In this document: positions 1 through 64,000 of the stretch, in pieces
How positions within the stretch are numbered: the first letter of the stretch is position 1
How the letters are laid out: the number at the start of each line of letters is the position of its first letter
Origin: Hyphomonadaceae bacterium
GTDB taxonomy: Bacteria > Pseudomonadota > Alphaproteobacteria > Caulobacterales > Aquidulcibacteraceae
Direction of reading: 5' to 3'
Assembly: GCA_016791365.1 (NCBI GenBank)
Contig: JAEUMT010000013.1
Span: forward strand, 1-64,000
DNA: 64,000 nucleotides
Program-made: the position numbers and the translations under genes
Notes under the pieces: generated by a model
Seen by the model: only the letters and a program-made list of their open reading frames with translations
What the model was told of the DNA's origin: nothing
Database searches by the model: none

Positions 1-49
1 GGCGCCGGACTTGCAAGCCGCCCCGGCGCTCGTCATTAAGCGGGCCTCC

Positions 50-139
<90 letters not shown>

Positions 140-382
140 GCCTTCTTAGTTTGTCTGCACAAAAACAACCGTTTAGACGCGTGCCTGTCGCGAGTAATTT
201 TCCTCCCCGAGCACTACCCACTTTGTAGTGCGCTCGAGCTTGCGCGATGCTGTCGGTGCGTGCATGCCGCAAGGTGGCAAAGCCGGTTCACGTGGCGATC
301 GCCAAATATTCCCTAATCACGGTTGCCGCTACGGTTGACCATCCTCAGATACCTCCTCAACCTCTCGTTACAGCGGGGCTGG

Positions 383-727
383 ATGAGAGATTCGGAAAGG
401 GTCAAACGAGTTTACGCCGAGCTGAGGCGCACGGAGGGGATCAGCGCTTCAGCTGCCGACCTCATACGGTTGGCGCACCTACTAGTCCAAGTCTTCAAGT
501 CAGACTTCGACGATCTTCGAGAGTTTGGGAAACCCTACGAGCCGAAGAACTTTGCGACTCAAGAAGTCGATTTGGCGATGTCGGACGGTGGTTGGAAAGT
601 TCTCCATTTCGAGCTGGACCAGCAACGAGAGTCGCTCGAAATGGAATGGGGCGCGCACGCTTACCGACACAGCAGACTACAATTTTTCTTGGGACCAGCA
701 TGGCAGGTAAAAACTCCCCCGGGCTAA
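383..727 (+). CDS. Hypothetical protein, first gene of the accessory block
   Basis: About 114 residues from the ATG at 383, which has GGGG six bases upstream; a TTG at 323 would add 20 residues. I recognise no family. The N-terminal half is basic and helical (DSERVKRVYAELRRTEG), the middle has an acidic stretch, and there is no signal peptide or membrane segment. It overlaps the following helix-turn-helix gene by 28 bases and runs in the same direction, so the two are probably co-transcribed and translationally coupled with the HNH-helicase gene. The lower GC of the whole block suggests transfer. Its reality rests on position and length only. Confidence 0.5.
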   Translation: MRDSERVKRVYAELRRTEGISASAADLIRLAHLLVQVFKSDFDDLREFGKPYEPKNFATQEVDLAMSDGGWKVLHFELDQQRESLEMEWGAHAYRHSRLQFFLGPAWQVKTPPG

Positions 728-975
728 CGACGGCGGCGAAAGAGCACTTGGTGTCGGGTTTGCCGCTCACACGTCTCGAAGCGCTCATTTTCTTTGGCGT
801 CTCCAACTTGCCTGAACTCGTCTATGAGATGCGAAAGCAAGGCTGGAAGGTCGAGTCTCGCGCTGTGCCCTACGCGGCCGCTTTGGTTCGCGTGAACAAG
901 CACGCGACGTTGAAGCCGCCGGCAAACCTGCCTGTGCGAGAAATCACCTTGACGGAGTACTGGGTGAGTAAGTGA
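700..975 (+). CDS. Small phage-type helix-turn-helix protein (HTH_39-like)
   Basis: 91 residues. The core around LTRLEALIFFGVSNLPELV, followed by YEMRKQGWKVESR, matches the pattern of the small winged-helix proteins common in prophages (helix-turn-helix family PF14090): a 'TRLEAL..FG' helix, a short turn, a recognition helix and a 'G..IE.R' wing. It is probably a DNA-binding accessory or regulatory protein. The start is the ATG at 700; the longer open frame back to 247 overlaps the previous gene and looks unprotein-like. The stop overlaps the GTG of the next gene (GTGA at 972-975), so the two are likely made together. The family call is from memory of the motif. Confidence 0.65.
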   Translation: MAGKNSPGLTTAAKEHLVSGLPLTRLEALIFFGVSNLPELVYEMRKQGWKVESRAVPYAAALVRVNKHATLKPPANLPVREITLTEYWVSK

Positions 976-2816
976 AACGGTTCTTTTCCTCCAGACAACG
1001 TTTCATCTTGGCGCTCTTGTCGGGTGGGAGATGCAAGAAATGCAGTGCCAAGCTCCACAGTGACTTCCATGCGGACCACGTGAAGCCCTTCTCGAAAGGC
1101 GGCATTACAGCGCTGTTTAACGGGCAGGCACTCTGCGAACGATGTAATCTGAAGAAAGGTGCGACGATGATGAAGCTCCGCCCTTGGCAATCCGAAGCGC
1201 TGAAAAAAGCGATGAGCTGGCTCGTCGATCAGGCCACGGATCGGCACTTCTTGATCAATGCTGCTCCAGGCGCGGGTAAGACCATAGCCGCCTGCGCGAT
1301 CGCCAAAGACCTTATCGACCGAGACGAAATCGACAGGGTCATCGTCATCGCGCCGCGAGTCGAAGTCGTGAAGCAATGGGCTGACGACTTTAAGCTCGTT
1401 ACAGGCCGATATATGGGCAAAATCACGGGTGCCGACGACAAGATCGAAATCGACGTGTGTGCAACTTGGGCGGCCGTCCAAGGTCTGCAGGACGCTTTTC
1501 AAGCCGTTTGCATGGACAGTCGTGTACTACTTATCTGCGATGAGCATCACCACGCGGCAGTGGCCGCCGCTTGGGGGCGCGGCGTAAATGATGCGTTCGC
1601 GCGGGCTCAGTACGTCCTAGTGCTTACCGGGACGCCCATCAGATCCGACGGCCAACAGTCTGTTTGGATGGCGTATGACAGCCTGGGCAGGATCGATCAT
1701 CCAGAGGCGGGCACCTACACCATAAGCTACGGTCAGGCTGTTGACCTCGGATATTGTCGGCCAGCGACGTTTCATCGACACGAAGGCCGCTTCACCGTTG
1801 ATCTCGAGGATGGAGAGCAGGTCACCGTTTCGAGTAAGTCCCCGGCGAGCTTGAAGCCAGAGCTTTCTCGTATCGCCGGCCTGCAACGCGCGCTCGACTT
1901 TTACAAGCTCGCGTGTGCACCGCAGTTCGAGGCGGACAAGGTGACGCCGCGTGCTGACGGTTATCAGGGCACCATGATCGAGTGGGCTAGTAGCAAGCTT
2001 TCCGACTTGCGATTGCGAATGGCCAACGCCGGCGGGCTGGTGATCGCGCCTTCAATCGAGATGGCGCAATACATGGCTCGTCTCATCGAACTTATCGAGG
2101 GAGAGGCGCCCACGGTGGTTCACAGCTTGATGCCCAACGTTGAAAACAAAATCGCCAGCTTCAAGCACACTGATAAGCGTTGGGTCGTTTCCGTTGCGAT
2201 GATCTCCGAGGGCGTCGACATCAAGCGTTTGCGCGTTCTGATTTACCTGCCGAATGCTCTCACCGAGCTTGCATTTCGGCAGGCAGTCGGTCGTGTAGTT
2301 CGCACGAATGGTCCGGACGATGACACGCGCGCTTATGTTATAATGCCGTCCTTCGATATCCTCGAAACCTTTGCTCGCCGGGTCGAAGACGAAATGTCTC
2401 CCGGGATGCGCGTGGATTCTTCGCCGAAGACTAAACGCTGTCCGATTTGTGCCACGGAGGCGGCTCTCGGCGCGAAGACCTGCGAGGAGTGTGGCCACGC
2501 GTTTCCGCAAGCGCCTCCGCGTTTTCGCCCATGTCCCAAGTGCCAAGCCCTGAACCCAATGGGCGCCACCACTTGCCAGCAGTGTGGTTCCAGTATGAGT
2601 GTGGACTTTGTTCTAACGCTCGATGAAGCGTTGCGGACCGGCGCCATTGTGCGCGGAATGGATATCGAAGAGGACGAGGTTCAGCAGGGCGAAGGCCTCG
2701 CAGATTCTGTTCGCAAGGCGGTGATCGCCAGTGGCGACGAGAAGTTGGTCAAAGTCATTCGGCAACTGCCGGAGGAGAGTTGGGCGCGTCTGAAGAAGCT
2801 ATTCGATGAGAGCTAA
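972..2816 (+). CDS. HNH endonuclease - SF2 helicase - zinc-ribbon fusion protein
   Basis: 614 residues with three visible modules. Residues 20-63 are an HNH nuclease: C21/C24 and C55/C58 knuckles, D35-H36 in the HADHVKPFSKGG strand, N50, and a closing CNLKKG. Residues 67-470 are a superfamily 2 helicase/translocase: Walker A APGAGKT at 98-104, DEHH at 190-193, TGTP at 219-222, and motif VI QAVGRVVR at 437-444. Residues 490-507 and 521-538 are two tandem CxxC...CxxC zinc ribbons. It is therefore likely an ATP-driven DNA translocase carrying its own nuclease, as in restriction or anti-phage enzymes. The GTG start overlaps the previous stop. The 3' end overlaps the convergent methyltransferase gene by 62 bases. 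Alternative: a prophage replication helicase with a fused HNH domain. Confidence 0.88.
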   Translation: MKRFFSSRQRFILALLSGGRCKKCSAKLHSDFHADHVKPFSKGGITALFNGQALCERCNLKKGATMMKLRPWQSEALKKAMSWLVDQATDRHFLINAAPGAGKTIAACAIAKDLIDRDEIDRVIVIAPRVEVVKQWADDFKLVTGRYMGKITGADDKIEIDVCATWAAVQGLQDAFQAVCMDSRVLLICDEHHHAAVAAAWGRGVNDAFARAQYVLVLTGTPIRSDGQQSVWMAYDSLGRIDHPEAGTYTISYGQAVDLGYCRPATFHRHEGRFTVDLEDGEQVTVSSKSPASLKPELSRIAGLQRALDFYKLACAPQFEADKVTPRADGYQGTMIEWASSKLSDLRLRMANAGGLVIAPSIEMAQYMARLIELIEGEAPTVVHSLMPNVENKIASFKHTDKRWVVSVAMISEGVDIKRLRVLIYLPNALTELAFRQAVGRVVRTNGPDDDTRAYVIMPSFDILETFARRVEDEMSPGMRVDSSPKTKRCPICATEAALGAKTCEECGHAFPQAPPRFRPCPKCQALNPMGATTCQQCGSSMSVDFVLTLDEALRTGAIVRGMDIEEDEVQQGEGLADSVRKAVIASGDEKLVKVIRQLPEESWARLKKLFDES

Positions 2817-4446
2817 CAATTGCGCGTCGTGACTTTCGCGTGCTCGGAATCGATTTCTCGTCGAGCGCAGCGTTCACAGCGCTGCCAATGAGCAAACCAC
2901 TCGCGATTGTTGCTGAGTTCGCCAGAAGCTTTTCCTCGCCAATGGGGCTTCGAGCCATCTGCAGTCGAAGAGCTTCTGAAACTAGTTCTTTCGCAAGCTC
3001 TTCATCCGCCGAAAAGGCGTCGCGCATACGTGCGCCCAAGGCTCCAACTTCGTCTAACAGGTCAAACGCTCGGGTGACGCCCGGTCCACGGTGAGACCAG
3101 AGCGATTGCATGTTTGTGATGTCTGAACGCGAAACGAGCACTTCCGCCTCCTTCGCGATCGAAAGCAAGTCTCGTCGTCTCCGCTGCACGATCGCTAGGA
3201 GGGGACGTAGGAGCGGTCTGCCAAGATCAATCGATTGGATCGACTTCGACGATCCGTAATAGAAATCCACAGTCCATTCGGTACTTGCATTGTCAAAGTG
3301 GTTGGACAGCTCAAAGCGAACGCCGCTGCTGAGTCTAAGGTTTGGAATCGCAAATCGGAAACGACGGTTCTCGGGATAGCGTCGTCCAGCAGTTTCGGGA
3401 CGCGTTTCTTTGGGAGAAGCTTCGGGACTAACAAGCGATTTAGCGAATGATGTTAGTAAAGGCACCCGCGATTTGGGGGTTCCCTTCATCGCATGCGCGA
3501 TGAAGTATGCCATCGGAGGTGGCATCGCGTTGCCAATCATTCGCAGCTTTTGAGCGTGCGACTTTCCGTAGAACTGAAACGTAATCGGGAAACCTTGCAA
3601 GCAAGCGCGCTCGCGAAGCGTGAGACGTCGATAGCGACCGTTTGCGTCACGTATTACAATGCTCTCGCGCGATACCCGCGTGCAAGTGGCGGTCACGGTT
3701 CGAGACGCTCTTCTACTAGAATCTGGGAACGGCATTTGATTGTAGACGGGGTGATGCCGTTTTGCTGCCCGGTTTATCCGGGTCTCCTCATCATTGAGCG
3801 GTTCTTCGATTGCATGCTCCGTGAGTTTGCGCCGATCGAGGATAATTCCGTAGTTCGGATCGCAAATCTTGCCTTTGTCGAGAGCGCTAACAACGCCTCC
3901 TAACGTTTGCGCGTCAGTCTGATCCCGGTACGAATCAAGAAGCGCGAAGTCGAAGTTACCGACAATGCAGCGACTGCGGCGTTGCGGTAGTCCAAACGCT
4001 TCCATGTTTATGACGCGGTGTTGGATGCCCAGTTGGCGGAAGCGGTAAAGCGCGCCACCTTTCCGCAGCTCCGCGTCAATAATCGCCGCGATACGCGGGA
4101 CGTTTTCCATTGCCCAGAATCGAGGTCGCACGTGCGCCACGATCTCAAAAAAGCGGATCAAATCCTGAAGCCCATCTGCGACGTCGCCGTTGCCACCGCG
4201 ATTTGCGTACGAGAACTGCGTGCACGGCGGACTTCCAACAACCAGATCAATCCGCTTCGGGAGATTCTTTAGGGATAGCGTACGCACATCTATCGTTTGG
4301 GCACGGTGTTTGTTGTTGCGGAAGTTTGTCTCGTTTGCTGGGCCCCACCATTCATAGGATCCAACGACTTTGATGCCAGCCAGACGCAGCCCAAGAGACC
4401 AACCGCCGACGCCAGAATAGACGTCTATCGCCCGCATCGCAGTCAT
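2755..4446 (-). CDS. DNA (cytosine-5) methyltransferase with long C-terminal extension
   Basis: 563 residues from the ATG at 4446, which has GGAG 8 bases upstream; an upstream ATG at 4524 lacks this. Canonical C5-MTase motifs are present: SAM loop DVYSGVGGWSLG at about 8-19, catalytic GSPPC with Cys75, ENV at 114-116, QRRSR at 155-159, a TATCTRVSRE target region, and GNAMPPPMAY near 305. It transfers methyl from SAM to C5 of cytosine. After about residue 325 come some 240 residues that belong to no MTase motif and that I do not recognise. It converges on, and overlaps, the HNH-helicase gene. Such a pair would fit modification plus restriction, with the MTase protecting self DNA. GC content is lower than in flanking genes. 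Confidence 0.9.
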   Translation of the reverse strand: MTAMRAIDVYSGVGGWSLGLRLAGIKVVGSYEWWGPANETNFRNNKHRAQTIDVRTLSLKNLPKRIDLVVGSPPCTQFSYANRGGNGDVADGLQDLIRFFEIVAHVRPRFWAMENVPRIAAIIDAELRKGGALYRFRQLGIQHRVINMEAFGLPQRRSRCIVGNFDFALLDSYRDQTDAQTLGGVVSALDKGKICDPNYGIILDRRKLTEHAIEEPLNDEETRINRAAKRHHPVYNQMPFPDSSRRASRTVTATCTRVSRESIVIRDANGRYRRLTLRERACLQGFPITFQFYGKSHAQKLRMIGNAMPPPMAYFIAHAMKGTPKSRVPLLTSFAKSLVSPEASPKETRPETAGRRYPENRRFRFAIPNLRLSSGVRFELSNHFDNASTEWTVDFYYGSSKSIQSIDLGRPLLRPLLAIVQRRRRDLLSIAKEAEVLVSRSDITNMQSLWSHRGPGVTRAFDLLDEVGALGARMRDAFSADEELAKELVSEALRLQMARSPIGEEKLLANSATIASGLLIGSAVNAALDEKSIPSTRKSRRAIVSSHRIASSDAPNSPPAVAE

Positions 4447-4599
4447 CGTGGTCTCCGTTCTTCGGTACCACTGAATCGAAACTCGTTGTGTTTGACAAGA
4501 TCCGCCATGCCGCGCACCCGGCAATTGTTCGGTTCAAAGGCGAAACAGCTCACCGATCGCCTTTAGAATTCGTTTGCCGCAGCCGCGTGGGTTGTCGGG

Positions 4600-5115
4600 T
4601 TAGCCGGCGTTGACGAGGACGCGGATGCGTTCGTCGGTGATGGCGGCGGGTGCGGCGGTGGCTTGCACAGTGCGCTGGTTGGGGCGCCCGCCGCGGACGA
4701 AGACGACGTAAACATCGCCGACGGCGCCGGTGATGGCGTCGAAGCCGGGGAGCGGGCCGCAGCTGGTGGCCTCGGTGTAGCTCAGCGTGAAGCGGTTGGC
4801 ATAGGCGCGGCCTTTGAGACCGCGGATGCTGCGCAGCGTGACGCGTTGGCCGTAATCGTTGGCGTTTGGTTGCACGCGGACGATGCGGGCGAGGAAGACG
4901 CTGTCGGCTTCGTCCCAGAGGCGCGATTGGCGGTCAGCGCGCCATTGCGCGTCTTCGGCGTCGCGTTGCGCTTGCCAGGCGGCGGCGCGAGTCGCGTAGG
5001 CTTCGTCGCTCTCGCCTTGCTCTTGCGGCGGCGGCGGCATCGGCATGCACGCTTGCGCGGTATTGGCCGTGAGGAGCGCGATGGCGGCGGCGAGCGCGAG
5101 GAGCCAAGTTTTCAT
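4600..5115 (-). CDS. Small secreted protein, TIMP/NTR-like pattern
   Basis: 171 residues. A signal peptide (MKTWLLALAAAIALLTANTAQA) is followed directly by a mature N-terminus ACMPMPPPP. The middle is a charged, Ala/Gln-rich helix. The C-terminal half has 'DSVFLARIVRV', then 'VTLRSIRGLKG', and a later Cys in TSCGPLPGF. This layout (Cys right after cleavage, VF.A.V strand, .L...KG strand, later Cys) resembles bacterial TIMP/netrin-like OB-fold proteins and is also seen in the protein at 17584-18249. No catalytic motif is visible. The gene lies just beyond the accessory block and has the GC content of the main chromosome. Function unknown; probably periplasmic. Confidence 0.75.
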   Translation of the reverse strand: MKTWLLALAAAIALLTANTAQACMPMPPPPQEQGESDEAYATRAAAWQAQRDAEDAQWRADRQSRLWDEADSVFLARIVRVQPNANDYGQRVTLRSIRGLKGRAYANRFTLSYTEATSCGPLPGFDAITGAVGDVYVVFVRGGRPNQRTVQATAAPAAITDERIRVLVNAG

Positions 5116-5148
5116 GGGCTCAGTTATGCGGAGTCGGGGCCGCTAGCG

Positions 5149-5922
5149 TCAATGCGCGATGAGGCTGCGGTAAAGCATGTAGGCGGCAACCGCGAATACG
5201 ACGCCGGCGAAGACGCGCTGCAGCGCGCCGCGTTGTTTGGAAAGATGCGTGGCGAAGCTTGCGCCGATGACGCCGCCGATGAGGCCGCCGCCGATGAAGA
5301 GTGCGGCGATGCGCCAGTCGACGAGGCCGTCGAGGGCGTAGGAGGCGGCGGTGGTGGCGCCGAAACTGCCGACGCTGAAAAGCGATGAGCCAATGGCCTG
5401 GATCATGGTCATGCCGGTGGCGCCGATGAGGCCGGGGACGATGAGGAAGCCGCCGCCGATGCCGAAGAAGCCGGAGAGCGCGCCAGCGCCGAGGCCGTAA
5501 GCGATGAGCTTGGGCGCGTTCTGGGCGTTGAGAACAACGTCGCCGGCGCCTTCATCCTTGCGCGGGCGGAGCATGGCGACGCCGACGACGATCATCAGCA
5601 GCGCGAAGAGCGGCAGCAGCACTTGCGCGTCGGTGATCTTGCCGATAGCGGCGCCGGTTGCAGCCCCGACGACGCCCGCGGCGGCGAACACCATGGCGCA
5701 GCGCCATTTTACGTTGCCGCGGCGGGCGTGGTTGATGAGGTTGGCGAAGGCGTTGACCGAAACCGCAAGCGCGCTGGTGCCAATCGCCATGTGCGGGTTC
5801 GCGACGCCGACGACGTAAAGCAGCGCCGGCGTCGCCAGGATCGAGCCGCCGCCGCCGATCAATGCGAGCACGAGGCCAACAGCGCCGCCGCTGAGGATTG
5901 CGAGGAAATCGGGGAGCGTCAC
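5149..5922 (-). CDS. TauE/SafE-family membrane exporter
   Basis: 257 residues from the GTG at 5922, whose GTGA overlaps the stop of the rhodanese gene; a longer frame to 5979 would overlap that gene. About eight hydrophobic segments and the two repeated glycine-rich motifs of the TauE/SafE family (LIGGGGSILATPALLYVVG and FFGIGGGFLIVPGLIG) are clear. Members export sulfite, sulfoacetate or related sulfur anions across the inner membrane. In the bigR-type locus this protein is thought to remove sulfite produced by persulfide oxidation. It is last of three coupled genes (regulator, rhodanese, exporter). Confidence 0.9.
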   Translation of the reverse strand: MTLPDFLAILSGGAVGLVLALIGGGGSILATPALLYVVGVANPHMAIGTSALAVSVNAFANLINHARRGNVKWRCAMVFAAAGVVGAATGAAIGKITDAQVLLPLFALLMIVVGVAMLRPRKDEGAGDVVLNAQNAPKLIAYGLGAGALSGFFGIGGGFLIVPGLIGATGMTMIQAIGSSLFSVGSFGATTAASYALDGLVDWRIAALFIGGGLIGGVIGASFATHLSKQRGALQRVFAGVVFAVAAYMLYRSLIAH

Positions 5923-6452
5923 GCGGTAAGGCTGCCGCAATTCCAGGGCATGGTCTTTAGCAGAAGCGCCATGCCGCACCAGCCGGTCGCGCCGGCGAAG
6001 GTGAGGCCGGCGCCGATGAAAGCGGAGAGTGCGTAAAAGCCGGGGCTGACGAGGAAGCCCAACACAACGCCGGTGAGCACGAGCGAACCGGCGGTGATTT
6101 GAACTTGCCGCATGATTTCGATCGGCGCCTTGCGGTTAGCGTGCACCGGCAAGCCGGCCTGTTTCCAGGCTTCGATGCCGCCTTCGAGGTAATAGGCCTC
6201 GGCAAACCCGCGTGCGAGCAGCTTCGCCGCATTGGATTGCGTGCGCATTCCCGACCGGCAGTGAAACACCGCGGCTTTGGCGTGGTCGCGATCGAAATCG
6301 TGTGAATCGATCGCTGAGAGCGGCGCGAGGCGTGCGCCGAGGATATGCTCGCGCGCATGCTCGTCCGTTTCGCGGATGTCGATCAGGATGGCCTGGCCGC
6401 TATCGAGCTTCCGCTTGAGGTCGGGCGCGGTGATGGGATTGAGCGAGGTCAT
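5919..6452 (-). CDS. Rhodanese domain fused to DUF2892 membrane anchor
   Basis: About 177 residues. The N-terminal rhodanese domain has the active-site loop HCRSGMRT with the sulfur-carrying Cys. A C-terminal hydrophobic hairpin (LVLTGVVLGFLVSPGFYAL..., LTFAGATGWCGMALLL) is the DUF2892/YgaP-type membrane anchor. The family transfers sulfane sulfur; here it likely handles persulfide sulfur at the inner membrane. The ATG at 6452 overlaps the regulator's stop (ATGA), and the end overlaps the exporter start (GTGA). The upstream TTG at 6476 is less likely because it would overlap the regulator by 28 bases. Confidence 0.9.
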   Translation of the reverse strand: MTSLNPITAPDLKRKLDSGQAILIDIRETDEHAREHILGARLAPLSAIDSHDFDRDHAKAAVFHCRSGMRTQSNAAKLLARGFAEAYYLEGGIEAWKQAGLPVHANRKAPIEIMRQVQITAGSLVLTGVVLGFLVSPGFYALSAFIGAGLTFAGATGWCGMALLLKTMPWNCGSLTA

Positions 6453-6775
6453 TTCCGTTTCCGTTTCGGAGGGCAATAAATCCGCGCGAGCGTGCTGAGT
6501 ACGCGTACAACGTTGGGATCAGCGAGGCGGTAATAAATCTTCTGGGCGTCGCGGCGGGTATCGACCAGACCCTCTTCACGCAAGCGCGCAAGATGTTGCG
6601 AGAGGGCCGATTGTGAGAGGCCAGAGCCCGCCTGCAACGCGCCGGCCGAATGTTCGCCGCCGAGCAGCTGGCAAAGCACCATCAGGCGCGCCTCGTGGGC
6701 GAGCGCCTTCAAAAGCGCCGCCGCCGCGCCGGCCTTGGCGGCAAACTGCGTGGGGGAGAGTTCAGCGACCGCCAT
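6449..6775 (-). CDS. bigR: ArsR-family persulfide-sensing repressor, BigR/SqrR-like
   Basis: 108 residues. A winged-helix core (LLKALAHEARLMVLCQLLGGEHSAG..., SQSALSQHLARLREEGLV) carries two cysteines, C35 in LMVLCQL and C101 in ARIYCPP. This pair matches the position pattern of the redox cysteines of BigR/SqrR, which form a di- or tetrasulfide bond on exposure to persulfide and release DNA. The metal-binding ELxCxC motif of ArsR/SmtB sensors is absent. It heads the rhodanese-exporter operon and diverges from the persulfide dioxygenase, the known bigR locus layout. It probably represses both directions from the AT-rich intergenic region. Confidence 0.85.
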   Translation of the reverse strand: MAVAELSPTQFAAKAGAAAALLKALAHEARLMVLCQLLGGEHSAGALQAGSGLSQSALSQHLARLREEGLVDTRRDAQKIYYRLADPNVVRVLSTLARIYCPPKRKRK

Positions 6776-6784
6776 CGTGTCGCA

Positions 6785-6829
6785 CAATATATCACTGGAA
6801 ACTAAATTAGCAATGTCTAATATATAAGG
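6785..6829. promoter_or_regulatory. Divergent promoter/operator region of the BigR-like regulator
   Basis: The 84-base gap between regulator and dioxygenase is unusually AT-rich. It contains two inverted repeats: CTAAATTAG at 6802-6810 and TTAGCAATGTCTAA at 6807-6820, followed by TATATAAG. AT-rich short palindromes are typical BigR-class operators. The assignment to this regulator is inference from position. Confidence 0.55.
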
Positions 6830-6859
6830 ATTGCAGCCAATAAATGATCGGGAGTTCAC

Positions 6860-7720
6860 ATGAGAGTCCCCCAGGTGCGTGCGTTCTTCGACGAACCCAC
6901 ATTCACAGTGAGCTATCTGGTCTGGGATCCCGCCACCCGGCGCGGCGCCGTGATCGATAGCGTGCTCGATTTCGATCCAAAATCCGGCCGCACTGGCACG
7001 CGCTCCGCGGAAGCCATGCTGAAGGCGGCCGAACAGGAAGCTGTGACCATTGATTGGCTGCTCGAGACTCACGCTCACGCCGACCATATTTCCGGCGCGC
7101 CATTCCTGAAAAAGGCGACCGGCGCGCCGATCGTGATCGGTGAGCACATCAAGGCGGTGCAGCGTGTGTTCAAGGATGTGTTCAATCTGAGCTATGTGAC
7201 CGCGGATGGACGGCCTTTCGATCGGCTGGTGACGGACGGCGAGGCGCTTCCGCTTGGCGAGCTTGAGATCAAGGTGTTGCACACGCCCGGGCACACGCCG
7301 GCCTGTGTTTCCTATCTGATCGGCGACGCTCTGTTTGTCGGAGATACGGTTTTCATGCCGGATTATGGCACGGCGCGGACGGACTTTCCGGGCGGAGACG
7401 CGCGCACGCTCTATCGGTCGATCCAGAAATTATTGGCGCTGCCGGAAGAGACGCGCATGTTCTTGTGCCACGACTACAAGGCGCCGGGGCGTGACGTTTA
7501 TGCCTGGCAGACCACCGTTGGCGAACAGCGCGGCAAGAATATTCATCTCGCCGGAATCAGCGAGGACGAGTTCGTCGCGATGCGTGAAGCGCGCGACAAG
7601 ACCCTCTCCATGCCGGCTCTGATTCTGCCGTCGATTCAGGTGAACATCCAAGCTGGAGAGTTGCCGCCGCCGGAGGCCAATGGCGTGCGCTATTTGAAGT
7701 TGCCGATCGACGTCCTCTAA
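6860..7720 (+). CDS. Persulfide dioxygenase (ETHE1/Blh-type metallo-beta-lactamase fold)
   Basis: 286 residues. Metal and family motifs are all present: THAHADH (about 71-77), HTPGHTPACVSYL, GDTVFMPDYGTARTDFPGGD and CHDYKAPGR. The TDFPGGD and CHDY signatures separate the ETHE1/Blh persulfide dioxygenases from glyoxalase II. Expected reaction: glutathione persulfide plus O2 gives sulfite and glutathione, using one iron. The divergent rhodanese and TauE exporter would supply persulfide sulfur and remove sulfite. The ATG follows GGGAG eight bases upstream. Confidence 0.92.
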   Translation: MRVPQVRAFFDEPTFTVSYLVWDPATRRGAVIDSVLDFDPKSGRTGTRSAEAMLKAAEQEAVTIDWLLETHAHADHISGAPFLKKATGAPIVIGEHIKAVQRVFKDVFNLSYVTADGRPFDRLVTDGEALPLGELEIKVLHTPGHTPACVSYLIGDALFVGDTVFMPDYGTARTDFPGGDARTLYRSIQKLLALPEETRMFLCHDYKAPGRDVYAWQTTVGEQRGKNIHLAGISEDEFVAMREARDKTLSMPALILPSIQVNIQAGELPPPEANGVRYLKLPIDVL

Positions 7721-8060
7721 GTGCGGCGCATCTAAACCAACTGGTAAGCGCATCAGTGCGCGCGTGTACGCAAAGTGCGCGCGCACATTTCAATGCAATC
7801 ACATTTGGTGTTCCGAGCTTGACGCGTCAGCACGATGGGTATTCCATTCATTTTGTCGGAAGACTTCGGCGCCGTCCGCCGGTTCCCGCTCGCATTGCTC
7901 ATGCAGCGCATAACACCTGGGCCACGGCGCGCACCGAGTCGGTCTTCCCGTCCGATGAAAGACCGCGCGCAGCAATGGTGCTGCCAGAATGCGCGGACCG
8001 ATTTCGTCTCGGCCGGCGTCAGGCGACGTTTCAGCGTTTGGTGATATATTGTTGAACAAA
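7721..8060. other. Gene-poor interval with RNA-like hairpins
   Basis: No convincing protein in either direction; open frames here have no recognisable features. Hairpins are present: GTGCGCGCG with its complement at 7756-7786, which may end the dioxygenase transcript, and CGGTCTT...AAGACCG at 7940-7965. A strong terminator follows at 8061-8085, over 340 bases from the dioxygenase stop, so a small RNA transcribed through about 7930-8085 is possible. No Rfam family was recognised. Confidence 0.3.
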
Positions 8061-8085
8061 GCGGCAACTGGGTTGCCGCTTTTTT
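8061..8085 (+). terminator. Rho-independent terminator
   Basis: GCGGCAAC-TGG-GTTGCCGC stem-loop followed by six T. The eight bases before it (TTGAACAAAG context) recur with small changes at about 8102-8120, just upstream of thpR. Confidence 0.85.
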
Positions 8086-8140
8086 GCATGCGGCGCTTCG
8101 GTATTTTGAACAAAGCTGCATCGCTCCTATTGTGAGCGTG

Positions 8141-8689
8141 ATGTCACTTCGTTTGTTCGCAGCGTTGGCGATCCCGGACGAACCAGCGGCGCGCTTGCTC
8201 GCGCTGATGCGCGGCGTAGGCGGCGCCAAGTGGCGCCCGCGTGAGAATTTGCATCTGACGCTTCGGTTCTTCGGCGAGATCGCCGAGCCGGTTGCCGAAG
8301 ACCTTGATGGTGAGTTGGAAGCAGCGACGCGGGGCATCGGTCCGTTCGAGGTTCGTTTGAAAGGCGCCGGGTCTTTCGGCGGCGCTGATCCGCACGCGCT
8401 TTGGATTGGGGCGGCGGAAAGCGATCGGCTGAAGCAGCTGGCGGCCGCGTGCGAGAAGGCGGCGCGGCGCGTGAAGCTGAAGCCCGAGCCGCACAAGTTC
8501 ATGCCGCACGTGACACTGGCGTATTTGAGCGGCGCGGCGCTGGATCGGGTGCAAATGTTCGAGCAGGCGCACTCATTGTTCGAAGCGCCGGCGTTCACAG
8601 TTCGGAGTTTCGGACTCTATTCGAGTGTGACGCGAAAATCCGCTCCGAGCCTTTACAGGCTCGAAGCGGAGTATCCGTTATTGGGTTAG
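8141..8689 (+). CDS. thpR: RNA 2',3'-cyclic phosphodiesterase (2'-5' RNA ligase family)
   Basis: 182 residues. The two HxTx motifs of the 2H phosphoesterase superfamily are present: HLTL in ENLHLTLRFFGE near residue 40 and HVTL in HKFMPHVTLAYL near 124. FIALP-like N-terminal text (LFAALAIPDE) also fits ThpR/LigT. It opens 2',3'-cyclic phosphates in RNA to 2'-phosphates. The ATG at 8141 was chosen because the family starts right before the RLF.AL strand; an in-frame start at 8084 would add 19 residues lying in the terminator's shadow. Single gene, cytoplasmic. Confidence 0.92.
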   Translation: MSLRLFAALAIPDEPAARLLALMRGVGGAKWRPRENLHLTLRFFGEIAEPVAEDLDGELEAATRGIGPFEVRLKGAGSFGGADPHALWIGAAESDRLKQLAAACEKAARRVKLKPEPHKFMPHVTLAYLSGAALDRVQMFEQAHSLFEAPAFTVRSFGLYSSVTRKSAPSLYRLEAEYPLLG

Positions 8690-8699
8690 GCGCTGACGC

Positions 8700-9221
8700 T
8701 TACGAAACTGGCGCAGGTTGCGGCGTTTGCGGCGTCGGCGGCGCGGTGTCTCTCACCATGGTCGCGGGCGGCGGGTTCGGGCCCATCGCGCAGCAGCGTA
8801 CCTGAACTTCAAGCACCTGGCTGTTGAAGCGACACTCCGAGTCACTGACCGACCGCAGGATCGCCATGCCGCCAGCGCGGCTGGTGTAGCGGGTCTGGGT
8901 GCAGCCGGTGAGCGTGTAACCCGGGTCGCACGTGCCGGCGCGCGTGCGGTTCATCGTGCGCGTAACGCAAACGACTTCACGCGCCATCGCTTGGTCGGCT
9001 GTTTGTTGAGCGCGGTTAGCGACGCCGAATACTTCAGCGATCCGCGTGCCGAGGCTGGTGCGGACTTCTTCGGTGTCGGCGTGTTGTTTGCAGATGTCGG
9101 TGTTGCCGCGCGATGCGTCTTGCGAACACCATTCAGCGATAGTCAAATCGCCCGTGCGATTGGCGCAGGCCGTAGCCAACGTCGCCAACGCAATAGCGGC
9201 TAGAATTGAAGCAATGCGCAT
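8700..9221 (-). CDS. Hypothetical lipoprotein
   Basis: 173 residues from the ATG at 9221. The signal MRIASILAAIALATLATACA ends in a lipobox (ATAC), so the protein is probably acylated. The mature part is rich in cysteine (CSQD, DICKQ, VVCVT, GTCDPGYTLTGCTQ, SECRF, VRCCAM) and ends in a Pro/Thr-rich tail. No known domain is recognised; the CDPGYTLTGC segment looks like a small disulfide-knotted module. Convergent with thpR. Confidence 0.75.
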   Translation of the reverse strand: MRIASILAAIALATLATACANRTGDLTIAEWCSQDASRGNTDICKQHADTEEVRTSLGTRIAEVFGVANRAQQTADQAMAREVVCVTRTMNRTRAGTCDPGYTLTGCTQTRYTSRAGGMAILRSVSDSECRFNSQVLEVQVRCCAMGPNPPPATMVRDTAPPTPQTPQPAPVS

Positions 9222-9344
9222 TCTGGCGCCTTTCCCTCTGATGACCCCCGTGGCTCCCAAAGCGGATCGGGGAAAACGCGTCAACACTTGTCGCGGTTTC
9301 GGGGAATCCTTGTGACGCCGCCATTTTTACGCCCGGAGGTTCCA

Positions 9345-10061
9345 TTGCTCGCGAAGCGCATCTTCATTCTGACCGGGGCAGGCGTTTCGGCGGAATCCGG
9401 ATTGTCGACATTTCGTGACGCGCGCGGCGTCTGGAAGACGTACAAACTCGAGGAAGTTGCGTCGATTCAAGGCTATGAGCGCAATCCTGGCTTCGTTCTC
9501 GACTTCTACAATATGCGGCGGAAGACGCATAAAGGCGTTGAACCGAACGCGGCGCATACAGCTTTAGCGCGCCTGCAGCAAAATTGGGCTGAGCGGGACG
9601 GGGACGTCACCATCTGCACCCAGAACGTCGACAATCTGCATGAGCGCGGCGGCGCGCAGCGCGTGTTGCACATGCATGGCGAGATCGCGAAGGCGCGCTG
9701 TCATGAGTGCGGAGCCATCGTGTCGTATGATGGCGATCTTTCGATCGATCTTGGCTGCGTCGCCTGCGGGCGGGTCGGCGGGATGCGGCCGCACGTGGTC
9801 TGGTTCGGTGAAACGCCTTTTTTGATGGATGAAATCTACGAGGCGCTGGCCGCCGCCGATCTCTTCGTCTCGATCGGCACCTCAGGAAACGTCTATCCGG
9901 CCGCGGGATTTGTGTCGGCGGCGCGGCGGGCGGGAATCCCGACGCTGGAGATCAATCTCGAACCATCGGAAAACGCTAGCGCTTTCGACAATGGGCGTTA
10001 CGGAAAAGCAACCGAGCAAGTGCCTGCCTGGGTCGCAGAGCTGATGGCGTACGCGGACTAG
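9345..10061 (+). CDS. cobB: Sirtuin-family NAD-dependent protein deacylase
   Basis: 238 residues. Sirtuin motifs in order: GAGVSAESGLSTFRD (NAD loop), TQNVDNLHE, catalytic HMHGE, two CxxC zinc pairs (CHEC, CVAC), and GTSGNVYPAAGF. FYNMRR carries the Tyr-x-x-Arg of class III sirtuins, so succinyl-lysine may be a substrate as well as acetyl-lysine. The start chosen is the TTG at 9345, preceded by GGAGG with 5-base spacing and starting right at the family's first strand (AKRIFILTGAG). In-frame TTG 9288 or GTG 9312 would add an unrelated N-terminus. Cytoplasmic. Confidence 0.92.
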   Translation: MLAKRIFILTGAGVSAESGLSTFRDARGVWKTYKLEEVASIQGYERNPGFVLDFYNMRRKTHKGVEPNAAHTALARLQQNWAERDGDVTICTQNVDNLHERGGAQRVLHMHGEIAKARCHECGAIVSYDGDLSIDLGCVACGRVGGMRPHVVWFGETPFLMDEIYEALAAADLFVSIGTSGNVYPAAGFVSAARRAGIPTLEINLEPSENASAFDNGRYGKATEQVPAWVAELMAYAD

Positions 10062-10115
10062 GCGGGAACCGTTTTCGCACTAATGTGACTGCGTGGGGAA
10101 TTGAGGAGCGTGCGT

Positions 10116-10754
10116 ATGTTTGGACGTTTGGCGGCTCTCGCCTTGGCCGTGGGTCTGGCGGGCTGCGCGGGTGTCGAACCGGCAGGCCGCAATGCGCAGC
10201 GCACGCGTCCGTCACCCGCCGCGACGGCCCCGGTCACGGCGCCGGCGCCGGCGCCGCGCGCGAGTTTGCCGCCGCCGCAAACCTCTGCTGCGCCTACGCC
10301 CGCGCCAACTCCGCAGGTCGCATCGCCGCCGCCGGCTCGCCAAAGCGCGCCAGTGACAACGGCGCCGCCGCCAGCGCGCCAGAGTGCGCCGGTGATATCA
10401 TCCGCGCCTCCGCCCGTCGCTGCGCCGCCTGTCGTCGCACCGCCCGTCGCCGCACCGCAAGTGACGGCGCCGCCGCCGTCGCAGCCGCTGCGCGCGCGTT
10501 CAGATCGCGACGACATCGTCGTGCCCGGCCAAGTGGAGACTCAAGTTCGCCCGCCGAACGGCGATCCCCGATCAAACGAAGAGCGCCGCGCCGATGTGCG
10601 CTCGTGGGATCAGTGCATCACGCAAGTGCAGGGCGCGTTCGACAGCGATCCGATGAGCCCACAACTCACGACGCCGGAAGAATATTGTTCGCAATCGCTT
10701 GGAATGTCGGACCGCACGTCGGTGCCGATCGGGCGCCAGCAGCGCCGTCGCTGA
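10116..10754 (+). CDS. Proline/alanine-rich lipoprotein
   Basis: 212 residues. The signal MFGRLAALALAVGLAGCAG has a lipobox (LAGC). About 110 residues of Pro/Ala/Thr-rich low-complexity linker follow, with repeated APPPARQSAPV units, and then a 70-residue C-terminal part with WDQCITQVQGAF and EEYCSQSL holding two cysteines. The linker suggests a cell-envelope spanning tether. The ATG at 10116 has GAGGAGC upstream. Function unknown. A perfect palindrome overlaps its stop. Confidence 0.75.
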   Translation: MFGRLAALALAVGLAGCAGVEPAGRNAQRTRPSPAATAPVTAPAPAPRASLPPPQTSAAPTPAPTPQVASPPPARQSAPVTTAPPPARQSAPVISSAPPPVAAPPVVAPPVAAPQVTAPPPSQPLRARSDRDDIVVPGQVETQVRPPNGDPRSNEERRADVRSWDQCITQVQGAFDSDPMSPQLTTPEEYCSQSLGMSDRTSVPIGRQQRRR

Positions 10755-10765
10755 TCAGCGACGGC
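10744..10765. repeat. Perfect 22-bp palindrome at the 3' end of the lipoprotein gene
   Basis: GCCGTCGCTGA followed by its exact complement TCAGCGACGGC; it contains the TGA stop. It could form a bidirectional transcript-end hairpin between two convergent genes, although no T tract follows. Confidence 0.6.
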
Positions 10766-10786
10766 AGATCGGCCGCGTCGGAAAAT

Positions 10787-11188
10787 TCAATCGGCCTCTT
10801 CGAGCAGCTGATCCATGTGATCGTCGCTGAGCCCAAAGTGATGACCGATTTCGTGGACCAGAACGTGCGAGACAAGCTCCCGAAGTCCAACATCGCCGCG
10901 TTCGATCCATTCTTCCAGGATTGGCCGCCGGAATAGAAATACCATCGGTTGGCCGGGCGTGGGGTCGGTGACGGAGCGCTGCGTGAGATCGACGCCTGAA
11001 TAGAGCCCGGTCAGTTCGAACGGATCGTCAATGCCCATTTCCGAGAGCGTTTCTTCGTCGGCGAAATCTTCAACGCGGATCAGCACGTCGCCCGCGAGCG
11101 CGCGAAATTCTTTCGGCAGCTCGGCCCATGCTTCGCGCGCGTGGCGGTCGAGATCGTCGAGCGAAGGGGCGGGCGGGTCGGTCATCAT
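10787..11188 (-). CDS. Zincin-like metallopeptidase (PF06262 type)
   Basis: 133 residues. The zinc site HEIGHHFGLSDD (HExxH plus the third ligand Asp) near the C-terminus, and the N-terminal DDLDRHAREAWAELPKEF segment, are typical of the small bacterial metallopeptidase family PF06262. Cytoplasmic; substrate unknown. Two adjacent ATGs (11188, 11185) are equally possible. It is divergent from a secreted protein gene and convergent with the lipoprotein at 10116. Confidence 0.88.
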   Translation of the reverse strand: MMTDPPAPSLDDLDRHAREAWAELPKEFRALAGDVLIRVEDFADEETLSEMGIDDPFELTGLYSGVDLTQRSVTDPTPGQPMVFLFRRPILEEWIERGDVGLRELVSHVLVHEIGHHFGLSDDHMDQLLEEAD

Positions 11189-11276
11189 TTGCAGAGACTA
11201 GCGGGAACCGTGACGCTGATCACGGACAGGCGCCGAGAAACGCGCTTAGCTGGAGATATTGTAATCGGAGGCGTCC

Positions 11277-11717
11277 ATGCGCAGCGCACTCGTTGTTCTT
11301 GTCACAATTGGTTTCATCCTCGTGGCGGCGCCGACGGCGGCTCAAACCAATGCGATCCCGCCGAACGTTATTGCGGGGCTCGAGCGCGCGCCAATTCTGG
11401 ACGGGGTGTGGCGCGTGAATGGGTTGGGCGATCTCACTTTGGCGACACGGCCAAATGAGGTGCTTGAGGGCTCGCTGAACGGCCGCGCGTGCGGCGGCCA
11501 GTATCGCGGCAACGCCTTCTCGGTGTTTTGCGAAGGGGCCGATCGCGGCCCCTATCTGATCAGCGGGCAGGCCTCGCTGGCGCCGCGCGAGAACAGCACG
11601 GCACGGTCGCGGGTTTTCGCCCAGCCCGCGCGGATGTCCGGGCAGATTCATCAGAGCTATCTGACGGCCCGGGGCCATACCGAGGAAATCGCCGCCCTAA
11701 GCGCCACTAGGCAATAG
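11277..11717 (+). CDS. Small exported hypothetical protein
   Basis: 146 residues. A signal peptide (RSALVVLVTIGFILVAAPTAAQ) precedes a mature domain of about 120 residues with alternating strands: LDGVWRVNGLGDLTLATR, LEGSLNGRACGGQYRGNAFSVFCEG. Two cysteines could form a disulfide. The pattern suggests a small beta-barrel (META/lipocalin-like). No family is assigned. It lies upstream of the diiron protein gene, with regulatory palindromes between them. Confidence 0.7.
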   Translation: MRSALVVLVTIGFILVAAPTAAQTNAIPPNVIAGLERAPILDGVWRVNGLGDLTLATRPNEVLEGSLNGRACGGQYRGNAFSVFCEGADRGPYLISGQASLAPRENSTARSRVFAQPARMSGQIHQSYLTARGHTEEIAALSATRQ

Positions 11718-11722
11718 TGTAA

Positions 11723-11764
11723 CGTCAAGTTGACGCCCCCGTCATTTTTCTTGATCCAGATCAA
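11723..11764 (+). promoter_or_regulatory. FNR/FixK-type box plus a second palindrome
   Basis: TTGATCCAGATCAA at 11751-11764 is a perfect match to the FNR/FixK consensus TTGAT-N4-ATCAA. CGTCAA-G-TTGACG at 11723-11735 is a separate perfect inverted repeat, 15 bases upstream. Both lie ahead of the diiron protein gene (start 11843), suggesting oxygen-responsive control with a second regulator. Confidence 0.7.
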
Positions 11765-11842
11765 GTGAGCGGCTAGGATGTGACCATTCAGAAGAATGGT
11801 CCGCGCTCCAGGCTGCGGCCACATACCGGGAGAGACGACGCG

Positions 11843-13003
11843 ATGGCCGATTCCGCCGCCCCTATCCGCCAAATTACCAAGGACGAGGTCTATGACGCCG
11901 TTCCGCCGACGGATTTCAGCCAGATGCTGGAGATCGACCGTCACCTGAACCGCTCGACCGCGTTCGATAAGATCATCTCGGCGACCCACGATCACTTCTG
12001 GGACCCGCTGGACACCAAATACATCGACTTCAAAGACGACTTCGATCCGGACACGACGGACTTCATCCCTGACGTGATGATCCCGGCGTTGCTGACCGAT
12101 TACGTCTCGAACCACTTCGCCGACAAGCCGGCTGAGCGCATCCGCTTTAAGAGCCAAGTCGGCCGTTGGGTGATGAGCTCGATCCTGCACGGCGAGCAGG
12201 GAGCGCTGAATCTCTCGGCTTCGCTCTGCCATGTGCTGCGCGATCCGGGCGCACAGGAATACGCCGCCAACCAAACGCGTGAAGAAGGCCGTCACGTCAC
12301 GGCGTTCGCGAAGTACATCATCGCGCGCTGGGGCTCGCCGCTCCCGGCCGGCACAGTGCTCGCCGGGTTGCTGCAGGAGATCGTGCACGCGCCGGAGGTC
12401 TATAAGAAGATCATCGGCATGCAGATGCTGGTCGAAGGGCTCGCCATGGGCGCCTTCGCGACGATTTTCAAAGAGTGGGAAGATCCGCTGGTGAAGCGTC
12501 TGACGCAGCTGGTGATGACGGACGAAGCTTTCCACCACAAGTTCGGGAAGATTTGGGCCGACCGCACCATTCCGAAGCTTTCGGCCGAAGAGCATGAGAT
12601 CGTCGAGAACTGGGCGGCGCATTGCTTCCAGACGCTGCTGTTCAACCTCGTCGCGCCGCATCAGATGACGGCGATCTACGCGCAGTTCGGCTTGGACCCG
12701 GACAAGGTGATGCAGGGCTTCCAGGAAGTCGCCACTGACGAAGCGCGGCGCGAACACATGAAGGAAGGCACCAACATCTTCCGCGTGCTGGTGAAGACGC
12801 TCTGGAACGCTGGCATCATCACCGACCGCACCAAGGGCTTCTATGCGATGTACATCGACTTCGACGAGTTCAAGGCCGAAGGCGATGAGATGGTCGGCGA
12901 CGCGATCGCCGACGAGGGCATCCAATATTTGAAGACGATCAATTTTGGCATCAATGCCGGCGCTTTGAGCGATGTGAAAGCGGCGGCGGTTGCGGCTGAA
13001 TAA
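11843..13003 (+). CDS. Ferritin-like diiron protein
   Basis: 386 residues, start ATG 11843 with GGGAGAG upstream. Helical, with Glu/His pairs spaced as in ferritin-like di-metal proteins: HGEQGALNLSASL, TREEGRHVTAFAKY, MLVEGLAMGAF, TDEAFHHKFGKIW. These could supply the E...ExxH / E...ExxH iron ligands of the R2/desaturase/AurF superfamily. Probably an oxygen-activating oxidase or oxygenase; the substrate cannot be read. Monocistronic, with a FNR-type box upstream and a strong terminator behind. A GTG at 11780 is in frame but lacks a ribosome site. Confidence 0.8.
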   Translation: MADSAAPIRQITKDEVYDAVPPTDFSQMLEIDRHLNRSTAFDKIISATHDHFWDPLDTKYIDFKDDFDPDTTDFIPDVMIPALLTDYVSNHFADKPAERIRFKSQVGRWVMSSILHGEQGALNLSASLCHVLRDPGAQEYAANQTREEGRHVTAFAKYIIARWGSPLPAGTVLAGLLQEIVHAPEVYKKIIGMQMLVEGLAMGAFATIFKEWEDPLVKRLTQLVMTDEAFHHKFGKIWADRTIPKLSAEEHEIVENWAAHCFQTLLFNLVAPHQMTAIYAQFGLDPDKVMQGFQEVATDEARREHMKEGTNIFRVLVKTLWNAGIITDRTKGFYAMYIDFDEFKAEGDEMVGDAIADEGIQYLKTINFGINAGALSDVKAAAVAAE

Positions 13004-13028
13004 GTTCTAGTCCGTACGCAAACTTCAA

Positions 13029-13058
13029 CGCCCACTCGAAAGAGTGGGCGTTTTGTTT
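13029..13058 (+). terminator. Rho-independent terminator of the diiron gene
   Basis: CGCCCACTC-GAAA-GAGTGGGCG stem with a GAAA tetraloop, then TTTTGTTTT; it begins 25 bases after the stop. Confidence 0.93.
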
Positions 13059-13090
13059 TGCGTCAGCGTGTAACGCCGTGCGTGTCGGTC

Positions 13091-13894
13091 CTAAGGCGTC
13101 GGCGCCGGGGCGGGTGTTCGTTGCGCCGGCTGCGTCGCGCCGGTGACGCTATCGAGTTGCTCCATGTTCTGACCGACTTGCTCGGCGACCGCTTGTGGGT
13201 CGATCAGTTGATAGCCCGCGGGCACGCCAAACAGCGCTGCATCCTGATCGCCGCGTTGCAGCGATGTGGCTTCCCAGAGCGTGCGGCCGCTTTCGCTGAC
13301 ACGGAGCACGATGCCGTCATCGGTGATGCAAGCGGTGCGCTCCACGCCTGGCGCCGGCGCTTCGCGCGGCGTCCATTCGTGGCCGGACTCTCCCGCGACT
13401 TCGCATTTGCCGGTCGAACGCGCGTTCTCGGCGCCGAGAGCCGCCCATGCGGTTTCAAATGGCTGCGGCGCGTCGGCATCTTCGATGCGAACAGCGACCC
13501 CCACAACTTGCGGCGGCGGCGCGGCGGCTGTCGTGGCGGGAGGCGCCGTCGTCGTGGTGGCGGCGGGCGGCGTTGCGGTCGTGGTTGGCGCCGTAGCTGG
13601 TTGAACGGCCGCCGTGGGCAATTGGCCCGTCGGATTCAGCACGTATGCGGCATTGGTGGATTCATCGAACACGATTGTGGCCTCGCCCATGTTCGGCAGC
13701 ACCGTCTCAACGCGCAATTTGGGGCCGTCGCGATAGACAACGGTGTGGACCGGGGCGCCGCCGTTTGCGTCGGCGGTTGATCCTTCAATGCGATAGGAGG
13801 CTTCGCCGAATGTCGGATAGGCGGGTGCGCCAAGGCCGCACGCGGAAAGCAACGCGGCCGCGGCCGCCGCGGCCAGGAAAAAGCTCTTACGCAT
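13091..13894 (-). CDS. Hypothetical lipoprotein with Thr/Pro/Ala linker
   Basis: 267 residues from the ATG at 13894. The signal MRKSFFLAAAAAAALLSACG ends in a lipobox. Residues about 25-75 form strands (YPTFGEASYRIEG, PKLRVETVLPNMGEATIVFDE) resembling the short beta domain of DUF4412-like proteins. A low-complexity Thr/Ala/Pro linker follows, then a second domain with one Cys pair (GKCEVAG, RTACITDD). Unknown function, envelope localisation. A longer frame to 14143 overlaps mmcB and was not used. Confidence 0.72.
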   Translation of the reverse strand: MRKSFFLAAAAAAALLSACGLGAPAYPTFGEASYRIEGSTADANGGAPVHTVVYRDGPKLRVETVLPNMGEATIVFDESTNAAYVLNPTGQLPTAAVQPATAPTTTATPPAATTTTAPPATTAAAPPPQVVGVAVRIEDADAPQPFETAWAALGAENARSTGKCEVAGESGHEWTPREAPAPGVERTACITDDGIVLRVSESGRTLWEATSLQRGDQDAALFGVPAGYQLIDPQAVAEQVGQNMEQLDSVTGATQPAQRTPAPAPTP

Positions 13895-13990
13895 GGAAAC
13901 AATCCTTTTCTCGATGCCGCACGAACGCTTGCGCGGGCATCGCAGTTCCGGGTGCTTGTTCCCGCCGAGGGGGAGTGCGAAAATGTGCTG

Positions 13991-14422
13991 ATGGATGACG
14001 GCATTCCGCTTAAGCGGCCCGAGGTCACCGCAGCGCTTGCGCGCGGCGTCACGCGTATGCTGGCGGAACATGGGCTTGCGTCGATCCTTGAAGTTCCGCT
14101 CGCGAATGGCCGTCGCGCCGATGTGATGGCGCTGACGCAGCAAGGCGAGATTTGGATCGTCGAAACCAAATCTTGTCTCGAAGACTATGCATGCGATCAG
14201 AAATGGCCGGAGTACGTGGATTATTGCGATCGCTTTTTCTTCGGCGTCACCGAGACATTCCCGCGTGACCTCATTTCAGAGGAATGCGGCCTGATTGTCG
14301 CCGATGGATTTGGCGGCGCTATTTTGCGCGATAGTCCGGTGCGGCAATTGTCCGGCGCGCGCCGCAAAGCGGTGACGCTCTTGTTTGCGCGGTTGGCGGC
14401 GTTTCGCGCGGCGGAGTTTTAG
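13991..14422 (+). CDS. mmcB: MmcB-family DNA repair protein
   Basis: 143 residues. A PD-(D/E)xK-like core is visible: ADVMALTQQGEIWIVETKSC has the D...ExK pattern, followed by DQKWPEYVDYCDRFFFGV. This matches the alphaproteobacterial MmcB family (PF06319), a LexA-controlled protein of Caulobacter linked to mitomycin C damage repair. Start ATG 13991; divergent from a lipoprotein gene. Its stop interlocks with that of the DUF1254 gene in TTAG at 14419-14422. No clean LexA box was found upstream. Confidence 0.88.
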   Translation: MDDGIPLKRPEVTAALARGVTRMLAEHGLASILEVPLANGRRADVMALTQQGEIWIVETKSCLEDYACDQKWPEYVDYCDRFFFGVTETFPRDLISEECGLIVADGFGGAILRDSPVRQLSGARRKAVTLLFARLAAFRAAEF

Positions 14423-14943
14423 CCCGCCAGGCGCGCCACGGAGGCGCAAATGTCTTCGCCCGCCACTGCCTTTGCCGCATCATATGCGCTTGGGGTCGGA
14501 GCAAGGCGCCGGATGAGTGCGATGCCACGCACGCTCGGGCTCTCGACGATCATCGACGCGCCCTCGGGGTGCGCCGTGCCGCTGCGAACGACGGTGAGCT
14601 CGGCGCCATAGTGCGCTTCGCGATCGTCGATGACGAAAAAGTTGTCGCTGTTGGCGGCGTAGAGTGAGAGTGACCAATAGGCGTCCCACGGCGTTGCCGT
14701 GATCACGACCGGGCCCTGGGTGAGATCGAAGGTGCAGGCCGAATACGCGAAATCGGGTGAGGGGCGTACAATTTGGCGCGAGGTGGCGGTGACGCGGTCG
14801 CCCAAGCGCCAAACATTCTCCGCGCCGCCGGTGATGCGATCCATCGCGACATGCATCAGTACGCGCGGGGTGGCGAAGATCAGCGCGAAGTGCGCAAGCG
14901 CCGCCACAATAAGCGCGCTAAGAACGTATCTGCCCCAATTCAT
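14419..14943 (-). CDS. DUF1254 domain protein
   Basis: 174 residues. An N-terminal membrane anchor (YVLSALIVAALAHFALIFATP) is followed by the DUF1254 strand pattern SPDFAYSACTFDLTQGPVVITA and WSLSLYAANSDNFFVIDD. It overlaps the DUF1214 gene by ATGA, and the two short proteins together correspond to the two halves of the larger DUF1254-DUF1214 proteins. Periplasmic side of the inner membrane; molecular function unknown. Confidence 0.82.
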   Translation of the reverse strand: MNWGRYVLSALIVAALAHFALIFATPRVLMHVAMDRITGGAENVWRLGDRVTATSRQIVRPSPDFAYSACTFDLTQGPVVITATPWDAYWSLSLYAANSDNFFVIDDREAHYGAELTVVRSGTAHPEGASMIVESPSVRGIALIRRLAPTPSAYDAAKAVAGEDICASVARLAG

Positions 14944-15524
14944 GACGGATCTCCCGCGCACGAAACGGTGGTGAGCGTTGGCAGGCTCGCTTCGTCCGGG
15001 TGGAAATCGCGTTGCGGATTGTACACCCGCAATGTCAGGCTAAAGCCACGCCGCGCGGCGCGTGACGACACCCAACTCGCTGCATCGCCGCGCACCGGCG
15101 ATATGCGTGCGCTCCAGGCGCGATCATTGCCAAGCCGCGAGGCGTCGATGGAGTGTGCATTGTCTGTGTTCTGCGCCAGGAAGTTGTCGTCAGCGTACAG
15201 CGTCAGCGACCACCAGCGCGCGTCGAGCGGCAAGCCGGCAACATTGTAGATGCAGCTTTCACTGAGCGGGCGGCCTTGCTCGTCTTTGTAAATTGAAAAA
15301 TACAACGCTTCCCGCGCTGACAACGCCAGCAATCCATCGCGTGCGATGATGGCGCGTGTGTAAGGGCCAGCCGCGGTCGAGCCCGCGGCGCGGCTATGCA
15401 CCCAGCGCCCATAGTGTTCAGTGAAGCTGGCGGCGCCAAATTTCAGTGTCGCCCACGCCGAAGCGCCGCCGAGTATGACGCCTGCTACGATGGCTAGAAG
15501 CCAAGCAAATATCCGACGCAGCAT
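14940..15524 (-). CDS. DUF1214 domain protein
   Basis: 194 residues from the ATG at 15524. N-terminal transmembrane segment (IFAWLLAIVAGVILGGASAWA). The DUF1214 core follows: YFSIYKDEQGRPLSESCIYNVAG, ARWWSLTLYADDNFLAQN, FSLTLRVYNPQRDFH. First gene of a coupled pair with the DUF1254 protein. The shared 'WSLxLYAxDxxF' strand in both proteins suggests they are structural relatives that may pair. Confidence 0.83.
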   Translation of the reverse strand: MLRRIFAWLLAIVAGVILGGASAWATLKFGAASFTEHYGRWVHSRAAGSTAAGPYTRAIIARDGLLALSAREALYFSIYKDEQGRPLSESCIYNVAGLPLDARWWSLTLYADDNFLAQNTDNAHSIDASRLGNDRAWSARISPVRGDAASWVSSRAARRGFSLTLRVYNPQRDFHPDEASLPTLTTVSCAGDPS

Positions 15525-15559
15525 AACGTTCCCCACGCCCCACGGAACGAATGTCCGCG

Positions 15560-15850
15560 TCACGTCTCCGTTGGAACTTTGAGGTCGAGCGTGAGTGCGT
15601 GCAAGCCCGTTTCAAATTCTTCACGAAGCGTCTCGTAAACCAAGCGTTGACGCGCGACGCGGGAAAGCCCGTCGAAAGCCGCGGCGTGCATGGTCAGATG
15701 ATAATGGGTCTCGCCGCCGGGCCGGGCGCCCGCGTGCCCTACGTGCGCGCCGGATTGATCCGTCAACACAAAGTGAACGGGCTTAAAACGAGCACGAAGC
15801 TGCGTTTCAATGCGCGAAGCGCGCGAAAGATGCGTTTTGTTCTCTGTCAA
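15560..15850 (-). CDS. bolA: BolA-family protein
   Basis: 96 residues. The BolA signature is clear: RIETQLRARFKPVHFVLTDQS, HVGHAGARPGGETHYHL, and a C-terminal RQRLVYETLREEFETGLHALTL. BolA proteins act with monothiol glutaredoxins in iron-sulfur cluster trafficking and affect morphology and stress response. TTG start with AAGGA just upstream. It is divergent from the J-domain gene; bolA next to the J-domain gene and cobS is a recurrent alphaproteobacterial arrangement. Confidence 0.93.
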   Translation of the reverse strand: MTENKTHLSRASRIETQLRARFKPVHFVLTDQSGAHVGHAGARPGGETHYHLTMHAAAFDGLSRVARQRLVYETLREEFETGLHALTLDLKVPTET

Positions 15851-15893
15851 TTCCTTGTCCGCTTAACCTCTGGCGCCCATACTCGTCCATCCA

Positions 15894-16523
15894 ATGGCTG
15901 ACACGTTTTCATATCGTCCCAAATTCGTGGACATCCGCGTCAAGAAGGCCGGGAAGGCCGGCGCGGCGAAGGCTGCCGAGCCGGAGCCGAGTGAGCGCGC
16001 GTGCGATCATATAGGATGTAAGAGCCCGGGGCTCCATCGGGCGCCGAAGAGCCGTGAGCACGCGAACCAGTTTTGGCACTTCTGCGCCGTCCACGCGGCC
16101 GACTACAACAAACGCTGGAATTACTTCGCGGGGATGTCGGAGGCCGAGAAGGCCGACTTCCACAAGAAGGAAGAGACCGGGCACCGGCCAACCTGGACCT
16201 TCCGTGGCGGACGGGGGGACCGATTGGCTGCCGCGGGGCGAGGCAAGGGGATGAGCGGCGCCGCTGACCCTCTGGGCGTGCTTGGCGGTGATCCTGGCGC
16301 CGCCCCGGTAAAATCGCGCCGTCGTCTGACCAAGCTGCAAAGTTTGGCGCTTGAGGCGATGCAACTCGAAGAGAACGCCACCGGCCCGCAGATTCGCGCC
16401 AAATATGCCGAGCTTGTGAAGCGCTGGCACCCCGACTCCAATGGCGGCGACCGTGGGGCCGAGCAGGAGCTGCAAAAGGCGCTCAAGGCCTATCAGACGC
16501 TAAAGGCCGGCGGCCTCGTCTAA
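15894..16523 (+). CDS. J-domain (DnaJ-like) protein
   Basis: 209 residues. The C-terminal 60 residues form a J domain: ATGPQIRAKYAELVKRWHPDSNGGDRGAEQ, with the diagnostic HPD and preceding helix II; helix III is LQKALKAYQTLKAG. The N-terminal part has a short C/H motif set (RACDHIGCKSPGLHRAPKS, FWHFCAVHAADYN), a likely zinc knuckle. Such proteins stimulate an Hsp70 and bind clients through the N-terminus. Conserved position just before cobS. Confidence 0.88.
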   Translation: MADTFSYRPKFVDIRVKKAGKAGAAKAAEPEPSERACDHIGCKSPGLHRAPKSREHANQFWHFCAVHAADYNKRWNYFAGMSEAEKADFHKKEETGHRPTWTFRGGRGDRLAAAGRGKGMSGAADPLGVLGGDPGAAPVKSRRRLTKLQSLALEAMQLEENATGPQIRAKYAELVKRWHPDSNGGDRGAEQELQKALKAYQTLKAGGLV

Positions 16524-16603
16524 CTCTCGTCATTTAGCCGCTTTTCCTGACATGCTGCGGCGCGTTAAGCTGATGCGCGAATTCTCCAAGGCATTTTCTG
16601 AAC

Positions 16604-17587
16604 ATGACTGCTGCTGACGATCTCCTCTCCGCCAAGCCGGATAAGACGGTTTCGGCCCGCGACTTTGGCGTTGAAAGCGACATGAAGGTCCCGGCCTTCT
16701 CGAAGAAGACGGAATACGTCCCAGACATCGATCCGGCGTACCGCTTCGATCCGCAGACGACTTTGGCGATCCTGGCGGGCTTCGCGCACAACCGGCGCGT
16801 GATGGTTCAGGGCTATCACGGCACGGGCAAGTCGACGCACGTGGAGCAGGTGGCGGCGCGGCTGAACTGGCCGATGGTGCGGATCAATCTGGACAGCCAC
16901 GTGTCGCGCATCGACCTCGTCGGCAAGGATGCGATCGTCTTGAAGGACGGCAAGCAGGTCACCGAGTTTCGCGAAGGCATGCTACCATGGGCGCTGCAGC
17001 GGCCGGTGGCGATCTGCTTCGATGAATACGATGCGGGCCGCCCGGACGTGATGTTCGTGATCCAGCGCGTATTGGAAGCGAGCGGCAAGTTGACCTTGCT
17101 CGACCAGAACCGCGTTATCAGCGCCAATCCGTACTTCCGGTTGTTTTCGACGACGAACACGATCGGCCTGGGCGATACGACGGGGCTTTATCACGGCACC
17201 CAGCAGATCAACCAAGGTCAGATGGACCGTTGGTCGATCGTGACGACGTTGAACTATCTCGATCACGACGCCGAAGCGGAGATCGTGATCGCCAAGGCGC
17301 CGACTTACAACAATCCGGAAGGCAAGCGCACGATCATGGCGATGGTGCGCGTCGCGGACATGACGCGCAATGCGTTCATGAATGGCGACATCTCGACGGT
17401 GATGAGCCCGCGTACGGTGATCACCTGGGCGCAGAACGCGGAGATTTTCGGCGATGTCGGCCTCGCGTTCCGGATGACGTTCCTGAACAAGTGCGATGAA
17501 CTGGAGCGGCCGACGGTGGCTGAGTTCTATCAACGCGCGTTCGGCGCCGATCTGCCGGAAGCGGCGACGCGGGTGAAGGTGGCGTGA
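16604..17587 (+). CDS. cobS: Cobaltochelatase AAA+ subunit CobS
   Basis: 327 residues. MoxR-type AAA+ ATPase: Walker [11 protein letters not shown] at about 68-77, Walker [14 protein letters not shown], sensor [19 protein letters not shown]. The protein text is typical of CobS, the ATPase that powers cobalt insertion into hydrogenobyrinate diamide together with CobT and CobN. No other corrin synthesis genes are in the window, and cobS/cobT are kept at this locus across alphaproteobacteria. The stop overlaps the GTG of a secreted-protein gene (GTGA, 17584-17587). Confidence 0.95.
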
Positions 17588-18249
17588 AACTCGCGGCGGC
17601 CGGCGCGTTAGTTGCTGCTGCCCTTGCACTTGGCGCGGAAGCACACGCGTGTGTGCCGCTTGATTTTGGCCAGGTGAGCGCGCCGCAAGGCACCGCCACT
17701 CAGCAAATGGTGGCGCGTGCCGCCAGCATCGAGCTGATGCGTGTCGATCAGCGTGAGCACGTGCTTGATACGGGCATGTATGAATACGGTCCGATCTATC
17801 GTTACACCTTGCGGCCTGTTGAGACATTGGCCGGACGAACCCGCGGCCGATTGAACGTGTACGCGTTCGATCAGAGCGCCCCCGTCGGTCAGTATCTAAG
17901 GCCCGAGCACTGGTGGGAGCCTCCCTTCGATCTTGCCCCCGGCGTCGTGTTTCCTGATCCCAACGACCTTGAGAACACGCCTGCATGCGTGGGGTTGGCG
18001 TATTTTGAGCTTGGCGCCACCTATCTCATTTTCCGAGATCGCGGAGGTGAGATTTTGCAACCCACTCACTTGGTCCACAGCAGCACGATGGGCGATCTAC
18101 AGATCAACGGTCCGGCGTTTGAACGAATTCAAGTTCCGAATTCTGCGTGGCTTTCGGAAGTGAGAAATGAGGTTGCCCTGCAAGGGGCGCGGCAACCTCT
18201 GTTCTTCGATTGGCTGTTTGACGCCGTTATCGGTCCGCCCCGAAATTAG
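17584..18249 (+). CDS. Secreted protein between cobS and cobT, TIMP/NTR-like pattern
   Basis: 221 residues. Signal peptide ([22 protein letters not shown]) followed at once by ACVPLDFG, as in the protein at 4600-5115. Further shared pattern: a strand before [22 protein letters not shown] (compare VTLRSIRGLKG) and a second Cys later (TPACVGL). No catalytic motif. GTG start overlapping the cobS stop suggests co-translation with cobS, although the product is exported. Its stop interlocks with the LprI-like gene in TTAG. Function unknown. Confidence 0.75.
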
Positions 18250-18665
18250 CGTGCCGCCAGCACCTGCTCGGCCTGGCGCAACTCGTTGGTACGATCGGTG
18301 ATCTGCTCGACCAGGCAACCGCGCACGAGCGCATCGTAGCCGCGCGAGCCCACGTCTTGCTGCGTGAGATACCGGCATTCGGCGTCGCGGAGGGTGATCC
18401 AGGCGCGTTCGCTTTCGCGGAGTGAGGCTTCCTGGCTGTACCAGCCGCGGAAGCGGCGGTCGTTGCGGTCATCGGCGCGGGCGTCGGCGATGCGGCGCTG
18501 GTAGATTTGGTTGAGGCGGCGATCGGCGTTGGCGACGTCCTGGACGGTCGCGGGGCCGAACTCATCGTCGCGATCGCGACCGCCGCGGCGTTCTTGCGCG
18601 CTGGCTACGGTGATAGCGCCGCCGAGCAGGGCGACGGCGAGAAGTGTCGAGAAAGTTTTTCGCAT
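18246..18665 (-). CDS. LprI/DUF1311-family exported protein
   Basis: 139 residues from the ATG at 18665. Signal peptide RKTFSTLLAVALLGGAITVASAQ. The mature part has the LprI pattern: ADRRLNQIYQRRI..., then SLRESERAWITLRDAECRYL (the W..LRD.EC motif) and a final GCLVEQITDRTNELR with the paired Cys. LprI-type proteins include periplasmic lysozyme inhibitors; activity here is unproven. It sits antisense between the cobS unit and cobT, splitting the usual cobS-cobT pair. Confidence 0.85.
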   Translation of the reverse strand: MRKTFSTLLAVALLGGAITVASAQERRGGRDRDDEFGPATVQDVANADRRLNQIYQRRIADARADDRNDRRFRGWYSQEASLRESERAWITLRDAECRYLTQQDVGSRGYDALVRGCLVEQITDRTNELRQAEQVLAAR

Positions 18666-18781
18666 GGTGATCTCCTTCACCCGGCCAACGCAGCGGCATC
18701 CGCGACGTTCCGAAGCTGGCGCGCACGGTAATTTGCGCGCTACTGTTCCCGCCGTTCGCATAACCGAGTAATCAGGGCGTG

Positions 18782-20680
18782 ATGTCTGCAAAGGAATCTC
18801 CAGCGGAACTGTTCAAGCGCTCGCTTGCGCAGACGACGCGCGCTTTGGCTGGCGCGGACGAAGAGCTTGAGGTGACGTTCGGCGCGGAAGGGCCGCGGCT
18901 CTCGCCCGGGAAGATCGTGTTGCCACATCCCCCGCGCGTGATCTCCGATCCGGAAGCTGAACGCATTCGAGGGCAAGCCGATAGCCTGGCGTTGCGACTG
19001 GCGCACCACGATGAGCGCGAGCATGCGCGTCTGCGTCCGCAAGGCGCCGAGGCGCGGGCGGTGTTCGACGCGGTCGAGGACATGCGCGTGCAAGCGCTTG
19101 GCGCGAATGCCCTAAAAGGCGTCGCCAGCAACTTGACCGCCGCGTTGTCAGATTCGCTTGAGCGGCGCGGCGCGGCGCGGATGCAGGATCGCTCGCTTGC
19201 GCCGTTGGCGGATGCGGTGGCGCTGATGGTGCGGGAGCGGCTGACCGGGCTCAAGCCGCCGGCGAACGCGAAAGCTCTGGTCGATTCCTGGCGCGCCGAC
19301 ATTGAAAAGAGCGCCGGGGCCGATCTCGATAAGCTCGCGGCGGTGGCCGAGGATCAGCGCGAATTCGCGCTGCAGTTTCGCAACGTGCTGCGCGATCTCG
19401 GCATGGGTGATGAGCTCAGCGTCGAGGAAACCAATGACGACGACAATGAGGCCGCCGGCAACGAACCGCCGCCGCCGCAATCGGACAATTCGGAAGGCGA
19501 TGATCAGACCGAGGATCAGCAGCCCGCTGAAATGGAAATGATCGAAGGCGAGGTCGATACCGAGAACGACCGCACGGTCTCGGTCGAGGCGGACGTAGAT
19601 GCCGACGATCAGCAAGATACCGAGATGGACGATCCCGGCGACAAGCCGATGCGTCCGAAGCCGCGCAACGACACCGAAGATCCCAATGTAAACTATAAGG
19701 TGTTCACGCGCGCGTTTGATGAAGTGATCGGGGCGGAGGATCTCTGTCCGGTGGAAGAACTCGCGCGTTTGCGCAACTATCTCGATCAGCAGCTGAAACC
19801 GTTGCAGAGCGTTGTCGGGCGTCTCGCCAATCGTTTGCAGCGGCGTTTGCTGGCGAAGCAAAACCGCGCGTGGAGCTTCGATCTGGAGGAGGGGCTGCTT
19901 GATACGTCGCGTCTGACACGCGTCATCACCGATCCGATGCAGGCGCTGTCGTTCAAGCAAGAAGAGGACATGCCGTTCAAGGATACGGTGGTCACTCTGT
20001 TGCTCGACAATTCAGGCTCGATGCGCGGGCGCCCGATCATGGTGGCGGCGCTATGCGCGGACATTCTCGCGCGCACGCTCGAACGCTGCGGTGTGAAGGT
20101 GGAAATCCTGGGTTTCACCACGATCGCGTGGAAGGGCGGCTCGTCGAAGGATGCGTGGCTGAAGGCTGATCGCCCGCCCCAGCCTGGCCGTCTCAACGAT
20201 TTGCGGCATGTGATTTACAAAGGCGCGGACTCGCCGTGGCGCCGCGCGCGCCGCAATCTCGGGCTGATGATGCGCGAGGGGTTGTTGAAAGAAAACATCG
20301 ACGGCGAAGCGTTGTTGTGGGCGCATGGGCGCTTGCTGGAGCGGCCCGAGCAGCGGCGTTTGCTGATGGTCATTAGCGATGGCGCCCCCGTGGACGATTC
20401 AACGCTCTCGGCCAATCCCGGCAATTATCTTGAGCGGCATTTGCGTAATGTGATCCATTGGATCGAAACGCGCTCGCCGGTTGAGCTTCTTGCCATTGGC
20501 ATCGGCCATGACGTGACGCGCTATTACAAGCGCGCGGTGACAATCACCGACGCCGAACAGCTTGGCGGCGTGATGACTGAAAAGCTCGCGGAACTCTTCG
20601 ATGAACCAGGCGGAGAATTTATTCCGCCGCCGCGCTCGCCGCGCGATTTGAAACAACGCGCCGCGCAGGCGGCGCTGTGA
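18782..20680 (+). CDS. cobT: Cobaltochelatase subunit CobT
   Basis: 632 residues. The N-terminal helical region matches CobT ([16 protein letters not shown]). An acidic stretch at about 215-300 (long runs of D/E/Q) links to a C-terminal VWA domain with MIDAS motif [10 protein letters not shown] and [11 protein letters not shown]. CobT forms the ring complex with CobS that drives CobN in aerobic B12 synthesis. Adjacent GTG 18779 and ATG 18782 are both possible; the ATG has AGGG upstream. The end overlaps the next gene by GTGA. CobN is not in this window. Confidence 0.94.
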
Positions 20681-21669
20681 TCCGTCTGATCGCGGCATTC
20701 GCGTTTGCCTGCGCGCTCTCGGCCTGTGAGGGCGGCCATCACATCGGCGCAACCGATCAGTGGGAAGCCATTGACGTCGAAGTCCTGCCGGTCGCGGCGC
20801 CCGTGGAAACCATTGGACGCCTCGCTTATCGCGGCGGCTTGGAATTGCGCTCGCGTGACCCGATGTTTGTCGGTCTGTCAGGGCTTGAAGTGCTCGAAGA
20901 CGGGCGCGTGGTGGCGATTAGCGACGAAGCGGATTGGATCGACGCGCGTCTTGTTTTCGGCGATCGCGATTTTCTGACCGGCTTCACCGATGTTCGCGGC
21001 GCATTCATGCGTGATGAACGCGGCCGGACATTGAGCACCAAGGCCGAGGCGGATTCGGAAGGTCTGGCGCAATTGCCTGACGGCCGCTTTGCGGTGAGCT
21101 TCGAGCGCTCACAGCTCATTCGCATCTACGACTTGAACCGCGACGGCCCGTTCGGAGTCGCGGAGATGGGACCGCGTCTGGCCGGTGTTGCGCGCTTGCC
21201 GACAAACCAAGGCCTCGAAGCTCTGGCGGCGATGGACAACGCGCTGCTGATCGGCGCGGAAGGCGGGGATGAGGCAACCACACCGCTTTGGGTTGCGCCG
21301 CTCGATGCGCACGCGCTTGTGCCCGCGCGGTTCGCTTATCCACTTAGCGATGGCTTTTCGCTGACCGGTCTCGACCGTTTGCCGAATGGAGATTTCATCG
21401 CGCTGGAGCGTTTCTTTGCGCCGGTCATCGGTCCGCGCGCGCGGATTACGCGCTTTGTTGCGCCGGGCGATGAAGGGGCCGTTGTCGAAAAGGAGGTGTT
21501 GGCGACGCTGGACCCGCCGTTTCCTGTCGACAATTTCGAGGGCGTTTCAGCCGTGCGCACACGCGACGGCGCCACGCGCATCTATATCGTGTCAGACAAC
21601 AATAAGAGCGCACAGCAACGCACGCTCTTGCTTGCTTTTGATGTGATAGAAACGCCGGCGGCCGATTAG
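20677..21669 (+). CDS. Esterase-like/phytase-family lipoprotein
   Basis: 330 residues. The signal [17 protein letters not shown] ends in a lipobox (LSAC). The rest is a propeller-like phytase/esterase domain (PF13449 type): [88 protein letters not shown]. Substrate unknown. The GTG start overlaps the cobT stop. The downstream end interlocks with rpmB (TTAG at 21666-21669). This gene follows cobT in several alphaproteobacteria (recalled). Confidence 0.83.
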
Positions 21670-21962
21670 GCGGCGGCGGTTTCGGCCAGCTTCTTCTTCA
21701 AGTCGCGGCGGATCTTGGCGGCGCGCGTGGAGAGTTCGGCTTCGTCAGCCTTCAGCAGGAACTGATCAAGGCCGCCGCGGTGATCGACCGTGCGCAGAGC
21801 AGCGGCCGTAATGCGGAGCTTGTAGCTCTGGCCCAGCGCGTCGCTCGCCAACGTCACATTGACCAGGTTCGGCTGGAACTCGCGCTTGGTCTTGATGTTG
21901 GAGTGACTGACCTTGTGGCCGATCTGGCGATTGATGCCGGACAGTTCGCAGCGGCGGGACAT
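21666..21962 (-). CDS. rpmB: 50S ribosomal protein L28
   Basis: 98 residues. [27 protein letters not shown] and [10 protein letters not shown] are the canonical L28 N-terminus of alphaproteobacteria, with the usual basic C-terminal extension. Part of the large ribosomal subunit. Single gene, convergent with the phytase-like gene. Confidence 0.97.
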
Positions 21963-22103
21963 GGGACTTCTCGAAAACCAATAAAATTGAAGGGCGGACG
22001 CTTACGCGAAGGCCCTGGCAGGGTCAAGGCGAGCGGGGGCGGGAAAACGCCTCATACGGCAGCCCATTCCATCAAACAGCCCAATTTGGTTCATGTCTGG
22101 ATC

Positions 22104-22132
22104 AGCGGGCTACCCTTATGAGTTAGCCCGCT
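22104..22132. repeat. Inverted repeat ahead of the DUF3108 gene
   Basis: AGCGGGCTA and TAGCCCGCT, a perfect 9-bp stem with an 11-base loop, ends 25 bases before the start of the DUF3108 gene. It may be an operator or 5' UTR hairpin. Confidence 0.5.
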
Positions 22133-22157
22133 TCGTAATGAGGAAGGTGTGGGATCG

Positions 22158-22967
22158 ATGAGCAGGTTCGGCGCAGCCAAGGGTCTCCTAGTCGCGATTG
22201 GGATGGCCGCGATGGCCGGTTCCGCGGGCGCGCAAACCGGCGTCAACCGGAGCTTTTCGGCTGTCTATTCGGTCCATGCCCGGGGCGTCGAGGCCGGCGA
22301 TTTCACCTACAATTTCAACCAGACCGGCGCGACCTACACGGCCGGCGCCAATCGTGAGATGAAGGGTTGGGTCGGCGCGGCGCTCAATCGCAGTCAGGAC
22401 TATACCTATAACGTGACAGGCGCGGTGACGCCCGAAGGCGTGCTGCGCCCGACGAGTTATAGCCATCAGGGCGGCCGCCGGCGCGAAGATCGGCCGAACG
22501 GCCGCCGGATTAATGCGGCTTTCAGCGCCAATGACGTGGTGACCACCGCAACGCCGGGGCCCGCCAATATGGGCGACCCGCCGGCCACCGCCGAGCAGCG
22601 CCGCAACACGATCGACCAGATCACCGCCATCGCCGCCATGGCGACGGCCACGGGCGATCCCTGCGCCCGGACCCTCCGCATCTATATGGACGGCCGCGCC
22701 CGCTTCGATTTTGTCATGACGCCGAACGGCGCGGTGAACATCGACAGCCGCGCGTATCGCGGCCCGGGCGTTCGCTGCCGTGTCCAGTTCCGCCCGATCG
22801 CCGGCTTTGGCGACCCGCAGGAAGCATCGACGCTGAGCTTCATCCTGGCCCGCACCGCGAGTGGCATGTGGGCGCCGGTGACTATTGAGATGCCGACTGA
22901 CGGCGTCGGCGTTGTCCGCCTCGAAGCGCGCCGGCTTACGGTCAACGGAACGCGCTTAAGGGGCTGA
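22158..22967 (+). CDS. DUF3108 exported protein
   Basis: 269 residues from the ATG at 22158; AGGAAGG lies ten bases upstream, while GTG 22149 is too close to it. Signal peptide (AAKGLLVAIGMAAMAGSAGAQ), then the DUF3108 beta pattern: FSAVYSVHARGVEAGDFTYNFNQTGATY, AGANREMKGWVGAAL, ATGDPCARTLRIYMDGRARFDF. The family is a periplasmic beta-sandwich of unknown role. Monocistronic, with a GC-rich hairpin just after it. Confidence 0.83.
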   Translation: MSRFGAAKGLLVAIGMAAMAGSAGAQTGVNRSFSAVYSVHARGVEAGDFTYNFNQTGATYTAGANREMKGWVGAALNRSQDYTYNVTGAVTPEGVLRPTSYSHQGGRRREDRPNGRRINAAFSANDVVTTATPGPANMGDPPATAEQRRNTIDQITAIAAMATATGDPCARTLRIYMDGRARFDFVMTPNGAVNIDSRAYRGPGVRCRVQFRPIAGFGDPQEASTLSFILARTASGMWAPVTIEMPTDGVGVVRLEARRLTVNGTRLRG

Positions 22968-22988
22968 TTTAGCTGAACTATCAGGCAA

Positions 22989-23019
22989 AAGGGCGCGGTC
23001 TTTGTGGGGCCGCGCCCTT
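22989..23019 (+). terminator. Terminator-like hairpin
   Basis: AAGGGCGCGG and CCGCGCCCTT form a perfect 10-bp stem with an 11-base loop, 21 bases after the DUF3108 stop. The T tract is weak (CAAGTCTTGTG). Confidence 0.65.
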
Positions 23020-23080
23020 CAAGTCTTGTGTGTTACTTAAGTATTAACCGCAAGATATGGGGCGTGAACGCCTAAGCAAC

Positions 23081-23110
23081 GAATCAATTGCGAATCACCG
23101 CATCTGATTC
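23081..23110. promoter_or_regulatory. Cluster of three GANTC sites upstream of the helicase gene
   Basis: GAATC at 23081, GAATC at 23092 and GATTC at 23106 lie within 30 bases of intergenic DNA; the first two sit in a CGAATCA direct repeat with an 11-base period. GANTC is the CcrM methylation site in Caulobacter relatives, and clusters mark methylation-sensitive promoters there. The role here is inferred. Confidence 0.45.
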
Positions 23111-23215
23111 GTTCTCATTCTTTTCTCTTTGTTTGATCTGAACTTCATTGCCCGTCGGAGAGCTCAGAAGCGGCTCCGGCTTGAATTCGCCACTCCCGCG
23201 ACCCATCGTTGCGAC

Positions 23216-25726
23216 ATGACTGCGCGCGCCAGGACGAAGGTTGTTCTGGGACCCACCAACACCGGGAAAACCTATCTCGCGACCGAGCGCATGCTTGGTC
23301 ACGCCAGCGGCATGATCGGTCTGCCGCTGCGACTGCTGGCGCGCGAGGTTTATGACCGGGTTGTCGCCGCCAAGGGCGAAGCGCAGTGCGCGCTGATCAC
23401 CGGCGAGGAGAAGATCGTCCCCGAAGGCGCGCGCTATTCCGTGTGCACGGTGGAGGCGATGCCGCTCGATCTCGCGGTCGAGTTCGTCGCCATCGACGAA
23501 ATCCAGGTCGCGCGCGATTTGGATCGCGGCCACGTTTTCACCGATCGCATTTTGCACGCGCGCGGGTTTGGCGAAACCATGCTGCTGGGCTCGGACACCA
23601 TGCGTCCGATGATCAAGAAGCTCTTGCCGGATGCGGAGATCACGCATCGCGAGCGGCTGTCGACGTTGGCGTATGGCGGGCCGAAGAAAATCACCAAGCT
23701 CCCGAAGCGCTCGGCGGTGGTCGCGTTCTCGGCGGATGAAGTTTATGCGATCGCGGAATTGCTGCGTCGGCATCGCGGGGGCGCGGCCGTCGTGATGGGC
23801 GCGCTGAGTCCGCGTACCCGCAATGCGCAGGTTGAGCTCTATCAGAGCGGCGAAGTGGACTTTCTGGTTGCGACCGACGCGATCGGCATGGGTCTCAATA
23901 TGGATGTCGACCACGTTGCGTTTGCGTCGCGCCGCAAGTTCGATGGACATTCCTGGCGCGATCTACGGCCCGATGAGATTGCGCAAATTGCTGGCCGCGC
24001 CGGGCGGTTTACGCGTGATGGGCAATTCGGTGAAACCGGCGAGTGCGAGCCGTTTGACGAAGAGATCGTTGAGCGCGTTGAAAGCCATGAGTTCGAGACG
24101 ATCGAAGCGGTGCAATGGCGTAATCGTGAGCTGAAATTCGGCAGTCTGGCTGCGTTGATGGTGTCGCTTGAGACGCCGCCAAATCGATCGGGTTTGCTGC
24201 GCGTGCGTGGCGCGGACGATGAATTGGTGCTGCGCCGCGCGCTGGACGACGCCGACTTGCTGGACCGCGTGCGCGGGCCGGATGAGGTCCGCCGCGTCTG
24301 GGATGCGTGTCAGCTGCCGGATTTCCGCAAACTCTCGAAGGACGAGCATGTTCAACTCGCGCTCCGCATCGCGAACTACATCGTGGCTGCGAAGGGGCGG
24401 GTGCCGAGCCAGTGGGTCAGCGCGGAGATTGAGAAGCTCGACCGCACCGCCGGCGATCTCGACGTGCTGCAATCGCGGCTCGCTCATATCCGGACATGGA
24501 CGTACGCGGCCAGCCGTGCCGATTGGCTTGAGGACGCGGACGATTGGCGCGTGAAGACGCGTGAAGTCGAGGACAAGCTCTCGGACGCGCTGCACGAAGC
24601 GCTAACCCAACGTTTCATCGATCGCCGCACCAGCGCGCTGCTCAAAGGATTGAAACGCGAGGACGCGTTGCTCGCGGGGATATCTGAAGACGGCGAGGTG
24701 ACGGTTGAGGGTCACTTCGTCGGCCGGCTGGAGGGCTTGGAGTTCAAGCCTGATCCGCGCACGTCGTCCGGGCTTGAAGGCCGCGCGGTGCGCAATTCGG
24801 CGATGCGGGCGTTGCGGCCCGAGGTGTCGCGTCGTCTCGCGCAGATCGCGCACGCGGCGGATGAAGACATCACGCTCGGGCGCGACGGCCGAGTGCATGT
24901 GAGCCGCACGGCGGTGGCGAAGCTTACGCAAAGCGCGCCGGTGTTGAAGCCGCGGCTTGAGCTTATTGGCGGCGAACAAGCGTCCGAGCTTGAACTCAAT
25001 GCGGCGCGCGAGCGGCTTGAGCTTTGGCTCGCGCAATTGGTGGCGCACGATCTGCGTCCGCTGGTGGCGCTTGAGAATGCCTGGCGCGATGGGCGCCTGC
25101 CGCCGGACGCGCGCGGGTTGGCGTTCCGCCTGATTGAAAACGCTGGCGCGCTCGATCGCGCCGCTGGCGAGCTGGACTACATGAGCGAAGCCGCCTGCAA
25201 CTCTCTGCGCCGGCATTGCGTTCGATTGGGCGTGCACACGATCTTCCTGCCTGCGCTGGTGAAACCGCGCGCCGCGCATACCTTGGCGCTGCTCTGGCGG
25301 GCTGCGTTTCCAAACCCGGAGCGTTCGCTTTTCCTGGCGCGGCCTGGCGCGCTTTCGGCGCCGCTGGAGCACAAGCGCGCTTGGGGCGAACTCGCGGCCG
25401 CGGGCTATCGCGCCTGTGGGCACATCGCGGTGCGGCTCGATTTGGTGGAGAAGCTGGCCGAGGCGATCGAAAGTGATGCGCCGACGGATGATGTCGCGCT
25501 GGCGCGTTTGATCGGTCGGCCGGTGCGCGAGCTTGCGGGTATTCTGAACGCGCTCGGCTATCATCAGGCGCCCGTCGAGGAGGGGCAGCCGAAGCGCTGG
25601 CGGCGTTCGAAGCCAAAACGCAAAGGCAAGGGCGCCGCCCCGAAGGACAATGCGTTCTCCGCGCTCGCCAATCTCATGCCGCCCACTGATGCGCCGCCGC
25701 GCCGCCGCCGGGGCAGGCCCGTTTGA
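23216..25726 (+). CDS. Suv3-like SF2 RNA/DNA helicase
   Basis: 836 residues from the ATG at 23216, which begins right at the helicase core (TKVVLGPTNTGKTYLATER). Motifs: Walker A GPTNTGKT, Walker B variant IDEIQ, LLGSDTMRP, SPRTRNAQVELYQ, ATDAIGMGLNMD and motif VI QIAGRAGRF. The helicase core plus the long Ala/Arg-rich C-terminal region matches the bacterial Suv3-like group found in alphaproteobacteria. The mitochondrial relative unwinds RNA for degradation; the bacterial role is less clear. It overlaps the S4 gene (TTGA), a conserved pairing. A basic tail (KPKRKGKG, RRRRGRP) may bind nucleic acid. Confidence 0.92.
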   Translation: MTARARTKVVLGPTNTGKTYLATERMLGHASGMIGLPLRLLAREVYDRVVAAKGEAQCALITGEEKIVPEGARYSVCTVEAMPLDLAVEFVAIDEIQVARDLDRGHVFTDRILHARGFGETMLLGSDTMRPMIKKLLPDAEITHRERLSTLAYGGPKKITKLPKRSAVVAFSADEVYAIAELLRRHRGGAAVVMGALSPRTRNAQVELYQSGEVDFLVATDAIGMGLNMDVDHVAFASRRKFDGHSWRDLRPDEIAQIAGRAGRFTRDGQFGETGECEPFDEEIVERVESHEFETIEAVQWRNRELKFGSLAALMVSLETPPNRSGLLRVRGADDELVLRRALDDADLLDRVRGPDEVRRVWDACQLPDFRKLSKDEHVQLALRIANYIVAAKGRVPSQWVSAEIEKLDRTAGDLDVLQSRLAHIRTWTYAASRADWLEDADDWRVKTREVEDKLSDALHEALTQRFIDRRTSALLKGLKREDALLAGISEDGEVTVEGHFVGRLEGLEFKPDPRTSSGLEGRAVRNSAMRALRPEVSRRLAQIAHAADEDITLGRDGRVHVSRTAVAKLTQSAPVLKPRLELIGGEQASELELNAARERLELWLAQLVAHDLRPLVALENAWRDGRLPPDARGLAFRLIENAGALDRAAGELDYMSEAACNSLRRHCVRLGVHTIFLPALVKPRAAHTLALLWRAAFPNPERSLFLARPGALSAPLEHKRAWGELAAAGYRACGHIAVRLDLVEKLAEAIESDAPTDDVALARLIGRPVRELAGILNALGYHQAPVEEGQPKRWRRSKPKRKGKGAAPKDNAFSALANLMPPTDAPPRRRRGRPV

Positions 25727-26010
25727 GCGAGCGGCAACGGATAGACGTCTGGCTCTTTCGGGCCCGGTTCGCGAGGACGCGGGCCGCTGCCGCGCGTCTC
25801 GTCACGGAGGGCGGCGTCCGCATCGTCCATGACGGTGTTGCGCGCAGATTGGAAAAGGCGTCCGCCGAAGTCGCGCCTGGGGACGCTCTCATGTTCCCAC
25901 TCGGCGGCAAGCTTCTGGCGATCAAGGTCAAGGCGCTGGGCGCGCGGCGCGGTCCTGCGAGTGAGGCGCGTTCGCTTTACTGTGAACTTGACGCAGACGC
26001 GTTCGCTTGA
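25723..26010 (+). CDS. S4-domain RNA-binding protein (HslR-like)
   Basis: 95 residues. Classic S4 motif: [30 protein letters not shown]..., then VAPGDALMF. Related to Hsp15/HslR, which binds stalled 50S subunits carrying peptidyl-tRNA. TTG start overlapping the helicase stop (TTGA), so probably co-translated with it. Both would act on RNA. Confidence 0.9.
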
Positions 26011-26059
26011 CGTTCGCGGCGGGCCTCGTCATGTCAGCGCCGACAGCGGAACTGGGCCA

Positions 26060-26401
26060 ATGACCTACATCGTCACCGACGCGTGCGTGAAATGCAAATA
26101 CATGGATTGCGTCGAGGTCTGCCCGGTCGACTGCTTCTATGAGGGCGAGAACTTCCTGGTCATTCACCCTGACGAGTGCATCGATTGCGGCGTCTGCGAA
26201 CCCGAGTGCCCGATCGACGCGATCAAGCCGGACAGCCAGGATGAGCCGGACGGCAGATGGCTCAAGGTCAACACCGAGTTCTCGAAAGTCTGGCCGAACA
26301 TTACCGTCAAAGGAACGCCGCCGGCGGACGCGGACAGCTTCAAGGACGTGAAGGGTAAATTCGACAAATACTTCAGTTCGGAGCCCGGAAGCGGCGACTG
26401 A
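26060..26401 (+). CDS. fdxA: Seven-iron ferredoxin FdxA
   Basis: 113 residues. [22 protein letters not shown] and the second cluster [12 protein letters not shown] give the cysteine spacing of the FdxA type (one 3Fe-4S and one 4Fe-4S cluster), and a C-terminal extension of about 50 residues ([10 protein letters not shown]...) is typical. Soluble electron carrier. Start ATG 26060; follows the S4 gene by 49 bases and precedes carD, an order common in alphaproteobacteria. Confidence 0.95.
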
Positions 26402-26644
26402 TCTTACCGGCGCGCTCCGCTTTAAAACCGCCTAAAACTGTGGTATAAGTGTTCCAGAAATCAGGGACGTGCGCGCACGGACCTGGCAGCTGGATCGATC
26501 CATAGCGCAAATTCTGCTCGGTTTTGGGGAACAGAGGGTCAAAAACTGGCCTCATGGCCCCTTTTGCCTTGTGTGAGCGGACGTGACGTTGAGGAAAGGC
26601 CCGGTTGTTTCAAAAGAACATCGTGGGACACGGAGACACCAAAT

Positions 26645-27172
26645 ATGCAGACCGCCCAACCGTCGATCGCTTTCCGCCCCGGTGACCACATCGTTTATCC
26701 GGCTCACGGCGTGGGCCGTGTCATGGGCGTCGAACAGCAATCGGTGGCCGGCATCGCCCTGGACGTGTTCGTGATCTCGTTCGAGCAGGACAAGATGACC
26801 CTGCGCGTGCCGACCACGAAGGCCCGCTCATGCGGTATGCGCGCACTCGCCTCGAGCGACGTGGTCGATCAGGCCATGAAGACGCTCCAAGGCCGCGCCC
26901 GCATCAAGCGCACCATGTGGAGCCGCCGGGCTCAGGAATACGAAGCGAAGATCAATTCGGGTGACCTCGTCTCGATCGCCGAAGTGGTCCGCGATCTTCA
27001 CCGCGCCAGCGACCAGCCGGAGCAATCCTATTCAGAGCGCCAACTCTATGAGAGCGCCCTGGATCGTATGGCCCGGGAACTCGCCGCCGTGGAAAAGGTC
27101 AGCCGCGACGACGCGGTCACGAAAGTGACCGCCTCGCTGGCGTCGAAGAAGCAGTCGCAAGCCGCGGCTTAA
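26645..27172 (+). CDS. carD: CarD-family transcription regulator
   Basis: 175 residues from the ATG at 26645. The CarD/RNAP-interacting domain starts at FRPGDHIVYPAHGVGRVMG, and the C-terminal helical DNA-binding domain includes MWSRRAQEYEAKINSGDLVSIAEVVRDLHR. CarD stabilises the RNA polymerase open complex, notably at rRNA promoters. A leader of 243 bases separates it from fdxA. It ends in a perfect terminator. Confidence 0.95.
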   Translation: MQTAQPSIAFRPGDHIVYPAHGVGRVMGVEQQSVAGIALDVFVISFEQDKMTLRVPTTKARSCGMRALASSDVVDQAMKTLQGRARIKRTMWSRRAQEYEAKINSGDLVSIAEVVRDLHRASDQPEQSYSERQLYESALDRMARELAAVEKVSRDDAVTKVTASLASKKQSQAAA

Positions 27173-27201
27173 GCCGCGCCGCTTACAACCGAAAAATGGA
27201 G

Positions 27202-27232
27202 AAGGCCGGGCTGCTGCCCGGCCTTTTTCTTT
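27202..27232 (+). terminator. Rho-independent terminator of carD
   Basis: AAGGCCGGGC-TGCT-GCCCGGCCTTTTTCTTT, a perfect stem with a T-rich tail, 30 bases after the stop. Confidence 0.95.
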
Positions 27233-27330
27233 GGCGCCGAACCGGGTCGTCACGCGTTGGTGATGTGCACATGTCGCGTCTGGCGCGCCGTGCGTGTGAA
27301 CTTGTCACGAGCTGGAGCGTACACTTAGGC

Positions 27331-28215
27331 ATGGCGCTTTCTGAAACCGCAGAACTGCAACGTGGCGCGCAGCGTTTCCTTCGCGCGGCGATGAAGAAGC
27401 CGATGTTGGCCGCTGATCACGAGCGCGATTTGGCGCGGCTCTGGCGCGACGAGCGTGATGAACATGCGCTGCATGAGCTGACGATGGCCTACATGCGCCT
27501 GGTCGTGGCGATGGCGTCGCGCTTTCGCCATTACGGCTTGCCGCTCAGTGACCTGGTGCAGGAGGGCAATGTCGGCCTGATGCAAGCGGCGATGCGGTTC
27601 GAGCCGGATCGCGAGGTGCGGTTTTCGACCTATGCCTCGTGGTGGATCCGCTCGGCGATGCAGGATTTTGTTCTGCGCAATTGGTCGATCGTGCGCACGG
27701 GTACGACGTCGGCGCAGAAGGCGCTGTTCTTTAATCTCCGCCGGCTGCGCGCGCGTATCGGCGATGTCGGTGACGCGGTGATGAGCGCCGAGGCGACGTC
27801 GAAGGTCGCGAAAGCCTTGCGTGTGCCGGAGCAGGACGTGCAATCGATGGCGGCACGCCTTTATGCGCCGGACCGCTCGCTCAATGCGCCGCTCACCGAT
27901 GAGGGCGATGGTGAATGGCAGGATTTGTTGGCGGACAACGCAGCAGGGCCCGAGGCCGATGTGATGGAATCGCATGACAATATCGCGCGCGCCGAATTGG
28001 TGCAGGACGCGATGAGCGAATTGTCAGATCGCGAGCAGCTGATCATCCGCGAGCGTAAGCTTGAAGAGGATGCCGTCACACTGGAGGCGCTGGGTGAGCG
28101 CTTGGGAATCTCCAAGGAGCGCGTGCGGCAGATCGAGGGCAATGCGCTTGAGAAGCTGCGCCGCGCGTTGATCGCGCGCGTCGGCGATCCGGTCGCGGCG
28201 GGATATGTCGGCTAG
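27331..28215 (+). CDS. rpoH: RNA polymerase sigma-32 type factor
   Basis: 294 residues from the ATG at 27331. Region 2: LTMAYMRLVVAMASRFRHYGLPLSDLVQEGNVGLMQAAMRF and RFSTYASWWIRSAMQDFVLRNW. The RpoH-box follows (TTSAQKALFFNLRRLR). Region 4: LSDREQLIIRERKL and LGERLGISKERVRQIEGNALEKLRR. It directs heat-shock or related stress transcription. Alphaproteobacteria often have more than one RpoH; which paralogue this is cannot be told. Its stop interlocks with the thermonuclease gene (CTAG at 28212-28215). Confidence 0.93.
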   Translation: MALSETAELQRGAQRFLRAAMKKPMLAADHERDLARLWRDERDEHALHELTMAYMRLVVAMASRFRHYGLPLSDLVQEGNVGLMQAAMRFEPDREVRFSTYASWWIRSAMQDFVLRNWSIVRTGTTSAQKALFFNLRRLRARIGDVGDAVMSAEATSKVAKALRVPEQDVQSMAARLYAPDRSLNAPLTDEGDGEWQDLLADNAAGPEADVMESHDNIARAELVQDAMSELSDREQLIIRERKLEEDAVTLEALGERLGISKERVRQIEGNALEKLRRALIARVGDPVAAGYVG

Positions 28216-29102
28216 TCGGTGACAATCTCAAGCTGACTGGAATGATCGAGGCAGAGCTGCGGTTCGTCCCGGTAAACACCGAGCGTGCCGCGCACGCGGA
28301 TTTTCGCGCCGGTGAGCGAGGGGAGGTCCGGGCCATCCCACGCACGGAAGCTCTCTCCGAACAACACAATCGAGAAGGGCGGCTCGGTTGCGCCTTCCAT
28401 GCGAAACGAAGCGCGGCGGTCAAACACCTGCGCTTCGGCGACGCGGCCTTCGACGATTCGGAATGGCGCATCGCCGCGTGTGCAATTGGCGTTCGCTTCA
28501 AGCGCCGCGCGCGCCGCCGCGCGGACCATGAGCGGCCGATAGGCGCGCTCATTCCACATGCCGCGCTTGGCTGTGCGCGCGCGGTGCTCAAGCGCAAGCA
28601 ATTCGTCAGCGCGTGCGTGATTGTTCGGGCGCGCACGCACATAGGCGGCGCCGCGCGACACAAGTTCATGTTGCAGCCAGAACCAGCGTCCGCCTTCGCT
28701 TTTCACGAACACATGGGCGATCGCGGCTTCGCGCGGCGCTTCTTCGCCCTCGCGCGGACGGCCAACCCAGCGCCGTTCGCCGCCATAAGTCAGCAGCACT
28801 TCGCGATGCAGCGCCAGCGCTTCGATCTCGCCTTGTGACTGAGCGGCATAAGGCGCTTCGCCGCTTGGCGCGTCGACCTCCGCGAGAAAGACGCGTGTGC
28901 CGTCTTCGAGCAGCAACGTGTCGCCGGCAAAAACACGCGCGACGCGTCCTTCTTCGCCGCGCTGCAGATCGCCGATCTGCGGGCCACACGCGGCGAGCAG
29001 GACGAGAACGATGAGCGCACTGAATATGGACCGCCGGCGCCCTCGCCGGCCAACGCTGTTGCATGCCGGCGAAGGCGCCGGCGGTCCATATTGTGGATCC
29101 AT
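28212..29102 (-). CDS. Thermonuclease-like (SNase-fold) protein with repeat-derived N-terminus
   Basis: 296 residues. A hydrophobic segment ending in a lipobox (FSALIVLVLLAACG) is followed by an SNase-like domain: GRVARVFAGDTLLLEDGTRVFLAEVDAP, FVKSEGGRWFWLQHELVSRGAAYVR, LLALEHRARTAKRGMW. Catalytic Arg/Glu positions look partly degenerate, so nuclease activity is uncertain. A second OB-like domain (residues about 205-290, EGRVAEAQVFDRRASFRMEG...) follows. The only in-frame start is the ATG at 29102, overlapping the upstream stop (TAATG). Residues about 4-26 are encoded by a palindromic repeat, which places an unusual Pro/Arg-rich leader in front of the lipoprotein signal. Confidence 0.78.
   Translation of the reverse strand: MDPQYGPPAPSPACNSVGRRGRRRSIFSALIVLVLLAACGPQIGDLQRGEEGRVARVFAGDTLLLEDGTRVFLAEVDAPSGEAPYAAQSQGEIEALALHREVLLTYGGERRWVGRPREGEEAPREAAIAHVFVKSEGGRWFWLQHELVSRGAAYVRARPNNHARADELLALEHRARTAKRGMWNERAYRPLMVRAAARAALEANANCTRGDAPFRIVEGRVAEAQVFDRRASFRMEGATEPPFSIVLFGESFRAWDGPDLPSLTGAKIRVRGTLGVYRDEPQLCLDHSSQLEIVTD
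29023..29092. repeat. REP-like palindrome, family A copy 1
   Basis: Perfect 19-bp arms, AATATGGACCGCCGGCGCC and its complement, around a 32-base centre holding a second GCCGGC pair. It lies inside the 5' coding part of the thermonuclease-like gene. The other copy is at 51710-51773. Confidence 0.85.
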
Positions 29103-30955
29103 TAGTACCCGCCAGCCATCCCGTCTTTTCGCATTTCAGTGGCCGCTTCGTACACGCCGCTCGGGTGACGCATGATGGCTTGGTAGCCGCCGAAGGAGCC
29201 GTCGGCGGCGCGAATGCGATGGCCGCGCCGTTCGAGCTCGGCGCGCACCGCGAGCGGGATGCCGTTTTCCATTGCGACGAAGCCGTTGCCGTCCGGCTCT
29301 TCGCCGGTGGGCTCAACGCCGCCGTAAAAGCGATAGCGCGCGGCATCGCCCGCGGCTTGCAGATCGAGATCATAGTCGACGAGATTGACGATGATCTGCA
29401 CGTGGCCTTGCGGCTGCATGTCGCCGCCCATCAAACCGAATGCGAGCCAAGGCTGGCCGTTGCGCAGCGCGAACGCAGGGATGATGGTCTGGAACGGCCG
29501 GCGGCCAGGGCGATATTGGTTCGGGCCGGGTGAGAGCGAAAAAAGCTCGCCGCGATCCTGCAGCATGAAGCCCAGGCCATCGGGCACTAAGCCCGATCCC
29601 ATGCCGCGATAGTTCGATTGAATGATCGAGACCATCATGCCTTCGGAGTCAGCGACGGCGAAATAGGTGGTGTCGCCATCAATACGCATTTCGGCGTGCG
29701 GCGGCGGCGGCATGACGCGGTCACTATGGATCAGCGCGCGCCGTTGATTGGTGTACTCGTCGGTCAGCAGGCGACGCACGTCGAAGTGCGTGAAGGCGGG
29801 GTCGCCGTAGAATTGTGCGCGATCGGCAAAGGCGAGGCGCGTTGCTTCGATTTGGGTGTGCAGTGAATCGGACGAGAGAAAGCCCATCTGACGGAGATTG
29901 AAGCCCTCTAGAATGCGCAGCGTCTGCAGCGCGACGACGCCTTGCGAGTTCGGCGGCAGTTCGCAGACTTCGATATCGCGATACGGTGCGCAGACGGGAT
30001 CGACCCATTCGCCCTGGTGGCGCGCGAGGTCGTCATAGCGAAGCCAACCGCCGATACGGCGCATGTAGCCGTCGATGGTGCGGGCGATCGGGCCACGATA
30101 ATAGGCGTCGCGGCCGCCGGTTGCGATGAGTTCGAGCGTATTGGCGAGATCGGGATTGCGGAAGAGGCCGTGGCCGTCCGGAATTTTGCTGGCGCCGCAC
30201 CCGTATGACGGCCCCATATCGCGACCGCGCGCGTCGGTGATCTGCACCACGACTTCTTGAAGGTCACAAAAATAGGTTGCGCGCGCGTTGTTGATCTCTT
30301 CCAGGCGTCCGGCCGCATATTCTGTTTCGAAGCGGCGCTGAGCGTTTGCCCAGTACATCGCGATTGTCTGCGGTATCGGCGCGCCTTCTCGTGCGTAACG
30401 AATTGCCGGCGCCAGCAATTCCGCCATGGGTTTGCGGCCGAAGCGCCCGTGCAGGGCGAACCAGCCGTCAACCGTGCCCGGAACGCTGACGCTGGCCGCG
30501 CCGAAGCTGGGAACGGCGTTGGGATTGCCTTGTCGGCGCGCAACGTTGCGGAGTGTCGCCAGTGAAAGTCCGCGCGGCGAGCGGCCTGAGCCGTTGTAGC
30601 CGTAGAGTCGTTGCGTGCGCGGATCCCAAACGATGACGAAAATGTCGCCGCCGATGCCGTTGGCGGTGGGCTCGACGAGGCCGAGCATCGCGTTTGCCGC
30701 GATCGCGGCGTCGATGGCTGTGCCGCCGCTGCGCATGATGTCGATCGCGGTTTGTGTCGCGAGCGGGTGCGCAGTTGCGGCGGCGGCATGGGGCGCGACG
30801 ACGGGGGAGCGCGAGGCGAAGCTCTGGCCTGAGACGCGTTCGCCGCGGCCGAAGTTCGGATCACGCGCCGGCGTTTCTTGCGCGCCAGCGCTGGTGCTCA
30901 GCAGCGCCACTCCCAGAAGTGCCGCCGCCAGCGTGCGCGGTTTCGTTTGAGCCAT
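29102..30955 (-). CDS. Gamma-glutamyltransferase family protein
   Basis: 617 residues from the ATG at 30955, with AGGGGG upstream. Signal peptide (RTLAAALLGVALLSTSAGAQ). The large-subunit part includes HPLATQTAIDIMRSGGTAIDAAIAAN and NGIGGDIFVIVWD. The autoprocessing site is DGDTTYFAVAD, where the second Thr is expected to become the new N-terminal nucleophile. It is periplasmic, cleaving gamma-glutamyl bonds (glutathione or relatives) or acting as an acylase. Its TAATG end couples it to the thermonuclease-like gene. Confidence 0.9.
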   Translation of the reverse strand: MAQTKPRTLAAALLGVALLSTSAGAQETPARDPNFGRGERVSGQSFASRSPVVAPHAAAATAHPLATQTAIDIMRSGGTAIDAAIAANAMLGLVEPTANGIGGDIFVIVWDPRTQRLYGYNGSGRSPRGLSLATLRNVARRQGNPNAVPSFGAASVSVPGTVDGWFALHGRFGRKPMAELLAPAIRYAREGAPIPQTIAMYWANAQRRFETEYAAGRLEEINNARATYFCDLQEVVVQITDARGRDMGPSYGCGASKIPDGHGLFRNPDLANTLELIATGGRDAYYRGPIARTIDGYMRRIGGWLRYDDLARHQGEWVDPVCAPYRDIEVCELPPNSQGVVALQTLRILEGFNLRQMGFLSSDSLHTQIEATRLAFADRAQFYGDPAFTHFDVRRLLTDEYTNQRRALIHSDRVMPPPPHAEMRIDGDTTYFAVADSEGMMVSIIQSNYRGMGSGLVPDGLGFMLQDRGELFSLSPGPNQYRPGRRPFQTIIPAFALRNGQPWLAFGLMGGDMQPQGHVQIIVNLVDYDLDLQAAGDAARYRFYGGVEPTGEEPDGNGFVAMENGIPLAVRAELERRGHRIRAADGSFGGYQAIMRHPSGVYEAATEMRKDGMAGGY

Positions 30956-31033
30956 GTTCGCCCCCTGAATGCGGGCGGTACTCAAACAGGTGCGGCGGCG
31001 TCCGGCAAACGAATTGCGGCCTGTGATGTCACG

Positions 31034-32332
31034 CTAGCTTTTGCGCGCCCGCACCAGGGCGCTGATGAAGCCGATTGCCGCAAGCGCGCTGGTTCCCGCG
31101 CCGGTGAGAGCGAGGCCGAGGGGCAATGATTTCTCTCCGCCGATGGCGCCGGCGATCAGAGTCACCAATGTCGGCGCCGCGCCAAAGCCAATGATCGCGC
31201 CGATGACGATGAAGGCGCCGAGGCAGACGCCTCGAATTTCGTTTGGCACAAGAACGGCGATGGCGGCGGCCGTCACCAGGCCCGTTACGGCGCCGCACGT
31301 CAGCAACAGCAAAAGCAGCCAGGCAAAGCCGGTCGCGTCGGGCATCAGCGGGAAGAAGGCGCCCGGAATGGACAGCACCGCGGCGATCACCGCGCCGATG
31401 AGAATGCCGCCCCTGATCTTGCTCTTGTGGCCGAAGTCCGCGGCGAAGCCGCCGAACACGGCCCCGATTACGCCGGATACGAGTATGACGAGCCCCATCC
31501 ACCCGCCATATTGTTCGGGCGTCAGATTGTAGTGACGCTCAAGCACGGGCGCGGCCCAGATGCTCGCGGCCGCGTCGGCCATCACGACCGTGACCTGCCC
31601 AAGGAAGAGTGGCGCAAGCAGGCCGCGACGCTCCCACAATTCGCGCAGCGCGACGGACAGGGCAGGGTTTGCTTCGGCGATTTCCTGGCGCGCGGGCTCG
31701 CGGACCGTGAGCAGAAGCAGCGTGAGCGCCAGGCTGACGCCAGAGAACACCAGCAGCACGTTTCGCCACGGCTCAAGACCGGCGATCAGCGGCGCGGCGC
31801 TCGCGAAATAGCCGAGCAGCGAGCCGCCAAACGCAAACGCGGCGGCGCCGCCGACCATGTTGCCGAGCGAAAGCAGCATGAGCGATCGGCCGCGTGTGTC
31901 CGGTGGGCTTAAGTCGGCGACCATTGAGATGGTGACGGTGAGCGAGGAGAAGGCGCCGATGCCGGCGAGCATCCGCGCCACAAAGATGTGCCAGAATTCC
32001 GTGCCGAACACGGAAAGCGCGGCGCCGATGGTCCAGAGGAGCGCGAGGAAGAAGAGAAGCGTCGCGCGGTTGCCGCGATCGGTGATGCGGCCGACGGGGA
32101 TGGCGAGCGCCGCGATTGGGAGTGAGATCGCCAGGCCTTGCAGCAAGCTCATCTGAAAGTCGTTCAGCCGCAGGCTGGCGGCCGCCACCTCCTGAACGGG
32201 ACTGAATACGGTGCGCATCGCCGATGCGCTGCCTATTGTGGCTGAGAGCAACAGCAGCGTGGCGAGCACGCCGCCGCGCTTCACGGGCTGTGCGGCCGTC
32301 GAGATTTCTTGCGTTGCATCAACGGGCGTCAA
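31034..32332 (-). CDS. MFS transporter (Spinster-like)
   Basis: 432 residues with about 12 hydrophobic helices. MFS signature in loop 2-3: IPVGRITDRGNRATLLF; also ARMLAGIGAFSSLTVTISMVADLSPPDTRGRSL and GGFAADFGHKSKIRGG. The TTG start at 32332 has GAGG six bases upstream and overlaps the end of the GntR gene by 14 bases. Last gene of an AraC-GntR-MFS operon, so it probably carries the substrate or product of the esterase cluster across the inner membrane. Confidence 0.87.
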   Translation of the reverse strand: MTPVDATQEISTAAQPVKRGGVLATLLLLSATIGSASAMRTVFSPVQEVAAASLRLNDFQMSLLQGLAISLPIAALAIPVGRITDRGNRATLLFFLALLWTIGAALSVFGTEFWHIFVARMLAGIGAFSSLTVTISMVADLSPPDTRGRSLMLLSLGNMVGGAAAFAFGGSLLGYFASAAPLIAGLEPWRNVLLVFSGVSLALTLLLLTVREPARQEIAEANPALSVALRELWERRGLLAPLFLGQVTVVMADAAASIWAAPVLERHYNLTPEQYGGWMGLVILVSGVIGAVFGGFAADFGHKSKIRGGILIGAVIAAVLSIPGAFFPLMPDATGFAWLLLLLLTCGAVTGLVTAAAIAVLVPNEIRGVCLGAFIVIGAIIGFGAAPTLVTLIAGAIGGEKSLPLGLALTGAGTSALAAIGFISALVRARKS

Positions 32333-33056
32333 AGGAGGCCTCTGCTTTCAAGAGATCGCCGATGGCGTCGTCGAAGTGGAATGCCATGGCCTTTGCGGCT
32401 GCTTCCGCATCGCGCGCGAGGATGGCGGCGGCGACGGCGCGGTGGCGGTCGATCATCACCTGCTTCTGGCTCTGGGCGATGCGCGTGCTCCAGGCTGTCG
32501 GCACCGCGACTTCCATCAGCGGCGCGAACGACGCGACGATCTGGATGAAAAGCACGTTGTGGCTCGCGGCGGCGATGGCGTTGTGAAAGGCAATGTCGTG
32601 TTCGGTGCGCTTGGCGAGGTCGTCCTTGTCGGCGGCCATGGCTTCGGCGAGCTCAACGATCCTGGCCGCTTCCTCGTCCGTCCGTGACTCCGCGGCGAGA
32701 GCGGCGGTGCGCTGCTCGATGGTGCGGCGCACGTCCCAGATGTCGGGGACGGTGATCTGCGCGGTTGAGATTGCGTGTTGCAGCGAGGTGGCGATGACCG
32801 AGCCGTCAAGCGCGCCGACGCGTGGTCTGCGGCCGTTGCCGACGTCGATCAGTTTCAGCGCGGCAAGAGCGCCAAAAGCTTCGCGCATCACGGCGCGGCT
32901 GACGCCGAGCGTGTCGGCGAAGTGCCCTTCGCCCGGCAGGCTGTCGCCGACGCGCAGGCCATTGCTGCGGATGTGGTTGGTGACGGCGTTGATCGCCGCT
33001 TGCACGAGCGTGCCGCCTTCAGCGGGTTGCAAGGTGGGAATAGCGGTGTTGGACAA
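32319..33056 (-). CDS. GntR-family (FCD/FadR subfamily) regulator
   Basis: About 245 residues from the TTG at 33056, which has GAGAG upstream and follows the AraC stop by ten bases. N-terminal winged helix: LVQAAINAVTNHIRSNGLRVGDSLPGEGHFADTLGVSRAVMREAFGAL. C-terminal all-helical FCD domain with candidate metal/ligand residues: DIWDVRRTIEQRTAALA, EHDIAFHNAIAAAS, DRHRAVAAAILARD. FCD regulators often sense small hydroxy or keto acids (lactate, glycolate, gluconate). It likely controls the cluster through the palindromes at 33853-33891 and 38427-38441. Confidence 0.88.
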   Translation of the reverse strand: MSNTAIPTLQPAEGGTLVQAAINAVTNHIRSNGLRVGDSLPGEGHFADTLGVSRAVMREAFGALAALKLIDVGNGRRPRVGALDGSVIATSLQHAISTAQITVPDIWDVRRTIEQRTAALAAESRTDEEAARIVELAEAMAADKDDLAKRTEHDIAFHNAIAAASHNVLFIQIVASFAPLMEVAVPTAWSTRIAQSQKQVMIDRHRAVAAAILARDAEAAAKAMAFHFDDAIGDLLKAEASFDAR

Positions 33057-33066
33057 GGGAGCTCTC

Positions 33067-33813
33067 TCAGGCGGCTTGGCAGGCGCGCAGGTCGGAAGGC
33101 GAGACGCCAAAGCGGCGTCCGAACGCGCGCGCGAAGCTGGCGTTATTGAGGTAGCCATTCTCGTAGCCGATCGACGAGACGGGCAGGTTGGTTGTCAGCA
33201 GCATGCGCTTGGCTTGGCTGAGGCGTTGCTCGGCGATCGCTTCGGCGATCGAGCAGCTGAACATGTCGCGAAAGCCGCGCGTGAGCTTGGCGCGGTTGAG
33301 ACCGCAGGCGCGGGCGATTTTGTCGAGCGTCAGTTTTTCGTTCCAACGCTCATCGATCATGCGGCGCGCGGCGACGATGCGGCGCGTATCTTCCAGCGAG
33401 AGGACGCCTTCGCCGGCGAGCGGCAGCAGATCGTCCGTTGCGAGCAAGCGGATCGTCTCGCACAGCAACTCAATGCCTTTGCCGAGGCGGTAGATGGTGA
33501 GCGTTTCGCCGGTCAGCGCACAGTCACGGATGGCGAAGGCGATGGTGCGCAGAGCCGAGGGTAGGTGAAATGCTTCGCCGTCCGGCAGCACGCCGCCGAC
33601 ACGAATGAAGGCGCTGCGTTGAATGACGAGCAGGAGCCGCGCGTCGGTGGTGATGGACGCGATGCTGGGTTTGAGATCGAACGCGACGGTCGGAGTGTGC
33701 GCCTCCATATCGAACGCGAGCACGATGTGATCGGACGGGAGCGGCGCGCGGTCCAGCGGACCGGCGCCGAGCAGCAACGTCATCTCCGGAGAGACTTCGA
33801 CGAATTCGCGCAT
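33067..33813 (-). CDS. AraC-family transcription regulator
   Basis: 248 residues. The start chosen is the ATG at 33813 with GAGG just upstream; GTG 33822 is possible. The C-terminal 100 residues hold two HTH motifs: EKLTLDKIARACGLNRAKLTRGFRDMF and LPVSSIGYENGYLNNASFARAFGRRFGVSPSDLR. The N-terminal domain shows no clear cupin. First gene of the regulator-transporter operon, 40 bases downstream of two copies of a palindromic operator. Two dissimilar regulators in one operon suggests layered control. Confidence 0.9.
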   Translation of the reverse strand: MREFVEVSPEMTLLLGAGPLDRAPLPSDHIVLAFDMEAHTPTVAFDLKPSIASITTDARLLLVIQRSAFIRVGGVLPDGEAFHLPSALRTIAFAIRDCALTGETLTIYRLGKGIELLCETIRLLATDDLLPLAGEGVLSLEDTRRIVAARRMIDERWNEKLTLDKIARACGLNRAKLTRGFRDMFSCSIAEAIAEQRLSQAKRMLLTTNLPVSSIGYENGYLNNASFARAFGRRFGVSPSDLRACQAA

Positions 33814-33852
33814 TTTCCTCACCCAGTTTTCTGGTTGTTGAGGACACCATGC

Positions 33853-33891
33853 ACCTTTCAGATAGGTATGGCAAGCAGCTATCTGATAGGT
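33853..33891. promoter_or_regulatory. Two tandem palindromic operator sites ahead of the AraC-GntR-MFS operon
   Basis: ACCTTTCAGATAGGT at 33853-33867 and AGCTATCTGATAGGT at 33877-33891, centres 24 bases apart. The first site is the exact reverse complement of the site ahead of the TonB receptor gene (38427-38441). Consensus: ACCTWTCWGAWAGGT. Likely bound by the local GntR or AraC protein. Confidence 0.75.
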
Positions 33892-33898
33892 ATTTAGG

Positions 33899-34861
33899 CT
33901 AGGCGCGCAGGGCGCGTCTCAGGGCCTCGAGGCTGTCGTGACGCGCCCTTATCGAGATGGGCGCGTCGGCGCAGAAGATGTCGAACCCATGAAATCCGCC
34001 TGGATAAACAATTAGTTCGGCGGGGATTCCGGCGCGTGCAAGGCGGGTGGCGTAGGCGATGTCTTCGTCAATGAAGAGATCCAATGTCGGGCAGGCGATG
34101 AAGGCTGGCGGGAGGCCCGAGAGGTCCGTGGCGCGGGCCGGCGCCGCATAGGGCGAGACGCCGTCGCGACCGGGTTCGTGGCCGAGCAGCGAGGACCAGC
34201 CGAAGGCATTGTTGTGCGGCGTCCAGATGAACTCGCCGGCGACGGGGTTGGGCTCCGCCGCGACGCACGTGCGGTCGTCGAGCATTGGATAAATCAAGTG
34301 CTGGAAGGCGAGTTTGTAGTCGCCGCGATCGCGCGCCAGCAGCGCGAGCGCCGCTGCAAGTCCGCCGCCGGCGCTTTCACCCATGACGCCGATGCGATGG
34401 CGATCGACGCCGAGGGCGTCGGCGTTGGCGAATGTCCATGCAAGTCCGGCGTAGCAATCTTCGATGCCCGAGGGAAAGCGATGCTCGGGCGCCAGGCGAT
34501 AGTCAACGCTGACGATGACGCAGTTGAGATCGAACGCTGCTGGGCGATGCAGAGGTTCAAGTTGCGCCGCCGCGCCGCCGACGAAGCCGCCGCCGTGGAT
34601 GTGATAGATGCAGGGAAGCTTCTGCCGCGCCGCGCGAGGTTTGTACATCGTAAGCGTGATGTCGGGCGCGCCGGCGGGGCCGGGAACGCTGCGCACGGTT
34701 TGCTCAATAGCTTCGCGGACTTCGTCAGGCACGGTGACTGGAAGCTGCGTGAAGCGTTCCGCCGCGCGCATAGGCGCCAGGAGCTCATTCGACAACGCAA
34801 CCGTAGGGAACGCGTCCAGCACAGGGAGGAGAGCCGGATCGACGAGATTGCGTGTGGTCAT
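33899..34861 (-). CDS. Alpha/beta hydrolase, HSL-type esterase
   Basis: 320 residues. Oxyanion HGGG in YHIHGGGFVGGAA, nucleophile GESAGGGLAAA, then acid and His near the end (FIDEDIAYATRLARAGIP, YPGGFHGFD). This is the hormone-sensitive-lipase/Abhydrolase_3 family, which cleaves short-acyl esters. No signal peptide, so cytoplasmic. It lies three bases after the FAD dehydrogenase stop, in the TonB-receptor operon, so the ester probably enters before hydrolysis. Confidence 0.92.
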   Translation of the reverse strand: MTTRNLVDPALLPVLDAFPTVALSNELLAPMRAAERFTQLPVTVPDEVREAIEQTVRSVPGPAGAPDITLTMYKPRAARQKLPCIYHIHGGGFVGGAAAQLEPLHRPAAFDLNCVIVSVDYRLAPEHRFPSGIEDCYAGLAWTFANADALGVDRHRIGVMGESAGGGLAAALALLARDRGDYKLAFQHLIYPMLDDRTCVAAEPNPVAGEFIWTPHNNAFGWSSLLGHEPGRDGVSPYAAPARATDLSGLPPAFIACPTLDLFIDEDIAYATRLARAGIPAELIVYPGGFHGFDIFCADAPISIRARHDSLEALRRALRA

Positions 34862-34864
34862 GAA

Positions 34865-36268
34865 CTAGTCCGCGAAAATTTTGCCAGGGTTGAAGAGGTT
34901 TTTCGGATCGAGCGCTTTCTTGATGGTGCGCATCATATCGACACCGTCCTCGCCAAGCTCGCGAACCAGCCATTCCTGCTTGCCAAGGCCGATGCCGTGT
35001 TCACCGGTGCAGGTGCCGTCCATGTCCAATGCACGCTGAACCAGGCGATCGTTGAGCGCTTCGGCTTCCTTTTGCTCGGCCGGATTGTTGGGGTCGATGA
35101 CGAAGATGACGTGGAAGTTTCCGTCGCCGACGTGCCCCAGAATGGGGGCGGGGAAGGATGCTTTTTCGAGGTCCTTCTTCGTCTCGTTGATGCACTCAGC
35201 GAGACGTCCGATCGGCACGCATACGTCCGTCGGCCACCCGATCGCGCCTTTGCGCATGGCGGTCGCGGCGTAGAACGCCTGGTGGCGCGCCTTCCAGAGC
35301 TTGGCGCGCTCTTCGGCCAGGTTCGACCAGCGGAATTCGCCGCCGCCATTGTCGCGCGAGAGATCGCCGACGGTGGCGATTTGCTCTTTCACCGCGTGCT
35401 CGCTGCCATGGAATTCAAAGAAGAGTGTCGTGCGCTCCGGATAGTCGAGATTGGAATGGAGATTGACCGCCTTCATCTGGACGTCATCCAGGATTTCGAC
35501 GCGTGCGAGCGGGATGCCGAGCTGGATCGATTGCACGACAGTGTCGATGGCCCCCGCGAGCGTTTCGAAACTGCAGACGGCCGAGGAAATCTGCTCGGGG
35601 ATGCCATGCAGACGCAGAGTCACTTCCGTGATGATGCCGAGCGTGCCTTCCGAGCCGATCATCAGGCGCGTGAGATCGTAGCCGGCGGCGCTCTTGCGGG
35701 CGCGGCGGGAGGTGCGGATGTCGCGTCCATCGGGCGTCACGATGCGCAGCGAGAGGATGGCTTCGCGCATGGTGCCGTAGCGGACGGCGTTGGTGCCCGA
35801 AGCGCGCGTTGAGGCCATGCCGCCGATGGTGGCGTTGGCGCCAGGATCGATGGGAAAGAACAGGCCTTTATCGCGCAGGGCGACGTTTAGCTCTTCGCGG
35901 CGAACGCCGGCCTGCACCGTGCAATCGAAGTCGTCGGCGTTGATTGCCAGGATTTGGTTCATCTCGGAAAGATCAACGCAGACACCACCGCGAACCGGCG
36001 TGGTGTTGCCCTCGACCGACGTGCCAGCGCCAAAAGCGACGATCGGCACATCAGCCGCCGTACAGGCCTTCACAAGCGCGACGACTTCCTCGGTTGAGTG
36101 AGCGAACACAACCGCATCCGGCAACACGACGTCGAAGTGCGTTTCACTTGCGCCGTGCTGGGCGCGCATGGCTTCGCCGAGATGCAGGCGGTCTCCGAAG
36201 ATGCCGCGCAGCGTCTCGGCGAATGCCGGCGCGAGCGGCGTGCCGGCACGAAGTGCGGGCGCGCCCAT
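34865..36268 (-). CDS. FAD-binding D-2-hydroxyacid (D-lactate) dehydrogenase
   Basis: 467 residues. PCMH-type FAD domain (VPIVAFGAGTSVEGNTTPVRGGVCVDLSEMN; ATIGGMASTRASGTNAVRYG; RLMIGSEGTLGIITEVTLRL) and a C-terminal substrate domain (PILGHVGDGNFHVIFV, CTGEHGIGLGKQEW, KALDPKNLFNPGKIF). Closest pattern: cytochrome-linked D-lactate dehydrogenase/GlcD-like enzymes, which oxidise D-2-hydroxyacids to 2-oxoacids. Its place between a TonB receptor and an esterase suggests it oxidises the hydroxyacid released by the esterase. Confidence 0.92.
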   Translation of the reverse strand: MGAPALRAGTPLAPAFAETLRGIFGDRLHLGEAMRAQHGASETHFDVVLPDAVVFAHSTEEVVALVKACTAADVPIVAFGAGTSVEGNTTPVRGGVCVDLSEMNQILAINADDFDCTVQAGVRREELNVALRDKGLFFPIDPGANATIGGMASTRASGTNAVRYGTMREAILSLRIVTPDGRDIRTSRRARKSAAGYDLTRLMIGSEGTLGIITEVTLRLHGIPEQISSAVCSFETLAGAIDTVVQSIQLGIPLARVEILDDVQMKAVNLHSNLDYPERTTLFFEFHGSEHAVKEQIATVGDLSRDNGGGEFRWSNLAEERAKLWKARHQAFYAATAMRKGAIGWPTDVCVPIGRLAECINETKKDLEKASFPAPILGHVGDGNFHVIFVIDPNNPAEQKEAEALNDRLVQRALDMDGTCTGEHGIGLGKQEWLVRELGEDGVDMMRTIKKALDPKNLFNPGKIFAD

Positions 36269-36271
36269 GGC

Positions 36272-38353
36272 TCAGAACCGTGCGCTGACGCGAACGCCGA
36301 CGCGGCGGCCGTCACCCATGATGCCGAGATTGTGCGTGAGCGGGCTAGCGTCGCCGAAGAAGGCGGCGAGCAGCGAACGGTCCAGATACGATTCGTAATA
36401 CTCCGAGTCCGTCAAGTTCGTGCCCCACAGCGCTACCGTCCAGTCACCGTGCTCATAGGCCAGGTTGGCGTTCACAAGATAGTAGCTGTCGAGCTGTGGT
36501 TGGAATGTTGAACTCAGGCTCGATCCCGCACGTTCGCCTTTGTAGGAAACCGTGGTGTTGAACACGATGTTGTCGTCACCGACGGGGATCGTCACGGTCG
36601 GCGTGACGTAGAAATTCCAATCCGGCTGGAAGAGGATCAGATCGGTGGCGAGGCCGCCGGGGAAGACCGCTTCGAAATCGGAATCATCGGTGATGCGAGC
36701 GCGGTTGTAGGTCAGGCCGCCCGTGAGCTGGAACATTTCATTCGGCGACCAGATGCCTTCGACCTCGACGCCGTAGCTTGTGACATCGCCGGTGTTGAGG
36801 TTCACGGCCTGCAGCGTCGGCGTCAGGCCGTTTTGGCCGATATAGTGTTGATAGTCGTTGTAGTAGATCGCCGTGTTCAGCGTCAGCGTATGATCGTCCG
36901 TCGTGAACTTGTCGCCGAGTTCGTACGTCCACACCGAGTCGCCTTGATAGAAGGGCAGTGGGCCGCCCGGCGTGTTGGCGCCGCCGCCGCGGAAGCCGCG
37001 TGCGATTGACGCGTATGACATGTGATTGTCCGACCAGCGTTGGGTCAGCGTCACGCGCGGTTGTATCTCGTCGGCGCTGTACTGGCCGACTGTGCCAGAG
37101 ACGTTGGCTTCCTGGTGGTCGAAGCGCAGGCCAGCCGACAGTTCGAGTGTGTCGGTGAGGTCGTAGAACGCGGTCGCGAAGATGGCTTGCGAAGTCTGGT
37201 TCTGCGTGGAGGTGGTCGGCGGCGTCGGCGTTCCCATGACGCTGCGTGCGACCACATCGGTTGATGTGGTGTAGTTCGCGAAGACGCCGACCAGCGTGCT
37301 CAGACGATCGTTCCACGTCGTGTCGAAGCGGAGTTCGCCGGTGTATGTGTCGCGTTCGTTGCGGCCGTCGGTGACGCGCAGGAAGTCGATCGGACCCCAG
37401 TCGCCGTCGCCAACCGCCTGGCCGTCCTTGCGGTCGTAGGCGAGCACGGCGGTCATGCGGGTATTGTCGGACAGGTCGAATTCACCGCGACCATTCATGC
37501 CCCAATATTCGTATGTTGCGATGCTGTTGACGTTCAGCTGAACGTCCTGAACGTAGTCGGTTGGACCAGCTGGCGCTGAATAGGCCGTTTGTGAGCCCTG
37601 TACGCTGTCCCAATAAGCGTTGAACGTGATCTGTGCGTTCTGCGGCGCGTCCCAAACGAGCGTGCCGTTGACCGATTGGTTCTCAAGCGGACGCGCGTCG
37701 CCGCCGACGAAGGTGTTGGTCGAGAAGCCGTCATGCGAGTGATAGGCTGCGGCGATACGGCCGCGCAGGACGCCTTCAATGATCGGCCCGCTGAGACTGC
37801 CGGCGATCGTCTGGTAATTGTCCGGGTCGGCGTACGAGGCGGAGAAGCGGCCGGAGACGACGTCGCTCGGCTCGCGTGTAATCACGTTGATCGCGCCGCC
37901 CAGGGTGTTGTTGCCGAACAATGTGCCTTGCGGTCCGCGCAGCACTTCGATGCGTGCAACGTCAACGACCGGATTGTTCAGGTATGACGTGTTGGTCTGA
38001 TAGATGCCGTCGACGAAGATGCCGACTCCGGGCTGCACGGTGTCGATGAGGGTGGTGCCGACGCCGCGAATAGACATGAAGGCGCGGCCGACAGCGTCAG
38101 TCGTGATGTTGAGGCCCGGCGAGAACGCCGCGATTTCGCGCACCGAGTTGATCTGCTCCCGCTCGAGCGTTTCAGCAGTCACCGCCGTTATCGCGATCGG
38201 AACGTCCTGGAGGCGCTCTTCGCGCTTACGGGCCGTGACGACGATTTCGTCCGGGCTTTCCTCGGCCGCCGGGGTGTCCTGCGCCAGCGCCACGCTGGGA
38301 ATTGCCGCCAACCCAAGGGCCGCGCCGGCCAGAAGCTTCGTGATGCGCCGCAT
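36272..38353 (-). CDS. TonB-dependent outer-membrane receptor
   Basis: 693 residues. Signal peptide (ITKLLAGAALGLAAIPSVALAQ), TonB box region DEIVVTARKREERLQDVPIAITAV, plug (RGVGTTLIDTVQPGVGIFVDGIYQT, RIEVLRGPQGTLFGNNTLGGAINVITREP) and a beta-barrel ending in aromatic RVGVRVSARF. Active uptake of a scarce substrate across the outer membrane. The start has GGAGGAA upstream. First gene of the operon receptor - dehydrogenase - esterase; a palindromic operator lies 74 bases upstream. The substrate is unknown but no siderophore genes are nearby. Confidence 0.95.
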   Translation of the reverse strand: MRRITKLLAGAALGLAAIPSVALAQDTPAAEESPDEIVVTARKREERLQDVPIAITAVTAETLEREQINSVREIAAFSPGLNITTDAVGRAFMSIRGVGTTLIDTVQPGVGIFVDGIYQTNTSYLNNPVVDVARIEVLRGPQGTLFGNNTLGGAINVITREPSDVVSGRFSASYADPDNYQTIAGSLSGPIIEGVLRGRIAAAYHSHDGFSTNTFVGGDARPLENQSVNGTLVWDAPQNAQITFNAYWDSVQGSQTAYSAPAGPTDYVQDVQLNVNSIATYEYWGMNGRGEFDLSDNTRMTAVLAYDRKDGQAVGDGDWGPIDFLRVTDGRNERDTYTGELRFDTTWNDRLSTLVGVFANYTTSTDVVARSVMGTPTPPTTSTQNQTSQAIFATAFYDLTDTLELSAGLRFDHQEANVSGTVGQYSADEIQPRVTLTQRWSDNHMSYASIARGFRGGGANTPGGPLPFYQGDSVWTYELGDKFTTDDHTLTLNTAIYYNDYQHYIGQNGLTPTLQAVNLNTGDVTSYGVEVEGIWSPNEMFQLTGGLTYNRARITDDSDFEAVFPGGLATDLILFQPDWNFYVTPTVTIPVGDDNIVFNTTVSYKGERAGSSLSSTFQPQLDSYYLVNANLAYEHGDWTVALWGTNLTDSEYYESYLDRSLLAAFFGDASPLTHNLGIMGDGRRVGVRVSARF

Positions 38354-38426
38354 TTTATTCCTCCCGATGAGCGCACGCGCCTTTTCTGGGCGTGCTGTCG
38401 TTAGGGAGAGATTACGTCACATGGGG

Positions 38427-38441
38427 ACCTATCTGAAAGGT
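38427..38441. promoter_or_regulatory. Palindromic operator ahead of the TonB-receptor operon
   Basis: ACCTATCTGAAAGGT is the exact reverse complement of the site at 33853-33867, 4.5 kb away, in the same cluster. A 15-bp identity at two promoters of one cluster is unlikely by chance. Confidence 0.75.
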
Positions 38442-38495
38442 GCGGCGCCTCCTCAAGCTGTGCCGAGCGGCTCAGAAGCTTGGCTAGCCGGAATC

Positions 38496-39338
38496 CTAGC
38501 GGGACAGCAGCTCAGCCAGGCGGTCAGCGATCACCGCCATGCCGCGCCGGTTCGGATGCCACGGCGCGCCGAGCGCGCCATCGTAGTCGCGCGGCAAACC
38601 GGTGCTCCATGGATCGGCGTCACAGGGCGTGTGGCCGCGGGCGAGCTGATCCATCCGAAGCACGGAAGCGCCTGTCACGGCGGCGGCGCGATTGGTGATG
38701 TCAGCCAGTCGTGTCGCGACGGTGCGAAGCTCGGCGGCTTCGTCTCCGGTGAACCGCGATTGCGCGCACTGCGTTTCGGGCACGAGGGCCACGTATTGAA
38801 TGAACACCACGCGCGCTTGCGGCGCCCGCGCCGCGATTTGACGCGCGACTTCGCGCAGATTGTGTTCGAGAGTCACGTACGCGTTTTCCGCAACCGGAAA
38901 GCGTGAAGGGCAGGGCAGCGCCAGGCCCGCAACACGGATGACCTCGTCTTGATCGCAACTCGCGGCGGTTAGATTTCCGGCGAAGGCGATGTCATTGCCG
39001 CCGATTGTGATGGTCACGAGTTTGGTGTCCGCAGTCACCGCATCGATCTGCGCCGGAAGTTCGTTCCACGCATTGAGGATGTGCGCGGACGTCGCACCGC
39101 CGCAGCTCACGTCCGCGAGCGCAAGGTTGAGGCGCTCCGCGAGAAGAGGCGCGTAGCCTGCGGTGCTCTGATAGCAACGTGCGGGGCTGCCCGCGGGCGC
39201 CGGGCCTGTGCCAGCGCCGGCGGCGAAGGAGCTGCCCATGTTCACGTATCGCGATCCGGGCGCGAGTTGATGCGAGCTTGCATGGGCGCACGCGGCGAGG
39301 GCGCACGCGAGCGCTGCGAGATAAGCGGACTTCACCAT
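38496..39338 (-). CDS. SGNH/GDSL-type lipase lipoprotein
   Basis: 280 residues from the ATG at 39338 with GAGGCG upstream. The lipoprotein signal ends in LAAC. SGNH blocks: block I YVNMGSSFAAGAG (GSS in place of GDS; the Ser remains), block II SCGGATSAHIL, block III ITIGGNDIAF, block V DPWSTGL...APWHPNRRG with catalytic Asp/His. Expected to hydrolyse esters at the outer face of the inner membrane or the outer membrane. Three genes (carboxylesterase, SDR, this) form one operon upstream of the receptor operon. Confidence 0.9.
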   Translation of the reverse strand: MVKSAYLAALACALAACAHASSHQLAPGSRYVNMGSSFAAGAGTGPAPAGSPARCYQSTAGYAPLLAERLNLALADVSCGGATSAHILNAWNELPAQIDAVTADTKLVTITIGGNDIAFAGNLTAASCDQDEVIRVAGLALPCPSRFPVAENAYVTLEHNLREVARQIAARAPQARVVFIQYVALVPETQCAQSRFTGDEAAELRTVATRLADITNRAAAVTGASVLRMDQLARGHTPCDADPWSTGLPRDYDGALGAPWHPNRRGMAVIADRLAELLSR

Positions 39339-39346
39339 GTTGCGCC

Positions 39347-40120
39347 TCACCAGCAAGAATAGCCGCCATCCGCGAGCACGATGCTGCCGGTCATCAAGCT
39401 TGCGGCGTCGGAAGCGAGGAAAAGGATGACGGACGCGACCTCTTCGGGTTCGCCCAGTCGCGCTTGCGGAGTGCCGTCAATCCAGCGCCGGTACATTTCA
39501 CCGGACTTGTCCGCGAACTCATTCAGCGGCGTGCGGATGTAGGTTGGCGCGACGGCGTTGACGCGCACGCCGCGCGGCGCCCACTCGGCCGCGAGCGACC
39601 TGGTGAGCTGGTGCACCGCGGCTTTTGAGGCGTTGTAATAGCTCTGCGGCTGCGGCCGATTGACGATGAAGCCTGACATCGAGCCGACATTTACGATCGC
39701 GCCCGATCCGCGCGACAGCATGTGCGCGCCAAACGCGCGCGCGCACCAGAACGTCCCGTTCAGATTGACGTCGAGCACGTTGAGCCAATGTTCATCCGCG
39801 ACATCTTCCGCGCCCGTCTCGCTGCGAGCGATGCCGGCATTGTTTACGAGAATGTCGACCCTACCTTCCCGTGCGACGATGTCAGCGGCTGCCTCCGTTA
39901 CGCGCTTTGAGTTGGTGACGTCCATCAGCACGCCATCGACGGCAAAGCCCTTCATTGCCAATGCGGCCCGCGCTTTTTCGATCGCCGCCGCGTCGCGATC
40001 CGTGATGATCACGCGCGCGCCAGCTTCGGCGAGCGCTTCGGCGGTCGAATAGCCAATGCCGCTTGCGCCGCCGGTCACGACCGCGACCCGGTTCGTGAGC
40101 TTGAATTTCTCCAGGTACAT
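39347..40120 (-). CDS. Short-chain dehydrogenase/reductase (SDR)
   Basis: 257 residues from the ATG at 40120 (GAGGAC upstream; the frame to 40177 overlaps the esterase). Classical SDR: cofactor motif TGGASGIG at about 18-25, NNAGIA, catalytic Ser (VGSMSGF) and YYNASK with Tyr/Lys. D in IITDRD after the second strand suggests NAD(H). Likely oxidises or reduces an alcohol or ketone group of the cluster's substrate. Spaced 7 bases from the upstream esterase. Confidence 0.93.
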   Translation of the reverse strand: MYLEKFKLTNRVAVVTGGASGIGYSTAEALAEAGARVIITDRDAAAIEKARAALAMKGFAVDGVLMDVTNSKRVTEAAADIVAREGRVDILVNNAGIARSETGAEDVADEHWLNVLDVNLNGTFWCARAFGAHMLSRGSGAIVNVGSMSGFIVNRPQPQSYYNASKAAVHQLTRSLAAEWAPRGVRVNAVAPTYIRTPLNEFADKSGEMYRRWIDGTPQARLGEPEEVASVILFLASDAASLMTGSIVLADGGYSCW

Positions 40121-40127
40121 TGCGTCC

Positions 40128-41663
40128 TCAGGGGAGAAAGCGTTCAGCCGGAAACGGCTTTTCCGGCGCGATGACACCCGTGTCGAGCGTGCAGGCGAGG
40201 CGCGACTCGGCGGTGTAGGCGGGCCAGGGCAAATCGCCGGTCTTAGCGAAGTCGGCCCAGATCTTGTTCATCCGGTCAGCCAGCTCCTGTGGCGGCGATT
40301 CACCCGCCATGCCTTTTGGACCTCGCACGGTATGGAGCGTGTCGAAGACGAACGGCAATTCCATCGCGTGACAGGCGCCCAGTTGGTTTTCGTACGCGGT
40401 TGAACGCCATGCAAATTCATAGACGTGCGTGCGACCTTGGTGTGCGAGCGCAAAGCGCCGCGCGGGCAGACGGAAGACCAGGTCGGTCAGCGCTTCCGTG
40501 AACGCGTCACCGGGGCGCTTGGATTTGTCGTCAATGCCATAGGCCTTGAGAATGTCCTTGGCTTTGGGTTCGGCGCGCCTGGTCACAAAGTTCGCGAGAA
40601 ATTTGCCGATCGTCCGGCGCACTTTGCTTGGAACGAAGTAGAGGTTCATCTCTTCGGTGTTCGTCCCGATGAGCAATTCAACATCAGCGCCGGCGCCGTT
40701 CTTTAGCGCTGTCATCGGATGTTCCGGCAGCACGTCGTCGCCGTACACCGGCAGGAATCGGCTCAATCCAAAGGCGGGCTCGCGCCCGTCCGTGTTGCGC
40801 AAATCGATCCGCGCGGTCGGCAGCGAGACCTTTTTCTGCGCGACCAGACCGTCCTCGATTGTACGGCTCTTGAAGCCTTCGACCGTCGGTTTCACGCGCA
40901 GAATTTTTGCGATCTTCTTCACCAGACGCTGCGCCACTGGAATGGGCCGCACCATGTCGCCATGTCCGCTCTGAACAATGGCGCGTTTGAACAAGCCTTT
41001 CGTCAGCGGCGACACGATCAGGTTCGCGATCGACATTGCGCCGGCGGATTCGCCGAATACGGTGACATTGCCCGCATCGCCGCCGAACGCCGCGATGTTG
41101 TTTTGCACCCATTGCAATGCGGCGATCTGGTCGCGCAGACCGATGTTCGTCACAGCGCCTGGAATCGGCAGGAAACCCTCGATTCCCATGCGATAATTGA
41201 TGGTCACGCAGATGAGGCCGGCGCGCGCGAAGGCGCCGCCGTCATAGACGTCCGCGGCGCCCGCGCCGCCGGTGAATGCGCCGCCATGGATGAACACCAT
41301 GACCGGCAGGTTCGCGCGGGCGCCGCTTGGCGCCCAGATATTCACGACCAGAAAGTCGTCGCCCTGCACCTGATCGTTGCCGATCAGCGGCTTGATATCC
41401 AAGCCCGGCAGAGCCTTCGCAAGTTCTTCGTCGGTGGGCACAACTTGTGGTGAGATGAACCCGCGCGCGGATGCATCGCGCACGCCGTCCCATGGCGCTG
41501 GAAGCTGAGGCGTCGCGAAGCGCAACGCGCCGACGGGCGCGGCCGCGTATGGCACGCCGAGAAAGCGTGTCACGGCGCCGTCGTCGACGCCGGACACCGC
41601 GCCGGCTTGAGTACGGATGGGTGGACGTGCGTTCGCGTTCGCCGTTTCAGCAAGGTGCGTCAT
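40128..41663 (-). CDS. Type B carboxylesterase
   Basis: 511 residues. TQAGAVSGVDDGAVTRFLGVPYAAAPVGALRF start region, oxyanion FIHGGAFTGGAG, nucleophile FGESAGAMS, acid/His region (LLIGTNTEEMNLY; LGACHAMELPFVFDT). This is the PnbA/cholinesterase-like family. No signal peptide. First gene of the esterase-SDR-lipase operon. With the HSL esterase and the SGNH lipoprotein it makes three unrelated ester hydrolases in one cluster. Confidence 0.93.
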   Translation of the reverse strand: MTHLAETANANARPPIRTQAGAVSGVDDGAVTRFLGVPYAAAPVGALRFATPQLPAPWDGVRDASARGFISPQVVPTDEELAKALPGLDIKPLIGNDQVQGDDFLVVNIWAPSGARANLPVMVFIHGGAFTGGAGAADVYDGGAFARAGLICVTINYRMGIEGFLPIPGAVTNIGLRDQIAALQWVQNNIAAFGGDAGNVTVFGESAGAMSIANLIVSPLTKGLFKRAIVQSGHGDMVRPIPVAQRLVKKIAKILRVKPTVEGFKSRTIEDGLVAQKKVSLPTARIDLRNTDGREPAFGLSRFLPVYGDDVLPEHPMTALKNGAGADVELLIGTNTEEMNLYFVPSKVRRTIGKFLANFVTRRAEPKAKDILKAYGIDDKSKRPGDAFTEALTDLVFRLPARRFALAHQGRTHVYEFAWRSTAYENQLGACHAMELPFVFDTLHTVRGPKGMAGESPPQELADRMNKIWADFAKTGDLPWPAYTAESRLACTLDTGVIAPEKPFPAERFLP

Positions 41664-41812
41664 CGCCCCAGCCTACACGCCGGACGTGACCCTTGGCTTC
41701 ATCTCAATTTGCCGTTCCGCACCCGCGCCATGCCGCCCGGCATCCGGAGTGAACCAAACGCTGTTTCCGGCGTTTTGGCACTGAAGGTGAGGATCGAAGG
41801 GTTTAAAGCTCG

Positions 41813-41902
41813 ATGTTGGGAATGATCACAGCTATTGCCGCAATCGCCGGCTGGTTCAGCCTGCTGACCGCTTTGCTCTTTGCTTTCAGGGGCCTTCGAT
41901 AG
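41813..41902 (+). CDS. Small single-span membrane peptide
   Basis: 29 codons: LGMITAIAAIAGWFSLLTALLF is one hydrophobic helix followed by a basic end (RGLR). A GAAGGG stretch lies upstream but is distant. Such tiny membrane proteins are often missed; reality is uncertain. Confidence 0.35.
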   Translation: MLGMITAIAAIAGWFSLLTALLFAFRGLR

Positions 41903-41957
41903 GCGCGGGGAACCTGGCGACACCTTTGGCGATTTATCGGGTGTCCAAGAGGTTTTC

Positions 41958-42212
41958 ATGGCTACCGCCGCACCCCGCAATCCCGCTGCCCGTTACCCAA
42001 CGCCGGAAGGTCTGATCGCGGACGCGGCGCTTTCCCTGGAAGAGAAGTGCGAGCTTCTCGATGAATGGGAAGATGACGTACGTCATCGTCTCGTGGCGTC
42101 GGAAGAAGGCATGTCGGGCGCGCCGGTCCAGGTTGAACTTGTCGACGTGCTGGCCGCCAAGGCGAAGCTTCCGATCGATACGCGCCCGAGGCCCACCGAC
42201 ACCAAGGCATAA
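41958..42212 (+). CDS. Conserved-looking small hypothetical protein
   Basis: 84 residues. PEGLIADAALSLEEKCELLDEWEDDVRHRLVASEEGM is an amphipathic, acidic helical stretch; the rest is Pro-rich. AAGAGG lies seven bases upstream of the ATG. No signal or membrane segment. It ends seven bases before the 3' end of the opposed tRNA-Arg. Family not recognised. Confidence 0.65.
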   Translation: MATAAPRNPAARYPTPEGLIADAALSLEEKCELLDEWEDDVRHRLVASEEGMSGAPVQVELVDVLAAKAKLPIDTRPRPTDTKA

Positions 42213-42219
42213 TCACGCC

Positions 42220-42296
42220 TGGCGACCCCGGAGAGATTCGAACTCCCGACCGTGTCCTTAGGACGGACCTGCTCTATCCAGCTGAGCTACGGGGCC
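42220..42296 (-). tRNA. tRNA-Arg (anticodon CCU)
   Basis: On the minus strand: acceptor GGCCCCG pairs with CGGGGTC (one G-T), D arm GCTC/GAGC, anticodon loop GTCCTAA (CCT), T loop TTCGAAT with stem GGGAG/CTCTC, discriminator G and encoded CCA. 77 nt; reads AGG codons. Confidence 0.95.
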
Positions 42297-42405
42297 AACC
42301 GAGCTTTGAGCTAAGGAAATAGCGCCGCGGCCGCAAGGCTGGACTCACCCAATACGCCCGGCCCATCATGGCCCGGGGCGAGACGCAACCGGGGAGACAC
42401 CAGCC

Positions 42406-44238
42406 ATGGCGCAGAAGTACGCCAACACGTGGTCGCGCGCCGCGGCCAGCTTTACCGCGTTCTCGCATACCCAAGCCGTCGGCTTTCGTTGGGGCGTCTT
42501 GATCGTCCTTGTGGCGACCTGGTTCGCCGGCGGCTTTTGGCTGTGGCGCGATCTGCCGTTCTCGGAAGCGTTCTATCGCACCTTCAGCGCTGTCAGCATG
42601 TGGGACGAGTATTTTAATGCGGGCAATGATTCCTTGCGCGAGATCGTGCGCTATGCGGCGCTGGCGGCGCCGGTTGTCGGCCTGTTGTTCGCGTTTTCCG
42701 GTCAGCTCGGCCGCTCGCTTGCGCGCATGTTCAATCTTGGTGCGGCGCACCACATCGTTATCGCCGGCGATAGCGCGCCGGCGCTCTCGCTCGCGCAGGA
42801 TTGCCGTAAGCGCCGCGATTCAGTGATCCTGATCGCGGACGGCCTGGCCGGGGAAACGGCGCTTGGGTTGCGCCGCAAGGGCGTCATCGTGCTCGAAGGC
42901 GAGGCGACGCAGCTCGAAACATTGCGCACGGCGCGCGCCCATCACGCCGCGCACGTCGTCGCCTATGAGCCGGACGATACGGCGAACCTTCAAATCGAAG
43001 CGGCCGTGCGCCGGCTTGTTGGCGATAAGAAGCGTCGCCCGCCCATCGGCGTGCATGTCGCCACGCGTTCGGCCATGTTGTTGAAGGAAGCGCGCGAAAT
43101 GCGCTCGGCGCAGATGCGCAAGAAGAAATCTGGTCCGCCGCCGATCGACCCAAAGCCGTTCTCGCTCGACGAAATGGCGGCGCGTGCGCTGGTGCAAAAG
43201 GAGAGCCAGGCGCTGCTCTCGCTTGCAAAGCAGCTGGGTCAGCCACGGCTCCATATTGTGTTTTTCGGTTTCGACGCCGCCGCCGAGGCGGTCGCGGAGC
43301 GTGTGCTGATGAGCATGTGGTCGGCACATTTCGAGCCGCCGCGCCTTACAGTGCTATCTCCTGATCCAACGGCGGCGGAAGCTGGCTTCAAGGCGCGCCA
43401 TCGCGAAGCGTTTGCCAATCCTGAGGTGTGGATGGCTGATATCGCGTTCCTGTCATTCAATTGGGACACTGCTTCGGTTGGCGCGGAGATTCTTGAAACT
43501 GTTGAGCAAGCGCGCGGCAAGCCAACGGGGATCGTCGTTTCGACAGGATCGGACCCCGGCAACATCCATCTCGCGATCGGCTTGAAGCGCGTCTGCAACA
43601 ATGGCGCGCGCTGGCCGGCGCCAATCTATATGCGCGAGACCAGCACCTCGGAATTTTCGCAACAATACGCCAAGGGCGATGAGACCGAAGAGGTGGATGC
43701 GTATCTGTTGGCGTTCGGCGCCCATCAGGTGAATTCGACGCGCGGCCGCGTCATCGATGGCGGCCTCGATCAAGGCGCTGCTATCGCGCACGAACACTAT
43801 AGCAAGGGGCTCGGCCAGCGGGACGCGATGAGCATGCGGGAGCTTCATGCGGCAATGAAGGACTGGAGCGATGTGCTCGAGACTTTCCGCGCCGCCAATC
43901 GCGCCGTCGCCGACGCGGCGATGGTGAAGGTTTGGGACGCAGGTTTTCGGCCGGCCGCCAAGGGCGAAAAGGGAGACACCGCGATCACCGTGCCGCCTGA
44001 CCTCATCGAAAGAATGGCGCGCACCGAGCACGACCGCTGGATGGCTGAGCGTCTGATGTCGGGCTGGCGGCCGATCGATGAGGGTGAGGCCCGCAACAAC
44101 GACCTCATGTCGCATGACAAGCTTATTCCATGGGCGCAGCTCAACGAGAGCGACCGCAACAACGACGTGGTGCAAGTGCGCGCGTCGATGGACGTGGCGC
44201 GGTTGATGCACAAGGAGGGCTTTGTCCCGCGGGCCTAA
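42406..44238 (+). CDS. Membrane protein with TrkA-N and RyR domains
   Basis: 610 residues. Two hydrophobic segments (about 30-50 and 80-100) flank FYRTFSAVSMWDEYF, a layout like a two-helix ion-channel pore module without a K+ selectivity filter. Next is a Rossmann TrkA-N/RCK-like domain (HHIVIAGDSAPALSLAQDCRKRRDSVILIA) and a second Rossmann-like half (LHIVFFGFDAAAEAVAERVLMSMW). The last 75 residues (TEHDRWMAERLMSGWRPID, RNNDLMSHDKLIPWAQL) are a RyR domain (PF02026), the fold repeated in ryanodine receptors. Possibly a nucleotide-gated conductance; untested. The TAA stop interlocks with the PhoX gene (CTAA). Confidence 0.85.
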   Translation: MAQKYANTWSRAAASFTAFSHTQAVGFRWGVLIVLVATWFAGGFWLWRDLPFSEAFYRTFSAVSMWDEYFNAGNDSLREIVRYAALAAPVVGLLFAFSGQLGRSLARMFNLGAAHHIVIAGDSAPALSLAQDCRKRRDSVILIADGLAGETALGLRRKGVIVLEGEATQLETLRTARAHHAAHVVAYEPDDTANLQIEAAVRRLVGDKKRRPPIGVHVATRSAMLLKEAREMRSAQMRKKKSGPPPIDPKPFSLDEMAARALVQKESQALLSLAKQLGQPRLHIVFFGFDAAAEAVAERVLMSMWSAHFEPPRLTVLSPDPTAAEAGFKARHREAFANPEVWMADIAFLSFNWDTASVGAEILETVEQARGKPTGIVVSTGSDPGNIHLAIGLKRVCNNGARWPAPIYMRETSTSEFSQQYAKGDETEEVDAYLLAFGAHQVNSTRGRVIDGGLDQGAAIAHEHYSKGLGQRDAMSMRELHAAMKDWSDVLETFRAANRAVADAAMVKVWDAGFRPAAKGEKGDTAITVPPDLIERMARTEHDRWMAERLMSGWRPIDEGEARNNDLMSHDKLIPWAQLNESDRNNDVVQVRASMDVARLMHKEGFVPRA

Positions 44239-46253
44239 TCGCCGATGCGGCCGCCGTCGTCGCGCGTGATCACGATCACGGCTGAGCGCGGCCATGCATC
44301 GCCACCGTCCGGGAAGTGTGATGTCGGCGCTTCGCCTTGCCAGCGCAGGGTCGAAAACTCGATGCCAGCGACGTTGTTCGCGCCCGGGTGTTGAATGGCG
44401 CAAAAGAAAGCGCGTTCATCCGGCGCCATGAGCGGGCCGCAGATTTCGGCGCCGACGGGGCCGACGAGAAAGCGCTTGATTGGACGCGGCCGCTCGCTCG
44501 CAATCGGCGTCATCATCACGCAATCGTTGCAGTCTTCGAACACGAAGTCGCTACCATCAGTTGTGATCCACACGCGATGGGTTGAATCGATGAACATGTT
44601 GTCGGGGCAGGCAAAGCGCGCTCCGCTTGTCGTCGGTTCGCCGGCAAAGCTGGTGGAGATGAAGGCCGGCGCGCCGCCTCCGCGAGTCCGGACGCTTGGC
44701 GCTTCGGCGCTTGGGTCTCCGCCCATGGCGAAGATGTCCCACGTGAACGTGAGCGCGCCGACATCCCCGCCAGCTTCATCCAGCCTCAGAATGTGGCCGG
44801 CGAGATTGCTTTGCGCCTTGTCTGGCCGTGCGGGATCGTCGCGGCGTGGATTGCCTGGATGTGCAAAGCCGCGCTCCGTGTTGTTTGTGCACGCGATCAG
44901 AACGGGGCCCTGGCCTTGCCAGTTCTCATCGTGCAACGCTTCGATATCTTCGGGGCGGTCCATCGGGGTGGCGCCCATCAGCCGCGCCGCGTCGCGCACG
45001 CGCATGAGCACGTCAGCTTCGTCGCGGAATCGAATCGGCGATTCCTCTGCCTCTGCTGCGGCGTTTGCGGCGGCCAGCGTGATTGGAAGCCAGCGCCCGC
45101 CGCCGCTTTCATCGAGCTGCGCGACGTAAAGCTGACCATCGTCGAGCAAGCCGGAATTTGCCGCGCGATTTGCGGGATCGAAGTGTGGGCGGGAGATGAA
45201 TTTATAGACGTGCTCGTCGCGCTGGTCGTCGCCCATATAGACTGCAACGCGTCCGTCGCGTGTCAGCGCAGTGGTGGCGCACTCGTTCTTCTTACGCCCA
45301 AGCGCGGTGCGTTTTTTTGGTTTTGATGTCGGATCGTACGGATCGATCTCGACCACCCAGCCATAAAGGGACGGCCCGCGCGGATTTTCGTCGACGCGAA
45401 ATTGGCGTGGGGTTTTCTCGGCGAAGCCAAAGCCGGGATAGCCGAATGAACTTGCGTCCAGCGCCAGCGCGGGATCTGCGAATTGCACGTCGACGGGAAG
45501 CGAGCCGACGAACAGTCCGTCGAAATTTTCTTCGGCGGTGAGGTAAGTGCCCCAAGGGGTCAGCCCGCCCGCGCAGTTTGCGCCGGTGCCGCAACGGATC
45601 GTGTTGGCTGGCCCGGGCTCAGCGGCGTTCACAACGGCGCCAGCTTCCAGGATCCACGGATGCTGCGCTGCTGGTCCTGTGAACTCTACCGGCGAGAACG
45701 GCGTGATCCGTCGATTTCGTCCATTCGCGCCACTCTTCACGACACGCCAACCATCGCGCGTGTTCAGAAGCTCGACCACGCTTACGCCAACGGCCGCGTA
45801 CATGGCCTCGATTTGCGCCGCGGTCACATCGCGTGCTGCGCTTAAGCCAGGATATGCGAGCTCAAGGGTGATGTATTCGTTGTTGGCGCACATGATCATG
45901 CGATCCTGCGTGCGCGACGGCGGAAACGCATACTCCGCCGGAAAGACCGCCAGCATGTCGTTGTTCTGACCGAACCGCCGTTCCTGCTCGGCGCGTGTCA
46001 GCGCGTTCAGGTCGGGAGCGTCGTTCATGCCCTCGAACAGGGCGTCGCCCCACGCGATCAGTTTGCGCCAGGAATAGCCGGGCGGCAGCGTGATCGTGTC
46101 GGCGTTTGTCGCCGCCACGGAGGCAAAGCCCGAACCGTGCGCAACCGACGCAGGCGGTGTTGCGCAGGCGGAGAGATCCAGCAGCGGCAAGCCGACAAGT
46201 CCGCCCAGCAGTGCGCGCCGCGACGCGATGAGTTCGTTAATGTGCTTTGTCAC
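44235..46253 (-). CDS. PhoX-family (DUF839) exported protein
   Basis: 672 residues. TAT-type signal (ASRRALLGGLVGLPLLDLSAC), also fitting a lipobox. PhoX/DUF839 motifs: LTPWGTYLTAEENFDGLF, GRKKNECATTALTRDGRVAVYMGDD, EHVYKFIS, CPDNMFIDSTHRVWITTDGS, GPLMAPDERAFFCAIQHPG. PhoX enzymes are iron/calcium alkaline phosphatases with a five-Cys/Glu cofactor site; the DNM-type motifs fit. Phosphatase activity is likely but not certain for the wider DUF839 group. GTG start. Confidence 0.88.
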   Translation of the reverse strand: MTKHINELIASRRALLGGLVGLPLLDLSACATPPASVAHGSGFASVAATNADTITLPPGYSWRKLIAWGDALFEGMNDAPDLNALTRAEQERRFGQNNDMLAVFPAEYAFPPSRTQDRMIMCANNEYITLELAYPGLSAARDVTAAQIEAMYAAVGVSVVELLNTRDGWRVVKSGANGRNRRITPFSPVEFTGPAAQHPWILEAGAVVNAAEPGPANTIRCGTGANCAGGLTPWGTYLTAEENFDGLFVGSLPVDVQFADPALALDASSFGYPGFGFAEKTPRQFRVDENPRGPSLYGWVVEIDPYDPTSKPKKRTALGRKKNECATTALTRDGRVAVYMGDDQRDEHVYKFISRPHFDPANRAANSGLLDDGQLYVAQLDESGGGRWLPITLAAANAAAEAEESPIRFRDEADVLMRVRDAARLMGATPMDRPEDIEALHDENWQGQGPVLIACTNNTERGFAHPGNPRRDDPARPDKAQSNLAGHILRLDEAGGDVGALTFTWDIFAMGGDPSAEAPSVRTRGGGAPAFISTSFAGEPTTSGARFACPDNMFIDSTHRVWITTDGSDFVFEDCNDCVMMTPIASERPRPIKRFLVGPVGAEICGPLMAPDERAFFCAIQHPGANNVAGIEFSTLRWQGEAPTSHFPDGGDAWPRSAVIVITRDDGGRIGD

Positions 46254-46307
46254 GCTTCAGACGCCCCGCCGGAATGACCGCACGACTAGGCTGGACTTGC
46301 GACAATG

Positions 46308-47732
46308 CTATGAAGGTCCGAGCGCCTCGCGCAACGTTGCGACGTCCCGCAGCTTTGCTTCAAACGCGGACCAATCGTCGCGTTCGGCAATCGGCGCCCA
46401 CACAGCTTCGACGTCGCCGACCAACATCGTCACCGGCGTCGCGCGCTGAAAGTATGGCTGGGTCAGGAACGCGCTTGAACCGCCGCGCATCTCAAATCCG
46501 TCGCGGATTTTCTTGAAGGCGGGGGTATCATAGAGTTCGGCCTGCGGGCCCGCCGCCGCGCGCGAAACGCTTGCCGCGCCACAATACCAATCGTGGAAGA
46601 ACTGATCCCAGCCCGCGCGGGTCTCGGTGAGCCAGCCGAAGATGTCGGAGAGAAACGCTATGTCCGCATCCCAATCGCCTTCGACGAGATTGAGCCTTCC
46701 AAACACGCCATCGCGTAGTCCGACCTGATATGATGACCCAAAGCGCTGCAATTCGGATTCGAGCAGAGCTGCCGGACAAATGATGCTGAGTGCTCCACCA
46801 AGTTGTGCAAGCGCCCAGGATACAGCTTCGGGCTGCCGGCCAAACGCGTAGAGCCCGGTCTCGTCGAAATAGGCTGCCGTGAAGGAAGGGTCGCTGTCCG
46901 GTACGAACCGCCATGGCCCGTAGTCGAAGCTTTCGCCGCAAATGTTCAGATTGTCGGTATTGAGGACGCCGTGCACGAAGCCCGCCGCCATCCAGGTTCC
47001 GGCAAGTCTTGCATTGGCGTCCACCGCTTCGCCGAACAGGGCGGCGGCGCGCGCCTCACTGTTCAGGTTGAGGTGTCGCGGATAGTATGCGGCGCAGCAA
47101 TGCTCGACCAGCTTCTGCATCAAGTCCGGCCGCTCGAAATATGCGAGCCGCTGAAACGTGCCAAAGCGCATGTGGCTATGTGATAGCCGTGTGAGGACAG
47201 ACGAGCGCGTTGGCGAGGGTTCATCACCGCGCGTCAATTGCTCGCCGGTTTCGAACAGCGAAAACGCTTTCGACGTATAGACGCCGAGTGCGTCCAGCAT
47301 CCCGGCGGCAAGCACTTCGCGGACCCCGCCCTTCAACGTCAGCCTGCCATCGCCGAAGCGCGAATAGGGCGTCTGCCCCGAGCCCTTGGTCGCAAGGTCC
47401 AGCAGGCGATCTTCGCCATCCCGCAATTGCGCGAACAAGAAGCCGCGACCGTCGCCAATGTCCGGATTGTAAGTTCTGAACTGGTGTCCGTGATAGCGCA
47501 TCGCCAAAGGCGCTTCCATATTCCCTGGAAGCGCCTCAAAGCGTGCGAAATGCGCTTCCCACTCGGCCGCGCTCAAACCATCGAGGCCGACACGTTCGGC
47601 CCAACGCTGGTTTCGCCAGCGCAATGCGTGCTGTGGAAATCGCGCCGGCGCCACGGGATCGGCAAATTCTGGCCCGAGTTGGGCGAACAGAGGATCGGGC
47701 CGATAGCGCGCCGAGATGGGCATGATCTCCAT
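46308..47732 (-). CDS. selO: Protein adenylyltransferase SelO (pseudokinase fold)
   Basis: 474 residues. SelO/YdiU features: MRYHGHQFRTYNP, GDGRGFLFAQLRD, TKGSGQTPYSRFGDGRLTLKGGVREVLA, FETGEQLTRGDEPSP, HGVLNTDNLNICGESFDYGPW (active-site N and DYG). Transfers AMP from ATP to protein hydroxyls during redox stress. The first ATG (47732) lacks a clear ribosome site; the ATG at 47723 follows GGAG and may be the real start. Single gene. Confidence 0.95.
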   Translation of the reverse strand: MEIMPISARYRPDPLFAQLGPEFADPVAPARFPQHALRWRNQRWAERVGLDGLSAAEWEAHFARFEALPGNMEAPLAMRYHGHQFRTYNPDIGDGRGFLFAQLRDGEDRLLDLATKGSGQTPYSRFGDGRLTLKGGVREVLAAGMLDALGVYTSKAFSLFETGEQLTRGDEPSPTRSSVLTRLSHSHMRFGTFQRLAYFERPDLMQKLVEHCCAAYYPRHLNLNSEARAAALFGEAVDANARLAGTWMAAGFVHGVLNTDNLNICGESFDYGPWRFVPDSDPSFTAAYFDETGLYAFGRQPEAVSWALAQLGGALSIICPAALLESELQRFGSSYQVGLRDGVFGRLNLVEGDWDADIAFLSDIFGWLTETRAGWDQFFHDWYCGAASVSRAAAGPQAELYDTPAFKKIRDGFEMRGGSSAFLTQPYFQRATPVTMLVGDVEAVWAPIAERDDWSAFEAKLRDVATLREALGPS

Positions 47733-47839
47733 CTAGGTGCGGCCGGCTGAGAAGTCATGCGTCGTTTCACGCGATGGGTCGTGACGGGCGCGGTGGTTTG
47801 TGCCACAAATTCGTGGGGGCGAACGAGGTCGTGGGACTT

Positions 47840-48910
47840 ATGTCGGCGCACACTTTCAGCATTGTCGGCGTAGCGTTCGCTCTTGCGACGCTTGTTGCGT
47901 GCACGGAAAACGCGAATGGCGCTAAGACGGAGCGCAGCTCCGCGGAGCGTGTCGCCGCGGAGCTTGATGTGTGCGGCGAAGGCGGCGGCGAATTCGCGCA
48001 GCAGGTGTGCGAAAATCGCCCGTTGGCCGAACTCGACGGGCAGGTTCGTGCAACGCTTGTCGCCGAGTCTGCTGCGATCTCGGATGCCGGCACGACGCTG
48101 CTTATCCAAAATCAAAATCGTTGGCGTGATGCGGCGCGCGTCAGCTGCGGCATCATCGATCAAGCCGCCACGCCCGATCAAACCCAGCAACGCTGCCTGG
48201 AAGCGGCCTACCGCGCCCGCGCGCAAGACGCGCAAACGGCCGTTCAAGAAGTCGGCGGCTATACTTTCCAGCGCATGGAGCTGGTCGACGCAACACCGGT
48301 TACGGCCGAGATCGCGTCGTCAATGGGCAGTTCGGCGCCGGTCGCCGTTGAGCGCAACATCCGCTTCCCGCGGATTGACGGACCTCAGACGCCCGAAATC
48401 CGCCGCTTCAATGAACTGGTCGCGCAGCAACCGCAGTTTAGTCTTGGCGATGCGACTAATGAGAACGTCAGCTACATTATTGCCTATGCCGGTCCGGAAC
48501 TGATCTCGGTCAAGTTTGTGATCAGTGCGGACTCAATTGCCGCGGCCAACGCCACCAATACGGTCAAGGCCGTTACCGTCGTCATGGGGGATGGGGGCCG
48601 TCTGCTTACCGAGACGGACGTCTTCCGCGCCGGCTCGGGCTGGCAGGACTTTATCACCGATCGCGCTGTCGCCCGCATCGCGCGCGAGTTTCCGGACTAC
48701 CCGCAGTTCCCGCCGCGCCGGGATGTTTTTGAAACCGCGACCAAGCCGCATTTGTGGCTGATTACGGACCAGGGCCTGGTGCTGATGTTCCCGCCGCTTT
48801 CATTCGGCGGATCCCACGCCGATGGCGGTATCGAGGTCACAATTCCCTGGGCTGACCTTCGCGAGTACCTCAATCCTGCCGCGCCGGCCCCGATACGTCC
48901 CGCCGTCTGA
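47840..48910 (+). CDS. Lipoprotein with LprI-like and DUF3298 domains
   Basis: 356 residues from the ATG at 47840. The signal ends in lipobox LVAC. N-terminal half: CEN....LDGQVRATL...TLLIQNQNRWRDAARVSCG, the LprI spacing seen also at 18246-18665. C-terminal half: NVSYIIAYAGPELISVKFVIS, GDGGRLLTETDVFRAGSGW, MFPPLSFGGSHADGGIEVTIPWADLREYL, the DUF3298/RsiV-like beta domain. RsiV binds lysozyme, and LprI inhibits it, so a lysozyme-facing role is a testable guess. Envelope protein. Confidence 0.82.
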   Translation: MSAHTFSIVGVAFALATLVACTENANGAKTERSSAERVAAELDVCGEGGGEFAQQVCENRPLAELDGQVRATLVAESAAISDAGTTLLIQNQNRWRDAARVSCGIIDQAATPDQTQQRCLEAAYRARAQDAQTAVQEVGGYTFQRMELVDATPVTAEIASSMGSSAPVAVERNIRFPRIDGPQTPEIRRFNELVAQQPQFSLGDATNENVSYIIAYAGPELISVKFVISADSIAAANATNTVKAVTVVMGDGGRLLTETDVFRAGSGWQDFITDRAVARIAREFPDYPQFPPRRDVFETATKPHLWLITDQGLVLMFPPLSFGGSHADGGIEVTIPWADLREYLNPAAPAPIRPAV

Positions 48911-48964
48911 TCAGGCTGAGATGTCGCGCTATTTCAGCGCGCGCGGTTGGGCTAACCAGCGTCG

Positions 48965-50158
48965 ATGGAATCACGCACGGCCTCGATGCTTGCCCTCGCG
49001 GGCGTAGTGCTGATTGGCATGACCGGCTTTGGCGTGTTCCTGCCAATCTTTCCTTTTCTCGCACTCGATCTTGGCGCGACACCGACCGCCACAACGATCG
49101 CCATGGGCGCTTACTCGTTTGGTCAGCTAATCGCTTCGCCGCTGTGGGGCCGTTTGAGTGACCGCATCGGTCGCAAGGCTATCTTGATTGCCGGACTTAT
49201 CGGCGGCGTCGTTTCGTATCTTTGGATTGCTCATGCGAGCACCGTGTATGATCTCGGCGCCGCGCGTTTGTTTGGCGGCCTCATGGCCGGCAACGTCGGC
49301 GCCGCTTTCGCGGCCGCCGCGGACCTGGCCGACGACAAAACACGCGCCCGCAATATGGGCATATTGGGCGCCGCTGTTGGGTTTGGTTTCATCGCCGGGC
49401 CGGCGTTCGGCGCCTTCCTTATCGGTCATGAGCCGACGCGTGAGAGTTTCGTCACCGTCTGCTATGCCTCCGCTGGGCTCGCCGCGCTCGCCGCGCTGGC
49501 GGCGGTCGTTTTCTTTCGGGAAAGCCTCACGCCAGAATCGCGCACGCAGAAAGGGGAGATCCGTGCAAGTCGGCTCACGCTGCTGACCTCGCGAGCCTCT
49601 TTGCTTCGCTTTGTCGTCGTGATGTTCCTCACCATTGCCGCGCAAGCGTTGATGGAGACTACTTTCGGCCTTTGGGCTGACGCGGAATTGAAGTGGGGTC
49701 CGCGCGAAGTGGGGTGGACGCTTGCCGCTTTGGGCGTCGGCGCGGTCTTGCTGCAAGGGGGAGGCGCGGGCAGGGCTGCACGCATACTCGGTGAGCGGAT
49801 GACCTTGCTGATTGGCCTTGCTCTCTTCGCCGCGGGTTTTGCAGGCCTCGCTGTCTCGCACACCGCGCAGACGATGGCCGCTTCGCTTACGGCGCTTGTC
49901 ATTGGCATTGGCTTGGCGACGCCAGCGTTGAATGCGCTCATCGCGGCGCAGGCGGCCGAAGGAGAGCGCGGCGAAGTGATGGGCCTGTCGCAGTCGGCGT
50001 CGGCGTTGGGCCGTGTCGCGGGGCCACTTGGCGCCGGTGTGCTTTTCGATCAGCTTGGCTCGGGGGCGCCCTTCGCCGTTGCGGCGGTTTTGATCATTGC
50101 CGCGCTATTTGTGACGCTTGGCGAGCCTTCGAAGGACGCATTCGGTCACGCCCGCTGA
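48965..50158 (+). CDS. MFS efflux transporter, TetA-like
   Basis: 397 residues, about 12 helices. DHA1 signatures: SPLWGRLSDRIGRKAILIAGLIG between helices 2 and 3, and RLFGGLMAGNVGAAFAAAADLADDKTRARNMGILGAAVGFGFIAGPAFG (motif C). Likely proton-driven efflux of small hydrophobic compounds. Its stop abuts the epmB stop with no gap (TGATCA at 50156-50161). Confidence 0.9.
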   Translation: MESRTASMLALAGVVLIGMTGFGVFLPIFPFLALDLGATPTATTIAMGAYSFGQLIASPLWGRLSDRIGRKAILIAGLIGGVVSYLWIAHASTVYDLGAARLFGGLMAGNVGAAFAAAADLADDKTRARNMGILGAAVGFGFIAGPAFGAFLIGHEPTRESFVTVCYASAGLAALAALAAVVFFRESLTPESRTQKGEIRASRLTLLTSRASLLRFVVVMFLTIAAQALMETTFGLWADAELKWGPREVGWTLAALGVGAVLLQGGGAGRAARILGERMTLLIGLALFAAGFAGLAVSHTAQTMAASLTALVIGIGLATPALNALIAAQAAEGERGEVMGLSQSASALGRVAGPLGAGVLFDQLGSGAPFAVAAVLIIAALFVTLGEPSKDAFGHAR

Positions 50159-51208
50159 TCAATCCTGATAGGGCCGCCAAATGCCGTCGCGGTCTCGCAC
50201 TTCGTAGCCGTTGTCGCTTTTGCGCACGGCGGGCGACGACAGCGGCGCCTTACCGTGTCCGCCCGGAATATCGAGCACGTATGTTGGCTGCGCCAGTCCC
50301 GAGACCCGTTCGTGCAAGGCTTGGCTTAAGCCTTGGCCTTGTTCGATGGAGCAACGGAAGTGTGACGTGCCTTGCGCTTTGTCGAGATGATGCAGGTAAT
50401 ACGGTTTCACCCGGACTTCGACCAGAGCGCGCATCAGCGTCTCCAGCGTCACGACATCATCGTTCACGCCGCGCAGCAGGACAGTCTGCGCCAGCATCGG
50501 CACGCCACTGTCGACAATTCGCGCAATCGCGGACCGCGCGTGTTCAGTCAATTCGCGCGCGTGGTTGGTGTGCAGCACGACGTAGGTCGTCGCGCCGTCA
50601 ACCCGCAGCGCTTCAACCAAATCCGGCGTCACCCGCAGCGGGTCAACCGCGGGAATGCGTGTGTGCCAACGGATGATCTTTACGTGCGGGATCGCCGCCA
50701 GCCGTTCCGTGATCTCACGCACACGCCGCGCGGAGAGAAGGAAGGGATCGCCGCCGGTGAGGATGACTTCCCAGATGCCTGGTTTGCTCCCTATGTACGT
50801 CAACGCCGCATCGAGCTCCGCGCCCGTCAGCGCGCCATCGCCTTGCGGGCCGACCATCTCGCGGCGGAAACAGAACCGGCAATAGACCGGGCACACGTGC
50901 ACCAGTTTCAGCAACGCGCGATCGGCGTAGCGATGCACGACGCCCTTCACCGGCGTATGCGCGTCATCACCAATCGGATCGCTGAGCTCGTCCGGCGCAA
51001 TCTCAAGCTCGCGCGCGTCAGGGCGAAATTGCGCCGCGATCGGATCATCCGGATTGGTGGGATCGATGAGCGCATCCATCGTCGCCGTGATCGCGACGGC
51101 ATAGCGGCTGGCGACCTCGGCAAGAGCGTCTCCAGGTTGGACCGCGGGGCGCCGCCCCGCATGCGCGCCGGGAGGCGCGCGCTCCAACCTGTTGGCTTCA
51201 CCGCTCAC
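50159..51208 (-). CDS. epmB: EF-P beta-lysylation protein EpmB (lysine 2,3-aminomutase)
   Basis: 349 residues from the GTG at 51208, one base after the GNAT stop; the open frame to 51412 is shadow. Radical SAM CPVYCRFCFRRE (CxxxCxxC) in the KamA/EpmB context, EVILTGGDPFLLS, RIPAVDPLRVTPDL, and C-terminal YLHHLDKAQGTSHFR. Converts L-alpha-lysine to (R)-beta-lysine for EF-P. Its neighbours EpmA and EF-P make the assignment firm. Confidence 0.92.
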   Translation of the reverse strand: MSGEANRLERAPPGAHAGRRPAVQPGDALAEVASRYAVAITATMDALIDPTNPDDPIAAQFRPDARELEIAPDELSDPIGDDAHTPVKGVVHRYADRALLKLVHVCPVYCRFCFRREMVGPQGDGALTGAELDAALTYIGSKPGIWEVILTGGDPFLLSARRVREITERLAAIPHVKIIRWHTRIPAVDPLRVTPDLVEALRVDGATTYVVLHTNHARELTEHARSAIARIVDSGVPMLAQTVLLRGVNDDVVTLETLMRALVEVRVKPYYLHHLDKAQGTSHFRCSIEQGQGLSQALHERVSGLAQPTYVLDIPGGHGKAPLSSPAVRKSDNGYEVRDRDGIWRPYQD

Positions 51209-51209
51209 A

Positions 51210-51701
51210 TCAAACTCCAAACGCCTTCGCGTACTGCACCTTGCCGCCGCCAGCGAGCACGCCGGGCTCGAACTCCAGCGCCATGAAGTGCGGCCCGGAG
51301 AACGGAGCTTGCAGCGATTCCGCGATTTGGGGCGAGAAACCGAAGCGGGGATAATACGCCGCGTGCCCCAGCACAACGACCGCGACGCAGCCCAGCTCCT
51401 TGCAACGCGCATTGCCGGCGCGGATCAATGCGCCGCCGAGGCCTTGATGCTGAAACGCCGGCAGCACCGAAACCGGCGCCAGCGCCGCTGCTTGGAGAGT
51501 CATGCCATCTCGCGCGATCGCCAGAGGCGAATAGAGGATGTGCCCCTGGATCGCGATATCGCTGGCCGCGACCAACTCCACCAATGCCTCGCCATCAGCG
51601 CGGAGCTGTTCGACGAGGTTTGCCTCGTCATCCTGTGCGAACGCATGGCGCACTGTTTGGCGGATTGCAGCGTAGTCGGCGGGCGTGGCGTCGCGGATCA
51701 T
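51210..51701 (-). CDS. GNAT-family N-acetyltransferase
   Basis: 163 residues. GNAT core: VSVLPAFQHQGLGGALIRAGNARCKELGCVAVVVLGHAAYYPRFGF, with the Q/RxxGxG/A acetyl-CoA loop as HQGLGGA. Substrate unknown. It sits between epmA and epmB in the same direction, one base from epmB, so it could have a role near EF-P or simply be co-transcribed. Confidence 0.9.
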   Translation of the reverse strand: MIRDATPADYAAIRQTVRHAFAQDDEANLVEQLRADGEALVELVAASDIAIQGHILYSPLAIARDGMTLQAAALAPVSVLPAFQHQGLGGALIRAGNARCKELGCVAVVVLGHAAYYPRFGFSPQIAESLQAPFSGPHFMALEFEPGVLAGGGKVQYAKAFGV

Positions 51702-51709
51702 GGCGCGTC

Positions 51710-51773
51710 TATGGACCGCCGGCGCCCTGTCGGCCAGCGTCGGCGCATGCCGGCGGGACGCCGGCGGTCCATA
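51710..51773. repeat. REP-like palindrome, family A copy 2
   Basis: TATGGACCGCCGGCG and its complement form 15-bp arms around a centre similar to that of copy 1 (29023-29092). It fills the whole gap between the GNAT gene and epmA. Confidence 0.85.
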
Positions 51774-51776
51774 TTA

Positions 51777-52691
51777 TTATTGCGGCGTCCACAGCACATC
51801 GTTGATGTGCCGCGCGCCCGTCGCCAGCATCACCACGCGGTCGAACCCCATTGCCACGCCGCTCGCGGATGGCATGTGCGCCAGCGCCGCCAGGAACTCC
51901 TCGTCAATCGGCCAGCGCGTCCCGTAACGTTTCTGCTTTTCATCCATCGCTGCCACCAGCCGCGTGCGTTGCTCCGTCGGATCGGTCAGCTCGCCAAACC
52001 CGTTCGCAAGCTCTACGCCGCAGGCATAAAGCTCAAACCGCTCGGCCACGCTCGCATCATGCGCGCAGCGCCGCGCCAACGCTGCTTCGCTGATCGGATA
52101 CTCGGTCAGCAGCGTCATCGCGCCATCGCCGAGTTGCGGCTCAACATGCTGCACCAAGGCTGCCGAAAACGTATCGCTATCCGCTGGCATCGGGACTGGG
52201 CACAACTGCGCGAATGCATCGCGCACTGTAATCCGCTCCGCCGCCGTGAATGGATCGCAGCTCCGCTCGCGCCATTGTAGCATCGCGCTTCCAAGCGCCC
52301 GCGCCGCCACACGCACGATCTCGATGCAATCGTCCATGATCTCTTCGTACGGCGCGTTGGCGCGGTACCATTCGATCATCGTGAACTCGGGCGCGTGCAG
52401 TGGTCCGGTCTCACCGCGCCGCCAGGTCTTGCCGAGGAAAAAGAGCTTCCGCTCGCCAGCCGCCAGCAGCTTCTTCATCGCGAATTCGGGGCTCGTGTGG
52501 AGATACCGCTCGCCAACCTCGAACGCATCGATGTGCGTCTCCGCCCCCGGCGAAACCGCCAGCATCGTCGGCTCAGCCTCAGTGAACCCCTGCGCCCAGA
52601 ACCATTCCCGCACCGCGCGCAAAACCGCCGCCCGCGCCTCAAGGAAAACGCGGCGGTCGCGATGGCGGTCTTTGTCCCACCACGCGCTCAT
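51777..52691 (-). CDS. epmA: EF-P--(R)-beta-lysine ligase EpmA
   Basis: 304 residues. Class II lysyl-tRNA synthetase core without the anticodon-binding domain: EAEPTMLAVSPGAETHIDAF, LHTSPEFAMKKLLAAGERKLFFLGKTWRRGETGPLHAPEFTMIEWYRA, ACGVELANGFGELTDPTEQR, and motif 3 ASGVAMGFDRVVMLA. Ligates beta-lysine to the conserved EF-P lysine. Length matches EpmA (about 325 aa). Divergent from efp with a REP-like block between. Confidence 0.95.
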   Translation of the reverse strand: MSAWWDKDRHRDRRVFLEARAAVLRAVREWFWAQGFTEAEPTMLAVSPGAETHIDAFEVGERYLHTSPEFAMKKLLAAGERKLFFLGKTWRRGETGPLHAPEFTMIEWYRANAPYEEIMDDCIEIVRVAARALGSAMLQWRERSCDPFTAAERITVRDAFAQLCPVPMPADSDTFSAALVQHVEPQLGDGAMTLLTEYPISEAALARRCAHDASVAERFELYACGVELANGFGELTDPTEQRTRLVAAMDEKQKRYGTRWPIDEEFLAALAHMPSASGVAMGFDRVVMLATGARHINDVLWTPQ

Positions 52692-52694
52692 ATT

Positions 52695-52834
52695 CCCCCT
52701 CTCCCTTGCGGAGAGGGGGCAAGGGGGTGAGGGGCGTTCAACTGCTGCGGTGTTACAGAAGAGCCGCCAGCGCGCCCAGTCGAGCGCCCCTCACCCCGCC
52801 GCTGCGCGGCGACCCTCTCCGCAAGGGAGAGGGT
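52695..52834. repeat. REP-like element, family B
   Basis: Nested inverted repeat: CCCTCTCCCTTGCGGAGAGGG at the left and CCCTCTCCGCAAGGGAGAGGG at the right, with GGGGTGAGGGGCG/CGCCCCTCACCCC inside. Such CTCTCC..GAGAGG elements are common between proteobacterial genes. It occupies the epmA-efp intergenic region. Confidence 0.85.
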
Positions 52835-52946
52835 TGGGACAGTGCGGCGCTTTGCCAAACGCTCAAATCTGGCTAGAGAGGCCCCCAATTCCGGTCCTTT
52901 CGGGTATTTCAGGACCGCCGGCAGTCCGGCGGCAAGTGAGGTTTTC

Positions 52947-53522
52947 GTGGTCAAAGTCATCGCCAGCGACGTCCGCAAAGGCAACGTTCTCGAGCACGAG
53001 GACGGCAAGCTCTACGTCGTGTTGAGCCACGAAACCTTCCGCCCTGGCAAGGGCACGCCGACCACGACGATCGTGATGCGCCGCATCGTCGACGGTGTGA
53101 AGACGACGGCCGTGCACAAGACCACGGACGGCCTCGAGAAGGCCTTCGTCGAGCAGATCAAGCACACCTACCTTTTTGACGATGGCGACGCCGGCCTCGT
53201 TTTCATGAACCCGAACACCTATGACCAGGTGCATCTCTCCAAGGACATGGTCGGCGATAGCGTTGCCTACCTGCAGCCCGAAATGGTCGTCGATCTCACC
53301 ATGTACGAGGGCCAGGCGCTCTCGATCGAACTGCCGCCGCGCATCACCGCGACGATCGAAACCACCGAGCCCGTCGTGAAGGGGCAAACGGCCTCGTCGT
53401 CCTACAAGCCCGCTATGCTCGACATCGGCGTGAAGACGATGGTTCCCCCGCACATTGACGCCGGCACGCGTGTCGTGATCTCGACGGAAGACGGCTCTTA
53501 CGTCGAGCGCGCCAAGGATTAA
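52947..53522 (+). CDS. efp: Elongation factor P
   Basis: 191 residues from the GTG at 52947 with GAGG five bases upstream. [23 protein letters not shown], the loop FRPGKGTPT with the modified lysine at position 35, EFP OB domains through [18 protein letters not shown] and a C-terminal [22 protein letters not shown] relieves ribosome stalling at polyproline; the loop lysine and the nearby epmA/epmB indicate beta-lysylation. A 7-bp hairpin (CCGCCGG-CAGT-CCGGCGG, 52915-52932) lies just upstream and resembles the inner arm of repeat family A. A short inverted repeat follows the stop. Confidence 0.96.
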
Positions 53523-53547
53523 TATGGAGCGCCCGCGCTCTATATTG
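53522..53547. repeat. Short inverted repeat resembling the ends of repeat family A
   Basis: AATATGGAGCG and CGCTCTATATT, 11-bp arms with one G-T, right at the efp stop. The AATATGGA end matches the ends of the family A repeats, so this may be a minimal relative; it may also end the efp transcript. Confidence 0.45.
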
Positions 53548-53585
53548 TGACTGCGCTTTTTGTGGCGACGCTTTAGGATCGCGTC

Positions 53586-54488
53586 ATGAGAGCAATCATC
53601 ACCCGTCGCGCCGTGCTTGCGGGCGGCATTGCCGTCAGTGCGTGCGCGCCGCAGATGCAATCGGAGCAAGGCGCGAGCTACACGCCGCTTCCGGACGATC
53701 CGCGCTTCGCCGCTATCGAGCGGCGTATAGGCGGACGTGTCGGCGTCGCGGCTTTGAACACCGCAACCGGAGACTGGATCGGGCGGCGCATCCAAGAACG
53801 CTTCGCCATGTGTTCCACGTTCAAGTGGCTGCTCGCCGCGCAGATGCTCTTCTTCGATATGCATCAGCCTGATCATTTGCTTCAACGCATCCCGTTTACC
53901 GAGCGCGATCTGTTGGCCTACGCGCCAGTCGCGCGTCAGCACCTTGCACGCGGATGGATGAGCGTAGCGGAGGCCGCTGAGGGCGCGGTGGTGATGAGCG
54001 ACAATACCTGCGCCAACCTCTTGCTGACGGTGGGAGACGGTCCGCGCGGGCTCACCCACTTCCTTGAGGTTTATGGCGATGCAATTACCCGGCTCGATCG
54101 CACCGAGCCCGCGCTCAATGAGAATCTTCCGAACGATCCACGCGACACCACCACGCCAGACGCGATGGTCCGCACCATGCAGCGTTTCCTGCTGACCGAT
54201 GAGGTGCTGAATGGAACCTCACGCACGCGCTTGACGGGCTGGATGGTGCAAAGCCCGACCGGTCGCGAACGCTTGCGCGCCGGATTGCCGTCGACATGGC
54301 GCGTCGGCGACAAGACCGGCACATGGGCCGGCGAGCACAACGCCACCAATGACGTCGCCATTGCTTGGCCTCCAAACGGCGCGCCGATCCTGATTGCCGC
54401 CTACCTCAGCGACAGCAGCGCGGACGCCGCCGCTCGCAACGCCGCGCATGCCGAAATCGGCCGCATCATCGCAGAGGAGTGGGGCTGA
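53586..54488 (+). CDS. Class A beta-lactamase
   Basis: 300 residues. TAT-like signal with a possible lipobox (TRRAVLAGGIAVSAC). Active-site elements: S-x-x-K in MCSTFKWL (Ser70/Lys73), SDN in VMSDNTCAN (130 loop), E-x-x-LN in EPALNE (Glu166), and KTG in GDKTGTWAG (234). A Cys precedes Ser70, but the position-238 partner seen in disulfide-bonded carbapenemases is not present. Hydrolyses penicillins or cephalosporins; spectrum cannot be read. Its stop overlaps the next start (TGATG). Confidence 0.95.
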   Translation: MRAIITRRAVLAGGIAVSACAPQMQSEQGASYTPLPDDPRFAAIERRIGGRVGVAALNTATGDWIGRRIQERFAMCSTFKWLLAAQMLFFDMHQPDHLLQRIPFTERDLLAYAPVARQHLARGWMSVAEAAEGAVVMSDNTCANLLLTVGDGPRGLTHFLEVYGDAITRLDRTEPALNENLPNDPRDTTTPDAMVRTMQRFLLTDEVLNGTSRTRLTGWMVQSPTGRERLRAGLPSTWRVGDKTGTWAGEHNATNDVAIAWPPNGAPILIAAYLSDSSADAAARNAAHAEIGRIIAEEWG

Positions 54489-54790
54489 TGGCTTGGTTTC
54501 GTCTCTTCGCTTGTGGCGAGGATTTTCCGGTGATCATCGACAACAACACCGAAGTCGTTGGCTTTTACACGACGCGGTACATCGAAGCGCCGACACAAGG
54601 CGAAGCCGAGGCGCTGTGCTCCGAGCTGCTATTTGAAGATGAAGACCTGCAACCGCCACCCGGTGATTGGAGCGACTTCCAGCCGCGCATTATGTTCGAA
54701 GAGGTGACGCAAGTCGCCGAGCCTGTCGACATTGACGACAATTTCTCCTTCTTCCCGATGGAAGAAGACCCGGATGGCGAGGACTATTGA
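54488..54790 (+). CDS. Small acidic hypothetical protein
   Basis: 100 residues. FRLFACGEDFPVIIDNNTEVVGFYTTRYIEAPTQGEAEAL followed by a very acidic C-terminus (MEEDPDGEDY). No signal peptide. Overlaps both neighbours by TGATG, so it is translated with the beta-lactamase and the ArsC-like gene. Family not recognised. Confidence 0.8.
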   Translation: MAWFRLFACGEDFPVIIDNNTEVVGFYTTRYIEAPTQGEAEALCSELLFEDEDLQPPPGDWSDFQPRIMFEEVTQVAEPVDIDDNFSFFPMEEDPDGEDY

Positions 54791-55143
54791 TGGCCAAGAA
54801 AGCCACCATCTATCACAACCCGAAGTGCTCGACCTCGCGACAGGTGCTCGAGATGATCGAATCCGCCGGCTACACGCCCGACGTGGTTGAGTACATGAAG
54901 GCCGGCTGGACCAAAAAGCAGCTCAAGGAGCTGTTTGTCGCCGCGAATCTTACGCCGCGTGACGCGCTGCGCGCCAAGGCGCCGGAAGCCGAAGAGCTTG
55001 GCCTTCTCAACCCGAAGACCACGGACGCCAAAATTCTTGACGCCATGATCGAACACCCCGTGCTTGTGGAGCGCCCGTTCGTAACGACCGCGAAGGGTAC
55101 GCGGCTCGCGCGTCCCAAGGAAAGCGTCCGCGAAATCCTCTAG
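54790..55143 (+). CDS. arsC: ArsC-family arsenate reductase-like protein
   Basis: 117 residues. Thioredoxin-fold ArsC/Spx pattern: IYHNPKCSTSRQVLEMIESAG with catalytic Cys13, then KAGWTKKQLKEL, and ILDAMIEHPVLVERPFVTTAKGTRLARP. The PVLVERPFV loop with its Arg fits arsenate reductases using glutaredoxin. No ars operon partners are nearby, so it may be a YffB-like relative with another role. Its end interlocks with the M61 peptidase stop (CTAG, 55140-55143). Confidence 0.88.
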   Translation: MAKKATIYHNPKCSTSRQVLEMIESAGYTPDVVEYMKAGWTKKQLKELFVAANLTPRDALRAKAPEAEELGLLNPKTTDAKILDAMIEHPVLVERPFVTTAKGTRLARPKESVREIL

Positions 55144-57068
55144 CGCGCGGCTAGAATCCGACTCAGCAAATCCGTCCGGCCTGAAATCCGCTCCAGATGC
55201 GGATAGCGAAGGCCGTCGCGATACTCGAGCTGAATGGTCCGGTAGTTGTCGCCGTTCTTGAGCAGCAATTCGAGGGGCGACGCGCCGTCTTTGGCCGCCG
55301 TGATCGCGCGGCGCATAACGTCCGCTGAATAGGTCTCGCCGTTCACCGCGATCACCTGCGTGCCGGTGGTGATGCCCGCGTTGAACGCTGGGCTATCCCA
55401 TTGAACCGTGCTCACAGTGTTGCCGTCCGAGAAGGCGAGGCCGATCGAGTACGCGAAACTCGCGGTCTTGCTGTAGGTCTCCGATGAGCGCTGATAGGCG
55501 CTGCGCTCCTCCGTATAGACGAGCCGATAACCTCCACGCTCGATGCCGTCGAGCGGCGGCTGCGTGTCGGCGACGTCAAATCGCTCAAGCAGGAACGTCG
55601 CCCAATCGTAAGGCATCACCGCATTCAAATTCTGGACAATGTCGTCGAAGTCGAACGTGTTGACCCGCCTTGATCCATTCTCAGACGGCACGCCGTAGAA
55701 ACGCCGCGCGAAATCATCCAGCGAACGCCGCCCGCCGGTGCGCTGACGGATAAGCGTGTCGGCATCGAGCCATACGAGCAGTCCTTCGGAATAATAGTCC
55801 TCGCTGCGCGAATAGCTCACCCATGGCGTCGGCCGGCGCGATGCGATGATCGGATCGTTTCCGGTATCGGTCACAGAGCGCCATTCGCGGCCAACGCGAT
55901 ACTGATATGTCGCTGCAACGCTTGCGAGATAGTCGAGCCCTTGTTGGCGGGTGAACAAACCGGAGCGCGCCGTGAGAATTTGACCCCAATACTGGTTGGC
56001 GCCCTCATACGCCCAGAGCAACTCACCGCGCATCGGCACGTCGTAGCCGGGCGTGTAGAGATCCGCCGGGCGTCGATACTTGCCGATCCATGAGTGCAGG
56101 TACTCATGAGGCAGCAAGTCGTGGTCGTCGACGGAATTGTCCCATTCTGTGAAATATCCACCCGGCACTTTGTTCTCGCTGGAACGATGGTGCTCCAAGC
56201 CAATACCGCCAAGCCGATCGCCGAGAGCGAATAGCAAGTCGTAATGATCAAAGTGCCGCGCGCCGAACAAGCGATCGGCCTGCACGACCAGATTGCGATG
56301 CAAACGGATTTGCTCGTCCGTCGCTGCCAGCTGATCGGGCCGCTCCGCGAAAATGTTCAGCGTCACGCGCGAACGCCCGCTGCGATCGAGTTGCTCGACG
56401 CGTGAATAACGGCCCGCGAACATCGGAGAGTCCACCAATGTTTCGAGATCGGTTTCGGCAAACCGTGTCGTCTGCCCTTCAGTCTCGGCGCCATCAAGCG
56501 CCGTCGCGAATGTCCACTGAGAGGGGAGCGTCACGCTTGGGCGAAAACGGATCTGCGTCGCGTAGTGCCCGGCAGGGTAGAGCAGCATCGCATTCCATTG
56601 CAGGTTCAACATTGTCGGCGTCATCACGACGCGGCCTTGCGATGTTTGTGTTGGCGACAGGAACTGGAATGTCACTTCGAGCTCGTCCACGCCCGCGGGC
56701 GGATCGACGTGAAACGCATAGACGTTCACCGGATCGCGTCGCCACGCAACGCGCGCACCGTCGGCGCGCACTTCCAGGCCGGCGAACAAATTGATGGGTC
56801 CGCGCGGCGCGTGATTGCCTGGCAGCCATTGGGGATAGAGCAGCGTGATCGGCTCATCGTTCGCCAGCGGAATGCGTTCGCGTCCGCGGAAGATGCCGCG
56901 CGTCGTGTCGGTCGCGTCAATCTCCAACGTGATGACGCCGCCGGGGTATGCCGTGTCCCTCGGCGCCTCGATCGCTGGCGGCATTGGAGCGCGCTGCGGC
57001 TGCGCCCAGGCCGCGCCGCTCGCGCAAACCACAAACAACGCGCTTAGAGCGTCGCGCCACATCGACAT
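55140..57068 (-). CDS. M61-family metallopeptidase with PDZ domain
   Basis: 642 residues. Signal peptide, an N-terminal beta domain (WLPGNHAPRGPINLFAGLEV), the zinc site LPHEYLHSWIGKYRRP (HExxH), the Glu-containing LLWAYEGANQYWG helix and a C-terminal PDZ domain (IGLAFSDGNTVSTVQWDSPAFNAGITTGTQVIAVNGE). M61 glycyl aminopeptidase-like enzymes act in the periplasm. Start 57068 or 57062. Convergent with arsC. Confidence 0.93.
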   Translation of the reverse strand: MSMWRDALSALFVVCASGAAWAQPQRAPMPPAIEAPRDTAYPGGVITLEIDATDTTRGIFRGRERIPLANDEPITLLYPQWLPGNHAPRGPINLFAGLEVRADGARVAWRRDPVNVYAFHVDPPAGVDELEVTFQFLSPTQTSQGRVVMTPTMLNLQWNAMLLYPAGHYATQIRFRPSVTLPSQWTFATALDGAETEGQTTRFAETDLETLVDSPMFAGRYSRVEQLDRSGRSRVTLNIFAERPDQLAATDEQIRLHRNLVVQADRLFGARHFDHYDLLFALGDRLGGIGLEHHRSSENKVPGGYFTEWDNSVDDHDLLPHEYLHSWIGKYRRPADLYTPGYDVPMRGELLWAYEGANQYWGQILTARSGLFTRQQGLDYLASVAATYQYRVGREWRSVTDTGNDPIIASRRPTPWVSYSRSEDYYSEGLLVWLDADTLIRQRTGGRRSLDDFARRFYGVPSENGSRRVNTFDFDDIVQNLNAVMPYDWATFLLERFDVADTQPPLDGIERGGYRLVYTEERSAYQRSSETYSKTASFAYSIGLAFSDGNTVSTVQWDSPAFNAGITTGTQVIAVNGETYSADVMRRAITAAKDGASPLELLLKNGDNYRTIQLEYRDGLRYPHLERISGRTDLLSRILAAR

Positions 57069-57199
57069 TCCGAAAATCCCCTCGAAGATGCGGGTGCATA
57101 ACAGCGACGCCGTTAACGCGCGTCAAACCGGAATCTCCTAGCGGCGTCTCTTTTCGATGAGTGACGGCTTGCTTGCGTGCGGCGCAGGCGCGCGGTAAG

Positions 57200-57345
57200 C
57201 GCAACTCGCCGGTTAAGGGAACGCGGTGTGAAACCGCGGCTGCTCCCGCAGCTGTAAGCGACGAGTTCGTTGGCCAATACCACTGGAGCAATCCGGGAAG
57301 GGGTCAACGCGCATCGACCCGCGAAGCCAGAAGACCTGTCGGCGC
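57200..57345 (+). promoter_or_regulatory. Cobalamin (AdoCbl) riboswitch
   Basis: The conserved series is present in order: GGTTAAGGGAA at 57211, GGTGTGAAACCGCGGCTGC, CCCGCAGCTGTAAG at 57245, CCACTGG at 57280, GGGAAGGGG, and the B12 box GCCAGAAGACCTG at 57326-57338. It ends about 45 bases before the btuF start, so B12 probably hides the ribosome site or stops transcription. Confidence 0.95.
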
Positions 57346-57382
57346 GAATGCCTTGGCCCGGGATGTGGCCGCGGAGGTCGAT

Positions 57383-58180
57383 GTGCGTTGGTTCATTGCA
57401 GCGATGGCGCTTGTTTGCGCAGGTACGGCGCACGCCGAACCGCGGCGCGTCGTGTCGCTCGATTATTGTGCGGATCAATTCGTGCTCGCGCTCGCCGATC
57501 GCGGACAGATCGCGGCGCTCTCCGTGGGCGCGCGCCGTGATGATTCATATTTCCGTGATCGCGCGCAGGGCGTACGCCAAACGCGTGACACGCTGGAAGA
57601 AGTGCTCGCGCATCGCCCCGACCTCGTTGTCCGCAGCTGGGGCGGGGCGTGGGATGCCGAGCAGGTCTATGGGCGCTTCCACGTGCCCGTCCTGCAAGTC
57701 GGCGACACACCAGATTTCGCATCGGCGCGCGCTGATCTCCTGGACGCCGCGCAAGCGCTCGGCCATTCCGATCGCGGCGCGGCGCTCGCGCGTGATCTCG
57801 ATGCGCGCCTAGCGCGCCTTCGCGCGCACCGCACACGCGCGCCGGTCATGTATCTCTCCGCCGGCGGCGCCGTTGCGGGCGGCGGCACAATGATCGACGC
57901 CATGATCACTGCCGCGGGCGGGCGCAACATCCGCACTGAAGCGAGCTGGCAGGTGCTGCCGCTTGAGCGCATGGTGCAAACGCCCCCCGCGCTCATTGCG
58001 CTCGGCTTCTTCGATACCGGCCGCGAGCAGGTGAATGCGTGGTCGCCATCGCATCATCCCGCGCTCCGCCGCGCGCTCGCCAATGCGCGCACCGTGCGCT
58101 TGGCGCCAGCGTCGATCGCCTGCGAGGCTTGGTATGCTGTCGATGCCGCCGAAGCAATTGCCGCCGCGTTGAATCGATGA
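57383..58180 (+). CDS. btuF: Cobalamin-binding periplasmic protein BtuF
   Basis: 265 residues from the GTG at 57383 with GGAGG five bases upstream. Signal WFIAAMALVCAGTAHAEP, then a type III binding-protein fold: RRVVSLDYCADQFVLALADRGQIAALS, LEEVLAHRPDLVV, VPVLQVGDTPDF, GGGTMIDAMITAAGG. Delivers cobalamin to BtuCD. Downstream of the B12 riboswitch; overlaps btuC by ATGA. Specific metal-chelate could differ, but the riboswitch supports B12. Confidence 0.92.
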   Translation: MRWFIAAMALVCAGTAHAEPRRVVSLDYCADQFVLALADRGQIAALSVGARRDDSYFRDRAQGVRQTRDTLEEVLAHRPDLVVRSWGGAWDAEQVYGRFHVPVLQVGDTPDFASARADLLDAAQALGHSDRGAALARDLDARLARLRAHRTRAPVMYLSAGGAVAGGGTMIDAMITAAGGRNIRTEASWQVLPLERMVQTPPALIALGFFDTGREQVNAWSPSHHPALRRALANARTVRLAPASIACEAWYAVDAAEAIAAALNR

Positions 58181-59142
58181 GCGCCTCATTCCGCACATCG
58201 CTCGCCCTTGCTGCGTTGAGCATTGCCGCGCTCGCCGCCGCGCTGTGGCTCGGCCCAACCCAGATCGGCAGCCCGTTCGCGTCGGATGACATCACGCGCA
58301 CCATCGTGTGGGACATCCGTCTCCCGCGCGCGCTCACCGCTTGGCTCGCCGGCGCGGCGCTGGGCCTCACCGGCGCGGCGCTACAAGGCTTGCTCCGCAA
58401 TCCGCTTGCGGACTCCGGCGTCCTTGGTCTTTCGGGCTTCGCGGCTTTGGGCGCCGTTGTCGCTTTTGCATTTGGCTTTGCAATGTTCGCGCCCGCAATG
58501 TCGGTGGCGTTTGCGCTGATCGCGGCGCTCCTGATCACCACGCTTGGCTGGGCGTCGCGAGGTCCTGCGAGTCTCGTTCTCATCGGTGTCGGTCTCTCAA
58601 GCTTTGCCGGCGGCCTGATCGCGCTCGCGCTCAATCTCGCGCCGAACCCCGGCGCCCTTGCTGACCTCGTGAATTGGACTCTTGGTTCTGTAGAGGGCCG
58701 TTCACTCGAGCATGTCGCACTGGCCGCCACGCTGCTCGTGATCGGCGCGGCTTCGATCTTCGCGGCGGCGCGCGGCCTTCAAGCGCTGACGCTTGGCGAG
58801 GAGGCCGCCGTTGCTGTCGGCGCGAATCTCGCCAACACCCGCACTCTGGTTGTGCTCGGGGCCGCCGCCTGCACCGGCGGCGCAACCGCTGTCGCCGGTA
58901 TCATCGGTTTTGTCGGCATAGCCGCGCCTCATCTGGTCCGTGCTCTCGTGGGACATGATCCCGCGCGCATATTGCTGCCCAGCGCGCTCGCAGGCGGGGC
59001 GCTGCTGGTTTGCGCCGACCTCGCCGTTCGCTTGTTGCCGACAGACACCGAACTCAAGCTCGGCGTCGCCGCCGCGCTCATCGGCGGCCCGGTTTTCGCG
59101 CTGATCGCCGCACGGCTCGCATCGCGTGGAGGCGACGCATGA
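58177..59142 (+). CDS. btuC: Cobalamin ABC transporter permease BtuC
   Basis: 321 residues, about nine to ten helices. FecCD family: WDIRLPRALTAWLAGAALGLTGAALQGLLRNPLADSGVLGLSG near the start and GIIGFVGIAAPHLVRALVGHDPARILLPSALAGGALLV, the coupling-helix region. Starts in the btuF stop and ends in the btuD start (ATGA both). Confidence 0.95.
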   Translation: MSASFRTSLALAALSIAALAAALWLGPTQIGSPFASDDITRTIVWDIRLPRALTAWLAGAALGLTGAALQGLLRNPLADSGVLGLSGFAALGAVVAFAFGFAMFAPAMSVAFALIAALLITTLGWASRGPASLVLIGVGLSSFAGGLIALALNLAPNPGALADLVNWTLGSVEGRSLEHVALAATLLVIGAASIFAAARGLQALTLGEEAAVAVGANLANTRTLVVLGAAACTGGATAVAGIIGFVGIAAPHLVRALVGHDPARILLPSALAGGALLVCADLAVRLLPTDTELKLGVAAALIGGPVFALIAARLASRGGDA

Positions 59143-59906
59143 GCGGTTTGCTTCTTCTGCACAACGTCAGCGCCGACCTCGGCACGTCGCGCGCGCTCGA
59201 AGACGTGTCGCTTGATGTCGCTACCGGCGAGGTTATCGCGTTGCTTGGACCCAATGGCGCTGGCAAGACGACATTGCTTCGCGCCGCGCTCGGTTTTGTC
59301 GCCGTGACTGGCGAAATCAAACTCGGGGACGCATCGCCTCAAACGCTGTCAGCGCGAGATCGCGCACGCCGCGCCGCGTACCTGCCGCAACGCCCACAAT
59401 CCATCTGGCCGATCAGCGTTGAAGCGCTTGTCGCGCTCGGTCGGTTCGCTCACGGCGCTGCGCCGGACCGGCTCGGTGCGCAGGATCAGCATGCGGTTAA
59501 CGAGGCCGTTGAAGCATGTGGGCTCAGCGCGTTGCGTCAGCGACGCATGGATGAGATTTCCGGCGGCGAAAAAGCGCGCGCCCACCTCGCCCGTGCGCTC
59601 GCTCAGCACGCGCCCCTGCTTTTGCTTGATGAGCCCACGGCGGGCTTGGATCCCGCTCAAGCCCTCGGTGTTGCGGACATCCTGCGCGCTCAGGTTGAGA
59701 AGGGCGGCTCTGTCGTATTCTCAACTCATGACATCGCGCTTGCGGCGGGCGTGGCCGATCGCGTGTTGCTGATGAAGTCCGGGCGCATCATTGCGCAGGG
59801 CGCGCCAGTGGACGCTCTCACGCCGGGTGCGCTCCATGAAGCGTATGGTCGCCCGGCACGGCTTGAGCGGATTGGCGGTAGCTTTGCGGCGATTTTCGAG
59901 CGTTAG
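59139..59906 (+). CDS. btuD: Cobalamin ABC transporter ATPase BtuD
   Basis: 255 residues. Walker A LLGPNGAGKTTLLRAALG, signature EISGGEKARAHLARALAQ (SGGEKA variant), Walker B LLLLDEPTAGLD and H-loop FSTHD. Energises B12 import with BtuC. No BtuB-type outer-membrane receptor is encoded beside it. Its stop interlocks with the acyl-CoA synthetase (TTAG). Confidence 0.95.
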   Translation: MSGLLLLHNVSADLGTSRALEDVSLDVATGEVIALLGPNGAGKTTLLRAALGFVAVTGEIKLGDASPQTLSARDRARRAAYLPQRPQSIWPISVEALVALGRFAHGAAPDRLGAQDQHAVNEAVEACGLSALRQRRMDEISGGEKARAHLARALAQHAPLLLLDEPTAGLDPAQALGVADILRAQVEKGGSVVFSTHDIALAAGVADRVLLMKSGRIIAQGAPVDALTPGALHEAYGRPARLERIGGSFAAIFER

Positions 59907-61702
59907 AGTTTGAACGCGCCGTCCCGGATTTGGGCGTAGAGATCGGGCGTAATCAGCACGTAGGCGGACTTTTCCGGTTGATCGAAATAGAGCGCTTGCT
60001 CAACTTTCGCCGGATCGAATCCGTCGCGGACGAGATCGACTTTGCGATATTTGAATGTGCCCGTTGTTTCGATCGCCGGCGCGATGCGGATGAAAAGTGG
60101 GCGGGCGTAACCTGGAAGTTCGCGCACGAGATAATCGCGCAGGCCTTCGATCTTGAACCCGTCGCCTGGCGTGATCGCCGCCATGCCGGCACGGCCGTCG
60201 AGCTTGCCGATCTTCACGCCATAGACATTGGCTTCATCCACGCCCGGATAGCGCGAGATAACTTCCGCGACTTCGGTGGTGGAGACGTTTTCGCCTTTCC
60301 AGCGGAAGGTGTCGCCGATGCGATCGACGAAATAGAAATAGCCGTCCTTGTCCTGGCGCATGAGATCGCCGGTGCGGAACCAGGAATCGCCTCGTTCGAC
60401 GACATCGCGCAGGATTTTCCGCTCAGACGCGGCCTTATCGGCGTAGCCGGTATAATTGTGCCGGGCGTCGTCCTTGATCAGGCCTACGGCCTCGCCTGGT
60501 TCGCCGATGTCGCAAAGCACGCAAATGCCATTTGCATCGCGGACCGGCATTTCGGATTCGACATCGAACTTCACCAGGCGCACCGCGAAGTTGCGCCGCA
60601 GATAGGGCGGCACGCGCCCAATCGCGCCGGGCTGGCCGTCGAAATTGAACATCGAGACGTTGCCTTCGGTGGAGCCGTAGAACTCCATGATCCGCGGCAC
60701 GTTGAAACGCGTTTGGAACTCTTCCCACACTTCGGGGCGCAAACCGTTGCCGAACGCGAGGCGCAATTTGTGTGCGCGATCGCTCGGGCTCGGGTCTTGA
60801 TTCACCAGGTAGCGGCAGAGCTCGCCGATATAGACAAACATGGTGCAGCCATTGTCGATGACATCGCTCCAGAAGTGGCTTGCCGAAAACTTGCGGCGCA
60901 ACGTGATTGTGCCACCGTTCAACAAGGCTGATCCAACGCCGCATAATCCCCCGGTCGCGTGATAGAGCGGCAGCACGCAGTAGATGTTGTCTTCCGCGTT
61001 GGCCTTCGTCGCGCCGGCGAAGCTGCGCATGTAGAGTTGCGCGCGCATGTGCGTGATCTTCGCGGCCTTGGGCATGCCGGTGGTGCCGGAGGTGTAGATG
61101 TAGAGCGCGACGTCGCGGGTTTTTTGGCCGGTGCGGCGCGCTTTGGCCGGGCGTTCCGGCGCCAGCTTTGGTTCTCTGAGGTCCAGCGCATGGCGGTCTG
61201 GGGCGGCCGCGAAGCCTGGATCGATGATCCAGTAGCTCAGCGGACGCGGCAGGCCGGCGCGGATGGTTTCGATGGCGGCGAGGCTTTCGGTGTCGGTGAT
61301 GACGTGGCTGGCGTTTGAGATCGAGAGGCAGTGCGCGAGCGCGGCGCCAGTTAGGTTGTTGTTGATCAGAGCCGAGGCGATGCCGAGCTTTGACAAGCCG
61401 ATCCAGGCCGGAACGTACTCGGCCCGGTTTGGCAGGAGCAGCGCGACCGTGTCTCCGGCTTTCAGTCCTTTCGCGTCGGCCCAAGCGGCGAAGCGGTTGG
61501 CGAGCGCGTCGAGCTGGCGATAGGTGTAGCGCTCGCCTTCGAAGACAAGCGCGGTGTGGTCGGCGAATTTGTCGACGGCTTCCTCGAAATCATCGCAGAT
61601 GAGCACATCAGAGTCCGGATTGATCTTTCGCACGCGCCAAAGCGTGCGGGCGAGACCGTCCAGGAATCTGATCTCGCGCGCGATTGCCTTGAGCGGCCCC
61701 AT
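59903..61702 (-). CDS. Very long-chain acyl-CoA synthetase (FATP-like)
   Basis: 599 residues. AMP-binding fold: YIYTSGTTGMPKAAKITHMRAQ (P-loop), FYGSTEGNVSMFNFDGQPGAIG, WFRTGDLMRQDKDGYFYFVDRIGDTFRWKGENVSTTEVAEVI, and GTFKYRKVDL near the end. The sequence follows the fatty-acid transport protein branch (SLC27-like). Activates long-chain fatty acids to CoA thioesters at the inner membrane. No neighbouring beta-oxidation genes. Confidence 0.93.
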   Translation of the reverse strand: MGPLKAIAREIRFLDGLARTLWRVRKINPDSDVLICDDFEEAVDKFADHTALVFEGERYTYRQLDALANRFAAWADAKGLKAGDTVALLLPNRAEYVPAWIGLSKLGIASALINNNLTGAALAHCLSISNASHVITDTESLAAIETIRAGLPRPLSYWIIDPGFAAAPDRHALDLREPKLAPERPAKARRTGQKTRDVALYIYTSGTTGMPKAAKITHMRAQLYMRSFAGATKANAEDNIYCVLPLYHATGGLCGVGSALLNGGTITLRRKFSASHFWSDVIDNGCTMFVYIGELCRYLVNQDPSPSDRAHKLRLAFGNGLRPEVWEEFQTRFNVPRIMEFYGSTEGNVSMFNFDGQPGAIGRVPPYLRRNFAVRLVKFDVESEMPVRDANGICVLCDIGEPGEAVGLIKDDARHNYTGYADKAASERKILRDVVERGDSWFRTGDLMRQDKDGYFYFVDRIGDTFRWKGENVSTTEVAEVISRYPGVDEANVYGVKIGKLDGRAGMAAITPGDGFKIEGLRDYLVRELPGYARPLFIRIAPAIETTGTFKYRKVDLVRDGFDPAKVEQALYFDQPEKSAYVLITPDLYAQIRDGAFKL

Positions 61703-61753
61703 CCGTCGTCTCCGGCGCGAGGCATAAGCGTGTTCGCCCGGGAGCGGAACGGG

Positions 61754-61840
61754 TCAGGCGGTCGCGGCGGCGGCAAAAGCGGGGAGCATCGGCGCCAGAG
61801 CCAACATGATGGTGATCAAAAAAGCGGTTTTGTGTTGCAT
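61754..61840 (-). CDS. Tiny exported peptide
   Basis: 28 codons (HKTAFLITIMLALAPMLPAFAAAATA) behind a strong GGAGGG ribosome site four bases before the ATG. It is little more than a signal peptide with an Ala-rich end. Lies 52 bases upstream of the acyl-CoA synthetase gene in the same direction; could be a leader. Confidence 0.45.
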   Translation of the reverse strand: MQHKTAFLITIMLALAPMLPAFAAAATA

Positions 61841-61918
61841 CGGTCCCTCCGAAGTGGGGCCGGTCTAATCTTCTGCTGTTGCACGGATATTGCGCGGTTG
61901 TTTCAGAAACGGGGCGAT

Positions 61919-62449
61919 TTAGCGGCAGGCGATCAACGCTTGCGAGACTTCATCGGCCCACGGAAAGACGCTGATCTCGCCGTTGACCTCCACCGCGAAG
62001 CGATCGGCCGGCGCGCCGAGCATGCTGATGAGCGCCGTCTTCGCGGGCGTGCCTTCGAGCACATCGGCGGTGACGCTGGGCAGGCCTTCGTTGAAGGAGC
62101 GCGCGGGCAAGTCGAGTGTTTGCACGGGCGTGATGATGCGCAACGTCGTGTTCTGATCGGGCGCGAGTTCGTGCTCGTAGATCAGTGAGATTTTGCCGGT
62201 CGGCGTCTCGCACGCGATTGTCAGGAGATATTCGCTTTCGGGCGGACCGAAGCCCGCGCCGGTGACGCCTTCATCGGTGCGCAGCGTCCAGCTGCCCTCA
62301 ACGGGCGCCGCGCCCAGTGCGGCGGCGTCGGGATTTGCGGGTTGCGCTTCGCCGGCATCGCCCGCGTGCGCGGCGCGATCGTCTTCGGCCGCGGGCGGCG
62401 CGGCGGGTGAGCAAGCAATGAGGGCGAGGGCGAGAAGAAATATGCGCAT
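61919..62449 (-). CDS. Hypothetical lipoprotein
   Basis: 176 residues. The signal MRIFLLALALIACSP has a lipobox (LIAC). An Ala/Asp-rich linker follows, then strands WTLRTDEGVTGAGFGPPESEYLLTIACE and ISLIYEHELAPDQNTTLRIITP, a small beta domain with two cysteines (IACE, LIACR). No family recognised; envelope-located. Confidence 0.78.
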   Translation of the reverse strand: MRIFLLALALIACSPAAPPAAEDDRAAHAGDAGEAQPANPDAAALGAAPVEGSWTLRTDEGVTGAGFGPPESEYLLTIACETPTGKISLIYEHELAPDQNTTLRIITPVQTLDLPARSFNEGLPSVTADVLEGTPAKTALISMLGAPADRFAVEVNGEISVFPWADEVSQALIACR

Positions 62450-62466
62450 GGCTCTGCTTAGCAGCT

Positions 62467-62733
62467 TTAGTTGGCGGCGTCGCCCTCAGGATAGGCGCCG
62501 GCGAAATCCATGAAGTGACGGCCAGGCGGGTTTATGGCGGAGAGGAAGAGCTTGGCATGCTCCTCGGCGATTTCCTTGGTGGGGAAATCCGAGGGACCGG
62601 CGTGAAGGCCGGGGAAGATTGTGCCAAGCCGATAGAGGCTGAGCACGCGATAGACATGGTAGTAGTTACGCCAAATCTTCGGCGGCGGCGTGTGCGTCTT
62701 CGGCTTGGCGAGCAGATCAAGCATCACGGCCAT
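62467..62733 (-). CDS. Hypothetical protein
   Basis: 88 residues. KIWRNYYHVYRVLSLYRLGTIFPGLHAG and FPTKEIAEEHAKLFLSAINPPGRHFMDFAGAYPEG. No signal peptide; aromatic, cytoplasmic-looking. The FPTKEIAEEHAKLFL stretch resembles short single-domain proteins with an N-terminal strand and helix. 17 bases upstream of the lipoprotein gene in the same direction. Confidence 0.65.
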   Translation of the reverse strand: MAVMLDLLAKPKTHTPPPKIWRNYYHVYRVLSLYRLGTIFPGLHAGPSDFPTKEIAEEHAKLFLSAINPPGRHFMDFAGAYPEGDAAN

Positions 62734-63036
62734 AAGTGTGGGCGCTCTGCGCCATGGTCAAGCGCGTACGCGCGATTGCGGAGAGAGCCATTGAGCCGGA
62801 GCCGGCGCTTCCGCCTTCGCTAAGGCTTCGACGGACAGGCGCTTTCACAGTGCGTGTGTTGCGCGACGATGGCGCTGGACTCGTCGAAGAGCGCGAAGAG
62901 ATTCAACGCCCGCGCCGCCGCCCAGAGGATGGGTGGTGCGTAAGTGACGGGAGCGGTGGCGGCGGACATTTGCGGGGAGTGTACGGGTGGGGCTGGGGCC
63001 ACTGGATAGATTTCGATCTATCTGCGCATTTCCTGC
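62734..63036. other. Intergenic stretch without a supported gene
   Basis: An open frame of 108 codons on the plus strand (62736-63062) reads as unstructured Arg/Gly-rich text with no motif and no ribosome site, so I do not call it. No clear hairpin or repeat was seen. Confidence 0.5.
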
Positions 63037-63387
63037 TCAGCCTTCGTCGTTCTCGTTGGTGATCTGTTGCGTGATGTCCATCGAGTCGTGGAGGACGCGG
63101 AGGATCGTGAGCGTGGTGTCATCGTAGGTGAAGACGAGAATGTGACGCGCGTCCTTGGGCGAACCGCCCCGTGTGCGCGCAAGGCGGAGATGGAAGAGAT
63201 TGAAGCCGGGGAGGTCTTCGCACTGTTGAACGCCACTGCGCTGCGGATCGGCACACAGCATCACGAACGCGCGCTTCATCAACGCGCCGTACTTGTGTTG
63301 AGCGCCGGCGCCGAACACGCGGCGCGAATAGGCGCGAATGGCTTTGATATCAGCGCGAGCACCGGGCTTGCGCTCAAGCCGCCTCAT
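63037..63387 (-). CDS. parE: ParE-family toxin
   Basis: 116 residues. RelE/ParE fold: ARADIKAIRAYSRRVFGAGAQHKYGALMKRAFVML, DLPGFNLFHLRLARTRGG, RHILVFTYDDTTLTILRVLHDSMD (the final 'I.RVLH..MD' is diagnostic). Overlaps parD by ATGA. Probably inhibits gyrase unless bound by ParD. Confidence 0.92.
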   Translation of the reverse strand: MRRLERKPGARADIKAIRAYSRRVFGAGAQHKYGALMKRAFVMLCADPQRSGVQQCEDLPGFNLFHLRLARTRGGSPKDARHILVFTYDDTTLTILRVLHDSMDITQQITNENDEG

Positions 63388-63686
63388 TCCGCGGCGGCGC
63401 CTCGCGCGGCCGCTTCTTCCGCCGCAATCTCAGCCTCGATTTCGGCGTCGATCTCCTCGAAAAAGGCGTCGATGTCGTCGATCGGGATGGCGGGGCCGGA
63501 ATCGATGCCTTCTTGGATCGCTGCATTCAGTGCGGCGATCTTTGCAGCGCGCTCCGCCTGATCCGCCTTCAGCGCACGCAGCCCGGCGCGCACCACTTCG
63601 CTGGCGTTCTGAAACTGCCCGGACTCGACCTGCTCGGCGACGAAGCGGTCGAGGGCGTCGGTGAGGTTGATGTTACGGGTGGCCAT
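63384..63686 (-). CDS. parD: ParD-family antitoxin
   Basis: 100 residues from the ATG at 63686. N-terminal ribbon-helix-helix: NINLTDALDRFVAEQVESGQFQNASEVVRAGLRAL. The acidic C-terminus (DDIDAFFEEIDAEIEAEIAAEE) wraps the toxin. No clear ribosome site is seen. RHH antitoxins usually repress their own promoter; that promoter would lie in 63687-63800, shared with the divergent gene at 63806. Confidence 0.92.
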   Translation of the reverse strand: MATRNINLTDALDRFVAEQVESGQFQNASEVVRAGLRALKADQAERAAKIAALNAAIQEGIDSGPAIPIDDIDAFFEEIDAEIEAEIAAEEAAARGAAAE

Positions 63687-63805
63687 GAGGGGAGAATGGG
63701 GTGGTTGGCAAAGATTGGCAAGATCGGGCAGGGCGTCTCGCTTGACAGAACGGCAGGACTGTCTATTGTCTAACAGACAAAGATAGATGGAAATGGACAC
63801 CGGCA

Positions 63806-64000
63806 ATGGCGAGCGATCGTTCACGAGAGAAGCTTATCGAGTTCATCGAGTACCTGGGCAACAAAGGCTTGCTGGCTTCGGCCACGGCAGGCGCCAGGAA
63901 AGCGGCTGTTGGCAAGGTGTTTGGCATCTTGAGCGAGGAGGAGGCATCGGACGTATTTGCCGTTGACCTCGATGTTCTGATGACGCGCTTCAGCAACCTT
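63806..64000 (+). CDS. N-terminal fragment of a gene running off the window
   Basis: 65 codons with no stop: SDRSREKLIEFIEYLGNKGLLASATAGARKAAV..., then SEEEASDVFAVDLDVLMTRFSNL. All-helical text like the core-binding N-terminus of some tyrosine recombinases/integrases, but this is a weak impression. A short TGTCTATTGTCTAACAGACA inverted-repeat-like stretch precedes it. The remainder lies outside the window. Confidence 0.5.
   Translation, partial: MASDRSREKLIEFIEYLGNKGLLASATAGARKAAVGKVFGILSEEEASDVFAVDLDVLMTRFSNL

Follow-up and report, generated by a model that had tools for sequence, protein, structure and literature searches.

The window (the whole analysed stretch of DNA, 64,000 nucleotides) carries at its left end, beside a serine tRNA gene, a compact block of four genes. 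The preliminary description of this DNA had placed them between 383 and 4446. ORF calls find all four where it put them, with Pfam domains that match the parts it described: a single chain at 972-2816 that combines a nuclease, an SF2 motor and zinc ribbons (HNH, ResIII, Helicase_C and DZR in Pfam), a coupled helix-turn-helix (HTH) protein, a convergent C5 methyltransferase on the minus strand, and a first gene, here called g1, which it had left as unknown and which has no match in Pfam, PHROG or NCBIfam. The features are as follows.

50-139, plus strand: tRNA-Ser(CGA) by ARAGORN, the presumed integration site
140-4599, no strand: candidate foreign island, from low GC and homology breaks against sister genomes
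383-727, plus strand: g1, 114 aa, first gene of the operon
700-975, plus strand: HTH_39-like winged helix-turn-helix protein, 91 aa
972-2816, plus strand: HNH, SF2 motor and zinc-ribbon protein, 614 aa, GTG start
972-1163, plus strand: HNH nuclease domain, residues 1-64 (Pfam HNH at residues 21-64)
1170-2396, plus strand: SF2 motor, about residues 67-475 (APGAGKT, DEHH, TGTP, SEGVD, QAVGRVVR)
2439-2585, plus strand: two CxxC-x10-CxxC zinc ribbons, residues 490-507 and 521-538
4446-2755, minus strand: C5 methyltransferase, 563 aa, convergent to the HNH-SF2 gene
3472-4446, minus strand: C5 cytosine methyltransferase domain, residues 1-325 (Pfam DNA_methylase 4.3e-42)
2755-3471, minus strand: C-terminal extension of the methyltransferase, residues 326-563 (~240 residues)

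The HTH gene and the HNH-SF2 gene overlap by 4 bp (GTGA), and the convergent methyltransferase gene extends beyond the helicase stop, giving a 62-bp overlap.

A candidate island beside tRNA-Ser

GC content is 56.1% in 140-4599 versus 63.3% in 4600-64000, and none of 275 other same-size stretches within the window is equally low. The drop in GC and the location beside tRNA-Ser that had been pointed out earlier both hold. Homology to the tRNA-Ser of sister genomes stops at window positions 140-142 in all five loci compared, with none further into the island. On the right, homology to relatives resumes at 4600, 4600, 4605 and 4624 in four genomes and at 4994 in a fifth. Of 26 relatives searched, a set that counts the window's own genome, eight have the right-hand host gene; its left flanks mostly differ among the five relatives, and no tRNA lies beside it in their regions. 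Base 1 of the window is the contig edge. A search for an att repeat of the tRNA found none, nor was an intact empty site found among relatives. The missing repeat, the lack of a tRNA at the right-hand gene and the differing left flanks speak against a simple insertion, and the borders of the island are set solely by the homology breaks. From these we infer an accessory block at a tRNA hot spot, together with its exact borders; in both composition and homology it resembles a foreign island.

The HNH-SF2-zinc-ribbon protein

Pfam recognises in the 614-aa protein ResIII (5e-23), HNH (4.2e-9), Helicase_C (8.8e-7) and DZR (1.3e-6). The HNH residues Cys21/24/55/58, Asp35-His36, Asn50 and Asn59 are invariant in five aligned proteins, as are all eight zinc-ribbon cysteines in six, and, as judged from sequence, both the HNH and the SF2 motifs are intact. 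Between the window and its closest relative (locus L007, below) the helicase gene differs at 22, 15 and 64% of codon positions 1, 2 and 3, and this excess at third positions indicates purifying selection.

The solved structures nearest to the motor by sequence are RadD (1.3e-8), LlaBIII (9.8e-8) and LlaGI (2.2e-7). Against the NCBIfam RadD model (NF053632) the motor scores 2.1e-14 and 52.7 bits, far below the cut-off of 720, and its match to the EcoAI-type HsdR model is partial (42.6 bits against a cut-off of 550). The best PADLOC match of the protein is PbeA (1.2e-15, residues 59-225); no PADLOC model fits it over its length.

A rare operon conserved in other genomes

An alignment-based scan of 84,980 species, together with order and class scans, yielded at least eight close helicase loci: the window, L007, L014 (a Rubrivivax MAG), L015 (Aminobacter), L016 (gammaproteobacterium HTCC2148), L017 (an alphaproteobacterial single-cell genome), L177 and L178. 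All counts out of eight below refer to these loci, all of which are chromosomal. Identity of the helicase to that of the window is 74% in L007, 66% in L016, 65-66% in L177 and L178, 64% in L014, 61% in L015 and 51% in L017. In a tree of 73 sequences the eight form one clade with support 1.0 (15 chosen sequences that the motif pattern missed were dropped, L158 and L159 were not included, and of the 76 genome loci L018-L093 twelve were chosen and eleven used).

The HNH domain is fused to the SF2 motor in the window, L007, L014 and L015, four loci in which the GTGA junction is also identical. In L016, L177 and L178, which are related, HNH is a separate ORF that overlaps the start of the motor gene; such an alternation between fusion and overlap suggests that the two parts act together. 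Neither g1 nor HNH is present in L017. At E 1e-30 the helicase turned up in 1 of 299 genomes from the order, at 1e-20 in 2 of 385 from the class, and at 1e-70 in 1/397, 1/76, 1/389 and 3/371 genomes from the orders centred on four relatives, where the centre genome is itself the match or one of the three. When the helicase alone served as the query, pattern scans of viral and genome contigs yielded no confirmed relative.

The HTH protein accompanies the helicase in 8/8 loci, upstream of it, also when detected with leave-out HMMs. The window protein scores 20.4 bits against HTH_39 in Pfam, slightly below the curated cut-off of 21.3, which the L007 orthologue passes (31.0 bits). The HTH protein has no match in the phage or plasmid records searched; with leave-out HMMs an archaeal plasmid ORF in L010 scores E 0.005-0.017.

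The g1 protein, small and fast-evolving, is encoded in 7/8 loci, always upstream of the helicase. The first g1 and HTH HMMs were built partly from loci that they detected, and the test was repeated with rows left out: leave-one-out g1 models recover every omitted row, with E-values between 4e-17 and 6e-9, and one of the five also hits a viral ORF in L106/L107 at E 0.007, which is near-chance. In L015 and the gammaproteobacterial loci g1 was recovered by alignment and HMM and missed by tblastn. Its best PADLOC match is weak (0.058), and an AlphaFold2 model from four sequences (mean pLDDT 55.5) is too poor for a fold search.

Since the gene order recurs beside helicases of 51-74% identity and the codon-position bias is strong, the locus is no product of chance. 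From these comparisons, g1-HTH-(HNH)-SF2 is a conserved operon module, accessory and rare.

The C5 methyltransferase and its relatives

Motifs I, IV, VI, VIII and X of the methyltransferase are present and intact, and on that basis the enzyme looks active. Foldseek with its structural model returns known C5 methyltransferases, M.HaeIII among the best matches, and the best PADLOC matches are MTase_II (1.6e-45) and then DruM models (9.6e-37). A profile search of solved structures aligns over the methyltransferase domain alone. In the structural model the C-terminal extension consists of a beta hairpin and helices (residues 533-563 at low confidence). It is 31-37% identical in L015, L197, L198, L200, L201 and L202, and is conserved within the subfamily.

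The preliminary description had suggested counting how often the genes co-occur. The count upholds the HTH-helicase link, and the methyltransferase adjoins two of the eight modules, the window and L015. The L015 enzyme is a full-length relative, 46-48% identical, also convergent to the helicase, with a 30-bp gap. Searches did not find the methyltransferase in the module genomes G482, G679, G681 and G682, nor in the module genomes G1718 and G1818, nor in 41 comparison genomes (0/41); the 43-genome search formed by the last two sets contained no positive genome, and its empty result by itself shows nothing, although the same query does match G680. Not finding the gene in a module genome does not prove that it is missing, as several of these genomes are drafts, MAGs or, in one case, a single-cell assembly.

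Elsewhere the long-form subfamily recurs beside different helicase-containing defence genes. In L008 a relative (55% over two pieces) adjoins DISARM DrmA- and DrmB-like pieces, in L201 one is convergent to a NOV_C/SNF2 operon, and in L010 one has neighbours whose annotations are BREX-5 pglX and MutH/Sau3AI-type endonuclease; at L009 nothing was recognised in the one neighbour scanned. Further relatives lie in phage contigs (L197, L198/L199, L200, L202), with no helicase partner by eye.

These observations bear on whether the methyltransferase belongs to the module at all. The core could be a defence module beside which an unrelated solitary or phage-derived methyltransferase gene has landed twice, as its presence in 2/8 modules and its partnerless phage relatives would suggest. 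A small methyltransferase tree groups the window with L008 and L015 with L201 (0.81 and 0.85, weak support), so that the pairing may have arisen twice; alternatively, L007, whose module is sister to that of the window, may have lost the gene. Against independent landings, both loci share the subfamily, the convergent orientation and the position, and the subfamily was not found in 47 other genomes searched (4 + 43), which makes adjacency by chance on two occasions unlikely. We regard an unrelated methyltransferase as a serious possibility that still falls short of even odds.

Relation to phage helicases

The main alternative named in the preliminary description was a remnant of a phage replication block. 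Helicase relatives with 21-36% identity in their best segment (over ranges of varying coverage) are encoded in 66 viral contigs, at least 25 of which carry HNH by a strict pattern. Among the neighbours of 13 such phage HNH-SF2 genes (89 proteins) are DnaB-like helicases, RecT, exonuclease VIII and RusA, as well as primase/helicase, integrases and DNA methyltransferases, each type with one or two members. A tyrosine integrase (Pfam) directly behind the same tRNA-Ser in a sister genome (G077) likewise fits a prophage-like origin. However, the phage HNH-SF2 helicases, 23-36% identical across most of the matched range, fall in other clades, outside the close clade of eight (support 1.0), and in none of the 66 viral loci do HMMs at E 0.1 detect g1 or HTH, the near-chance g1 hit aside; this makes a phage remnant unlikely. 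A scan of the viral contig collection for the close clade gave no relative, and the island contains no structural or replication gene. The earlier text had also reasoned that homologues confined to intact prophages beside replication genes would speak against a defence role; what was found instead is eight chromosomal loci, four of them beside recognised defence genes. Taken together, we consider descent from a phage replication block very improbable, and the protein does not group with the phage HNH-SF2 replication helicases.

Genomic neighbours of the modules

A PADLOC-recognised type I HsdR or a retron-type RT lies beside 4/8 module loci. HsdR adjoins L016 (1e-268), L177 (3e-270) and L178 (0); these loci are related, so the linkage does not amount to three independent events. 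L014 adjoins a 1057-aa retron-type RT (6e-73). Other neighbours scanned include HsdM in L178, RtcR-CARF in L016 and L177, and ARPP-1 in L016; in CoCoNuT loci, according to excerpts of PMC11090510, restriction genes lie between RtcR homologues. Tyrosine integrases occur near L016, L177 and L178, and L015 is surrounded by a methyltransferase, a resolvase and an IS-like pair. No recognised defence gene was present among the neighbours scanned at L007 and L017.

This setting also weighs on a further explanation, that the protein is a mobile RadD-like DNA-repair or stress helicase which has gained a nuclease and has nothing to do with phage defence. RadD is indeed the nearest solved structure to the motor by sequence, but the patchy distribution, the island location, the HNH partner and the defence-gene neighbours all point elsewhere, and we judge a repair function improbable.

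Discussion

Gene content, intact motifs, conserved gene order, island location and defence-gene neighbours lead us to favour, with a probability of roughly 60%, a horizontally acquired, compact defence module of nuclease and motor, to which a C5 methyltransferase is at times added for self-marking. In such a module, recruitment of the complex to DNA would fall to the zinc ribbons and to the HTH protein acting with g1. The RadD/ResIII-like motor would travel along the DNA using ATP, with that protein and g1 as its targeting or licensing factors, and the HNH domain would cut invading DNA. In the window and in Aminobacter (L015) the convergent long-form C5 methyltransferase may mark host DNA as self, so that the choice between self and non-self, and hence protection from phage, would depend on modification. 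At the other loci the core would work without a methyltransferase or lean on another modification, for example that of the gammaproteobacterial type I R-M systems.

The restriction-modification logic put forward in the preliminary description therefore survives in part: a distinct module with defence neighbours is supported, a fixed pair of HNH motor and solitary C5 methyltransferase (2/8 modules) is not. Absence from the sister module L007 and five others means that the methyltransferase is no obligate self-marker, and its absence from 6/8 module genomes is what weighs most against a classical R-M pair.

The same absence would suit a type IV-like or structure-sensing nuclease, whose motor reads modified DNA or replication and repair structures and which needs no self-marking. 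The RadD-like sequence of the motor agrees with this, and HNH is common among modification-dependent enzymes according to the parts of PMC12707154 consulted. However, an enzyme cutting 5mC-containing DNA would endanger those hosts that carry the adjacent C5 methyltransferase, and Pfam finds no SRA, EVE or other modified-base reader in the four proteins. We think this explanation rather unlikely, though less so than a repair helicase.

The module that we favour might also be looked at, tentatively and against our own expectation, as a plug-in restriction effector: a transferable g1/HTH/HNH/SF2 cassette without a methyltransferase of its own, which teams up with whatever self-marking is locally available and uses g1/HTH as adaptor or licence. 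Its partners would be the C5 methyltransferase at the two alphaproteobacterial loci and type I R-M at the gammaproteobacterial ones. The natural split of HNH and motor at three loci and the presence or absence of the methyltransferase make the sparing of host DNA directly testable.

Comparison with known systems

The type ISP enzymes LlaBIII and LlaGI rank among the solved sequences closest to the motor. These are single-chain nuclease and SF2-motor proteins that cut unmodified DNA, with an N6-adenine methyltransferase and a recognition domain built into the same polypeptide. The protein described here instead has HNH as its nuclease and contains no methyltransferase; the C5 enzyme is encoded separately and is optional. 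RadD (YejH) shares the SF2 architecture; it is not known to carry an HNH domain, and the motor's score is too low for membership of its family.

The search against defence-system profiles that had been proposed at the outset gives no match over the length of the HNH-SF2 protein, and type I, type III, DISARM and Druantia do not fit. None of the four proteins matches the HsdM or HsdS of type I R-M, and the HsdR-like matches are partial. With type III R-M the likeness is limited to the ResIII-type motor domain, as the methyltransferase is of the C5 kind and the nuclease is HNH. DISARM class 2 (DrmA, DrmB, DrmC, DrmMII) also combines helicase genes with a C5 methyltransferase, but the island lacks DrmA, DrmB and DrmC, none of which is among the best 25 PADLOC matches, the motor is not DrmA-like, and host genes begin at ~4600. 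For Druantia type II (DruE/DruF/DruG with DruM) the methyltransferase is DruM-like, but there is no DruE among the listed motor matches and there are no further genes in the island. As for type II R-M, the C5 methyltransferase motifs are present, and the link to a nuclease gene exists in 2/8 modules.

Another comparison is PbeABCD, or CxC-DndE, in which a nuclease is likewise fused to an SF2 helicase and whose PbeA is the motor's best PADLOC match. The nuclease of PbeA is HKD, unlike the HNH found here, and PbeB, C and D are absent. Excerpts of PMC10853773 describe PbeA-type systems as HKD nuclease-SF2 helicase fusions, sometimes with cytosine methylases; together with those of PMC12839542 they place HKD-SF2, PD-(D/E)XK-SF2 and wHTH-SRA-HNH proteins with cytosine methylases in Dnd- and BREX-type systems, and these excerpts describe no HNH-SF2 fusion. 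Text searches of open-licence PubMed Central, in which absence is weak evidence, likewise returned no HNH-helicase defence system, and on present comparisons the module looks undescribed.

The helicase of Saccharomonospora phage PIS 136 has HNH directly before SF2 and the same conserved HNH residues; in contrast to the module, the aligned phage proteins lack the zinc ribbons and are not part of a g1/HTH operon. Should the module prove phage-protective, an HNH-SF2 protein with a dedicated winged-HTH protein and g1 would join the known nuclease-motor defences.

Neighbourhoods of related loci

Relatives of the window's long-form C5 methyltransferase are found at loci outside the g1-HTH-(HNH)-SF2 module. 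At one of them, L201, on a contig classed as viral, the methyltransferase is convergent with an operon (within L201:5980-11618) that encodes:

a NOV_C protein
an SNF2 helicase, which matches ZorD/DrmD/DpdE-like proteins
a 435-aa protein with no Pfam match

Together, the methyltransferase and the NOV_C/SNF2 operon are a candidate for a further defence system. At another such locus, L008, on a plasmid of Burkholderia aenigmatica, the methyltransferase is split into two ORFs; pieces of DISARM-like DrmA and DrmB were seen at L008:9782-15774, and an annotated IS3 transposase separates the helicase piece from the DUF1998 piece.

Downstream of the module in a Rubrivivax MAG (L014:3878-9079), a 1057-aa protein with a retron-type reverse transcriptase at its C-terminal end is followed by a 350-aa protein of unknown kind and a MoxR-like AAA ATPase.

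Surroundings of the island

In the sister genome G077 (locus L194, G077:C23), the same tRNA-Ser(CGA) has a tyrosine integrase behind it and prophage-like genes after that, which marks this tRNA gene as a hot spot for insertions within the genus. To the right of the island in the window, positions 5149-7720 hold a cluster of sulfur-handling genes:

TauE/SafE exporter
rhodanese carrying a YgaP-like membrane portion
ArsR-type regulator
metallo-beta-lactamase-fold enzyme

This cluster resembles BigR-type sulfide detoxification.
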